Assembly: GCA_039924845.1 (NCBI GenBank)
Contig: JBDTAC010000048.1
Coordinates: 1-42,232, forward strand
DNA: 42,232 nucleotides
Source: Bacteroidia bacterium
GTDB taxonomy: Bacteria; Bacteroidota; Bacteroidia; DATLTG01
Direction: 5' to 3'
Below the pieces are notes generated by a model. It ran no database searches. It was not told the DNA's origin and was given only the letters and a program-made list of their open reading frames with translations. The translations under genes and the position numbers were made by a program. How positions within the stretch are numbered: position 1 is the first letter of the stretch; each line of letters starts with the position of its first letter. This document shows positions 1-42,232 of this stretch, in pieces.

Positions 1-182
1 TTGTTTTCAAGGAAACGCAAATTGCTACTGTTTTGCATCCATTTATTTACGTTGGCAGTTAAAGCAGGATCGGCTTTTACGGAAGTTTTTATTTTCGCAT
101 TCGCGGTAAACGCGAAACAAAATAAAAGAGCAATAAGAAAATATTTTTTCGAGTACTTCAAATTGGTCGTTTTATTTTCCAT
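1..182 (-). CDS. N-terminus of a secreted protein (partial, runs off the left edge)
   Basis: Reading the minus strand from an ATG at 182 gives about 60 residues that begin MENKTTNLKYSKKYF, followed by a hydrophobic stretch (FLIALLFCFAFTANA) and then a charged mature region (KIKTSVKADPALTANVNKW). This is a typical Sec signal peptide with an Ala-x-Ala-like cleavage site near residue 29, so the product is exported. The frame is open to the window edge, so the rest of the gene lies to the left. The function cannot be read from this piece. A copy of the dispersed AT palindrome sits directly upstream of the ATG, where a ribosome-binding site would be. The overlapping plus-strand open frame has only a TTG start and looks like its shadow. 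Confidence 0.7.
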   Translation of the reverse strand, partial: MENKTTNLKYSKKYFLIALLFCFAFTANAKIKTSVKADPALTANVNKWMQNSSNLRFLEN

Positions 183-200
183 CAAAAAATATTTTTCGAA
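182..200. repeat. Dispersed AT palindrome, copy 1
   Basis: TCAAAAAATATTTTTCGAA, an imperfect inverted repeat immediately upstream of the first minus-strand gene. Confidence 0.6.
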
Positions 201-266
201 CTCTAAATTACGACATTTTTATCGGGGACTAAAAATGATATAACAAATGTAATGCAAAATAAATGC

Positions 267-288
267 TTCGGAAAATTATTTTTTTAAA
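267..288. repeat. Dispersed AT palindrome, copy 2
   Basis: TTCGGAAAATTATTTTTTTA begins this copy; the left arm carries the TTCG flank seen in other copies. Confidence 0.55.
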
Positions 289-419
289 CGTGATTTTACA
301 TTCTATCAAGCTCAAAGTAGTAAAAATTCATTTTCAATTGAGATTAGAAATAGACTTTTAAACTCGCTAAAAGTTGAAGTTCTTGTACCAAAGAGTTTGC
401 AAGCTTTTCTGAAGAGACG

Positions 420-466
420 AATAGAGGGAAGAATACTTTTTAGTAATTCTTCCCTCTATTGTTTTC
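420..466 (+). terminator. Strong hairpin, probable terminator
   Basis: A 15-bp perfect stem (left arm AATAGAGGGAAGAAT at 420-434, right arm 446-460) with an 11-base loop, followed on the plus strand by GTTTTCT. No plus-strand gene is seen upstream, so it may end a small transcript or be a remnant; the minus-strand side lacks a T-run. Confidence 0.55.
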
Positions 467-658
467 TATCGCTTCCTTGCTAAATCTATTAAACAGACCA
501 ATCACATTTAATGCTTTCGAAGTTCGAGATTCATTTTTCTCAAAAATCAAATTTCGGGATATATCGAACTCACAATTCGTTGTTTTGTTATTCTTTCTAA
601 GTCAAAAATAAAAACTTGAATGTAAGGATGCTAATTCAATGGGGATACTCTATTTTTT

Positions 659-679
659 TTCAAAGAAATAATTTTCGAA
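659..679. repeat. Dispersed AT palindrome, copy 3
   Basis: TTCAAAGAAATAATTTTCGA lies just downstream of the ppx stop codon (minus-strand gene ending at 693). Confidence 0.5.
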
Positions 680-692
680 AAAACATAGCGTT

Positions 693-1592
693 TTACACTT
701 TTAATTCCAATTTTTCTTTTTTATATTTTTCGTATAATTGATGAACAATCCCGTCAGATAAACCTATTTGTGGAATAATAATTTTTTCAATAGCTGCTTT
801 TTTAAGAACGGTCAATAATATTTTTGAAGCTGGAATAATTACGTCTGCTCTATCTGGATTTAATCCGAAAATGTGCATACGTTCTTCGTATGTGTGCGAT
901 TCGAGTTCTTCGTACAAATTTTTTATTTTGACAGTTGAAACCGGTTTATTCGTTTTCCGTCCTGACATTTTAAAAAGTTTATTAATATTCCCGCCAGAAC
1001 CTATTGCGATAAGTGGCTTATACCCTTTTGTATTTTCCTGAATCCAGTTTTTAAATTCACTCCAATATTCTTTCTCAATTTGATTGTGAAGCATCCGGAT
1101 TGTGCCTACATTAAACGATTGCGAAACAACAGCTTTATTTTTTGAGAACAAAGTAATTTCAGTACTTCCGCCACCAATATCAACATATAAATAATTGTTA
1201 TTTTTATCTAAATGCTCTTCGATGTGATTGGAATAAATAATGTCGGCTTCTGTTTTGCCGTCAATAATTTCAATGTTTATTCCTGTTTCATTTTTAATTC
1301 GTAAAATGATTTCATCGCGATTCGTAGCTTCACGCATAGCAGATGTAGCACAAGCTCTGTAACCAAAAGCTTCGTAAACATCCATTAAATATTTAAAGGC
1401 TTTCATCGCGGTAATTAATTTGTCAATTTTTTCAGGAGTTATTTTTCCGTGTAAAAAGGCATCTTCGCCTAAGCGAATAGGCACTCGAATTAACTCTGCT
1501 TTTTTGTACGATATTTTTCCGTTATCGTCATAAACATTGCAAAACAATAATCTTACTGCGTTAGAACCTATATCAATTGCTGCAAATTTCAA
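693..1592 (-). CDS. ppx: Ppx/GppA-family phosphatase (exopolyphosphatase)
   Basis: A 299-residue protein of the Ppx/GppA branch of the ASKHA (actin-like ATPase) superfamily, which hydrolyses terminal phosphates from polyphosphate or the 5'-phosphate of pppGpp. The N-terminal phosphate-binding loop AAIDIGSNAVRLL is clear. The motif YVDIGGGSTEITLF lies in the middle, and IAIGSGGNINKL follows. The length fits the short single-unit form without the C-terminal HD extension of the E. coli enzyme. Its first 20 bases overlap the end of ppk1, so the two are translated as one cytoplasmic polyphosphate-turnover unit. Whether pppGpp or polyphosphate is the main substrate cannot be told from sequence; the pairing with ppk1 favours polyphosphate. 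Confidence 0.93.
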   Translation of the reverse strand: MKFAAIDIGSNAVRLLFCNVYDDNGKISYKKAELIRVPIRLGEDAFLHGKITPEKIDKLITAMKAFKYLMDVYEAFGYRACATSAMREATNRDEIILRIKNETGINIEIIDGKTEADIIYSNHIEEHLDKNNNYLYVDIGGGSTEITLFSKNKAVVSQSFNVGTIRMLHNQIEKEYWSEFKNWIQENTKGYKPLIAIGSGGNINKLFKMSGRKTNKPVSTVKIKNLYEELESHTYEERMHIFGLNPDRADVIIPASKILLTVLKKAAIEKIIIPQIGLSDGIVHQLYEKYKKEKLELKV

Positions 1593-3663
1593 TGGCGTTT
1601 ATGTTTTTTTTAGGTTTTAATAAATCATAAATTATTTCTTGTGCACGTACGGGTATTTTACTTTTGGTTTGCCTGTATTCATTATTTTGTTTGCTTCCTA
1701 ATACACGTGCTTTTGTATTGTCTTCCCAAAACGCATCTATCATTTTTCGTATTTGTTGTTGTATTTTTTTGTCATAAATAGGAACCGCCACTTCCGAACG
1801 ATAATCCAAATTTCGCATCATCCAATCAGCCGAAGATGTAAAATATTTTTCATTCCCGTTGTTACAAAATATGAACACGCGGCTATGTTCTAAAAACTTA
1901 TCTACCACACTTATTGCCTCAATATTGCTACTCATTTTTTTATCACCGGCTACCAACGAACAAATTCCGCGCACTATTAGTTTTATTTTTACACCTTGTG
2001 CGCTTGCTTTGTAGAGTTTTTTAATCATATCTCCATCTACTAAATTATTTAATTTCAAAATGATATAAGCTGGCTTTTTTTTCTTTGCATTTCGAATTTC
2101 GGTGTTGATAAGTTCGGTTAATTGTTTTCGCATAAAAAACGGAGAAACCAATAAATGTTTGAATTTTCCGATTTTTAAATTATCAGAATAAAAGTCAAAC
2201 ACTTTAGCTACTTCTTCGGTAATGCGCTTGTCGGATGTAAGTAAACTGTGATCGGTATATATACGAGCCGTTGCGCCATTAAAATTTCCAGTTCCAATAT
2301 GTGCGTACTGAATGAGTTTTCCATTTTCTTTTCGTGTAATTAAAAACATTTTGGAATGTACTTTTAACCCAGGAACGCCATAAATTACATTTACTCCTTC
2401 ATCGCGCATTTTATTCGACCAATAAATATTTGCTTCTTCGTCAAATCGTGCTTGAAGTTCAATTACAGCAGTAACTTGTTTTCCATTTTTAATCGCATTG
2501 ATAAGTGCTTGTACAATGGTCGAATTTTTCGCAACTCGATATAATGTAATTTTTATGTGTTGCACTTTTGGATCAATGGAAGCTTCTCTTAAAAAATCAA
2601 TAATGTGTTCGTACGATTGGTAAGGATAAGTGAGCAACACATCTTTTTGTTTTACCACCCTAAATATATTGGTTTGATTTTTTAAATCAGGATGTTTAAG
2701 CGGGCGAATTTTTTTATAATTCAATCCCGGAATACCAATAGTTGGGAAGAAAATAAAATCTTTAAAATTGTGATAACGTCCTCCCTGAATCGGATTGTCC
2801 TCCTTTCCGAGTATCATTTTTTTCATAATGAAATCGAGCATGTCAGGCGGAATTTGGCTGTCATAAACCAGCCGAACGGGTTGTCCTTTTTTTCGATCTT
2901 TTAATCCTTTAGAAATTTTTTCAATAAAAGTTTTTGACAAATCGTTATCAATATCAATCTCGGCATCTCTGGTTAGCTTTATGTTGTATGCTTCTATAAA
3001 ATCATATTCAAAATTTGGGAAAACGTCTTTCAAACAAAATCGAATTACATCATCCAATAAAATAATAAAAATTTTGTCGTCCTCTTTCGGTAACACAAAA
3101 AAGCGCGATAACGTATCGGTAGGAATTTCCAACAAGGCGTATTTATTTTTTTTCGCTTTATCGTTTTTGCCCAATTTTATAATTAGATAACTGGATTTAT
3201 CCTTAAACAAATAAGAAAAATTAGATGTGTTATTGAGCATTACCGGAAAAAGTGTTGGCATTACTTTATCTGAGAAATATTTTTTCACGAAACCGGATTG
3301 TTCCATGTTTAATTGTTTTTCATCGATAATGAAAACATGGTGTTGGTTCAATTCCTTTAAAATACGTTGATAGGTATTTTCGAATTTACGCTGCTGACCA
3401 ATAACTACTTTCTGAATTTTATCCAACAAAAGTTGTGGATTTTGTCCCATCAATTCTTTTGCTTTTTTTTGAAATTTGAGCAAGCGTTTTAACGTGGCAA
3501 CGCGCACACGAAAAAATTCATCTAAATTATTAGAGTAAATTCCTAAAAATTTTAGTCGCTCAATTAGCGGAACACTCGTATCTTGAGCTTCTTGTAAGAC
3601 GCGCTCGTTAAAAGACAACCAACTTAATTCACGATTGATTAATAAAACACCTTGCTTTTTCAT
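1573..3663 (-). CDS. ppk1: Polyphosphate kinase 1
   Basis: A 696-residue protein that reversibly transfers the ATP gamma-phosphate to growing polyphosphate. The N-terminal domain starts with the family hallmark NRELSWLSFNERVLQEA. The two phospholipase-D-like catalytic domains are both present: the first carries the autophosphorylated His in GLKVHSKMFLI, followed by HIGTGNFN and Y-T-D-H; the second carries LEHSRVFIF and the SSADWMMRNLDYRSEVAVPI stretch. Length is normal for the family (about 690 residues). It is the first gene of a two-gene minus-strand operon and overlaps ppx by 20 bases, the usual arrangement for matched synthesis and breakdown of polyphosphate in stress and stationary phase. 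Confidence 0.97.
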   Translation of the reverse strand: MKKQGVLLINRELSWLSFNERVLQEAQDTSVPLIERLKFLGIYSNNLDEFFRVRVATLKRLLKFQKKAKELMGQNPQLLLDKIQKVVIGQQRKFENTYQRILKELNQHHVFIIDEKQLNMEQSGFVKKYFSDKVMPTLFPVMLNNTSNFSYLFKDKSSYLIIKLGKNDKAKKNKYALLEIPTDTLSRFFVLPKEDDKIFIILLDDVIRFCLKDVFPNFEYDFIEAYNIKLTRDAEIDIDNDLSKTFIEKISKGLKDRKKGQPVRLVYDSQIPPDMLDFIMKKMILGKEDNPIQGGRYHNFKDFIFFPTIGIPGLNYKKIRPLKHPDLKNQTNIFRVVKQKDVLLTYPYQSYEHIIDFLREASIDPKVQHIKITLYRVAKNSTIVQALINAIKNGKQVTAVIELQARFDEEANIYWSNKMRDEGVNVIYGVPGLKVHSKMFLITRKENGKLIQYAHIGTGNFNGATARIYTDHSLLTSDKRITEEVAKVFDFYSDNLKIGKFKHLLVSPFFMRKQLTELINTEIRNAKKKKPAYIILKLNNLVDGDMIKKLYKASAQGVKIKLIVRGICSLVAGDKKMSSNIEAISVVDKFLEHSRVFIFCNNGNEKYFTSSADWMMRNLDYRSEVAVPIYDKKIQQQIRKMIDAFWEDNTKARVLGSKQNNEYRQTKSKIPVRAQEIIYDLLKPKKNINAIEICSN

Positions 3664-3699
3664 ACTTCACAGATAACGCTATCAGCATTCAATTAAAAT

Positions 3700-3945
3700 T
3701 TATTTTTTCGCTTTCGCAGAAGAAGGTTTTACCATTTTCTTTGTTGTATTTCGGGTAAGCGGTTTCTTTTTCGCAAATGTTCCCGCTTTTATTGATTTAT
3801 AAAACTTTTTGGCAACTATTTTAGCTGCTTCAAAAGTAGTTTCTCTAATTTTTCTTGTAACTAAACAATCGCGCTTATTTAATGTATTTTCTATAGAGTG
3901 TATCAATAAAAATTCAAGCTCTTTTCTAAGTTCCTTTTTATCCAT
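3700..3945 (-). CDS. Small Lys-rich hypothetical protein
   Basis: About 81 residues from the ATG at 3945 (MDKKELRKELEFLL). A longer frame to 3999 exists, but its extra hydrophobic N-terminus looks like untranslated leader. The first half is predicted helical and mixed-charge; the C-terminal 30 residues are very basic (AKKKPLTRNTTKKMVKPSSAKAKK). Such Lys/Ala/Pro tails resemble histone-H1-like or other DNA-binding tails, but there is no recognisable domain. It precedes ppk1 on the same strand with a 37-base gap, so it may be cotranscribed with the polyphosphate genes. The function is unknown. Confidence 0.55.
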   Translation of the reverse strand: MDKKELRKELEFLLIHSIENTLNKRDCLVTRKIRETTFEAAKIVAKKFYKSIKAGTFAKKKPLTRNTTKKMVKPSSAKAKK

Positions 3946-4311
3946 CTTACAATTTATTTTGAAGATTAATGATAAAGGTCTGTAAAATAATGGTAGCAAA
4001 CTATGACTTGTAAAAACCTTAACACTTATTTAACATCAATATAACACATTCGTTTCAAAATAATGCTAAAAAAAACAAATCTTAATAAAAGTCAAGAAAA
4101 CCAATAACTCGCTAAACTCCGCAATTGTTTATTACCAATGCTAAACGGGCCTGTGACAATAAAGGATGCGGAATATACAATATCAATGGCTCCTTAACCA
4201 AAACATGTGAATGTTGCAACTTCTTTACATTGTTATGTAATAGTCCACCATAAGAATGTTAGCATTTTTGTGCCGTTGCTACAATTCAGTAACAGCATTA
4301 AATAAATTAAG
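3946..4311. other. Divergent intergenic region
   Basis: About 365 bases between the minus-strand Lys-rich gene and the plus-strand BON gene. It must carry promoters for both directions, but I see no clean TAnnTTTG element. The AT palindrome is absent. A tiny open frame (about 18 codons) around 4139-4195 is not supported. Confidence 0.5.
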
Positions 4312-4983
4312 ATGAAAAATAATTCAGAATTGCAAACTGATGTTCAAAACGCCATTAAATGGGAACCGTTATTGAATGCAGCAGAAATCGGAGTTACTGC
4401 TAAAGATGGTGTTGTATCTCTTACACGAGTTGTTGACAGCTATGTAAAAAAAATGGAAGCTGAAAATGCAGCTAAAAAAGTAATTGGCGTTAAAGCGTTG
4501 GTTGAAAAAATCGAAGTGAAATTTCCAAGCGCGTGGACAAGAACCAATAATGAAATTGCGAAAGAAGTTTTAAGTGCTTTGAAATCAAACTGGACTTTAC
4601 CTAATGACAAGCTAACTGTAATAGTAGAAGACGGTTGGGTAACATTAGAAGGAGAACTGCCTTGGAACTACCAAAGAGAAGCAGCTAAAAATGCTGTCAA
4701 TTATCTTTCTGGTGTTAAAGGTGTAACCAATAACATTAAAATCAAATCAGAATCTCATGATGTTATTGATCAGGAAGAAATTGAAGATGCAATCGCAAGA
4801 AGTTGGTCGGTTGATGATAACGACATCCAAGTAAAAGTTTCTGGAACAACGGTAACTCTTTATGGATCTGTAACTTCTTGGTATCAAAAGGAAGAAGCTG
4901 AACGCATTGCTTGGAAAACTTCAGGAATTTGGCATGTAAAAAACGAATTAGTAGTTGATTACGATTATGCTTTAATTGACTAA
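4312..4983 (+). CDS. Protein with three BON domains
   Basis: A 223-residue protein made of three consecutive BON modules (roughly residues 5-70, 78-145 and 150-218). Each shows the family pattern of a short helix, a Gly-rich turn (VTAKDGVVSL, VIVEDGWVTLEGEL, VKVSGTTVTLYGSV) and a second helix with Ala-Glu/Ala-Ala and Gly-Val. BON domains bind phospholipid or envelope surfaces; the best-known relative is the osmotically induced OsmY. No signal peptide is seen, so this copy is probably cytoplasmic or exported by an unknown route. It opens a plus-strand stress cluster (OsmC, Dps, ferritin), which supports a stress role. Confidence 0.88.
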   Translation: MKNNSELQTDVQNAIKWEPLLNAAEIGVTAKDGVVSLTRVVDSYVKKMEAENAAKKVIGVKALVEKIEVKFPSAWTRTNNEIAKEVLSALKSNWTLPNDKLTVIVEDGWVTLEGELPWNYQREAAKNAVNYLSGVKGVTNNIKIKSESHDVIDQEEIEDAIARSWSVDDNDIQVKVSGTTVTLYGSVTSWYQKEEAERIAWKTSGIWHVKNELVVDYDYALID

Positions 4984-4991
4984 CCAAAAAA

Positions 4992-5020
4992 TTGAAGAGA
5001 GTACTTCTTCAATCCTTTTT
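4992..5020 (+). terminator. Hairpin after the BON gene
   Basis: Stem TTGAAGA (4992-4998) and TCTTCAA (5006-5012) with a 7-base loop, followed by TCCTTTTT. It lies in the 48-base gap before osmC, so it may only partly terminate. Confidence 0.55.
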
Positions 5021-5031
5021 AATCTATACTT

Positions 5032-5469
5032 ATGACTGATACACATTTCTATGAGGTGAATTTAAAATGGGATTCCCTAACAAAGGGAACATTGAGTTCT
5101 CCTGTTATACCGAATAAAATAGAAGTTAGCACTCCTCCTGAATTTCCCAACGGAATAAAGGAAAAGTGGACTCCTGAACATCTATTTGTTGCAGCAGTAA
5201 ATTCCTGCTTAATGTCAACATTTCTATTGGTTGCAGGTAACTCCAAATTTCAGTTCATTAGTTTTGATTGCAATGCAATTGGTAAAATTGAAAAAGTAGA
5301 TGGAAAGTTTATTGTAACAGAAATTGTTCTTAAACCCACATTAGTAATACCCTCTACTCAAAATGAAACAAAAGCTAAGCGGATGCTTGAAATGAGTGAA
5401 AAGGCATGTGCAATAGCAAATTCAATTAAAACAAAAATTATTTCAGAACCCGTTATCACTATCAAATAA
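5032..5469 (+). CDS. OsmC-family protein
   Basis: A 145-residue OsmC/Ohr-superfamily protein, normally a thiol-dependent peroxidase that reduces organic hydroperoxides. The two redox cysteines expected for the family are visible: one in FVAAVNSCLMSTFLL on the central helix and one in MSEKACAIANSIK near the C-terminus. The preceding TPEHLFVAAV is also typical. It is cytosolic, with no signal sequence. It sits between the BON gene and the SHOCT/Dps pair, all on the plus strand and all stress-related. I cannot separate OsmC from YhfA-like relatives, so no gene symbol is given. Confidence 0.9.
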   Translation: MTDTHFYEVNLKWDSLTKGTLSSPVIPNKIEVSTPPEFPNGIKEKWTPEHLFVAAVNSCLMSTFLLVAGNSKFQFISFDCNAIGKIEKVDGKFIVTEIVLKPTLVIPSTQNETKAKRMLEMSEKACAIANSIKTKIISEPVITIK

Positions 5470-5541
5470 AAATTATTAAAAAAAGTGATAGACAAATTAA
5501 GAACACAACAAATATAATTTACACTTAAAAAAAATGAAATT

Positions 5542-5754
5542 ATGAATTACAACGATTTCAGCTTTTGGGGAATGCACTTAATATGGTGGTTAGTTTGGGT
5601 GATTCTAATCTTTTGGATTTTCGCAACACCTTATAATATTCCAGGACAAAGAACAAAAAAGGACACCCCACTTGATATTTTGAAAAAGCGTTTTGCTTCG
5701 GGAGAAATTACAAAAGAACAATATATCGAACATAAATCTATACTTAAGAAATAA
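5542..5754 (+). CDS. Small membrane protein with a SHOCT domain
   Basis: 70 residues. The N-terminal half is one Trp-rich transmembrane segment (HLIWWLVWVILIFWIFA). The C-terminal half is a SHOCT motif (PLDILKKRFASGEITKEQYIEHKSIL), a short helical domain found at the ends of many small membrane proteins and thought to mediate oligomerisation. It is followed after seven bases by dps, so the two are likely one transcript. Its exact role is unknown. Confidence 0.85.
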   Translation: MNYNDFSFWGMHLIWWLVWVILIFWIFATPYNIPGQRTKKDTPLDILKKRFASGEITKEQYIEHKSILKK

Positions 5755-5761
5755 AAAAGCC

Positions 5762-6235
5762 ATGAAAACAGAAATAGGAATAACCATTAAAAACACGCAA
5801 GTAGTAGCAAATGAGCTGATGAAAATACTTGCAGATGAATATGTTTTATACACAAAAACAAGAAATGCTCATTGGAATGTAACTGGAGCTGATTTTTATG
5901 ACAAACATAAATTTTTCGAAATCCAGTTTGGACAATTAGATGAATTTATTGACAGTGTTGCAGAACGTATTCGTTCAATAGGACATTACACACCCGCAAC
6001 ATTGAAATCATTTTTGGAACTTACACAATTAACAGAAATGATACGAGAAAAAAATGATGGACAAGGATTCATAAAAGAATTGCTCTCCGACCATGAAGCG
6101 ATTATCATTAAACTTCGTGAGAACATTCACCATTTTGCAAATGACTTAAAAGATGTAGGCACGAGCGATTTTATAACTGGTCTTATGGAAGATCATGAAA
6201 AAATGGCTTGGTTCTTACGTTCACATTTACAATAA
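5762..6235 (+). CDS. dps: Dps-family DNA-binding and iron-storage ferritin
   Basis: 157 residues from the ATG at 5762; an upstream extension in the same frame overlaps the preceding gene and is not likely used. Dps forms dodecamers that oxidise Fe(II) with hydrogen peroxide, store iron and protect DNA. The inter-subunit ferroxidase motif is intact: NAHWNVTGADFYDKH, followed by the Q..LDEFIDSVAERIRSIG helix. The N-terminus lacks a long Lys-rich tail, so direct DNA binding through that tail is uncertain. It belongs to the plus-strand stress cluster with osmC and ferritin. Confidence 0.95.
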   Translation: MKTEIGITIKNTQVVANELMKILADEYVLYTKTRNAHWNVTGADFYDKHKFFEIQFGQLDEFIDSVAERIRSIGHYTPATLKSFLELTQLTEMIREKNDGQGFIKELLSDHEAIIIKLRENIHHFANDLKDVGTSDFITGLMEDHEKMAWFLRSHLQ

Positions 6236-6246
6236 CAATACCTAAT

Positions 6247-6912
6247 ATGTGTTTTTCTGCCAGCGGAAGTTTCGGCGCAAGTGCTGTGCTTGCAGTAATT
6301 AGTATTGCTACAGTAAAGCAAATACAACATAAATCACAAATTGTGTTTGCATGTATTCCCATATTTTTTTCTTTGCAACAGTTTACGGAAGGCTTGGTGT
6401 GGTTATCTTTCGCCAGTCCGTTTAATGCCACAATGAATTTGTATGGAACCTATATCTTCCTTCTTTTTTCGCAAATAGTTTGGCCCCTATGGATACCGAT
6501 TGCTATGATAATGGTTGAAAATAAAGGGAGACGAAGAAAAATACAAAGATTATTTGTCGTGATTGGACTAACTGAAGCTATATTCCAAACGTATTGCTTA
6601 TTCACTTATCCGGTTCACTCACAAATAATAGGACATCACATTTATTACCAGCTTGACTATCACATGTCAGCAGCAATTAAATACACCGAATCGGCATTTT
6701 ACATAGCAGCTACAATTATTTCTCCATTCTTTACAAGTATTAAAAGAATGTGGATTGTTGGTTTGGCAATCTTAATTTCCTGTGTTATTACCGTTCTGTT
6801 TTATAAGCATTATACCGTATCCGTATGGTGTTTCTTTGCCTCTATTATCAGTATATCAATTTATCTGATTATGCGTGAAATTAAAATCCCATACCAGCAT
6901 ATAAAGCAATAA
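6247..6912 (+). CDS. DUF6629-like multipass membrane protein
   Basis: 221 residues from the ATG at 6247, giving the N-terminus MCFSASGSFGASAVLAVISI. The longer frame from 6208 overlaps dps and begins with non-conserved residues. I see about seven hydrophobic segments, and the sequence QQFTEGLVWLSF matches the family. I recognise it as DUF6629-like from the MCFSAS start and overall plan; no biochemical role is known to me. It begins 11 bases after dps and is followed by a clear terminator, so it is probably the last gene of the osmC-SHOCT-dps unit. Confidence 0.75.
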   Translation: MCFSASGSFGASAVLAVISIATVKQIQHKSQIVFACIPIFFSLQQFTEGLVWLSFASPFNATMNLYGTYIFLLFSQIVWPLWIPIAMIMVENKGRRRKIQRLFVVIGLTEAIFQTYCLFTYPVHSQIIGHHIYYQLDYHMSAAIKYTESAFYIAATIISPFFTSIKRMWIVGLAILISCVITVLFYKHYTVSVWCFFASIISISIYLIMREIKIPYQHIKQ

Positions 6913-6986
6913 TCATTTGTTATTAAACGAATTTAGTTTTCACTTTTATTTTAATTATTCATCGTAATCATTCCTTAATTACAACC

Positions 6987-7020
6987 GAGAAAACCCAGCC
7001 TCATGAACTGGGTTTTCTTC
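6987..7020 (+). terminator. Rho-independent terminator after the dps-DUF6629 unit
   Basis: Stem GAAAACCCAG (6989-6998) and CTGGGTTTTC (7008-7017), 9-base loop, then TTC. The A-run on the left arm could also serve the opposite strand. Confidence 0.8.
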
Positions 7021-7110
7021 GTTTGTTGGAAACCTTACGGGACTTCCACCAACCTTACTGGGTAGATTTTTTATTTAAAGATCGGCTAATCTTACGGGAT
7101 TGGCTTATCT
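7021..7110. other. Triplicated CTTACGGG motif with two hairpins
   Basis: The motif CTTACGGGA occurs at 7034-7042 and 7091-7099, with a variant CTTACTGGG at 7054-7062. The first and last copies lie in or near loops of inverted repeats (GTTGGA...TCCACCAAC around the first; GGCTAATC...GATTGGCT around the last, with two G-U pairs). Lies between convergent genes. Role unknown. Confidence 0.45.
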
Positions 7111-7126
7111 AAAAAGTCCAATTCTT

Positions 7127-7384
7127 TTAAATACGTACAACATTATGTATTAAGCCTTCTCTTTCAACTTCGCCTGCGATGCTATGATAAGCATGCGCTT
7201 TCAGAGTACTCTCGTTCGCTTTATCATGTTCTCCTGCTTCATGGTACCTAATAGCTTCGTGATGATGCTTAGCAGCTTCTTCATGACACTTTGCCGCCTT
7301 TTTGTGATTTTCAATTTTTTGTTGTTTTTCAGCGGATGAACTATTTGACTGTTTCTCTTCGCCTGATGTTTTTGTAGTTCCCAT
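7127..7384 (-). CDS. His/Ala/Lys-rich small protein, paralogue 1
   Basis: 85 residues with a disordered Ser/Thr/Glu-rich N-terminus, then helices rich in Ala, His, Lys and Glu (ENHKKAAKCHEEAAKHHHEA, YHEAGEHDKANESTLKAHAY). It aligns well with the gene at 8463: both share IENHKKAA, HEAG-H-KA, the ST-AH motif and similar spacing. There is no signal peptide, so it is cytosolic. Histidines recur on helices and could bind metal or buffer protons, but this is inference. Similar small proteins occur in other Bacteroidota as uncharacterised families. It is on the opposite strand to the rest of the cluster. Confidence 0.75.
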   Translation of the reverse strand: MGTTKTSGEEKQSNSSSAEKQQKIENHKKAAKCHEEAAKHHHEAIRYHEAGEHDKANESTLKAHAYHSIAGEVEREGLIHNVVRI

Positions 7385-8014
7385 TTTGTTTTGTTTTAAT
7401 TTATAACGTAATTGTTATAGTACGAAGATCCGCCTCTTTCTTCCCTAAGCTCTTATACAAATTCAGAAATAAGTTATATAAGTTACATGTATTAAAAAAG
7501 AAAAAGTATCCTACGAGAAACACGATGCTTTAATTAGTTAAACAGTTAACTAATTACTTAGCCATTTTTACACGTCGTTTAAAATCTTCTTCTGTATTGC
7601 AACATTTTTTTAGAAGCAAACTAAAATTTAATTCTTGACAAGTGATTTGTGTAACATATTTTTCTATTTGTATAACTCTTTAAGATTTAGATCTACCACT
7701 TTTGTGAAGTTATTTTAATGATAAAAATTAAAAATATATTTCATGGAATTGTCTGATCAAAGTAGCCTGTCTTTTTTTATTAGCAATTCCTATAACACGT
7801 ATTGCATAGACGGTAACACATGAAGAACTATTTAAAGAGTCTTGGTAATCCTTTACTTAATAAGAGGACCAAACCATAATTAAGAGCAGACAGCGAATAG
7901 CTTAAACTGCTTGAGTGCGGGTATGCCTATTTGTTGTCCGGCTTTTATCATAACTAAGAATTAAAATAGTTTATATTTTCTCTAACCATAAATTTAATAA
8001 TTAAAAAAATCAAT
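7385..8014. other. Long intergenic region with a possible broken small gene
   Basis: 630 bases. A minus-strand open frame at 7554-7679 (about 41 codons, ending KRRVKMAK-stop) reads like protein but has no start. Directly upstream a second minus frame (about 7669-7715) gives FTKVVDLNLKELYK then a stop, and joins it by a one-base shift. An inverted repeat lies at 7531-7556. Nothing recognisable is seen from 7740 to 8014. Confidence 0.35.
7531..7556. terminator. Perfect 11-bp inverted repeat
   Basis: TAATTAGTTAA (7531-7541), loop ACAG, then TTAACTAATTA. It overlaps the stop codon of the minus-strand frame at 7554-7679. It is AT-only with no T-run, so it could equally be an operator. Confidence 0.4.
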
Positions 8015-8362
8015 ATGAAAATTGAGATTAACAACCGCCGAAAAGTTTTTGCCGTACAGGAAGAATTCAATCATTTTTTTCCGAATTTAAAAATAGAGTT
8101 CTATGAGAAGTCGAATAAATCAGGAGGTTCTCCATCCGAAAAATTAGAAAAACAGAGTAGCAAAACACTTGAAGAATGCAGAACTATGCACAACGATGGA
8201 TTTATTACCATTTCTCAGGAGATGAGTGTAGGCGAACTTAAACAGCGTTTTAGAGATGTTTATGGATTATCTATAGATGTATTAAAAAAAACATCCAATA
8301 ATTTATGGGATCAATCACCTGCCTACGAGAAATCAATTTTAGAGTATTTAAACAAACTGTGA
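8015..8362 (+). CDS. Conserved-looking hypothetical protein
   Basis: 115 residues, soluble, without signal peptide or membrane segment. It starts MKIEINNRRKVFAVQEEF and continues with FFPNLKIEFYEK. A polar Ser/Gly/Lys linker follows, then VGELKQRFRDVYGLSIDVLKK and an end with Trp in NLWDQSPAYEKSILEYL. The alternating strand and helix pattern suggests a small alpha/beta domain. I do not recognise the family. It sits between the two His/Ala-rich paralogues in the stress cluster, preceded by a long untranslated region. The function is unknown. Confidence 0.75.
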   Translation: MKIEINNRRKVFAVQEEFNHFFPNLKIEFYEKSNKSGGSPSEKLEKQSSKTLEECRTMHNDGFITISQEMSVGELKQRFRDVYGLSIDVLKKTSNNLWDQSPAYEKSILEYLNKL

Positions 8363-8462
8363 TATATACAAAACGTTTCAATTGAGATGTAACTTATTAT
8401 ACTCGACTTACACTCACTTTTGTTGCATAAATTATTTATTAATCATTTAAACTAAAAAAACA

Positions 8463-8714
8463 ATGAGCACTAATCAAACAAAACCAGAAAAAACAACAGT
8501 AACTCCTGCTGAAAATAAAAAGGGAATTGAAAATCACAAAAAAGCAGCAACTCATTTGGAAGCTGCGGCGAAATCTCACTTAGATGCTGCAAAACATCAC
8601 GAAGCAGGTAATCATGAAAAAGCGGCTCAAAGTACGGTTGAAGCACATGGACATACAAGTCTTGCTAACGACTGCCAGAAAGAAGACGCAAAGTACCACG
8701 CTTCAAAAAACTAA
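8463..8714 (+). CDS. His/Ala/Lys-rich small protein, paralogue 2
   Basis: 83 residues. The N-terminus is Thr/Pro/Glu-rich, followed by Ala-rich helices with regularly placed His (GIENHKKAATHLEAAAKSHL, AAKHHEAGNHEKAAQSTVEAH). It is clearly homologous to the minus-strand gene ending at 7127. It ends just before a strong terminator and appears monocistronic. There is no export signal. It lies among iron-storage and stress genes, which fits a stress-induced cytosolic protein; metal binding by the His residues is possible but unproven. Confidence 0.8.
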   Translation: MSTNQTKPEKTTVTPAENKKGIENHKKAATHLEAAAKSHLDAAKHHEAGNHEKAAQSTVEAHGHTSLANDCQKEDAKYHASKN

Positions 8715-8736
8715 GCAAGTCTGTTTGTACTTTTTC

Positions 8737-8768
8737 AAAAACACCATGTCAAAAGCATGGTGTTTTTT
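8737..8768 (+). terminator. Rho-independent terminator
   Basis: Stem ACACCATG (8741-8748) and CATGGTGT (8756-8763), 7-base loop, A-run before and T-run after. It ends the His/Ala-rich gene. Confidence 0.88.
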
Positions 8769-8945
8769 CATTATAAAATGACCTGACAGGCATGAACACT
8801 AAGTTAACCTATTATACTATATATGATGTGTGAATTATATAACATTTTTCAAAAAAAATATAATACTTCCCGAAATTTATAGCCACAACTTTGCGCTGTC
8901 AAAATTCATTCGCACTAAATAAAATATACCGAACCTTAATCTTCA

Positions 8946-9521
8946 ATGAAAAAAATCGCAATTATTAAAAGAACTGGATTTCAAGCAGCCGCATTCGCTG
9001 TCATTGTATTTAGCATGGCATCATGCAATAATATACCAAAATCGGCAGGAGCTTCGATTGGAATGGTATCCGACACTCTTAATATCGGGAAAGATGCGCA
9101 ATTCCTTGTCAAATTTGCTGAAATCAACTTGGAAGAAATACAATTAGGAAAATTAGCTCAGCAAATGGGAACAACCATGGATCTTAAAGAATTGGGAGAA
9201 ATGATGGAAAATGACCACACGAAATCCTTGAATGAATTAACAACTCTTGCATTGAAAAAATCAATAACGCTACCAACATCATTAGATAGTAATGCACAAA
9301 ATGATTCTACAAAATTAAGTAAACTGTCAGGAAATGAGTTTGATACGCACTATTGCGATATGATGGTAAGTGGACATAAAATAGCTATTGCTCTCTTTGA
9401 AAAGGAATCTACCGATGCGTCCGATCCTGCTATCAGACAAATGGCAATAACAACACTTCCTATATTAAAAAAGCATTTGGAACAGGCAACTGAATGTCAA
9501 AAGGAATGTAAAAAAATGTAA
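8946..9521 (+). CDS. DUF4142-family lipoprotein (ferritin-like fold)
   Basis: 191 residues. The N-terminus has a lipoprotein signal (FAVIVFSMASC, lipidated Cys near residue 27). The rest is helical: DAQFLVKFAEINLEEIQLGKLA, then MENDHTKSLNEL and a last helix with ILKKHLEQATECQ. This is the DUF4142 pattern, a ferritin-like four-helix fold of unknown activity in envelope proteins. It lies 36 bases upstream of ferritin on the same strand, so the two are probably cotranscribed, giving an envelope and a cytosolic ferritin-like protein from one mRNA. Whether it binds metal is not known. Confidence 0.88.
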   Translation: MKKIAIIKRTGFQAAAFAVIVFSMASCNNIPKSAGASIGMVSDTLNIGKDAQFLVKFAEINLEEIQLGKLAQQMGTTMDLKELGEMMENDHTKSLNELTTLALKKSITLPTSLDSNAQNDSTKLSKLSGNEFDTHYCDMMVSGHKIAIALFEKESTDASDPAIRQMAITTLPILKKHLEQATECQKECKKM

Positions 9522-9557
9522 TAGTTCTAAATAACCGAGTTTAATTAAAAAACAATT

Positions 9558-10109
9558 ATGAAAATCAACCGAATTTCAGAAAAGCTAACAATAGCATTGA
9601 ACGAACAAATGACCAAAGAAGCACATGCTTCACAAATCTATTTATCTTATGCTGCATGGGCAGATAATCAAGGATATCAAGGTATTGCAAATTTTCTTTT
9701 CCGTCATGCAGCAGAAGAGCGCAACCACATGATGAAAATATTAGAATATATTTTAAAAAGAGGAGCAAAGGTAAAAATAACTACTATCCCAGCCCCGACT
9801 GCCGATCCGATAAGTGTAAACAATTGTTTTGAAAAAGTATTTGAGCAAGAATGTGGCAACACAAAAGCCATTTATAAACTTGTAAAGATGTCACTCAAGG
9901 AAGAAGATTGGGCTACATGGAATTTCATGCAGTGGTTTGTAAAAGAACAAACAGAAGAAGAAAATCTTGCCATCAGTTTATTAGATAAAATAAAAATTGC
10001 AGGCGGAGAAAAAGCAACAAGCAATGCCTTGTATGAATTAAATAAAGATTTGCAAACAACTCCAGACGATGCAGAATTAGCAGAGGATGTAACAGTCGAC
10101 AATCCTTAG
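9558..10109 (+). CDS. ftnA: Bacterial non-heme ferritin
   Basis: 183 residues. Ferritin forms 24-subunit shells that oxidise Fe(II) and store it as ferric mineral. The ferroxidase ligands expected in the bacterial family are visible: Glu in LNEQMTKEAHASQIYL, the HAAEERNHMMKI helix with Glu and His, Glu in FEQECGNTKAIY, and the KEQTEEENL helix. The C-terminal 15 residues are acidic and disordered (TPDDAELAEDVTVDN). It follows the DUF4142 lipoprotein and closes the stress cluster. With Dps nearby, the cell has two iron-storage proteins from one region. Confidence 0.95.
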   Translation: MKINRISEKLTIALNEQMTKEAHASQIYLSYAAWADNQGYQGIANFLFRHAAEERNHMMKILEYILKRGAKVKITTIPAPTADPISVNNCFEKVFEQECGNTKAIYKLVKMSLKEEDWATWNFMQWFVKEQTEEENLAISLLDKIKIAGGEKATSNALYELNKDLQTTPDDAELAEDVTVDNP

Positions 10110-10178
10110 TAACATTGTATTGTATATCTTTTCAGATAAAGTGCATCGCTTTGTATTTGAAAGTAAATGGATTTTAAT

Positions 10179-10212
10179 TTGTCTAATAACGAACTCGATA
10201 ATTGTATCTTTG
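10179..10212 (+). promoter_or_regulatory. Bacteroidota-type promoter
   Basis: TATCTTTG at 10205-10212 matches the TAnnTTTG -7 consensus. TTG at 10179-10181 is a candidate -33 element, with a somewhat long 23-base spacer. It would drive the LytTR regulator at 10392 and pass through the short open frame at 10242. Confidence 0.6.
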
Positions 10213-10241
10213 TCATCACAAAATAATTAAAGCGTTTCATT

Positions 10242-10286
10242 ATGAAGGCTTTTTTATTACTTCGAAAAATTATTTTTTTGAACTAA
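10242..10286 (+). CDS. Possible 14-residue leader peptide
   Basis: ATG to stop reads MKAFLLLRKIIFLN. It lies about 30 bases downstream of the promoter's -7 element and its second half is a copy of the AT palindrome. It could be a leader peptide, the start of a deleted secreted protein, or chance. Confidence 0.3.
   Translation: MKAFLLLRKIIFLN
10261..10282. repeat. Dispersed AT palindrome, copy 4
   Basis: Contains the exact 19-mer CGAAAAATTATTTTTTTGA, flanked by TT and AA. It is the only copy between about 3.7 and 15.0 kb. Confidence 0.75.
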
Positions 10287-10391
10287 TATTATATTCACGC
10301 TAAAAAAAACTTATTTTAAATTTTCTCGTTACATAAAAAGAGTAAGGTTGAAAATAACACCATAAACATTTTTATCAATTACAACTTAAGT

Positions 10392-11084
10392 ATGAATTAC
10401 ATTATAGTGGACGATAATAAAATGGCTCGTGCAGTAATTCGACAAATGATTGACCAATTTGATTATTTTAAACTGATTGCAGAATGTGGAAATCCGATAG
10501 AGGCGATAAATGTGATGAAGCGGAAAAGTGTTGATCTTATTTTGTTAGATGTTGAAATGCCCAAAATGAGCGGATTAGATTTTTTAAAAAGTATTGAAAA
10601 ACGACCTCTTGTTATTTTAATAACAGCCAAAACAGATTATGCAGTTGATGCCTTTGAATATAATGTGGTAGATTATTTAGTTACACCTGTTAAAGAAGAA
10701 CGATTTGTAAAAGCCTTGAACAGAGCACAGGAATTATATGAAGGCGCACACAAAACAATAGAAGTGCCCAATAATGATTTCATTTTTATACGCGACAAAG
10801 GGATTCTTACTAAAATCAACATGACAGATATTTTATACATTCAAGCTCTTGGTGATTATATTACAATTCATACCAAGGCGAAAAAGCACACGATACGCCA
10901 TAGTATAGGAACTGCCGAAGAAAAGTTTCCTTCCGAAAAATTTATGCGTATCCACCGTTCATTCATTATTGCTGTCGACAAAGTGGATTCTATTGAAGCC
11001 AATACCGCATCTATCAATAAAAATCTTATTCCAATTGGCGATATTTACCGATCGGAACTTCTTAAAAAACTGAATCTCCTCTAA
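10392..11084 (+). CDS. LytTR-family response regulator
   Basis: 230 residues: an N-terminal receiver (about 1-115) with phospho-acceptor Asp53 in LILLDVEMPKMSG, and a C-terminal LytTR DNA-binding domain (about 130-230; FIFIRDKGILTKI, FMRIHRSFIIAVDKV). The acidic pair DD7-8 and the Thr in LVILITAK are present. The conserved receiver Lys, normally in Y-L-x-K-P, is replaced by Thr98 (DYLVTPV), which is unusual and could alter phosphorylation-driven switching. No LytS-type kinase lies beside it. The downstream receivers and hybrid kinase on the same strand are the likely partners. Confidence 0.92.
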   Translation: MNYIIVDDNKMARAVIRQMIDQFDYFKLIAECGNPIEAINVMKRKSVDLILLDVEMPKMSGLDFLKSIEKRPLVILITAKTDYAVDAFEYNVVDYLVTPVKEERFVKALNRAQELYEGAHKTIEVPNNDFIFIRDKGILTKINMTDILYIQALGDYITIHTKAKKHTIRHSIGTAEEKFPSEKFMRIHRSFIIAVDKVDSIEANTASINKNLIPIGDIYRSELLKKLNLL

Positions 11085-11197
11085 AAGTCTGGTAGAATTA
11101 AATCTATTGATCTATTATCTTAGCCTACTTCTACCCTATTTTAACACGATTTACTTCCCGTTCATCCCATTTTTACTAATGCGGCTATTTAACTTCT

Positions 11198-11205
11198 TAC
11201 TTTTG
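11198..11205 (+). promoter_or_regulatory. TAnnTTTG -7 element
   Basis: TACTTTTG, 34 bases before the small frame's ATG at 11240. No clear TTG at -33. Confidence 0.45.
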
Positions 11206-11239
11206 GTAATCGTCTTTTTTATTAAAGAAGACATTAATT

Positions 11240-11347
11240 ATGAAAACTAAAAGAGAATTGATGAGTGCCCTTAAAAGTAATATGGAGAAGGTAGTTAAAG
11301 AGAGAGATACTCTTACAAAGGGCTGGAAGTGGAAGGGTTTGTTTTAA
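11240..11347 (+). CDS. Possible small protein, 35 residues
   Basis: An ATG-initiated frame reading MKTKRELMSALKSNMEKVVK, then ERDTLTKGWKWKGLF. It is basic and predicted helical, ending in an aromatic-rich tail (GWKWKGLF) that could sit at a membrane surface. A consensus -7 element lies at a sensible distance upstream, and the frame ends 63 bases before the receiver gene. No homologue is known to me. Residue composition looks coding-like, but the length leaves chance possible. Confidence 0.45.
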   Translation: MKTKRELMSALKSNMEKVVKERDTLTKGWKWKGLF

Positions 11348-11410
11348 AGATGTAAGAGTTCACATTGTGCAATTAAACTTGGGTACTTTGTATAATTAAA
11401 ATTTGAAATC

Positions 11411-11881
11411 ATGGAAACGCTAAAAATATTTATTGTAGATGACGACCTCAGTTATGCTTCTGTACTGAAGTTTTACATTAAGAATAATTGTTCAACAAGT
11501 GCGGACATTACTATTTATTCGACAGGCGAGAAAATGCTTCAAAATTTAAAAAAGAATCCGGATCTTATTTTTCTTGACTTTTACCTCAATGGGAAATTAC
11601 AGCAAGCGAGAAATGGGCTCAGCATTTTAAAAAAAATAATGTATCGGTTTTCAAAGGCAAAGGTTATTATGCTTTCATCACAAAACAACATTGAAATGGC
11701 TCTTAATGCAATTAAAAGTGGAGCTACAGAATACATTGTTAAAGACAAAACAGAATTTACTAAAGTTTCTTCCATAGTGTCTGATGTTGTTAAAAGAAAA
11801 GAAAAGAGAAAGAGAGAATTTATTTTCCTTTTATTATTCTTATTATTATTCACGCTTTACGTATTAAACAAAATAATCTAA
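11411..11881 (+). CDS. Receiver-domain protein with a C-terminal membrane anchor
   Basis: 156 residues. Residues 1-128 form a receiver with acidic residues at DDD10-12, phospho-acceptor Asp56 (LIFLDFYL), Ser in VIMLSSQ, and Lys111 in EYIVKD. A basic linker (KRKEKRKRE) is followed by one hydrophobic helix, residues 137-153 (FIFLLLFLLLFTLYVL), and the protein ends NKII. This is a tail-anchored stand-alone receiver, an uncommon design. The basic linker predicts a cytoplasmic receiver held at the inner membrane, where it could take or give phosphate to the membrane-bound hybrid kinase downstream. It is separated from the next gene by six bases. Confidence 0.85.
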   Translation: METLKIFIVDDDLSYASVLKFYIKNNCSTSADITIYSTGEKMLQNLKKNPDLIFLDFYLNGKLQQARNGLSILKKIMYRFSKAKVIMLSSQNNIEMALNAIKSGATEYIVKDKTEFTKVSSIVSDVVKRKEKRKREFIFLLLFLLLFTLYVLNKII

Positions 11882-11887
11882 AACACT

Positions 11888-12244
11888 ATGAAAGTATTAA
11901 TCGTAGAAGATGACAGAATGCTTTTAAAAGCATTGTCATTAAGGTTGACCGAAGCGGGTCATCACGTATTTCCCGCTGCAGATGGGAACATTGCTTGCGA
12001 CGTAATAAGCGATCAAAAAATCGAACTGATTATTTGTGATATGATGATGCCGGTATTGTCTGGGCTAACATTTTTAAGTTTACTGAAAGGCTATTTTAAC
12101 AAAGGAATTCCTGTTATCGTTATGTCAACACTTAATAATGCTCCACAGCTACTAACAAAAATGGATCTCGATTACATTGCTTTTTTTGAAAAGCCCTTTA
12201 TTATTGATGAATTAATAGATTTAGTAAACAAAACAAAAATTTAA
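11888..12244 (+). CDS. Stand-alone receiver (CheY-like)
   Basis: 118 residues, one receiver domain and nothing else. It has ED7-8-D9, Asp51 in LIICDMMMPVLSG, Ser80 in VIVMSTL, and Lys102 in FFEKPF, so all catalytic positions are intact. It is the middle gene of three receivers spaced six and five bases apart, clearly one transcript. Without an output domain it should act as a phosphate shuttle or by protein contact, most likely with the Hpt domain of the hybrid kinase that follows. Confidence 0.9.
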   Translation: MKVLIVEDDRMLLKALSLRLTEAGHHVFPAADGNIACDVISDQKIELIICDMMMPVLSGLTFLSLLKGYFNKGIPVIVMSTLNNAPQLLTKMDLDYIAFFEKPFIIDELIDLVNKTKI

Positions 12245-12249
12245 CTATC

Positions 12250-12639
12250 ATGAAACCATCACCTAAATTACATATATTTACTGTGGAAGATAACGCTATG
12301 TACACATTAGCTTTGGATTTGACTTTAAAAGATAGATTTAATTATCAAATAACAGATTTTGATTCTGCTGAAAAGTGCCTTGAAAATATTTATCTTAACC
12401 CCGATATTATTATACTTGATTATATGCTGAAAGGGATGAATGGGCAGGAAGCATTAATCAAGATAAAGCAAGCACTGCCGAACTGTTATGTAATAATTAT
12501 GTCTGTACAAAAGGATATTGATGTAGCGGTAGATTTAATACAATTAGGTGCCTATACTTATATAAAGAAAAGCAACTCTGCTCTTGATAAATTAGTTGAA
12601 ACCATTGATAAAATACGGGATGAAATGGACAATAAGTAA
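12250..12639 (+). CDS. Stand-alone receiver (CheY-like)
   Basis: 129 residues forming one receiver: acidic pair in TVEDNAM, Asp57 in IIILDYMLKG, Ser in VIIMSVQ, and a Lys in TYIKKSN. No output domain. It begins five bases after the previous receiver and ends 53 bases before the hybrid kinase, so it is part of the same operon. Three adjacent receivers feeding from one kinase suggest branching or a phosphate sink. Confidence 0.9.
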   Translation: MKPSPKLHIFTVEDNAMYTLALDLTLKDRFNYQITDFDSAEKCLENIYLNPDIIILDYMLKGMNGQEALIKIKQALPNCYVIIMSVQKDIDVAVDLIQLGAYTYIKKSNSALDKLVETIDKIRDEMDNK

Positions 12640-12692
12640 AATAATCGTGCCACTTATAACAGCCTTATAATTTTACTCCAGTAAAACACATT

Positions 12693-14906
12693 ATGAAACA
12701 TATATTCAAAACAAAAACGACAACAACTTTTAGCTTATTCCTGTTACTCGCAATAAATATTGTTTACGGTTTCATCTCTATGAGTTACATTAGCAAAGGA
12801 TCTGAAAATGACAAAGTTTTATTTCAAGGGGCTGAATTTTTAAAATCACTACGAGAACTACAAGCCGAAGTACTAAATATTGAAAGCAGTAGCAGAGGGT
12901 ATATTATAACTGGAGATGAGGGTTATTTGAATAATTTAGAATTAAATGAGGACAATATAAAATCTGAATTGCAATTTCTGCCAGAAAATGTTTTACAAAA
13001 AGAAAATATCGAAAATGTAACCGTGTTAAATAAACTTGTAAACGATAAAATTGATAATGTAAATAATGTTGTTAGGATTTATAATGAAAAGGGTATAAAA
13101 GTAGCAACAAATGAGGTGGAGTACGGGCAAGGAACGCGTTTAATGGAAGATATAAACGAAGAGATTAACAAGCTGAACGCATCCACTAAAGTGATTATGA
13201 ATAATACGGTTAGCGATGGAAAAAATTATGTGATAAAAATGAGGCTATTTATTATTATAAGTACAATTGGAGAAATGTCCATCGCACTTCTTTTCTTGTC
13301 ATTTATTTATAAAGATGTTGATCACCGGAATATTTTGGAAGAACAATTAATGCAGGCTAAACAAAAAGCAGATAAAAAAGTAATTATAAAAGAACAATTT
13401 ATGGCTAATATGAGCCATGAAATACGCACCCCAATGAATGCAATTATCGGTTTTACTAGCTTACTTCAAAAAACACCGATGAATGAAAAACAAAATGAAT
13501 ATGTAAAAACAATCAAAAGTGCAGGTGAAAATCTTTTAAATCTCATTAATGATATTTTGGATTTTTCAAAAATAGAAGCTGGAATGTTTCGAATAGAAAA
13601 TATTCCTTTTAGTGTACCTGAACTTATGAATTCTGTATATACAATGTTCTTGGAAAAAGCTAAAGCCAAAAAACTTACAATGACATTATCTGTTGATGAA
13701 AAAATTCCACAAACAATTTTGGGAGATCCAACAAGACTTACCCAGATAATTGTTAATCTGCTCGGTAATGCACTAAAGTTTACACGAAATGGAGAGATCA
13801 ACATTAGCTCAAAACTTTTAAATTCAACTGAAGACAATATGCTTCTTGAGTTTACGATCCAAGATACTGGCATCGGTATTTCAGAAGATAAATTAGAAGA
13901 AATATTTGATCGCTTTAATCAGGGTAATGTTACGACAACCCGAGAATATGGTGGTACTGGTCTTGGACTTGCAATCGTAAAAAGTCTCGTAACGCTTCAG
14001 TATGGAACATTAAATGTCAAAAGCACGCATGGAAAAGGTTCATCGTTTAGCTTTACCATTACGTATAAAAAATGTAAAGATGTCGTTAATACACCGCCAT
14101 TATCTTTATCTCCTAAATTAAAAACGGAAGATGCTCATGTTAGGGTTTTATTGGCTGAAGATAACCAGATGAATCAAACTCTTGCCTTAACTGTTCTGAC
14201 TGATTTGGGTTTTAAAGTTGATTTAGCAGAGAATGGTCAAGTAGCTTATGATATGTTGAAGAAGAATAATAATTATGATATTGTTCTTATGGATTTACAA
14301 ATGCCAGTACTTGATGGATATATGGCAGTTCGCAAAATACGGAATGAACTTAATTCTACAATTCCTATCATTGCAATGACTGCACATGTTTTACCTGATG
14401 AAAAGGAAAAGTGCATTAGTAGTGGCATGAATGATTTTATAACCAAACCATTTAAAGAAGAAGAACTTCATACTATTATTATTAAAAACATTTATCATAC
14501 AATACCAAGTTCTGCTACAAATAACAACGAAGCAATACCGAAAATAAATAAAAGAAAGCCTGCGGAACTTGTGGATTTAAGCTACTTGCTTGAACTTACA
14601 AAAGGAAAAAAATCTTTTATACTGGAAATGATTCATATCTTTTTAGAACAAAATCCTATTGACTTACAAGTTATTGAAAAAGCCATCGCTAAATCAGATT
14701 TAGAAACGGTAAAAGCTATTGCACATAAAATGAAAACGTCCATCAGTTTTATCGGGCTTACTGATAAAATTGGTTCCGATTTGGATTTAATGGAACACCA
14801 AGAAAATGGAATTACTCTGGATTTAATTAAAAAACATTTTGATAATGTTAAAGCAGTTTGTGAAAAAGCTCAGGCGGAGTTAATAATTTACAAAAATAAA
14901 ATTTAA
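12693..14906 (+). CDS. Hybrid sensor kinase (CHASE3-HisKA-HATPase-REC-Hpt)
   Basis: 737 residues. Order: first membrane segment (about 13-30), extracytoplasmic CHASE3-type sensor (about 35-180, with LQAEVLNIESSSRGYIITG), second membrane segment (about 184-205), HisKA with His242 in MSHEIRTPMNA, HATPase with N-box NLLGNALKFT (about 355-364), G1 DTGIGI (391-396) and G2 GGTGLGLAI. A receiver with Asp534 (VLMDLQMPVLDGY) and Lys585 (FITKPF) follows, then a C-terminal Hpt domain with His678 (AHKMKTS). All phosphorelay residues are intact, so His-Asp-His-Asp relay to one of the upstream receivers is likely. It ends the signalling cluster. Confidence 0.95.
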   Translation: MKHIFKTKTTTTFSLFLLLAINIVYGFISMSYISKGSENDKVLFQGAEFLKSLRELQAEVLNIESSSRGYIITGDEGYLNNLELNEDNIKSELQFLPENVLQKENIENVTVLNKLVNDKIDNVNNVVRIYNEKGIKVATNEVEYGQGTRLMEDINEEINKLNASTKVIMNNTVSDGKNYVIKMRLFIIISTIGEMSIALLFLSFIYKDVDHRNILEEQLMQAKQKADKKVIIKEQFMANMSHEIRTPMNAIIGFTSLLQKTPMNEKQNEYVKTIKSAGENLLNLINDILDFSKIEAGMFRIENIPFSVPELMNSVYTMFLEKAKAKKLTMTLSVDEKIPQTILGDPTRLTQIIVNLLGNALKFTRNGEINISSKLLNSTEDNMLLEFTIQDTGIGISEDKLEEIFDRFNQGNVTTTREYGGTGLGLAIVKSLVTLQYGTLNVKSTHGKGSSFSFTITYKKCKDVVNTPPLSLSPKLKTEDAHVRVLLAEDNQMNQTLALTVLTDLGFKVDLAENGQVAYDMLKKNNNYDIVLMDLQMPVLDGYMAVRKIRNELNSTIPIIAMTAHVLPDEKEKCISSGMNDFITKPFKEEELHTIIIKNIYHTIPSSATNNNEAIPKINKRKPAELVDLSYLLELTKGKKSFILEMIHIFLEQNPIDLQVIEKAIAKSDLETVKAIAHKMKTSISFIGLTDKIGSDLDLMEHQENGITLDLIKKHFDNVKAVCEKAQAELIIYKNKI

Positions 14907-15010
14907 TGTTTTGAGTATTAACGGTGCGTCTTCAAAAGAATTAAAACATTCATTTCAGGGAAGCTGACACGCTAAGCATCCGCGCTGCGTAGATGAAACA
15001 TAAAAAGGAG

Positions 15011-15030
15011 TTTGAAAAAATAATTTTTCA
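15011..15030. repeat. Dispersed AT palindrome, copy 5
   Basis: TTTGAAAAAATAATTTTTCA, between the hybrid kinase and the T9SS plug gene. Includes the exact 16-mer GAAAAAATAATTTTTC. Confidence 0.7.
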
Positions 15031-15091
15031 GTACTTTTACCCTTCCATTTAAACGATGAATTGGATTTTCAAATTAATAATCCCTTTTATA

Positions 15092-16465
15092 ATGAAAAAA
15101 ATAAATTTTATTTTCTTTTTTTTACTGCTTTTTCATTTGTCTTCCAAAGGGTTTGAAAAAATAATTTTTCGGCATACAAACAACATCTCCGCTTTGGAAA
15201 AAAATAATTTTATTTCTGAAAAAGATTCCGGAAACCAATACTTCAACGCCAATTATCTCAGATATTCGGATCATATTTACAAATCAAATATCCGTACCGT
15301 TGAGCTATACGAAAAAAGTTGGGAGCTCTCCCCTCCCCTAATTCAATTGAACTCTGAGCAACGGTTAAAATTAAGTTTTGATGATTTGGATGGCGACATG
15401 AAATCATACAGTTACACCTTAGTGCATTGCGATGCGAATTGGCAACCTTCTGATTTGCATCCGATGGATTATTTGAATGGTTTTACACAAGATCAAATTA
15501 TTGATTACGCCTACTCTTACAATACGTTGCAACATTATACGCATTACAATTTAATTTTCCCAAATGAGAATATGCAAATTACTAAATCTGGAAATTATTT
15601 ATTAGAAGTTTATACCGATAATGATCCAGACAGTCTCGTTTTCACAAAACGTTTTATGGTGTTTGAACAAAAAGTAACGGTGAACGCGCAAGTAACAAAA
15701 CCCGTAGATGCGAACGATATGTATTACAAACAAGCTGTTAAATTTTCCATTGATTATACCGGTTATAATATTGCAGATCCTTACGGAAGTTTGACCGTAG
15801 TAATTACTCAAAATGGACGCTGGGATAATGCCATCAGCACGCTAAAACCTTTGTACATAAAAGAAAATTTTTTAGATTACAATTATGATCAAGACAATGA
15901 GTTTACAGGAGATAACGAGTTTCGGCATTTCGATTTGCAAAGTTTGCGCTATAAAACAGATCGCATTTCCGTCATTAATTTAGATTCGAATAAACACAAT
16001 CAAGTTTTTCTTACAGACGATGAAACCCGTAATTTCAAACGCTATTTTTCCGATGCCGATATCAACGGAAATTACCTCATAAAAACACACGATGGCACCA
16101 ACAGCGAATTAGAAAGTGAATATGTAAATGTCCATTTTTTTCTCCCTTACGATGCTCCTATAACGGATGGGAATTTATATGTTTTTGGCGCTTTATCCGC
16201 GTGGCAATGTACCGACGATTGTAAAATGAATTATGATTATAAAGCTCATGGATACACACTTTCCATGTATCTAAAACAAGGTTATTACAATTACGAATAT
16301 GTTTTTTTGAAGGATGGAAGTACTGCTGCGGATGCCACTTTGATTGAAGGAATGCACTACGAAACGGAGAATGACTATACCATTTATGTTTACAATCGTC
16401 CGCTGGGTAGCACCTATGATCAGCTGATTGCCGTAAAAAAAATAAATTCAGTGAAGCTGAAGTAA
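15092..16465 (+). CDS. Type IX secretion system plug protein (DUF5103)
   Basis: 457 residues from the ATG at 15092; the upstream 12-codon extension to 15056 is less likely because the signal peptide starts at MKKINFIFFFLLLFHLSSKG. I recognise the DUF5103 family from the domain opening VELYEKSWELSPPLIQL, followed by LSFDDLDGDMKSYSYTLVHC and the Asn-Trp/Asp motif. In Flavobacterium a protein of this family plugs the periplasmic side of the SprA translocon of the T9SS, which exports proteins with C-terminal sorting domains. It is periplasmic. The codons after the signal peptide (GFEKIIFRH) are an exact palindrome copy. Confidence 0.9.
   Translation: MKKINFIFFFLLLFHLSSKGFEKIIFRHTNNISALEKNNFISEKDSGNQYFNANYLRYSDHIYKSNIRTVELYEKSWELSPPLIQLNSEQRLKLSFDDLDGDMKSYSYTLVHCDANWQPSDLHPMDYLNGFTQDQIIDYAYSYNTLQHYTHYNLIFPNENMQITKSGNYLLEVYTDNDPDSLVFTKRFMVFEQKVTVNAQVTKPVDANDMYYKQAVKFSIDYTGYNIADPYGSLTVVITQNGRWDNAISTLKPLYIKENFLDYNYDQDNEFTGDNEFRHFDLQSLRYKTDRISVINLDSNKHNQVFLTDDETRNFKRYFSDADINGNYLIKTHDGTNSELESEYVNVHFFLPYDAPITDGNLYVFGALSAWQCTDDCKMNYDYKAHGYTLSMYLKQGYYNYEYVFLKDGSTAADATLIEGMHYETENDYTIYVYNRPLGSTYDQLIAVKKINSVKLK
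15152..15171. repeat. Dispersed AT palindrome inside the plug gene
   Basis: TTTGAAAAAATAATTTTTCG, in the coding sequence just after the signal peptide. It shares an extended left flank (AAGG or AAAGG then GTTTG) with the copy at 15011, 141 bases upstream. Confidence 0.7.
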
Positions 16466-16492
16466 TTTTCAGCTACTCGAAAATTAATTTTC

Positions 16493-16500
16493 TATTTTTG
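16493..16500 (+). promoter_or_regulatory. TAnnTTTG-like element next to a start codon
   Basis: TATTTTTG ends six bases before ATG 16506, which would give an almost leaderless mRNA if used. No -33 TTG is seen. Confidence 0.3.
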
Positions 16501-16505
16501 TTTTT

Positions 16506-17696
16506 ATGATGACAAATCGCCAACTCTTTTTGCAACATTTAGCACCCACCAGCGATGCGCCACTTGCACTGGAAATAAAAAAAGCAAAAGGAATTTATTT
16601 GTACGGTACGCAGAAAAAAAAATACATGGATTTAATTTCTGGCATCAGCGTAAGTAACGTCGGACATTCACATCCAAAAGTAATAAGCGCTATAAAAAAA
16701 CAACTCGAAGATTACATGCACTTAATGGTGTATGGCGAATATATTCAGTCGCCACAAATAAAATTAGCCAAAAAACTTTCCGAATTATTACCCAATAATT
16801 TAAATTGTTCTTACTTCGTCAATTCGGGTAGCGAAGCGGTGGAAGGTGCACTAAAATTAGCCAAACGATTTACCGGACGAACTGAAATCATTTCCTTTAA
16901 AAATGCATATCACGGAAGTTCGCATGGCGCTATGAGCGTGATGGGAAACGAAGAAATGAAAACAGCGTATCGTCCTTTGTTGCCAGATATTCGTTTTATA
17001 GAAATCAATAATTTATCTCAATTAAAAAATATTTCTAAAAAAACGGCTTGCGTTATTATTGAACCAATACAAGGCGAAGCGGGCGTTATTGCTTCTGAAA
17101 AAAAGTTTTTGAAAGCACTTCGTGAGCGATGTACCGAGATGGGAACACTTTTAATTTTTGATGAAATACAAACTGGTTTCGGACGAACAGGAACACTTTT
17201 TGCGTTTGAAGACTATAAAATTATTCCGGATATTCTCACTTTAGGAAAAGCCATGGGCGGCGGAATGCCAGTTGGAGCCTTTGTTTCGTCTAAGAAAATA
17301 ATGTCGATGCTTTCTAATAATCCTGTTTTAGGACACATTACTACTTTTGGCGGACATCCTGTTTCTTGCGCCGCAGCACTCGCAAATCTGGAAATTTTAA
17401 CGTCTTCAGAAAATAATTTTCAAGTACTTGAAAAAGAAAAACTATTTAGACAATACTTAAAACACCCTGTTATTAAAAGCATTCGAGGCAAGGGATTGTT
17501 GTTAGCCATCGAATTTGAAAATTTCGAAATCAATAAAAAAATAATTGATCGCTGTATTGAAAAGGGCGTAATTACCGATTGGTTTTTATTTTGTTCGAAT
17601 GCAATGCGCATTGCGCCTCCGCTGATTATTACAAAAGAAGAAATTAAAAAAGCTTGCCAAATAATTACGGAAAGTATTACTTATTTTTTTGATTAA
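16506..17696 (+). CDS. Class III PLP-dependent aminotransferase (acetylornithine aminotransferase-like)
   Basis: 396 residues, the usual length for the acetylornithine/ornithine aminotransferase group. Seen: NVGHSHPKVISAI near the N-terminus, cofactor-binding NSGSEAVEGALKLA (106-119), FKNAYHGSSHGA, the PLP-ring Asp in LLIFDEIQTGFGRTG (Asp219) and the Schiff-base Lys248 in TLGKAMGGGMPVGAF. It transfers an amino group from an omega-amine donor to 2-oxoglutarate in the cytosol. The exact substrate cannot be fixed from sequence and no arginine-pathway gene is adjacent. The start could be either of the two adjacent ATGs (16506 or 16509). It follows the plug gene by 40 bases. Confidence 0.9.
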   Translation: MMTNRQLFLQHLAPTSDAPLALEIKKAKGIYLYGTQKKKYMDLISGISVSNVGHSHPKVISAIKKQLEDYMHLMVYGEYIQSPQIKLAKKLSELLPNNLNCSYFVNSGSEAVEGALKLAKRFTGRTEIISFKNAYHGSSHGAMSVMGNEEMKTAYRPLLPDIRFIEINNLSQLKNISKKTACVIIEPIQGEAGVIASEKKFLKALRERCTEMGTLLIFDEIQTGFGRTGTLFAFEDYKIIPDILTLGKAMGGGMPVGAFVSSKKIMSMLSNNPVLGHITTFGGHPVSCAAALANLEILTSSENNFQVLEKEKLFRQYLKHPVIKSIRGKGLLLAIEFENFEINKKIIDRCIEKGVITDWFLFCSNAMRIAPPLIITKEEIKKACQIITESITYFFD

Positions 17697-17712
17697 GTTT
17701 GTTGAATTGTTT

Positions 17713-17730
17713 TGCTGAAAAAATAATTTT
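17713..17730. repeat. Dispersed AT palindrome, copy 7
   Basis: GCTGAAAAAATAATTTTC, in the 48-base gap between the aminotransferase and the OmpR-type regulator. Confidence 0.55.
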
Positions 17731-17744
17731 CTAAATCGAAATTT

Positions 17745-18419
17745 ATGAATGTATTAATTGTTGAAGACGAAAAAAGTTTAGCAAAAGAAATGAGTATTTT
17801 CTTGAAAAAGGAAGGATTTCTCTGCGAGGTAGCGCACACAGGAAAAGATGCTTCCGAAAAAATTTTCGTTACACCGTATGATTTTATCTTGCTCGATTTG
17901 GGTTTGCCCGACTACGAAGGCTTGAATTTATTACGAGAAACGAAAGAATCCAATCAGGAAGCAATTATTATTATTCTTACGGCTCGCACTGGCACAAACG
18001 ATAAAATTACAGGACTGGATTTAGGCGCGGATGATTACTTAGCAAAACCGTTTTCATTGCTCGAATTACATGCGCGAATGCAAGCTATTACGCGACGAAA
18101 ACATGGATTAAAGAAAAACACTATCGAGGTTCAAGAATTTACAATTGATATTCAAAACCGTTCGGTGCATCATAAAAACACAGCTATTAATCTGACAAAA
18201 AAAGAATTTGATATTTTACATTATCTGCTTTTACATAAAAACCGCGTAGTTACTCGACTCCAACTAACGGAACACATTTGGGGAAATGTTTTAGAAGACG
18301 ATTACGATTCGAATTACATTGATGTACACATCAAAAATCTTCGAAAAAAACTGGCTGTACATTGTAGCAGCAATCTATTTGAAACGGTACGAGGAATCGG
18401 CTATCGTTTGGATATTTGA
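17745..18419 (+). CDS. OmpR/PhoB-family response regulator
   Basis: 224 residues: receiver (1-115) with Glu7/Asp8, Asp51 in FILLDLGLPD, Thr in IIILTAR and Lys101 in DDYLAKPF; winged-helix DNA-binding domain (about 125-224) with LTKKEFDILHYLLLHKNRVVTR and the C-terminal ETVRGIGYRLDI. All switch residues are intact, so this should be a phosphorylation-controlled transcription factor. There is no adjacent sensor kinase, although such regulators usually sit next to one; the downstream neighbour is the oppositely oriented dsbD. The partner kinase must be elsewhere. Confidence 0.95.
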   Translation: MNVLIVEDEKSLAKEMSIFLKKEGFLCEVAHTGKDASEKIFVTPYDFILLDLGLPDYEGLNLLRETKESNQEAIIIILTARTGTNDKITGLDLGADDYLAKPFSLLELHARMQAITRRKHGLKKNTIEVQEFTIDIQNRSVHHKNTAINLTKKEFDILHYLLLHKNRVVTRLQLTEHIWGNVLEDDYDSNYIDVHIKNLRKKLAVHCSSNLFETVRGIGYRLDI

Positions 18420-18430
18420 TAATTCATCTC

Positions 18431-18450
18431 CCAAAAAAATAATTTTTCAA
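18431..18450. repeat. Dispersed AT palindrome, copy 8
   Basis: CCAAAAAAATAATTTTTCAA, first of a tandem pair between convergent genes. Confidence 0.65.
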
Positions 18451-18453
18451 CGG

Positions 18454-18476
18454 CTCGAAAAATTATTTTTTTGAAC
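18454..18476. repeat. Dispersed AT palindrome overlapping the dsbD stop codon
   Basis: Contains the exact 19-mer CGAAAAATTATTTTTTTGA. The centre of the palindrome is the TAA of dsbD (18463-18465 on the minus strand), so the last residues Ser-Lys-Lys are encoded by the repeat. Confidence 0.8.
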
Positions 18477-20598
18477 GCTTTAAAAATTCCGCTTTTCCTT
18501 GATCTAAAAACTGAATGTAAATTTGGATATCGGGATTGTAACCTCTCGGCGTATTAAGCGTATTTCCATTTGCATCCACTAAAACATCCCAAGGTTCTGC
18601 ATTTGTATTGTATTTAGAAGTTTCCAAATCGCTCCATTTATCGCCGATGGTTTCTATATTTTGCCCGGTTGTTTTGGAGATGTATTGCGCATTTTGCGGT
18701 AATTCATTTTTCTCATCCACATACAACATTGCTACCACAAAATCTTGGTTGAGACGTTTTAAAACTTCAGGATCGCTCCATACATTTTTTTCCATTTTAC
18801 GACAATTCACACAATTAATTCCTGTGAAATCAATCAATAAAGGTTTGTTCATTTGTTTCGCGTAAGCAAGCGCTTTGTCGTAATCGTGAAAACAAGAAAT
18901 ATTATTCGGGCATTCAATTCCGTCATTGTTTGGCGGAATACTATTTACTACATTGGAATTTGTGACGTTTGAAGAAACATTTTGTTGCCAACCTTCGCTG
19001 TATGGCGGAACAAATCCGCTGATAAGCTTTAACGGTGCGCCCCATAAGCCTGGAACTAAATAAACGGCAAATGCAAACGAGAAAATCGCTAAAAATAATT
19101 TCGGAATACTTACGTATTTAACATCACTGTCGTGAGAAAATTTAATTTTTCCAAGCAGATAAAATCCGAGAATAATAAAAATAACAATCCACAAGGAAAT
19201 AAAAATTTCTCTGCCCATAATTCCCAAAGGACCGTTGAGATGAATGTGTAACCAATCGCAATGCAAACCTGCTAAATCAACAGCTGAAAGGAATTTCAAT
19301 GAAAAAGCAATCTCTAATAAACCTAAAACAACTTTCACATTGTTAAGCCATCCGCCCGATTTTGGCAGAGAATTCATCCATCCCGGAAAGGCTGCAAACA
19401 GTGTAAATGGCAAAGCCAAAGCAAGCGAAAAACCAAACATGCCAATAATTAAATTGATGTAATGTCCGCCTGTAGCCGCGTTGGCAAGCAGAGAACCAAT
19501 AATAGGACCCGTACAAGAAAACGACACTAAAGAAAGTGTAAACGCCATGAAAAAGATACCGATAATGCCTCCTTTTTCAGAAGCCTGATCGGCTTTGTTT
19601 GCCCAAGAACTTGGCAAAGTAATTTCAAAAGCTCCGAGAAAAGAAATTCCGAAAATCACGAAAATAATAAAGAAAAAAAGATTCATCCATTCGTTGGTAG
19701 ATATGGCGTTTAAGCCAGATGAGCCAAAAGCGAGCGTAATAATTACACCAAGTAAAACGTAAATAAAAATGATGGAAAGTCCGTAAAAAATAGCTTTTCG
19801 CAATCCTTTTTTTGGATCAGAACTTTGTTTTGTAAAAAAACTAACGGTGAGCGGAATCATTGGAAAAACGCAAGGCGTAACCAAAGCAGCCAAGCCGCCC
19901 AAAAATCCGAGAAAGAAAATCATCCAGCCAGAAAGTCCCGTAGATTGTGCTGTTGAAGCATCTTCGATACTGTTCGTTATTGTTGGAGCAGAAACAACTA
20001 CTGTTTGTTTGTTGCTATCCGTTTTTGCAGGTAAAGTTAGTTGTGATGATTTTAACGCATTGCTATCAACTGTAGTTGTTTGGTTTATTTTTTCTGTTGG
20101 TATTATTGCTGTTTTTGTTTTGCTGGCGCTGATATTAAAAGAAAAATCTACGTCTTTTGGCGGCAAACACATGGAATCATTACAAACCATGAAATTTAAT
20201 TTTCCGGTAAGCGTAAAGTCTTTCTCGGATTTTACACTTATTTTTTGTGTGAATGTTGCATTGTCTTCAAAATAATTTAAGTTCATTTCATACAGCGGTT
20301 CGTATTTCGAAATGGCTTTACTTTCTTCTGTTTTTCCAGCTAAAACATAATTGGCAGAAGGACTGTAAGAAAATGTGGTAGGAATTGGTCCGTCTTTTCC
20401 CTGCATAAATTGCGAATACAAATGCCAGCCTTTTCCGATAGTTGCTTTGGTTACAAGTGCGGATTGTGTATCGCTGATTTTTTTTACACTAAACTCCCAT
20501 TTTACAGGATTATATATTTGAGAAAAAGATTTTTCGGTGCAGCAAAAGCTTATCAATAAAGACAAGCAGATGTAGAAGAATTTTTGTTTTAATTTCAT
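18463..20598 (-). CDS. dsbD: DsbD-type thiol:disulfide interchange protein
   Basis: 711 residues. Signal peptide (1-26), periplasmic N-terminal domain with a Cys pair (Cys139 and Cys144 in MVCNDSMCLPP), a multi-span transmembrane core with the two transmembrane cysteines (Cys243 in LVTPCVFPMIPLT; Cys362 in FSCTGPIIG), and a C-terminal thioredoxin fold with Cys596-x-x-Cys599 (INCVNCRKME). This is the full DsbD layout, which carries electrons from cytosolic thioredoxin to periplasmic disulfide reductases. A low-complexity Thr/Ser/Lys linker joins the first two parts. A TAnnTTTG element (20619-20626, minus strand) lies upstream. Confidence 0.93.
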   Translation of the reverse strand: MKLKQKFFYICLSLLISFCCTEKSFSQIYNPVKWEFSVKKISDTQSALVTKATIGKGWHLYSQFMQGKDGPIPTTFSYSPSANYVLAGKTEESKAISKYEPLYEMNLNYFEDNATFTQKISVKSEKDFTLTGKLNFMVCNDSMCLPPKDVDFSFNISASKTKTAIIPTEKINQTTTVDSNALKSSQLTLPAKTDSNKQTVVVSAPTITNSIEDASTAQSTGLSGWMIFFLGFLGGLAALVTPCVFPMIPLTVSFFTKQSSDPKKGLRKAIFYGLSIIFIYVLLGVIITLAFGSSGLNAISTNEWMNLFFFIIFVIFGISFLGAFEITLPSSWANKADQASEKGGIIGIFFMAFTLSLVSFSCTGPIIGSLLANAATGGHYINLIIGMFGFSLALALPFTLFAAFPGWMNSLPKSGGWLNNVKVVLGLLEIAFSLKFLSAVDLAGLHCDWLHIHLNGPLGIMGREIFISLWIVIFIILGFYLLGKIKFSHDSDVKYVSIPKLFLAIFSFAFAVYLVPGLWGAPLKLISGFVPPYSEGWQQNVSSNVTNSNVVNSIPPNNDGIECPNNISCFHDYDKALAYAKQMNKPLLIDFTGINCVNCRKMEKNVWSDPEVLKRLNQDFVVAMLYVDEKNELPQNAQYISKTTGQNIETIGDKWSDLETSKYNTNAEPWDVLVDANGNTLNTPRGYNPDIQIYIQFLDQGKAEFLKRSKK

Positions 20599-20618
20599 AA
20601 ATGAATTATTTTAAAAAT

Positions 20619-20626
20619 CAAAAATA
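20619..20626 (-). promoter_or_regulatory. TAnnTTTG element upstream of dsbD
   Basis: Minus-strand TATTTTTG, 21 bases before the dsbD start. No clear -33 TTG. Confidence 0.45.
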
Positions 20627-20727
20627 CTGATTTTAATAAAGAAGTTAGAGGTAAAAATGAACTAAAATTGGAATGCTGAAAAGCAAGTTGGGATTTTAAA
20701 AGCAAATCTTAAAAAAAATTCTGTTAA

Positions 20728-20752
20728 AAAAGCCCACAAATTGTGGGCTTTT
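20728..20752 (-). terminator. Terminator after the zinc-ribbon gene
   Basis: AAAAGCCCAC, loop AAATT, GTGGGCTTTT. The A-run on the plus strand is a T-run for the minus-strand transcript ending at 20778. Confidence 0.88.
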
Positions 20753-20777
20753 GAAATTAACAAACCAAAACAAAATT

Positions 20778-21107
20778 TTACATTGTCTTTTTGTCAGACA
20801 TACTCATGTCCTTCATACCAGCAGCAACTTTTACCATTGGTTTATGGCATTTTTTGCATTCGCCAGCTTTGTTACTTGTAGCACCGCACATTGGGCAGTA
20901 ATAAGTGCCTTCTTTTAACATTTTAACATGGCATTTCATACATTCTCCCGATTTGTCGCTTGTTGTGCCGCATTTCGGGCATACATAAACAACTGCATGT
21001 TTTTTGGTGGCTGTTTTTTCAGTGCTTGTTTTGCTTTGTGCAAAAGATGTTGCAGTCATAAATAAAGTACAAGCAAACATCAACATTAATTTTTTCATGG
21101 TTTTCAT
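20778..21107 (-). CDS. Secreted protein with two zinc-ribbon-like Cys4 repeats
   Basis: 109 residues. A signal peptide (KKLMLMFACTLFMTATSFAQ) is followed by a Ser/Thr/Lys stretch, then two near-identical Cys4 units: Cys43-x2-Cys46...Cys56-x2-Cys59 and Cys71-x2-Cys74...Cys84-x2-Cys87. Both have the pattern C-P-x-C-G, then T-S, K-x-G-E-C, K-C-H. The spacing suits one metal (zinc) ion per unit. The tail is Met/Lys-rich (MKDMSMSDKKTM), as in periplasmic metal-handling proteins. A start at the second Met (21098) is possible. It lies between dsbD and a sigma-factor gene; a role in envelope metal handling is inference. Confidence 0.82.
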   Translation of the reverse strand: MKTMKKLMLMFACTLFMTATSFAQSKTSTEKTATKKHAVVYVCPKCGTTSDKSGECMKCHVKMLKEGTYYCPMCGATSNKAGECKKCHKPMVKVAAGMKDMSMSDKKTM

Positions 21108-21166
21108 AATTATATTTTTTTAGTTCACCTATTTATACCACAAACGAAATAAAATCACCCAATCAA

Positions 21167-21187
21167 CAAAAAATTATTTTTTGAAAG
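21167..21187. repeat. Dispersed AT palindrome overlapping the sigma-factor stop
   Basis: CAAAAAATTATTTTTTGAAA; the minus-strand TAA of the sigma gene (21174-21176) lies at the palindrome centre, encoding the final Phe-Lys-Lys. Confidence 0.65.
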
Positions 21188-21719
21188 CCTCTTCTTTCAG
21201 CTTTTTCAAACACTTATATTTTTGATTTTGAGCAGTATGAGTGTTTGAATAATTAAATTCTTTTTCTATTTCGCTGATTTTTTTATTCTGAAAAAAGATT
21301 CGATTAATTAATTTTTGACAATGTTCTGATATTTGTTTCATCAATTTATCAAGTGGTTTTTGCTCTTCATCTTGTGAAGTAATAAAATCAGTTTCGCTAA
21401 CAAAATCAAGCGATTGTGTATTTCTAAAATGCTTGGTGTTACGCAAATCTTTGAGCCAAAGATTCCTACTTATTGCACAGGTATAAGTGCTTAAAGAAGC
21501 TGTTAATTGGAAATTTTCTTCAGAAATATTTTTCAGCAACACAATCATCGTTTCCTGAAAAATATCCATTGCATCGTTTTCAGAGCCGCTGTTGTTCAAT
21601 ATAAATTTTCTAACAATAGGATAATTCTGGACATAAAGAATTTCGAAATACTTTTCCTGTTTGTTTCGAAGAGCTGTAAGAATGTTGTTGTCGTCGTTTA
21701 AAGTTGGACTTTTTGTCAT
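21174..21719 (-). CDS. RNA polymerase sigma-70-family factor (ECF-like)
   Basis: 181 residues from the ATG at 21719; the frame extends four codons to a TTG at 21731. Region 2 is visible as YPIVRKFILNNSGSENDAMDIFQETMIVLLKNI with the -10-recognising helix, and region 4 near the C-terminus as LINRIFFQNKKISEIEKEF then NYSNTHTAQNQKYKCLKKL. The size and absence of regions 1 and 3 fit ECF sigma factors, though region 4 is divergent. No anti-sigma factor is adjacent. The short secreted metal-binding protein downstream and the large T9SS protein upstream are possible targets. Confidence 0.85.
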   Translation of the reverse strand: MTKSPTLNDDNNILTALRNKQEKYFEILYVQNYPIVRKFILNNSGSENDAMDIFQETMIVLLKNISEENFQLTASLSTYTCAISRNLWLKDLRNTKHFRNTQSLDFVSETDFITSQDEEQKPLDKLMKQISEHCQKLINRIFFQNKKISEIEKEFNYSNTHTAQNQKYKCLKKLKEEAFKK

Positions 21720-21748
21720 AATCAGTATCAATTAAATGTGGTTAAAAA

Positions 21749-21765
21749 TATCTCCTTTGGAGATA
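21749..21765. promoter_or_regulatory. Inverted repeat upstream of the sigma gene
   Basis: TATCTCC, spacer TTT, GGAGATA: a perfect 7-bp inverted repeat, 30 bases upstream of the start codon. It could be an operator or an mRNA hairpin hiding the GGAG. Confidence 0.4.
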
Positions 21766-21803
21766 ATACCAAAATTATGAAAATATCACCCAAGTGAACC
21801 AAA

Positions 21804-24800
21804 TTATTGAACCACCTTAAAACCTATATTTTGGTTGCCCTTTCGGACGTTGATATAATAAATCCCTTTTGCAGCTGGCGAAAAATTAATTTTTACATTG
21901 TTGTTTTGCACTTTTATTTCCTCGTCAGAAATAATTTTTTGTCCCAACATATTGATCGCGCTAATTATAACGTCTGAAAGGTTTTGGAAAGAAAAATTCA
22001 AGTAATATCCATTTGGCGTCGTTACTAATTTAACTAAATTTTGAAGCGGATTGATACTTTTTATTCCTGTTGAATTATCCAAAATAGTAATTATTTTTTG
22101 GATAGAATCTTCGCAGTTTTCGTTGGATGCAATTAACGTTACAGTGTAAATTCCGGCGACGTTGTAAGTGTGCTGCGAATCAAAATTAATATCTGTATTT
22201 CCATCGCCAAATTTCCATAAAAAAGAATTCGCACCGGCAGAATAATTACTAAATGAAATGGAGTGACCAATTGCGAAATAACTCGTGTCGCTGTTTGCAT
22301 CAAATTCAGCAAGTACGGGCGTCTGTGCTGGAATTGTAATTGTATCAGTAATACTTCCACAGATAAAATTGGGATTGTTTGCGGTAACGTAATATGTTCC
22401 GGAAGTGAGATGCGCCAGCGTATCCGAAGTATTTGTTGTTGTAATTGTTTTTAAAACAATTCCGGAATTATTTTTCCACGTAAAGATAAATGTGCCGTTT
22501 CCATTTGAATTAACAAGAGCTGTAGCGTGTTCGCAATCTGTCGGAAAATACTTGGTTTCCATTCCAGCACTTACGTGAAGTAAAAATCGCGGAGCATTTG
22601 TCGTGTCAGAAATCGTGAAAGAATAAGTGTTCGTATTTTTCAAATCGGTTTTTATTCCTGTCAAGAGATCTTCTAAAACCAAACAAGAATTTTTCGGAAT
22701 ATTTGTCAAATTATCAGAACTAATTGTGTACGTTCCAGATGTACCTACTTTTACTCGCAAGGGAATGCTGAGTGAGGAATCGAGTTCTGGTATACTATTT
22801 ATTGAAAAATCTGCATTCTGCGAAAGCGATGAAATGCTTGGAACTGCCGTACTTGTACTAACTATTTTATAGGCATCCAACAAACTATCAAAAGCCATTG
22901 TTGCCTCTTTATTAAATAAAATAAATGTTTCGTCGCTGTACGAATTTCCATTAATTCGTAAATGAATACTGAGCGATTGCACATTATGATTATTTTCTAT
23001 TTTAGTGAAAGGCTTATTGCTGGAGGATTTTACATTTTCTGTCATCACCAATTTCGGACTACTACCATTTGTTTGCACCCAAAAGGATTGCGAAGAAGGA
23101 ATAATATTGCTTCCTCCATTTGTGCCGATTCCGCTCACATAACTGGCGTATTGCTGCAATTGAGAATTCCAAATATAAATGGCGTTATTGATTTTTGTTT
23201 TCGTCCAACCGCTCGCAGCATTCCAATCAATGGCGGAAGGATACGTGTTCGAAATCATATTCCATCCGTCTTGCGATGCGCCCCCACTTGCTGTATAAGT
23301 TGGAGAGAAGGTTTGCGTTAATTTATTGGGCGGACCTGTAACTTTAATTGTTAAAGGTGTTGGACCCACGTAACACCAATATCCACCGGTATTTAAAATA
23401 GAATTACTGGTATTTGTTGCGCCCACGTAGCCATTGGAAAAAACTCCTGGAGCAGATTCGTTATATGTATAAATAGAAACGAAAGCATTTCCAGGATCGT
23501 TGGATCCAACAAAACCTGTTGTGTAAAAACAATTTGTCCATTGCTGAAGTGTTGCGCCGCTTACCGCAGATGCGAGAAAACGCCAACCTGTTTGTCCGGG
23601 CGGTAAATAACGTTGCATCGTAATATTTCCGACAAAATTAGCGCCCGTCGGAATACTTGCTATACTTGCAGTTCCAGCAGCATCAGAAATTAATGTAAGG
23701 TTTTGCCCTGTACTTGTAAAGGTTCCTTTCATCAGCGTTAGAGTTCCGATTAAATTTTCTGAATTTGTCAAATTTATCCCAACAGAATTATTCAAAATAA
23801 TATTATAAAAAGAAGTAATACTTGTTCCGCCTATTATTTGAGCGCCTGTTCCGTTAAAAATGACAGTGCCTTTTTGTGCCTTAAAAACACCTTTATTTAT
23901 AAAATTTCCTTTCAAGGTAATAGCGTAAAAGGAATTACTGACATCTAAATTATTTCCTGCATTTATTTGAAAAGTACTGTCTACATTGATATTTCCGGTA
24001 AGAATTTTTGTTCCGTTTCCTGCACAAGTCAAATTGTAAAAAAACTCATCAGACGTATTTGTAATTGTTTGAGAAGAATTTCCATCCAAAATAACGGTGC
24101 CTTTCCTTTTTACAAAAGAACCTGTGTTTAGCCAATTACCGCCCAGTTTTAGCGAATCGTTGCTCGTGGAAACATCCAGTGTGCTTTGTATATTTAGGTT
24201 TCCATTTATTTTTAAAGTGCCCGAAGTTGTTTTGATATTATTTCCAGAAATACCTAAATTATAATAAGCTCCATCGTCTGGTTTGTGAATGGTTTGTACG
24301 CCCAATCGATCATAAATAACAGTGTTTCCTGCAGCAGATGAATTAAATCCACTTACATTAAATTTTGCAGATTGTGTGCTGATATTTAATACGCTATTTA
24401 TTCCTTGCGAAAAAATTCCGGAGCCCGTCAAACCTCCTGTTATTACGAGCGAAGTAGCATTTATGCACACTGCGCCAACATCCACTTTAATATTTTGGAT
24501 GGCAATTGGTTTCCCGCTAATGCTTTTATTGATTCCTGTAAACGTGTACGTTCCGCCGCCCGAAATAAAATCCGTTCCGTTAAAAATTAAATTTCCAGAC
24601 AGTTGCCAACTGTCGCTAACGGTGCAATCCCAAGTTCCATTGATGATTAAATCCGTTATTTGTTTCGCGCCACTCGTAGAAGTTATTTTAACAACCGCTC
24701 CAGCATCTACAATGGTAGCACCGCTTATTTTTAAATTAACACCATTAATCACGGAAGTGTCGTTTATAACGCGCAAATCTCCCGAAACATCCAAAGTGCC

Positions 24801-25145
24801 GAGCGTTCCGTTAACGGTGAGCATTCCGCCGTTTAAAATGGCGCCGCCTGTTCCCACAAAAAGTGTTTTATTTAATTTCCATTCGGCGATGCCTTCTATC
24901 AATAATGACAGGCAAACGGCTGCGCTCATGTCCATCGTTACCGTCGTTCCCGATTTAACAATTACATTATCGCTTGCTGATGGTACACCTGCGGGATCCC
25001 AAGTTGTTGCTGAAGACCAATTTCCGCTATTTATACTTGTTTTATCTATTGCGAAAATTTTTTGGGAAGAAAAAAATAAAATAAATACTGCCAATGCTAC
25101 CAACTTGGTCGATTGCATTTGTTTTTGAAAAATGCTTGTTTTCAT
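21804..25145 (-). CDS. Large T9SS-secreted protein with a PKD domain
   Basis: 1113 residues. Signal peptide (LVALAVFILFFSSQKIFA), then about 500 residues of Gly/Asn/Thr-rich beta-repeats (NLIINGTWDC-like units, N-G-T-G-A), typical of parallel beta-helix surface proteins. A PKD domain follows near residue 940-1010 (FSNYSAGANSFLWKFGDGNT, HTYNVAGIYTVTLIAS). The last 80 residues are a T9SS type-A-like sorting domain ending SPAAKGIYYINVRKGNQNIGFKVVQ. It is therefore exported by the T9SS and probably anchored or released at the cell surface. An unusually good Shine-Dalgarno sequence (AGGAGG, 25150-25155) lies four bases from its ATG. No catalytic domain is recognised; adhesion is inference. Confidence 0.88.
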   Translation of the reverse strand: MKTSIFQKQMQSTKLVALAVFILFFSSQKIFAIDKTSINSGNWSSATTWDPAGVPSASDNVIVKSGTTVTMDMSAAVCLSLLIEGIAEWKLNKTLFVGTGGAILNGGMLTVNGTLGTLDVSGDLRVINDTSVINGVNLKISGATIVDAGAVVKITSTSGAKQITDLIINGTWDCTVSDSWQLSGNLIFNGTDFISGGGTYTFTGINKSISGKPIAIQNIKVDVGAVCINATSLVITGGLTGSGIFSQGINSVLNISTQSAKFNVSGFNSSAAGNTVIYDRLGVQTIHKPDDGAYYNLGISGNNIKTTSGTLKINGNLNIQSTLDVSTSNDSLKLGGNWLNTGSFVKRKGTVILDGNSSQTITNTSDEFFYNLTCAGNGTKILTGNINVDSTFQINAGNNLDVSNSFYAITLKGNFINKGVFKAQKGTVIFNGTGAQIIGGTSITSFYNIILNNSVGINLTNSENLIGTLTLMKGTFTSTGQNLTLISDAAGTASIASIPTGANFVGNITMQRYLPPGQTGWRFLASAVSGATLQQWTNCFYTTGFVGSNDPGNAFVSIYTYNESAPGVFSNGYVGATNTSNSILNTGGYWCYVGPTPLTIKVTGPPNKLTQTFSPTYTASGGASQDGWNMISNTYPSAIDWNAASGWTKTKINNAIYIWNSQLQQYASYVSGIGTNGGSNIIPSSQSFWVQTNGSSPKLVMTENVKSSSNKPFTKIENNHNVQSLSIHLRINGNSYSDETFILFNKEATMAFDSLLDAYKIVSTSTAVPSISSLSQNADFSINSIPELDSSLSIPLRVKVGTSGTYTISSDNLTNIPKNSCLVLEDLLTGIKTDLKNTNTYSFTISDTTNAPRFLLHVSAGMETKYFPTDCEHATALVNSNGNGTFIFTWKNNSGIVLKTITTTNTSDTLAHLTSGTYYVTANNPNFICGSITDTITIPAQTPVLAEFDANSDTSYFAIGHSISFSNYSAGANSFLWKFGDGNTDINFDSQHTYNVAGIYTVTLIASNENCEDSIQKIITILDNSTGIKSINPLQNLVKLVTTPNGYYLNFSFQNLSDVIISAINMLGQKIISDEEIKVQNNNVKINFSPAAKGIYYINVRKGNQNIGFKVVQ

Positions 25146-25149
25146 ACGT

Positions 25150-25155
25150 CCTCCT
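25150..25155 (-). promoter_or_regulatory. Strong Shine-Dalgarno sequence
   Basis: Minus-strand AGGAGG, four bases before the ATG at 25145. Most Bacteroidota genes here lack one. Confidence 0.6.
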
Positions 25156-25234
25156 ATTTTTTAGTAACACATTATTTTTCTTATCTGAAAAAGAACGCAG
25201 ATCCTTAAAAATAAGTATGTAGAAATAAAGAATC

Positions 25235-25258
25235 GTTCGAAAAATTATTTTTTTGAAC
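25235..25258. repeat. Dispersed AT palindrome, best-conserved copy
   Basis: Core CGAAAAATTATTTTTTTGA, extended by symmetric flanks (TCGTT on the left, AACGA on the right). It lies between divergent genes, so it is not simply a terminator. Confidence 0.85.
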
Positions 25259-25284
25259 GATGAAATTTAATTGGAAATAATACG

Positions 25285-25307
25285 TTGCGAAAAAATATTT
25301 TTTCAAA
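25285..25307. repeat. Dispersed AT palindrome, second copy in the same divergent gap
   Basis: TTGCGAAAAAATATTTTTTC followed by AAA. Confidence 0.65.
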
Positions 25308-25355
25308 GCACTTTTTTTATTCAGAAACCTATTATTCCTCATCTCTCAAATAACT

Positions 25356-25829
25356 ATGAAAAAAAATACTGAGTCAATTTTATTTTTAATCTATATTTTT
25401 ACTACCTTTATCGAAATAAATTGCTATTCCGTGGTATCTATTCTTCGAAAAATAGAAATAAGTATTGGAGTTGTTTCACTAAACGACGATGGAATACTTA
25501 TTGTGAAAATGAATGAAAATGCCATAGTGGACGTGGCTCAAGTAAAGGAACAGCACGAAGCCGCCTTAATGCTTACAGAAGGGAAAAAATATGCTGTATT
25601 AATAGATGCTCGCGCAACTATTTCTGCTTCGCCAGAAGCCAGAGCTTATGGTGCTTTGCCTGAATTATACCCGAACATTTTGGCACAAGCTATTTTAGTA
25701 AATTCGCTTGCCAATAAATTAATGGGGAATTTTTACATCAAATTCAATAAACCTCCTGTACCCGCTCAGTTATTTCAAACAGAAAAAGCAGCAATGGATT
25801 GGTTGAGAGAGAAAATGAAATTGATTTAG
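25356..25829 (+). CDS. Small alpha/beta protein of the STAS/SpoIIAA-like (DUF7793) type
   Basis: 157 residues. From about residue 33 (EISIGVVSLNDDGILIVKMNENAIVDVAQVKEQHEAAL) it follows the plan of uncharacterised Bacteroidota STAS/SEC14-like proteins: strand, helix, strand KYAVLIDARA, then PEARAYGA and a C-terminal FQTEKAAMDWLREK. The first 30 residues (KKNTESILFLIYIFTTF) are hydrophobic and atypical for the family, so a start at the internal GTG (25431) is possible. I cannot assign a reaction. It is alone on the plus strand, flanked by palindrome copies on both sides. Confidence 0.7.
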   Translation: MKKNTESILFLIYIFTTFIEINCYSVVSILRKIEISIGVVSLNDDGILIVKMNENAIVDVAQVKEQHEAALMLTEGKKYAVLIDARATISASPEARAYGALPELYPNILAQAILVNSLANKLMGNFYIKFNKPPVPAQLFQTEKAAMDWLREKMKLI

Positions 25830-25857
25830 CTTGCTGAAAAAATATTTTTTGAAAGCT
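25828..25857. repeat. Dispersed AT palindrome, copy with long arms
   Basis: The outer arms AGCTT and AAGCT (with an internal mismatch) extend the core CTGAAAAAATATTTTTTGAA. It starts at the stop codon of the STAS-like gene, between convergent genes, and could work as a bidirectional terminator here. Confidence 0.65.
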
Positions 25858-25873
25858 ATTTTTTTAGTTTCTG

Positions 25874-26848
25874 TTAAAATTTACTCTGCAACAAATTTTT
25901 AATCAATGTTTCTACCGAAATATTATCAGCTTCGGCTTTGTAGTTTCGCACAATGCGATGACGTAATATCGGAATGGCAACTGCTTGCACATCTTCAATG
26001 TCTGGTGCATATTTTCCAGAAAGCGCGGCGTGGCATTTTGCTCCTATAACCAAATATTGCGAGGCTCTCGGACCTGCTCCCCAAGAAAGATATTGTTTAA
26101 TTTCATCTGTCGCATATTCGCTTTCAGGGCGCGTTTTGGCAACTAATTTTACAGCGTATTCCAATACATTATCAGTAATTGGAATTCGGCGTACCAATTC
26201 TTGAAAATAAATAATTTCCTCGTTTGTGAGAATTTTATTTAAACTCATTTTATGATCGGAAGTGGTGTTTTTTACTACTTGTAATTCTTCAGAATAGGTT
26301 GGATAATCCAACCAAACATTAAACATAAAACGGTCGAGTTGCGCTTCCGGTAAAGGATAGGTACCTTCTTGCTCAATGGGATTTTGCGTTGCCAATACAA
26401 AAAAAGGATGCTCAAGTACATAGCGTTTTCCAGCAGTTGTAATAGCTCTTTCTTGCATGGCTTCTAACAAAGCAGATTGTGTTTTAGGAGGAGTACGATT
26501 GATTTCGTCGGCTAAAATAATATTGGCAAATAAAGATCCTTTGATAAATTTGAAATGGCGATTTTCATCTAATATTTCCGTTCCTATAATATCAGACGGC
26601 ATTAAATCTGGTGTAAATTGAATTCGGTTATAAGACAAGCCGAGCGTGTCAGCAATGGTTGTTACCAAAAGTGTTTTTGCTAATCCAGGAACACCGATTA
26701 ATAAGCAATGTCCTTTACTGAAAATGGCAATCAATACATTTTTTACAGTGTCTTCTTGTCCAATAATGACTTTGCGGATTTCCGCATTTAATTCTTTGTA
26801 TTTGCTTACAAAAGCATTTACCGCTTCCACATCTGATTTATAATTCAT
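25874..26848 (-). CDS. MoxR-family AAA+ ATPase
   Basis: 324 residues. Walker A GVPGLAKT (52-59), Walker B ILADEINR (Asp114-Glu115), sensor region VLATQNPIEQEGTYPLPEAQLDRF, and a C-terminal lid domain with SWGAGPRASQYLV. MoxR ATPases act as chaperones that load or activate partners, often proteins with von Willebrand A domains. Here it is the last gene of a minus-strand operon of periplasmic folding factors, a common Bacteroidota layout, and its partner genes probably lie elsewhere. It is cytosolic. Confidence 0.95.
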   Translation of the reverse strand: MNYKSDVEAVNAFVSKYKELNAEIRKVIIGQEDTVKNVLIAIFSKGHCLLIGVPGLAKTLLVTTIADTLGLSYNRIQFTPDLMPSDIIGTEILDENRHFKFIKGSLFANIILADEINRTPPKTQSALLEAMQERAITTAGKRYVLEHPFFVLATQNPIEQEGTYPLPEAQLDRFMFNVWLDYPTYSEELQVVKNTTSDHKMSLNKILTNEEIIYFQELVRRIPITDNVLEYAVKLVAKTRPESEYATDEIKQYLSWGAGPRASQYLVIGAKCHAALSGKYAPDIEDVQAVAIPILRHRIVRNYKAEADNISVETLIKNLLQSKF

Positions 26849-26861
26849 GTTCTATGAGTGT

Positions 26862-28244
26862 TTATTTGTCGGCTATGGTTGTGTTTTTCCATGGATTATC
26901 AAATTTGCAATCCAAATAATCTTCGTCTATGTGAACATACGTATCCGTTAATTTACTTTTAATCCAATTGTTGATTGTTTTGTGTTGTTTAACGGAAAGT
27001 GCTTGGTTTTGTATTGCTTGATAATCGTCTTGCAAATTGGCTTTATGAGGTTTCGTCCTAGTTTTGAGATACAAAATACGATAAGCTTGTTTGGCATCTT
27101 TTGTTGCCATTGGTTCTGGGTCTGATATATCTCCAGGTTGCATTTTATCAATACTGAAGACTAAATTCGGATCTACTTGTCCCAGTTGATCCATATCATA
27201 TTTAGTGGATCCTGTTTGCATGTTCATAATTAAACCACCATCATTTTTGGAATCATCGTCGTCGGAATACCTCATAGCGGCTTCGGAAAAAGGAAGGCTA
27301 TCTTTTGTGATAATTTTTTTAATGCTGTCTAAATATAATTTTGCTTTTAACATGTCGTCTGGGTCTACTTTTGGGGCAATTAGGATATGACGTAAATCTA
27401 CAAATTCGCCTCTGCGTTTAATTAATTGCACAAAATGGTATCCGTATTGTGTTTCAAATACAGGGGAGATTTCACCTTCTTTTAAATTAAAAGTTACGGC
27501 ATCAAATTCCGGAACAAATTGTCCACGTTGAATATTTTTATATTCTCCACCATTTTTAGAAGACCCAGGATCATCCGAATAAAGTACGGCAAGCGTAGAA
27601 AAATCTTCTCCCGACAGCACTCTTTTTCGTAATTCAGTAATTTTATCGAAAGCCACTTTTTTTTCTGCGGATGTAATATTTGGCTTTTTTACAATTTGCC
27701 CAATTTCCACTTGCGCATTGATAAATGGAATACTGTCTTTCGGGATGGTATTAAAATAATCGCGCACATCGAGTGGAGAAACGCTGATGTCGGCAGTAAT
27801 TTTTGATTGTTGTTGTTGTTCCAATAACAAATCACGAATTTTATCTTTCAAATCCGCTTTGTATTCATCCACAGATTTGCCATAAAAAGCTTCAAATTTT
27901 TCTTGCGATCCAAATTGCGAAATATAGTAATCCATCCGCTTGGTTAGTTCCGCATCCACTTGTTCGTCCGAAACAGTTAAGCTGTCTTTTTCCGCTTGGT
28001 TGAGCAATAATTTTTGGTACAATAAATCTTCGAATATTTTGCAACGCGTGGTAGGTGTTACGCTGGCACTTTGTGCAACTAATTGCAAATATTGTGTTTC
28101 TACTTCGGATTGCAGCACGATTCCCTTGCCCACAATTCCAATTATTTTATCAACATCTTGAGGTTTTAGACTGTTTTGTGCTTTTGCAGCAAAAATTGTC
28201 GAAAAAATTAAAAGACTACTAAAAAATATTTTTTTTGCGTTCAT
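26862..28244 (-). CDS. SurA-like periplasmic chaperone and peptidyl-prolyl isomerase
   Basis: 460 residues. Signal peptide (FFSSLLIFSTIFAAKA), an N-terminal SurA-type helical domain (VDKIIGIVGKGIVLQSEVE, EDLLYQKLLLNQAEKDSL) and two parvulin-type units: one around YSDDPGSSKNGGEYKNIQRG, ending with GYHFVQLIKRRG, and a shorter second around FSEAAMRYSDDDDSKNDGG. SurA escorts unfolded outer-membrane proteins across the periplasm. Its start overlaps the end of the upstream gene by 4 bases (28241-28244), showing translational coupling. Confidence 0.93.
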   Translation of the reverse strand: MNAKKIFFSSLLIFSTIFAAKAQNSLKPQDVDKIIGIVGKGIVLQSEVETQYLQLVAQSASVTPTTRCKIFEDLLYQKLLLNQAEKDSLTVSDEQVDAELTKRMDYYISQFGSQEKFEAFYGKSVDEYKADLKDKIRDLLLEQQQQSKITADISVSPLDVRDYFNTIPKDSIPFINAQVEIGQIVKKPNITSAEKKVAFDKITELRKRVLSGEDFSTLAVLYSDDPGSSKNGGEYKNIQRGQFVPEFDAVTFNLKEGEISPVFETQYGYHFVQLIKRRGEFVDLRHILIAPKVDPDDMLKAKLYLDSIKKIITKDSLPFSEAAMRYSDDDDSKNDGGLIMNMQTGSTKYDMDQLGQVDPNLVFSIDKMQPGDISDPEPMATKDAKQAYRILYLKTRTKPHKANLQDDYQAIQNQALSVKQHKTINNWIKSKLTDTYVHIDEDYLDCKFDNPWKNTTIADK

Positions 28245-29134
28245 TTCGTATAGATTTCTATTTTTTTATCCGCCAAGGCGTTTTGATAAATATCGTTTTT
28301 CATTTTATTTGTTAATTCCAATTTTCGTTTATTAAGTATTATGCTTCGGATATTATTTTTTTCAAAAGCTAAAGGCGATGTACTGTCTTTAATTTTAAAT
28401 CCTTTGATATTCAAAAAATAATAATTTCCTGAATCCGCTACTTCTACAAATCTGTTATTTTGTAAAAATAGTTCTTTATTGTATGTCTCGATGGGAATTT
28501 CTTTTAGAATATCATCAAATAACAACCACGTATTGTCGTCTAAATAATAATTTTCGGCAAATTGATAACAATAATTGGCGAGCGATTGACGATCTTTAAT
28601 ATTGTCTGATTTATACCATTTACGAAGTCTATCAAGTTGCGGCGCATTGTGTTTTACTTTTACATAAATAACTTTAAGAATATTATCTTTTAACAAAAAG
28701 CTGGCTGTATTGTCGTTGTAGTATTTTTCAATTTCGGCATCCGTTACAGAAGTATCTAATTTCTGGCGAATCAATTCCTTTTCGTAGGCATAGGTAATGA
28801 GGGAATTCCGATAATCCTGTAATTGTTTATCTACATTTTTTTTATTCTCGGGCAAATTGGTTTCAGCTTGATGAATCAATAATTCCTCTCTCACCCAATT
28901 ATCTACATACTTACGGATTAATACAATGCTATCTGCTGCTGCCATACCTTTTGGAACAATTCCCGCAACATCTGTTTCATAAAGTGAAGTGGTATAAACT
29001 TTTGCTAAAATTTTCGACGTGTTTTTTTCCTGTTTTTTAAAATACGAACAAGAACTCAAAAGCAGCGAACAACAAAAAGAAGAGATAAAAAAGGTTTTCA
29101 AAAAATATTTTTTTAAATGAACAAAAGCCTGCAA
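28241..29134 (-). CDS. Lipoprotein related to SurA/PpiC chaperones, start uncertain
   Basis: 297 residues from a TTG at 29134, or 286 from a TTG at 29101. A lipoprotein signal (FFISSFCCSLLLSSC) precedes a SurA-N-like helical domain: VREELLIHQAETNLPE, the NSLITYAYEKELI helix, and SVTDAEIEKYYNDN. A complete parvulin active site is not evident, so it is probably a chaperone without isomerase activity. The 29134 start lies inside a terminator-like hairpin (29122-29151), which favours 29101. It sits between two isomerase genes in the common foldase-foldase-lipoprotein-MoxR operon of the phylum, coupled to the next gene by a 4-base overlap. Confidence 0.8.
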   Translation of the reverse strand: MQAFVHLKKYFLKTFFISSFCCSLLLSSCSYFKKQEKNTSKILAKVYTTSLYETDVAGIVPKGMAAADSIVLIRKYVDNWVREELLIHQAETNLPENKKNVDKQLQDYRNSLITYAYEKELIRQKLDTSVTDAEIEKYYNDNTASFLLKDNILKVIYVKVKHNAPQLDRLRKWYKSDNIKDRQSLANYCYQFAENYYLDDNTWLLFDDILKEIPIETYNKELFLQNNRFVEVADSGNYYFLNIKGFKIKDSTSPLAFEKNNIRSIILNKRKLELTNKMKNDIYQNALADKKIEIYTK

Positions 29135-29151
29135 AAAACGGCAGGCTTTTG
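29122..29151 (-). terminator. Terminator-like hairpin inside the foldase operon
   Basis: CAAAAGCCTGC (29122-29132) and GCAGGCTTTTG (29141-29151), 8-base loop. On the minus strand it is followed by TTTTGTT. It lies between two operon genes and overlaps the annotated start of the second, so it may attenuate rather than end transcription. Confidence 0.7.
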
Positions 29152-29177
29152 TTTTTATTGTGTAAAAATTAAATCTA

Positions 29178-31133
29178 TTATTGAATGGATGAAAGCACTT
29201 TTTGATCGATGTTCACAGTATATTTTTGTTTCAATGAAGTAATCCATTCATTTTCCAAATACGTTTGATAATCTGCCGTAATCAAACCTTTCGCTTCTTC
29301 GTACGATTTTGGTTCTGGTTTAATTATTTTGTGTACATCTACAAATTCCACGTTTTTATCTACATTGGTATTTTCAGAAATTCCTTCTTTCCAATTGGCA
29401 TCTATTAATGGATTTTCCTTTTTCTGATAAACTTGGCTTTCAATTTTTAAATTCAATTGTGAGTCTTTGTTTATTTTCGCTAAAATAGCAGTATCGGTTT
29501 CTTTTTTCTTCAACATTTTTTTTACTTCTTTCGCGATTTTTTCGTCCAAACACGTGTAAATAGAAGCGTCTGCTCGCTCATTCCACATATATTTTGTTTT
29601 GTTTTGCTCATAAAAATTCTTCGCGCCCACGCTGTCTTGAATGGCTTTTGTCCACACTTTTTTATCGGTTAATTCAAACAATAAAATACCATCTTTATAC
29701 TCTTGCATCAAGGCATGAAAATCTGGATATTCTTCATCCAAACGCGATTGTTCGTACGCCACGCAATTGTCGTTTACGAATTGATCATACATCATATTGA
29801 CCGCTATTTTCAAATCCGTTTTTGCTCTTTTTACTTGGTGATCTGCTAAAAACCGAGCAAAATCAGCTTGTGTAAATTCTTTTTTCTGTAAATTAAACAT
29901 CGGTTTATCTAATTTTTTTGCTTTTGCAACATCCCATTTTCCTTCAAAAAAAGTAGAATCCACTACTTTGTAAAATTCATCACGCAATTTCAAATTTTGT
30001 TTAAAATCGTATTTCTTTTTCACGTTTGCAATAAAGACTGTTTTCCCAGCTTCCGAACGAGAATCTTTCGAAATTTTTGTTTTCAAATCTGCTTCCATGT
30101 CTGAGAAAGGAGCCAACTCTTTTTTACCTAAACGCTCAATAATATGCCATCCGAAACGTGTTTTGATTGGTTCTGAATACGTGCTGTCTTTTTGCAATTC
30201 GAAAGCTGCTTTTTCAAATGTAGGAGGCATTTGATTGGTTCCAAACCAAGGTAATTCTCCACCTCTTGGTGCAGAACCTTTATCGTCCGAAAATTGTTTT
30301 GCCAATTCACTGAAATTACCTCCATTTTGAAGTTTTTGGTAAATTTCATCTATCTTTTGTTTCGCTTTTAACGAATCTTCTGGATTCATTTTAGAAGACG
30401 TTTTTATCATAATGTGCGCCACATGAATTTCTCCTTCGGCAGGACGAATATCGTTCACTTTTATAATGTGATAACCAAAACGAGTGCGAACCGGCATCGA
30501 AATTTCGCCTACTTTTGTTTTGTAAGCCATTGTTTCAAAAGGATATACCATTTGTAAGGCTGTAAAATAGCCTAAATCGCCACCATTTGTTTTTGCAGAT
30601 GGATCTTCGGAATATTCACGAGCTGCTTCATCAAAAGACATTCCCTTTAATATTTTGGAGCGTATTTCCATAATTTTCATATACGCTTTTAATGTGTCTT
30701 TTGGAAGTGCGTCTTCGTTCAATCGAATTAAAATATGGCTTGCACGAATGTCTTTTTTTAAACGATCGTAGGCTTCTTCCACCAATTTGGTATCGGTATT
30801 TTTATCAGTTAAATAAGGTTTTTCAAGTTGTTTCCGATATCCGTCTAATTCTGTTTTAAATGCCGTTGTTGTATCCATCCCTAAATCTTCAGCTTCCTGA
30901 ACTTTTAAACGATAATCCACAAATAAATTCAAATAATTATTGACGGAATTTTTATTATTCAGCGAATCTTTTGGCGTATTTTTTTTATAAATCGTTTCAA
31001 ATTCCGACACTTTTATTTTATTCCCAGCGATGGTCATCAAAACGGGATCATTGTCTTGTGCCGAAACACTATTTAAAAACAAAGTTGCTACTGAAAGCAA
31101 TAATATTTTACCGATAATTAATTTTTTGTTCAT
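29178..31133 (-). CDS. Periplasmic peptidyl-prolyl isomerase with two parvulin domains
   Basis: 651 residues from the ATG at 31133 (MNKKLIIGKILLLSVATLFL); a frame to 31163 adds ten residues before the signal peptide and is less likely. Two rotamase domains are clear: IRASHILIRLN...GGDLGYFTALQMVYPFE...RFGYHIIKV, and IHVAHIMIKTS...RGGELPWFGTNQMPPTFE...RFGWHIIERLG. A long C-terminal helical region follows (EYPDFHALMQEYKDGILLFEL, as in SurA/PpiD-type chaperones). It folds outer-membrane and secreted proteins in the periplasm. A TAnnTTTG element lies at 31161-31168 and the gene heads the foldase operon. Confidence 0.93.
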   Translation of the reverse strand: MNKKLIIGKILLLSVATLFLNSVSAQDNDPVLMTIAGNKIKVSEFETIYKKNTPKDSLNNKNSVNNYLNLFVDYRLKVQEAEDLGMDTTTAFKTELDGYRKQLEKPYLTDKNTDTKLVEEAYDRLKKDIRASHILIRLNEDALPKDTLKAYMKIMEIRSKILKGMSFDEAAREYSEDPSAKTNGGDLGYFTALQMVYPFETMAYKTKVGEISMPVRTRFGYHIIKVNDIRPAEGEIHVAHIMIKTSSKMNPEDSLKAKQKIDEIYQKLQNGGNFSELAKQFSDDKGSAPRGGELPWFGTNQMPPTFEKAAFELQKDSTYSEPIKTRFGWHIIERLGKKELAPFSDMEADLKTKISKDSRSEAGKTVFIANVKKKYDFKQNLKLRDEFYKVVDSTFFEGKWDVAKAKKLDKPMFNLQKKEFTQADFARFLADHQVKRAKTDLKIAVNMMYDQFVNDNCVAYEQSRLDEEYPDFHALMQEYKDGILLFELTDKKVWTKAIQDSVGAKNFYEQNKTKYMWNERADASIYTCLDEKIAKEVKKMLKKKETDTAILAKINKDSQLNLKIESQVYQKKENPLIDANWKEGISENTNVDKNVEFVDVHKIIKPEPKSYEEAKGLITADYQTYLENEWITSLKQKYTVNIDQKVLSSIQ

Positions 31134-31160
31134 ATTTATTTCTGTTTTTTTTAAGGGAAG

Positions 31161-31168
31161 CAAATGTA
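31161..31168 (-). promoter_or_regulatory. TAnnTTTG element for the foldase operon
   Basis: Minus-strand TACATTTG, 28 bases before the ATG at 31133. No -33 TTG at the usual distance. Confidence 0.5.
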
Positions 31169-31230
31169 ATTAAATCTTTTTGGATGTCGTGAATTAATAA
31201 TACACTACCTTTTTTTTAACAAAATTTAAC

Positions 31231-31255
31231 GTTCGAAAAAATAATTTTTCGAGAC
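31231..31255. repeat. Dispersed AT palindrome, first of a pair
   Basis: GTTCGAAAAAATAATTTTTC followed by GAGAC. It lies between ffh and the foldase operon on the same strand and includes the 16-mer GAAAAAATAATTTTTC. Confidence 0.8.
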
Positions 31256-31278
31256 CATTTTTTGAGTCAAAATAACGA

Positions 31279-31300
31279 CTTCAAAAAAATAATTTTTCAA
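31279..31300. repeat. Dispersed AT palindrome, second of a pair
   Basis: CTTCAAAAAAATAATTTTTC followed by AA, ten bases beyond the ffh stop codon. Confidence 0.7.
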
Positions 31301-31309
31301 ACCGTAAAA

Positions 31310-32638
31310 TTACATCTTCGGCATATTTTTCATCATTTTCATCATATTTTGTTTATTCGACATCAATTTCATCATTTTTCGTGTGTCTTCAAATTGCTTC
31401 ATTAATTTGTTCACATCTTGAATCGTTTTCCCGCTGCCATCCGCAATTCTTTTTTTACGACTTCCGCTCAATACATCTGGGTTTTCGCGCTCAAAAGGAG
31501 TCATCGAATAAATAATGGCTTCAATTCCTGTAAATGCGTCTTCTTTGATGTCTATATCTTTCGCAGCTTTCCCTATTCCAGGAATCATTCCCACCAAATC
31601 TTTGATATTTCCCATTTTCTTAATCTGCTGCATTTGTGCTAAAAAATCATTGAAACTGAATTGATTTTTAGCGATGCGTTTTTGCAATTTCCGTGACGCT
31701 TCCGAATCAAATTGCTCTTGAGCACGTTCCACCAACGTAACCACATCGCCCATTCCCAAAATACGATCCGCCATCCGCTCTGGATAAAAAACATCCATCG
31801 CGTCCATTTTTTCACCCGTTCCCACAAATTTAATCGGTTTATTTACAACCGATCGAATCGAAAGCGCCGCTCCACCACGCGTATCACCGTCCATTTTGGT
31901 AAGAATAACTCCGTCAAAATCCAAACGATCATTAAATGCTTTGGCTGTGTTTACTGCATCTTGACCAGTCATTGCATCCACCACAAATAATATTTCATCT
32001 GGATCAATAGCTTTTTTCAAGGCACCAATTTCGTTCATCATGGCTTCGTCCATCGCCAAACGACCAGCGGTATCAATAATCACGACGGTATTCCCGTTTG
32101 CTTTTGCTTGCTGAATGGCTTTTTTAGCGATGCTTACTGGATCTTTACTTTCGATATCGAAAAAAACATCCACACCAATTTGTTCGGAAAGTATTTTTAA
32201 TTGCTCCACAGCTGCCGGACGATACACATCGCACGCAACTACCAGCGGGTTCTTATTTCGCTTATTTTTAAGATGATAGGCTAACTTACCTGTAAAAGTA
32301 GTTTTACCAGACCCTTGCAACCCAGACATTAAAATAACGGTCGGATTTCCACCTAATTTAATATCTGTTTTTTGTCCGCCCATGAGTTTTGCCAATTCCT
32401 CATGCGTAATTTTTATCATCAATTGTCCTGGCGAAATAGCCGTTAAAACATTTTGTCCGAGCGCTTTTTCTTTTACGGTATCGGTAAATGTTTTGGCAAC
32501 TTTATAATTTACGTCGGCGTCCAACAAAGCTCTGCGCACTTCTTTCAGCGTTTCTGCAACGTTTACTTCGGTTATTTTGCCTTGTCCTTTCAGGATTTTA
32601 AATGCCCTATCGAACTTATCGCTTAAATTTTCAAACAT
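31310..32638 (-). CDS. ffh: Signal recognition particle protein Ffh (SRP54)
   Basis: 442 residues. N domain (1-90), G domain with P-loop GLQGSGKT (106-113), DTAGR, and TKMDGDTRGGAAL, and a Met-rich M domain ending KLMSNKQNMMKMMKNMPKM that binds signal sequences and 4.5S RNA. Together with FtsY it delivers nascent membrane proteins to the translocon. Length and motifs are standard. A TAnnTTTG element lies at 32665-32672 on the minus strand. Confidence 0.98.
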   Translation of the reverse strand: MFENLSDKFDRAFKILKGQGKITEVNVAETLKEVRRALLDADVNYKVAKTFTDTVKEKALGQNVLTAISPGQLMIKITHEELAKLMGGQKTDIKLGGNPTVILMSGLQGSGKTTFTGKLAYHLKNKRNKNPLVVACDVYRPAAVEQLKILSEQIGVDVFFDIESKDPVSIAKKAIQQAKANGNTVVIIDTAGRLAMDEAMMNEIGALKKAIDPDEILFVVDAMTGQDAVNTAKAFNDRLDFDGVILTKMDGDTRGGAALSIRSVVNKPIKFVGTGEKMDAMDVFYPERMADRILGMGDVVTLVERAQEQFDSEASRKLQKRIAKNQFSFNDFLAQMQQIKKMGNIKDLVGMIPGIGKAAKDIDIKEDAFTGIEAIIYSMTPFERENPDVLSGSRKKRIADGSGKTIQDVNKLMKQFEDTRKMMKLMSNKQNMMKMMKNMPKM

Positions 32639-32664
32639 TTTTTATTGTTTTTTTTTGAGAAGCA

Positions 32665-32672
32665 CAAAAGTA
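32665..32672 (-). promoter_or_regulatory. TAnnTTTG element for ffh
   Basis: Minus-strand TACTTTTG, 27 bases before the ffh start. A TTG lies farther upstream (32699-32701), though the 26-base spacer is long. Confidence 0.5.
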
Positions 32673-32730
32673 AAAAAATAATGTGATTTTTTACATAGCA
32701 ATTAAGTGATTATATGTGGAAGAATTTAAG

Positions 32731-32754
32731 GTTTGAAAAAATATTTTTTTGAAC
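32731..32754. repeat. Dispersed AT palindrome between divergent genes
   Basis: TTTGAAAAAATATTTTTTTG with G and AAC flanks. It lies between ffh (minus) and the His-tail gene (plus). Confidence 0.7.
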
Positions 32755-32827
32755 TTCATTTTAAATTCATAATGACCAATGCACTTTTGTAAAAAAATTA
32801 ATCTACACCTTTTAAAACAAAACAATT

Positions 32828-33046
32828 ATGAAAAAAAATCTTTCCATTGTATGTGCAGCATTATTTGCTGTATGTATGCTTCAATCAAATGTTTCTGTTG
32901 CGGCACAAACTCAAACTCAATCCAAAACGATTACCACTGCTCCACAAGACAATGGTAAGGACAAAGATCATGGAAAACACAAAGGAGAACACCACAAACA
33001 CCACCATGGTCATCACGAACACCACAAAGGTGGAGACAAAAAGTAA
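32828..33046 (+). CDS. Small secreted His-rich protein
   Basis: 72 residues. Signal peptide (LSIVCAALFAVCMLQSNVSVAA), a Gln/Thr-rich segment, then a mature C-terminus made mostly of His, Lys and Gly (KGEHHKHHHGHHEHHKGG). The His clusters suggest binding of zinc, copper or nickel in the periplasm, but this rests on composition only. It is a single-gene transcript ended by the strong terminator at 33064. Confidence 0.75.
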   Translation: MKKNLSIVCAALFAVCMLQSNVSVAAQTQTQSKTITTAPQDNGKDKDHGKHKGEHHKHHHGHHEHHKGGDKK

Positions 33047-33063
33047 TTTTTTGTCAGATAAAA

Positions 33064-33103
33064 AAGAACTCCTTTAGCAAAATGCGAAGGAGTTCTTTTT
33101 TTA
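33064..33103 (+). terminator. Rho-independent terminator
   Basis: AAGAACTCCTT (33064-33074) and AAGGAGTTCTT (33087-33097), 12-base loop, then a T-run. It ends the His-rich gene. Confidence 0.92.
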
Positions 33104-33111
33104 TACTTTTG
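33104..33111 (+). promoter_or_regulatory. TAnnTTTG element after the terminator
   Basis: TACTTTTG immediately follows the terminator T-run and lies 17 bases before the ATG at 33129. Confidence 0.5.
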
Positions 33112-33128
33112 ATAAAATTTTATAAAAA

Positions 33129-34085
33129 ATGAATCGTAAAAAAATATTTTTTTCAGGACTTGCTTTTAGCGTATTTATTTTTATTTGCGGTAATTCTAGC
33201 GCTTTTTCACATCCATCCAATCGGAATCATTTATATTCTTCTTTCTATTTTCCAACACCTAAAGACACTACTTCAGCGGCGGCGGATACTGCCGACAATG
33301 ACATCAAATACCGTGAATTTATTTTTCAAAATGAATACGGCACAAACAGCGTTGTAAAAGGAAGAATCAACGGTAAATTACCTTATTCTGAACCTGGATT
33401 TACATACAATGCTTTGTCTGGTTTTAACTGCGGATTCACAATTACCCGACTATTGGGAAAGTATAATATTTGGGATGAAAAAGATTTAACTGCCGGTTGG
33501 GATTTTGATTTTACAGATAGCTGGGATGGCTCCATCGCTTATGCGCATCAATTTTATAATTCTCAAACGCCAAAATTAAATTCGGTTTTAGACAATTCGA
33601 TTATCGGCGAAACAGGTTACGATTTTAATATAATTTATACTTCCATCACCGCAGAATCTGATTTTGGAAGTATAAAATCGAAAGCTAAAAAAAAGAATAA
33701 TTCACTTAGCGATTTTTCTCTAATCTACGCTATTTCTCATCTATTTGAAATAGATCACCTTTTTCGGAAAAAGAAAAAAGATGAATTAGACATTGAACCA
33801 AAAATAAGCTGGGAAGGCGGAACGCAAAATTCTTACGATCAATATTTTAAAAAGAAAGCCGAAAATACACAAGGATATACATATAATCCCGTAAAATCTC
33901 CCACTGCTTTTAGTACCTTAAATTATGAATTCTCATTGCCGATAACATATACTATCGGACATTTTTCCATTGTGCCTGAATGGGATTATTACCTTCCTCA
34001 AAATGTTATTTCTGCAGATGTTTCATCCAAACCATACGGAATTGGCATACTCACGCTAAGTTATACTTTTAGAAAGCCGAAGTAA
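33129..34085 (+). CDS. Secreted hypothetical protein, probable beta-barrel
   Basis: 318 residues. Signal peptide (KKIFFSGLAFSVFIFICGNSSA), then an Asp/Asn/Tyr/Ser-rich sequence with alternating hydrophobic residues (AGWDFDFTDSWDGSIAYAHQF, YEFSLPITYTIGHFSIVPEW), ending GILTLSYTFRKPK. Paired aromatic strands and a C-terminal aromatic strand are typical of outer-membrane barrels, so an outer-membrane location is likely. A Lys-rich central patch (KSKAKKKNNS, RKKKKDELD) is probably a periplasmic loop. I recognise no family. Confidence 0.7.
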   Translation: MNRKKIFFSGLAFSVFIFICGNSSAFSHPSNRNHLYSSFYFPTPKDTTSAAADTADNDIKYREFIFQNEYGTNSVVKGRINGKLPYSEPGFTYNALSGFNCGFTITRLLGKYNIWDEKDLTAGWDFDFTDSWDGSIAYAHQFYNSQTPKLNSVLDNSIIGETGYDFNIIYTSITAESDFGSIKSKAKKKNNSLSDFSLIYAISHLFEIDHLFRKKKKDELDIEPKISWEGGTQNSYDQYFKKKAENTQGYTYNPVKSPTAFSTLNYEFSLPITYTIGHFSIVPEWDYYLPQNVISADVSSKPYGIGILTLSYTFRKPK

Positions 34086-34104
34086 TTTGTTTTATGAAGT
34101 ACAG

Positions 34105-34126
34105 CTTCATAAAAATATTTTTTTGA
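34105..34126. repeat. Dispersed AT palindrome upstream of the tandem array
   Basis: CTTCATAAAAATATTTTTTT followed by GA. Confidence 0.55.
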
Positions 34127-34149
34127 CACAGTTCATTGTACAGACCCGT

Positions 34150-34380
34150 ACATGCTCCATCAAACAGTGTACATGCTCCATCACACGAGTAACATCTGCC
34201 ATCAAACAAATAACATCTGCCATCACACGAGTAACATGTGCCATCACACGAGTAACATCTGCCATCAAACAAATGACATGCTCCATCACACAGTGTACAT
34301 GCGTCATCACACTGTGTATATGCTTCATCACACGAGTAACATACGTCATCACACGGTGTACATGCTTCATCAAACAAATG
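34150..34380. repeat. 11 x 21-bp tandem array with variable tails
   Basis: Eleven units of exactly 21 bases, no spacers. Positions 9-13 (CATCA) and 15-16 (AC) are invariant; position 14 is A or C. Heads (5-8) are GCTC, CTGC, GTGC, GCGT, GCTT or ACGT. Tails (17-21) fall into three classes: A = AGTGT, TGTGT or GGTGT (units 1, 7, 8, 10); B = GAGTA (2, 4, 5, 9); C = AAATA or AAATG (3, 6, 11). The unit order is A B C B B C A A B A C. Confidence 0.95.
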
Positions 34381-34424
34381 ACGGCGGGCAAAACACTATA
34401 AACTTAAAACTTACAAACCTATAA
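34152..34424 (+). CDS. Possible His-rich heptapeptide-repeat protein
   Basis: A 90-residue ATG frame spanning the array: repeats of [Met/Ile]-x-His-[His/Gln]-Thr-[Val/Ser/Asn]-[Tyr/Asn/Asp], about eleven times, then GGQNTINLKLTNL. Several unit-to-unit changes are synonymous in this frame (CTC/CTT for Leu, ACA/ACG/ACT for Thr, TAC/TAT for Tyr), which mildly favours it over the other open frames. There is no clear ribosome-binding site or signal peptide, and at least three other frames are also open, so non-coding remains quite possible. Confidence 0.3.
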   Translation: MLHQTVYMLHHTSNICHQTNNICHHTSNMCHHTSNICHQTNDMLHHTVYMRHHTVYMLHHTSNIRHHTVYMLHQTNDGGQNTINLKLTNL

Positions 34425-34498
34425 CCCTTTTTTACTAAAAATAATTATCATTAGATTTGGAATATTAAATATGTGTTCTACATTTGATTCTGTGTAAG

Positions 34499-34621
34499 AT
34501 TTACAATCAAGGTTCTTACGCTATTACATTTAATAGTTCTAATTTAGCATCAGGAACCTATATTTGTACCATGACAACTAAGGATGATAAAAAAACAGTA
34601 GAAATTGTTAAAAGCAAATAA
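34499..34621 (+). pseudogene. Remnant of a T9SS sorting-domain C-terminus
   Basis: Forty in-frame codons read IYNQGSYAITFNSSNLASGTY, then ICTMTTKDDKKTVEIVKSK-stop. This matches the end of type-A sorting domains (strand, N-L-A-S-G-x-Y, basic tail). The frame closes upstream (TAA near 34468) with no start or cargo domain, so only the tail survives. It ends five bases before the next gene. Confidence 0.75.
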
Positions 34622-34625
34622 GGTG

Positions 34626-35252
34626 ATGAAAAAAATATTTTTCTTCTTTCTAAGTATTGCTTTGTTGGCAAGTTGCTCCATCAGCAAACGGAAATATCTG
34701 TCGGGTTATCACATTGATTGGAACACAAGAACTAAAAATATAGCTACTGTTCAGAGTGCTAAAAAATCAAAACCTGAAATACAGAAAAATATTTCTGAAA
34801 AAAACATTTTTGAATCTCAAAAAGCAATCACTAAAAAAAATAATTTGAGCATATCAACATCAAAAAACGAGAAAGTTGTTCCCAAAAATTTATCAATCGG
34901 AAAAGTGTTTTTCCCAAAATTAATGAAGCCTTTTAGTCTTTTTGGAGATACATTAAAATCAAATCAATCCCCAATAAACTCTGTACGCAAAAAAGAAGTT
35001 AAGAATCCTTGGTTAAGTCCTCTTTTTGGTGGATTATCATTGCTTTCATCTATATTGTTTCTATATTCTTTCGTAGCGGGAAACATTGGTGCAGCACTGC
35101 TGTTATTGATATTGACGATAATTTTATGTTTTATAACAATAAGAAAAACGAGCGAAATACGCCATAATTCCAATGGGAGATACAAAGGCTTGGCCATTTT
35201 GGCTATAATCTTAGTTTGCCTAAGTATTCTTCTTTTAGTATTAATATACTAA
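34626..35252 (+). CDS. Hypothetical lipoprotein with C-terminal membrane segments
   Basis: 208 residues from the ATG at 34626. A lipoprotein signal (FFFFLSIALLASC) is followed by a polar, Lys/Ser-rich region of about 110 residues without clear fold, then three hydrophobic segments near the C-terminus (LFGGLSLLSSILFLYSFVAG, ALLLLILTIILCFITI, LAILAIILVCLSILLLVLIY). The combination of a lipid anchor and terminal membrane helices is odd. I recognise no family beyond a general resemblance to small Bacteroidota membrane proteins with this tail. A terminator follows at 35275. Confidence 0.65.
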   Translation: MKKIFFFFLSIALLASCSISKRKYLSGYHIDWNTRTKNIATVQSAKKSKPEIQKNISEKNIFESQKAITKKNNLSISTSKNEKVVPKNLSIGKVFFPKLMKPFSLFGDTLKSNQSPINSVRKKEVKNPWLSPLFGGLSLLSSILFLYSFVAGNIGAALLLLILTIILCFITIRKTSEIRHNSNGRYKGLAILAIILVCLSILLLVLIY

Positions 35253-35274
35253 ATAATTGCATTATAGGCTTTTA

Positions 35275-35309
35275 CAACAGCTGAAATTTTAATTTTAGCT
35301 GTTGTTTTT
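35275..35309 (+). terminator. Terminator after the 34626 lipoprotein
   Basis: CAACAGCTGAAATT pairs with AATTTTAGCTGTTG (one G-U), then TTTTTC. Confidence 0.8.
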
Positions 35310-35356
35310 CCACTAATTCAGTCGGCTTTTGCAATAATTATTTATTTGTAATTTTT

Positions 35357-35455
35357 TATGTTTTACAAGCAGGTGCTACTTTTATGTTTGATGGAGAAAG
35401 AGCTCCAAAAAATAATTTTTATTTTTTTATCTTTGGGTTGAATTTAAGCAAATGA
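35357..35455 (+). pseudogene. Orphan gene tail, copy 1
   Basis: Reads YVLQAGATFMFDGERAPKNN and onward to a TGA at 35453-35455. About 64 bases match 37172-37235 with three substitutions and one indel. The indel inside the A-run removes the stop codon present in the other copy, so this one reads through the AT palindrome. Confidence 0.65.
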
Positions 35456-35665
35456 AAAAAATAAATTTTCTTTTCGCAATAATAATTTGCCAAACTGCTT
35501 TTGCACAAAAACAAAAAGCGGATAGTTCAAAATGGAAATAATTTGGGAGATACACAGGTATTGTTACTGAAAAAAGTAGAAGAACTTACTTTGTATATGA
35601 TACAGCAGAATAAAAAAATAGACGATTTACAAAAGCAAGTAAATGATTTAAAAGCAAGAAAATAA
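35452..35665 (+). pseudogene. Decayed secreted coiled-coil protein
   Basis: An intact signal peptide start (MKKINFLFAIIICQTAFAQK, then QKADSSKWK-stop) is followed, in another frame, by GNNLGDTQVLLLKKVEELTL, YMIQQNKKIDDLQKQVNDLK and ARK-stop (35663-35665). That tail, with N-L-G-D-T-Q-V and a coiled coil, is typical of the end of large Bacteroidota surface proteins. The middle is missing and the ends are out of frame, so this is a deletion remnant. Confidence 0.75.
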
Positions 35666-35675
35666 TTTCTGTACC

Positions 35676-36581
35676 ATGAAACCATTTAGATTTTATTTTT
35701 TATCTATTCTTTTTTTTCTGTCGTTGAATTCGTTTGGACAGCAAAAAATTAAATTCTTGCTCGTTCCTATGGCAAACGTTTTGCAACCCCTTCAATATCT
35801 TTCAATCGTAACTGAAAAGCATCCTCTAATTAACATTAATCATTTGAACGAAGCGCGTTTTTTTGCAAATAAAGAAGCTTTTGAAACATACATTTATAGT
35901 TTAGATTCACATGAAGCTATTCCTTCTATTGATTTCGATAAATTTAATTGCATCACAATTTGTGCTGAAACTAAGGTATCTACTAATCCAAAATGGATGG
36001 GTAGTTTTTCACGATTCAATCGTAAAATAATCTTTTTGAATTTCAGCAATAAAGGAACTTCAAATATGCATGCTGAATATTTCAGTTATATATTACTGCA
36101 AAAAGGAGATACACTACCTTCCAAAATTTATTATTCAATTAATTATACATATAATCAAAAAACGACACCTATAATTCACGACAAAAATCTTCCCGATTCA
36201 ACAGGCTCCTCGCATTCAGTTTCGGTTATAACAATACGAGCGACACATCCTACAGGACCTAATAACCAAGCTCTTATTTTTACCGATAAAAAGAGTTTTG
36301 AATCATATTTTAATAGCACACAACCAATACCTTTTATCGACTTCAGTCAATATAATTGTGTGGCGTTTTATTTCGGTGGTGATGCAGAATTGGGACTAAG
36401 GTGGACTGGTAAGATTTATACAAAAAACAATCACCCAATATTATTTTTGAGGAAATTCACAGCATCAAAGTCTGGCTTTAGTTCACAAATTTTAGGATAT
36501 TTTTTTAACTATTTATTGTTGCCAAAAGGAGATGCTATGCCTTCCGAAATTCATTATTTTGATTATGCTGTAAAAAAATGA
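35676..36581 (+). CDS. Secreted hypothetical protein with two internal repeats
   Basis: 301 residues. A signal peptide (FYFLSILFFLSLNSFGQ) precedes two homologous units of about 95 residues. Each has the order F-A/T-x-K-x-x-F-E-x-Y, then I-P-x-I-D-F-x-x-[FY]-N-C, then R/K-W-x-G, then I-x-F-L, then [FY]-x-[YN]-[YI]-LL-x-K-G-D-x-[LM]-P-S-[KE]-I-[YH]-Y. The N-terminal unit runs about residues 60-155 and the C-terminal one about 200-297. One Cys in each unit is conserved (FNCITI; YNCVAF). No known family is recognised. The gene stop overlaps the start of the next gene (ATGA at 36578). Confidence 0.75.
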   Translation: MKPFRFYFLSILFFLSLNSFGQQKIKFLLVPMANVLQPLQYLSIVTEKHPLININHLNEARFFANKEAFETYIYSLDSHEAIPSIDFDKFNCITICAETKVSTNPKWMGSFSRFNRKIIFLNFSNKGTSNMHAEYFSYILLQKGDTLPSKIYYSINYTYNQKTTPIIHDKNLPDSTGSSHSVSVITIRATHPTGPNNQALIFTDKKSFESYFNSTQPIPFIDFSQYNCVAFYFGGDAELGLRWTGKIYTKNNHPILFLRKFTASKSGFSSQILGYFFNYLLLPKGDAMPSEIHYFDYAVKK

Positions 36582-37095
36582 AAAACATGAAAAAAATATT
36601 CCTATTTATCTTCATTTGTCCCATTTTATTGGTTATGCGCAAGAAGATAAAGATGCGACTACTTCAAAATATCCAACTGATTGGACTGATATTGGTGTAG
36701 GAAATGCATCAACCGATTTTTTTAAAACGAAATCCAACGATGCTAATTTTGTGTTGGATTATAATCGCGCTATTGATAAAATGTATTTTGAGCTTGGCAT
36801 AAATGGTAATATTTTGACAACAACTCCTTATTTATCTACCATTAATTTAGATATTGGAGATAGATTATTTTCGAGATATTATTTACTTAGTGGCTTTGTC
36901 GGTCCAGCTTATATGTGGGGCGATAAAACAGATAGCGGAAACCACTTTTCTACTATTGGCATAAATACAACAATTCAGATTATTGGAAAACCACTGAAGG
37001 ATTTTGGAATAGGAATTGAGCTTTATTCCAATTGGAATTATATACAAAGCAATGTCGGATTTAGAGTTGTTATTAATATTTCAAGTGGTAAATAA
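36578..37095 (+). pseudogene. Secreted barrel-like protein, apparently frameshifted
   Basis: The ATG at 36578 (or 36587) gives MKKIFLFIFICPILLV, a signal peptide, but this frame soon closes. Another frame, open from about 36616, gives HFIGYAQEDKDATT and about 145 more residues with barrel-like strands (MYFELGINGNILTTTPYLST, YLLSGFVGPAYMWGD, GFRVVINISSGK). The natural join (signal peptide ending GYAQ) needs a one-base correction near the CCC at about 36619. It may be a real frameshift or a sequencing error. It overlaps the preceding gene by four bases. Confidence 0.7.
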
Positions 37096-37123
37096 AACGC
37101 AAATTTAACTTAAACTATTTTAG

Positions 37124-37231
37124 ATGAATCCTCATATTGCTTTTCATTTGGAAACTGCAATAGCCGGTCCTTATGTTTTGCAAGCAGGTGCTACTTTTAT
37201 GTTTGATGGAAAAAGAGCTTCAAAAAAATAA
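37124..37231 (+). pseudogene. Orphan gene tail, copy 2 (35 codons)
   Basis: ATG-initiated frame MNPHIAFHLETAIAGPYVLQ, then AGATFMFDGKRASKK-stop. The second half matches 35357-35420. The sequence looks like the last strands of a larger beta protein rather than a free-standing gene, and the stop codon lies inside an AT palindrome. Confidence 0.55.
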
Positions 37232-37239
37232 TTTTTCAA
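37219..37239. repeat. Dispersed AT palindrome overlapping a stop codon
   Basis: TTCAAAAAAATAATTTTTCA; the TAA at 37229-37231 ends the orphan tail. Confidence 0.65.
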
Positions 37240-37260
37240 ATATAAAAAAGAAGCTATCAA

Positions 37261-37686
37261 TTATCCTGCAAAAGGATTTCTCCTGAAAACAGAAACGTGT
37301 ATAAAACCAATACTAATGCCACCTAAAGCTTGTTCTGCCATTTGCCAAGTAATGTTGATGAGCACATTTACCCGCGTCATTCCTCCATTAAAAGAAACGC
37401 CTATAACTACGGACATAAAGTAAATAATGGCGCCACAAATAGCGCCTATTATCAAGCCTTTTAAACGTGGCTTTTTTGGAAATTTTTCCATCAAACGAGA
37501 TTCGTATACACTGTTTAATGCGAAACCAATTATCAGATAAACAAAGGAAGCAACAGCTAAAAAAATAGTTTTAGGATAAGGCGAATGAGATAAATCATTT
37601 AGCAGTACGCCGTGCCATAGGTAAAAAGCACTGAACATAACGACAGAGGAAACAATCCAAGCAGTAAAAAATTTTTTCGTAAACAT
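37261..37686 (-). CDS. Small multipass membrane protein
   Basis: 141 residues with four hydrophobic segments: FFTAWIVSSVVMFSAFYLW, IFLAVASFVYLIIGFALNSVY, LKGLIIGAICGAIIYFMSVV, and a last less hydrophobic one with EQALGGISIGFIHVSVF. The first begins with Phe/Lys and has a Trp-His pair (YLWHGVLLNDL). It resembles uncharacterised DUF1761-like membrane proteins in size, but I am not sure. It is oriented against its neighbours and has a TATCTTTG promoter element upstream. Confidence 0.75.
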   Translation of the reverse strand: MFTKKFFTAWIVSSVVMFSAFYLWHGVLLNDLSHSPYPKTIFLAVASFVYLIIGFALNSVYESRLMEKFPKKPRLKGLIIGAICGAIIYFMSVVIGVSFNGGMTRVNVLINITWQMAEQALGGISIGFIHVSVFRRNPFAG

Positions 37687-37717
37687 AAGTTTAAATTTTT
37701 CAACACATTTCCTGCAA

Positions 37718-37725
37718 CAAAGATA
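37718..37725 (-). promoter_or_regulatory. TAnnTTTG element for the small membrane protein
   Basis: Minus-strand TATCTTTG, 32 bases before the ATG at 37686. Confidence 0.55.
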
Positions 37726-37765
37726 CGAGATTTTTGGAAAAAAATTTTCCGAATGGCTATTTATG

Positions 37766-37773
37766 TATATTTG
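37766..37773 (+). promoter_or_regulatory. TAnnTTTG element for the 37788 gene
   Basis: TATATTTG, 15 bases before the ATG at 37788. Confidence 0.5.
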
Positions 37774-37787
37774 GAGAACAATAAAAG

Positions 37788-39395
37788 ATGAGGGTTTTCA
37801 GAAAAATATTTTTTTACACGGTACTTTTTGCTTGCTTTACTGCTTGCAATGGTGAATACGGAAAGCCTTCGTGGGATATGAACGTGGCAGCTCCGCTTGT
37901 AAAAACGTCGCTAAACATTAATAATTTAATGAGTGATACGCTATTGAAATCGAGTCCTACCGATAGTTCACTAACACTTGTTTACAATAATAATTTGTAC
38001 ACTTTTCAGGTAGATAGTTTATTGAATATTCCTGATACTACACTGGCGTATAGCTACCATCTTCCTTCTGGCAGTTATACTTTTTCTCCCGGACAATTAA
38101 TCGTGGATCAAACAAAAACAACAATGTATTCTTTGAGAGGTGCGCAATTAACCAACGCTACCATTCAATCTGGTGATGTAAAATTCGATATAAAAAGTTA
38201 CGTACCAGCACTTACAGATTATACATATTCGATTCCTTCCGCTACATTAAACGGAATTCCATTTAGCATCACCGTACAAGTGCCTGCGGCAACAAACTCA
38301 GCACCTGGAGTGTATAACGGCACGTATAGTTTGGCGGGTTATAAAATAGATTTGAAAGGTCCAAGCGAAAACACATTTAATACGCTTACTACTAATCTTC
38401 AAGCAAGTGTGGATAATTCCGTAGTAGGCGGCGTAACGGTGTATCCTGCTGACAGTCTTATTATTGATAATACTTTTGAGCAAATGATTCCTTCGTATGC
38501 ACGCGGATATTTCGGGCAACAAATATTTAATGTAGGTCCAGCAACTACGGCGGTTAATATTTTTAATCACATCAGTAACGGAAATATTCAATTGCAAAAT
38601 GCAAGCATGATCATTACTATTAACAATGGTTTCGGAATAGATGCCACCGCAGTTATTAATACGCTTTCTTCTGAGAATACACATTCTGGAAGCACCGTTT
38701 TATTAACGAATTCTGTTATCGGTTCTCCCATTAATATCAATCGCGCTACGGAAACCGGGAATCCATACAATCCTGTAAACACAAGCGTTTATACGGTTTC
38801 TATGGACAATACTAATTCGAACATTACGAGCCTGATTGGTAATTTACCGAATCAATTTGGATACGGAATTAAAATCACCACCAACCCACTTGGAAATGTT
38901 TCTGGCGGCAACGATTTTATGTATGCCGGACATACAATTTCTGCGAATCTCGACATTCAAGTTCCACTCGCGCTTGTCGCGAATAACTTAACATTAGAAG
39001 ATACCGTTACCACTAATTTTGCGCCCGCAAGCGGAAACAGTCATCTCAACAATGGCACATTTATTTTGTGGGCAAACAACGGATTTCCTTTCAGCGCGCA
39101 GGTTCAATTGTATTTGCTCAATCAAAACAATCAAATTACGGATTCGCTTTGCGCGAATAATTTTATTAATCCAGCGCCTGTAAATGCTTTGTATAAAGTA
39201 ATTGCGCCTTTGATAACGCAAGCCTCCATTCCTTTAACAAGTGCAAAATTGACCGAATTACAAAACACAAAAAAGATATTTATCAAAAGTGTTTTCAATA
39301 CATCTAATAAACCAACGTATATAAAATTATATAGCAATTATTCGTTGGATTTAAAACTAACTGGTAATTTTAATTATACTATTTCATTGCATTGA
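37788..39395 (+). CDS. Large beta-rich lipoprotein of unknown function
   Basis: 535 residues. A lipoprotein signal (FYTVLFACFTAC, Cys near residue 20) leads into a Ser/Thr/Asn-rich, strand-dominated sequence with no recognised catalytic motif. The opening after the Cys (GKPSWDMNVAAPLVKTSLNI) resembles a group of Bacteroidota envelope lipoproteins that precede DUF5723-type outer-membrane genes, as here. Its TGA overlaps the TTG start of the next gene (TTGA at 39392-39395), so the two products are coupled and may form an outer-membrane complex. That pairing is inference. Confidence 0.78.
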   Translation: MRVFRKIFFYTVLFACFTACNGEYGKPSWDMNVAAPLVKTSLNINNLMSDTLLKSSPTDSSLTLVYNNNLYTFQVDSLLNIPDTTLAYSYHLPSGSYTFSPGQLIVDQTKTTMYSLRGAQLTNATIQSGDVKFDIKSYVPALTDYTYSIPSATLNGIPFSITVQVPAATNSAPGVYNGTYSLAGYKIDLKGPSENTFNTLTTNLQASVDNSVVGGVTVYPADSLIIDNTFEQMIPSYARGYFGQQIFNVGPATTAVNIFNHISNGNIQLQNASMIITINNGFGIDATAVINTLSSENTHSGSTVLLTNSVIGSPININRATETGNPYNPVNTSVYTVSMDNTNSNITSLIGNLPNQFGYGIKITTNPLGNVSGGNDFMYAGHTISANLDIQVPLALVANNLTLEDTVTTNFAPASGNSHLNNGTFILWANNGFPFSAQVQLYLLNQNNQITDSLCANNFINPAPVNALYKVIAPLITQASIPLTSAKLTELQNTKKIFIKSVFNTSNKPTYIKLYSNYSLDLKLTGNFNYTISLH

Positions 39396-40663
39396 ATGTG
39401 AAAAAATATTTTTTTGGCGGCATTTTATTTCTTTGTGGCATGAACGCAAGAGCTCAATTCGACACGCTTTACATCAATCGCACAAACGATAGCATCAAAG
39501 CAAGCATCGGTTTTTACGGCAATTACGATTACAATTCAAACGCCATTACGAATCGTTTTCTGGGCACTTTTTTAAAAAACGGTTTTTTAGATAATTCGAT
39601 GAAAGATGCTGTTAGCAATCGTTTGCAAAGCACCAATCGTTTTGGGGGCGATGTTCAGGAAGGTGCTTATTATACATTTTACAGCAAGAAAAAAGAAGAG
39701 AAGTTTTTTGTCGCATTTAAAAATTGTTTGCATTTCGACACACAATTTTCTCCCGATTTATTTAACGTAGCTTTTTACGGGAATCAACAATATCAAGGAA
39801 AAACAGCCAATTTTGATAATTTCAATCTCAATTTATTGCAATACCAACAAGTAGAATTTGGCATCGTTAAAAAAATATTTTTTTCAGAAGACACAACCAA
39901 CAAAGCTGTTTTTTATGGTGCCAGCATTGCTATTTTAAACGGGCAACAATACACGTCTATTACTGCTAAAACAGCGCAATTGTACACGGATATAAATGAT
40001 CAATACATTAATTTTAATACGTCTGTGATGATGAATCAATCCGATACTGCACGGAAAAAATTCGGATCAGTCAATGGCATTGGTGCTGCACTTAATTTGT
40101 TTATCTATATGCCATACATTACTTATAAACACAAAGGTTCTATCACTATTCACGTAACAAATATTGGTGCCATTGAATGGAATAAAAATGCATCTACCTA
40201 CCAACAAGATTCTCTTTTTCATTACGAAGGATTTCAAATAAATAATATTTACGATTTGAAAAATGCGACCTTTGCCGCGGCACAACAGGACAGTGTTTTA
40301 AAAAAATTAACTACCTTAAAAAAGCAAGCCTACTCCACTACATTGCCCGCTACATTAGATGTTTCGAGCACTACCAATTACGGAAAGTTTCAATTTACGA
40401 AAGGTTTTAATTATATTTTTAATGCCAATTATACGATGTGTTATTTCATCGGCGGAAATTATTTTTTCAATCCTAATTTTTGTCTGACAACACGTATTTC
40501 TTACGGAGGATACGGTTTTATGAGTTATGGTTTAGGAATTGTTGCGAAATTAAAACATAATTTTACGCTCACTTTTGCGAGCAACGATATCGAAGGATTT
40601 ATTTTACCAAACAGCACTACCGGTGGCGAAATGCAAGTTAAACTTGTTAAATATTTTAATTGA
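39392..40663 (+). CDS. DUF5723-like outer-membrane protein
   Basis: 423 residues from the TTG at 39392, overlapping the preceding TGA, or 421 from the GTG at 39398; there is no ATG. Signal peptide (KKYFFGGILFLCGMNARA), then an all-beta protein with many aromatic strands and repeated Asn/Gly turns (ASIGFYGNYDYNSNAITNRF, ISYGGYGFMSYGLGIVAKL), ending in a basic aromatic strand (MQVKLVKYFN). I place it in the DUF5723 group by its N-terminal plan and length. Probably an outer-membrane barrel. A palindrome-like stretch also occurs inside the coding region at about 39869 (VKKIFFSE). Confidence 0.75.
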   Translation: MNVKKYFFGGILFLCGMNARAQFDTLYINRTNDSIKASIGFYGNYDYNSNAITNRFLGTFLKNGFLDNSMKDAVSNRLQSTNRFGGDVQEGAYYTFYSKKKEEKFFVAFKNCLHFDTQFSPDLFNVAFYGNQQYQGKTANFDNFNLNLLQYQQVEFGIVKKIFFSEDTTNKAVFYGASIAILNGQQYTSITAKTAQLYTDINDQYINFNTSVMMNQSDTARKKFGSVNGIGAALNLFIYMPYITYKHKGSITIHVTNIGAIEWNKNASTYQQDSLFHYEGFQINNIYDLKNATFAAAQQDSVLKKLTTLKKQAYSTTLPATLDVSSTTNYGKFQFTKGFNYIFNANYTMCYFIGGNYFFNPNFCLTTRISYGGYGFMSYGLGIVAKLKHNFTLTFASNDIEGFILPNSTTGGEMQVKLVKYFN

Positions 40664-40666
40664 TTT

Positions 40667-41479
40667 ATGATAGAAAAGATAAAAAAAATAAAACACGTTT
40701 CGAAAAATAATTTTTTCCTTTTGGCCGGGCCTTGTGTGGTAGAAGGCGAAGAAATTACTTTTGCCATTGCAGAAAAAGTAAAAGCAATTTGCGACAAACT
40801 TGAAATTCCTTTTATTTTTAAAGCTTCTTACCGCAAAGCAAATCGTTCCCGCATCGATTCTTTTACCGGAATTGGTGATGAAAAAGCTTTAAGAATAATT
40901 CGCGCTATCGGCGAAAAATACGATTTGCCAACGGTTACAGACATTCACACCGCAGAAGAAGCATTTTTAGCGGCGGAATATGTAGACGTTTTACAAATAC
41001 CCGCCTTCCTTTGCAGGCAAACCGATTTATTAATCGCGGCAGCGAAAACAGGAAAATTTGTAAACATCAAAAAAGGACAATTTGTTTCTGCCGAAGCCAT
41101 GAAATTTGCGGTAGATAAAGTTCGCCAATCCGGCAACGACAACATTATGCTTACCGAACGCGGTGTCATGTATGGGTACCACGATTTGGTTGTAGATTAT
41201 CGCAACATTCCAGAAATGCAAAAACACAAAGTGCCTGTTATCTTAGATATTACGCACTCTTTGCAACAACCGAATCAAAGTTCGGGCGTTACAGGTGGAA
41301 AACCAGAATTAATCGCAACCATAGCAAAAGCAGGAATAGCAGTAGGTGTAGATGGAATTTTTGTGGAAACGCATCCTGATCCTGCAAATGCAAAATCAGA
41401 TGGAGCGAACATGTTACATTTAGATCACTTAGAAAATTTATTGGTTCAATTATTGAAAATTAGAAAAGCAATTCTTTAA
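40667..41479 (+). CDS. kdsA: 3-deoxy-8-phosphooctulonate synthase (KdsA)
   Basis: 270 residues. Condenses phosphoenolpyruvate with arabinose 5-phosphate to KDO-8-phosphate, the first committed step of the lipopolysaccharide inner-core sugar. Motifs: AGPCVVEGEE, FKASYRKANRSRIDSFTG, VLQIPAFLCRQTDLL, VNIKKGQFVS, and FVETHPDPANAKSDGANM. The Cys in AGPC (Cys23), with the later His/Glu and Asp ligands, indicates the metal-dependent class rather than the E. coli-type Asn enzyme. It starts three bases after the DUF5723 gene. The N-terminal codons for KNNFF form a palindrome copy (40697-40717). Confidence 0.96.
   Translation: MIEKIKKIKHVSKNNFFLLAGPCVVEGEEITFAIAEKVKAICDKLEIPFIFKASYRKANRSRIDSFTGIGDEKALRIIRAIGEKYDLPTVTDIHTAEEAFLAAEYVDVLQIPAFLCRQTDLLIAAAKTGKFVNIKKGQFVSAEAMKFAVDKVRQSGNDNIMLTERGVMYGYHDLVVDYRNIPEMQKHKVPVILDITHSLQQPNQSSGVTGGKPELIATIAKAGIAVGVDGIFVETHPDPANAKSDGANMLHLDHLENLLVQLLKIRKAIL
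40697..40717. repeat. AT palindrome copy inside kdsA
   Basis: TTTCGAAAAATAATTTTTTC followed by C, within the codons for SKNNFFL near the N-terminus. Confidence 0.5.
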
Positions 41480-41491
41480 GTCATTTAAGCC

Positions 41492-42232
41492 ATGCGAAAA
41501 ATTATTTTTTTGATGCTTCTTTTTTGTTCACTGAAAGGTGTTTCTCAAGGAAAGTTTGAGGTTGTGGACGGTGGCATTGGCGATAATTACGGGCAATCGG
41601 TACAACAAACCTTAGATAGCGGATACATTGTTGCGGGCTCTACAAGCAGCATCGGATATGGTAGTTCAGATGTTTACCTTTTTAAATTAGATACTGTCGG
41701 GAAAGTAAAATGGCAGCATACTTACGGAGGAACCAATGTTGATATGGGCTTCAGTGTTCAGCAAACAAAGGATCATGGATATATCATTGCGGGATACACC
41801 AATAGTTTTGGTGCCGGCGGATATGATTTTTATCTTGTCAAAACAGATAGTATCGGAAATCTCCAATGGCAAAAAACGTATGGTGGAGCCAATTGGGATT
41901 TTGCTTATTCTGTTAAACAAACTACGGATGGAGGATACGTTATTGTTGGCGGAACCTATAGTTACGGCAAAGGAAACGAAGATGTGTATCTCGTAAAAAC
42001 AAATGCAATAGGCGATACGTTATGGACGAAAACCTACGGTGGCAGCGGACAAGACGAAGGCAGATCGGTTTGGCAAAATACAGATGGCGGTTATTTTATT
42101 ACTGGATTTACCAATTCTTTCGGAGCGGGAGAATTTAATTCTTATTTGATTCGCACGAATAATTTGGGTGGTATTTTGTGGACAAAAACTATTGGAGATA
42201 CCGTCAATCAAGCTTATTCCGGACAACAAACA
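41492..42232 (+). CDS. Secreted repeat protein, probable beta-propeller (partial, runs off the right edge)
   Basis: 247 codons are visible. Signal peptide (MRKIIFLMLLFCSLKGVSQ), then repeats of about 48-50 residues built on W-x-x-T-Y-G-G, then S-V-x-Q-T-x-D-G-G-Y-I/V, G-x-T-x-S-F/Y-G-x-G, D-x-Y-L-V-K-T-D/N and G. At least four full repeats are present before the edge. This is the pattern of bacterial surface beta-propellers, many of them T9SS cargo, but the C-terminus that would prove secretion by T9SS is outside the window. It starts 12 bases after kdsA. Confidence 0.85.
   Translation, partial: MRKIIFLMLLFCSLKGVSQGKFEVVDGGIGDNYGQSVQQTLDSGYIVAGSTSSIGYGSSDVYLFKLDTVGKVKWQHTYGGTNVDMGFSVQQTKDHGYIIAGYTNSFGAGGYDFYLVKTDSIGNLQWQKTYGGANWDFAYSVKQTTDGGYVIVGGTYSYGKGNEDVYLVKTNAIGDTLWTKTYGGSGQDEGRSVWQNTDGGYFITGFTNSFGAGEFNSYLIRTNNLGGILWTKTIGDTVNQAYSGQQT
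41494..41512. repeat. Exact 19-mer of the palindrome inside a signal peptide
   Basis: CGAAAAATTATTTTTTTGA, identical to the intergenic copies at 10263, 18456 and 25238, here encoding RKIIFL. Confidence 0.8.

Follow-up and report, generated by a model that had tools for sequence, protein, structure and literature searches.

Five intergenic arrays of a 21-bp unit in a Bacteroidia genome: a probable lineage-specific dispersed minisatellite

Genomic setting

The window, by which is meant the whole 42,232-nt stretch of DNA analysed here (contig JBDTAC010000048.1, hereafter C48), carries a tandem array of the 21-bp repeat ACATNNNNCATCAMACNNNNN at 34150–34380 on the forward strand, delimited by repeat scan and unit alignment. 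Immediately upstream lies a gene (33129–34085, + strand) for a 318-aa protein with an apparent signal peptide and no Pfam match, followed by a perfect 10-bp hairpin at 34090–34114 on the + strand (TTTTATGAAG / CTTCATAAAA, 5-nt loop) and a T run. The hairpin, identified by inverted-repeat search, has an AT-rich stem, ends 35 bp before the array and is absent from the terminator-scan listing; together with the T run, it is likely the terminator of the upstream gene. Further upstream (32828–33046, + strand) is a predicted secreted protein of 72 aa with a histidine-rich C-terminus (HKGEHHKHHHGHHEHHKGGDKK), possibly metal-binding.

Downstream, a remnant at 34484–34621 (+ strand) looks like the final part of a C-terminal sorting domain for type IX secretion; its match to PF18962 (E 0.0034) covers profile positions 41–71 of 75 and lies under the curated cut-off. 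A lipoprotein gene (34605–35252, + strand; PF08139) follows, encoding 215 aa from its listed TTG start. Beyond this, at 35456–35667, there is an apparent gene remnant whose signal-peptide start and coiled-coil-like tail (LLLKKVEELTLYMIQQNKKIDDLQKQVNDLKARK) lie in different frames, as well as a two-copy 19-bp repeat at 35631–35668. With remnants at both 34484–34621 and 35456–35667, the stretch beside the array resembles gene debris.

Structure of the window array

The initial annotation, made from the sequence alone, had described 11 units of exact 21-bp periodicity, each with a fixed CATCA-x-AC core and one of three interchangeable tails. Unit alignment confirms precisely 11 gapless units with no indels, and Tandem Repeats Finder calls the array at periods 21, 42 and 63. 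Read in order, the tails are AGTGT, GAGTA, AAATA, GAGTA, GAGTA, AAATG, AGTGT, TGTGT, GAGTA, GGTGT and AAATG, which reproduces the class order A B C B B C A A B A C that had been given. No two of the 11 units are alike, so nothing here points to a recent expansion. Directly after the array, at 34381–34399 (+ strand), is a probable decayed twelfth unit with a broken core, aligned by eye with a gap (ACGGCGGGCA--AAACACTAT against ACATGCGCCATCAAACACTAT); its ungapped profile score falls within the top ~1% of window positions.

Related arrays in the same genome

It had been proposed that the core be sought elsewhere in the genome, and a search of all 2.66 Mb (101 contigs, the window contig included) uncovered four further arrays and no solitary units. 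These comprise 13 units on C21, 15 on C41, 3 on C30 and at least 10 on C35, where the array runs off the contig start and the count is a lower bound; with the 11 units of the window array, the five arrays total 52 units. The genome contains 33 occurrences of a 26-bp two-unit pattern, as opposed to 0 of a reversed-pattern control, which places the array far beyond chance. A sequence profile of 42 positions, built from 34 unit pairs, recovered only the same five places and two weak short matches (E 0.15 and 3.6), and solitary units are therefore apparently absent.

All five arrays are intergenic. Neighbouring genes run in the same direction as the array at C48, C41 and C35, and in the opposite direction at C21 and C30, a mixed orientation that speaks against both coding and a fixed regulatory role. 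The first unit is of class A in every array (P = 0.0005 under random unit order). The arrays on C35 and C30 have a common upstream flank (48 aligned columns, 44 identical), and those on C21 and C41 a common downstream flank (55 aligned columns, ~90% identical). Behind their one shared leader, the unit count is 3 on C30 and at least 10 on C35. Shared flanks of ~50 bp in two pairs, combined with the length difference in one of them, show that the arrays are related copies that change in length. Alignment of unit order gave weak similarity only between C21 and C41 (nominal P 0.036) and no clear partner for the window array, the 3′ flank of which has only short AT-rich matches elsewhere in the genome.

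Two further observations concern the surroundings of these arrays. A gene of unknown family at C21 (L008 2529–3302, − strand) has a paralogue on C64 (L182) with the same terminator hairpin, and the C21 copy has the array on one side and a tyrosine recombinase gene on the other. Several places carry a second short dispersed intergenic sequence (about TTGAAAATGATTTGAAAATGTGAAGATGTAACGATGT), some of them with a 21-bp array and some without, similar sequence being found at L174, L175, L178 and L179 and in the C35 and C30 leaders (L010, L011).

Conservation within the unit

Across the five arrays, seven of the 21 columns (A3, T4 and C9–A13) are invariant in 52/52 units, and columns 1, 2, 15 and 16 each depart from consensus in at most 3 of the 52. 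Variation is concentrated in columns 5–8, 14 and 17–21, and the mean difference between units amounts to roughly a fifth to a quarter of the positions. The core described from the window thus holds in all 11 window units, and its CATCA part in all 52, whereas the AC is altered in three units of one other array. The same applies to the link between tail and core, which had been said to hold always. In the window, tail B accompanies CACAC in 4/4 units and tail C accompanies CAAAC in 3/3; over the five arrays there are exceptions, tail B occurring with C at the variable core position in 12 of 13 units and tail C with A in 19 of 20 (together 31/33; Fisher P = 4.6e-7). The association is strong rather than absolute.

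Occurrence in other genomes

The suggested comparison with relatives was run on samples of 395 genomes from the class and 396 from the phylum, overlapping sets in which this genome is the sole member of its order and family. Among these, arrays of the 21-bp unit were found in this genome only. Three short matches in the phylum sample were single matches without any repeat and were discarded. No arrays were found in the viral contigs (specific pattern), plasmids or phages searched. The array family looks lineage-specific on this sampling, and species- or genus-level relatives outside it could also carry arrays.

A probable dispersed intergenic minisatellite

With a probability of roughly 0.7, the five arrays, that of the window among them, are copies of a minisatellite that is lineage-specific, non-coding, dispersed and intergenic. 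Three options had been offered initially (a coding heptapeptide array, an iteron-like array of protein-binding sites and a recombining minisatellite), and the last is the best supported: there are five related arrays, intergenic, with common edges and flanks and differing unit numbers, and no match in the other genomes sampled. Head-to-tail units of 21 bp fall within the ~10–100 bp of minisatellites and variable-number tandem repeats (VNTRs), and unit number varies from 3 to 15 among paralogous arrays of a single genome.

An ancestral array would have been copied to several intergenic sites, in some cases together with ~50 bp of flank, and at each site 21-bp units would then have been gained and lost through slippage or unequal recombination. 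A small set of founding units, duplicated again and recombined, may account for the three tail classes, and the partial decay of edge units could reflect less exchange at the edges. We infer how the arrays were copied, that slippage or recombination changes their length, and that they are nearly neutral. If correct, this would constitute a new dispersed minisatellite family from an order represented by one genome in the sample, and the arrays might be of use as strain markers.

The frozen core is the feature least well explained by a neutral account. Purely neutral decay would be expected to touch the invariant columns also, so some constraint on the core is possible, and this keeps alive a different, though unlikely, reading, in which the arrays are phased protein-binding sites contacted at ACAT and CATCAxAC. 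A DNA-binding protein of this order-level lineage would use the arrays as clustered sites. With about one helical turn separating the centres of the two blocks, and two turns to each 21-bp unit, the proteins would stack on one face of the DNA and the variable blocks would lie on the other; selection would act on the core, and the tails could vary freely. Such an array might have a role in organising the chromosome or in a former mobile element. The alternation of conserved and variable blocks, with invariant core columns in 52 units at five loci, would fit this arrangement, as would the spacing of exactly 21 bp without indels and the occurrence of units in clusters only, never alone. However, the window genes tested and the surroundings of the arrays yielded no Rep, partition or other obvious partner gene, the arrays keep no fixed distance or orientation to genes, and they were not found elsewhere in the class sample. 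Moreover, unit number ranges from 3 to 15, edge units are degenerate, and a gap of ~10 bp between two conserved blocks arises almost by construction in a 21-bp ring.

Plasmid iterons are like the 21-bp arrays in unit length and phasing, but here no Rep gene was found, no origin was identified, and the arrays occupy five separate genomic contexts. The partner gene that the initial annotation had proposed looking for, whether Rep-like or otherwise DNA-binding, did not emerge: there is no adjacent Rep initiator among the window genes tested or flanking the other four arrays, and the nearest DNA-acting gene is the tyrosine recombinase ~1.1 kb from the C21 array. The apparently constrained core and the 21-bp spacing still leave room for a candidate binding-site role. 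With a frozen core beside shuffled tails at five loci, the family lends itself well to the question of whether protein binding, or only drift, is at work.

The closest described case, by analogy of architecture rather than unit sequence, is BrickBuilt of Porphyromonas gingivalis, a 23-nt intergenic minisatellite-containing miniature inverted-repeat transposable element (MITE). It occupies 19 loci, has promoter activity and partial leader and tail flanks, and in some copies carries IS5-like terminal inverted repeats (PMC4596501). Both are spacerless short tandem repeats (23 nt there, 21 bp here) with conserved and variable unit positions, intergenic at several dispersed loci per genome, variable in unit number, partly shared in their flanks and confined to a narrow lineage. 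By this comparison, the arrays could be the inner part of a non-autonomous, transposase-spread element with a leader and a tail, and the common leader of C35 and C30 and common tail of C21 and C41 recall partial BrickBuilt copies (PMC4596501). The idea nevertheless appears improbable. In contrast to the 19 BrickBuilt loci, some of them with terminal inverted repeats, the five loci here have none recognisable or in common, and the best inverted pairing, at C41, is weak (P about 0.015, one of four tests). The leader is common to one pair and the tail to another, with no complete element. As leader-like sequence also occurs elsewhere without an array, and the C21 tail extends into the terminator hairpin region of the gene with the C64 paralogue, the shared flanks look more like ordinary segment copying, and segment duplication is the better fit. 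Around the window array, a 23-nt pair with 83% complementarity (34077–34099 / 34365–34387) was rejected as a terminal inverted repeat because it overlaps the upstream stop codon, its 3′ arm is mostly within the last unit and it has no counterpart at the other arrays. Lacking such repeats at the element ends, the array family is not classed as a MITE. The two readings do overlap, since a MITE could carry the same minisatellite.

That the arrays encode a heptapeptide repeat (M/I-x-H-H/Q-T-x-x) is highly improbable. One + frame is indeed free of stops in all 52 units, but any 21-bp repeat preserves its frames, 21 being a multiple of 3. In that frame, 21% of changes are synonymous against 16% expected, close to expectation, and the largest synonymous excess is in a minus frame with 54 stops. 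Start codons lie inside the arrays or unpredictably outside them, their sites varying between arrays, and the 3-unit array on C30 would yield only ~20 residues in the stop-free frame. The heptapeptide option was thus not upheld by a conserved frame with a start site and synonymous bias, and on sequence grounds the arrays are non-coding. A structured RNA was rejected, as neither strand folds better than its shuffles (z = 0.58 and −0.10) and the only Rfam match is below the gathering score.

Possible origin of the unit

Heptanucleotide repeats such as the TAACTGA arrays of Beggiatoaceae, cyanobacteria and some Bacteroidetes (PMC4679880) are likewise short intergenic tandem arrays, although with a unit of 7 bp rather than 21 bp. 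Within the present unit, identity at offsets 7 and 14 is about 0.41 (P about 0.026), which amounts to a 7-bp sub-period, and the conserved letters can be laid out as three CATCAAA heptads. Its origin from a heptad run is only suggestive: with the core held fixed, the fit of the remaining positions to heptads does not exceed chance (P = 0.28); 121/295 class genomes have CATC heptad runs, but a reversed control pattern is also common; and no such run was found in this genome.

A broad-pattern scan of contigs from many genomes listed 117 matches. Most of these are simple runs of heptads, because a plain (CATCAAA)n also satisfies the pattern, and a few are isolated, unrelated matches; none was taken as a relative of the arrays. 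Among the matches listed, CATCAAA or CATCACA heptad runs (L042–L158) are spread over many unrelated phyla, and are very frequent near the contig ends of one Desulfobacterales bin (GMC2).
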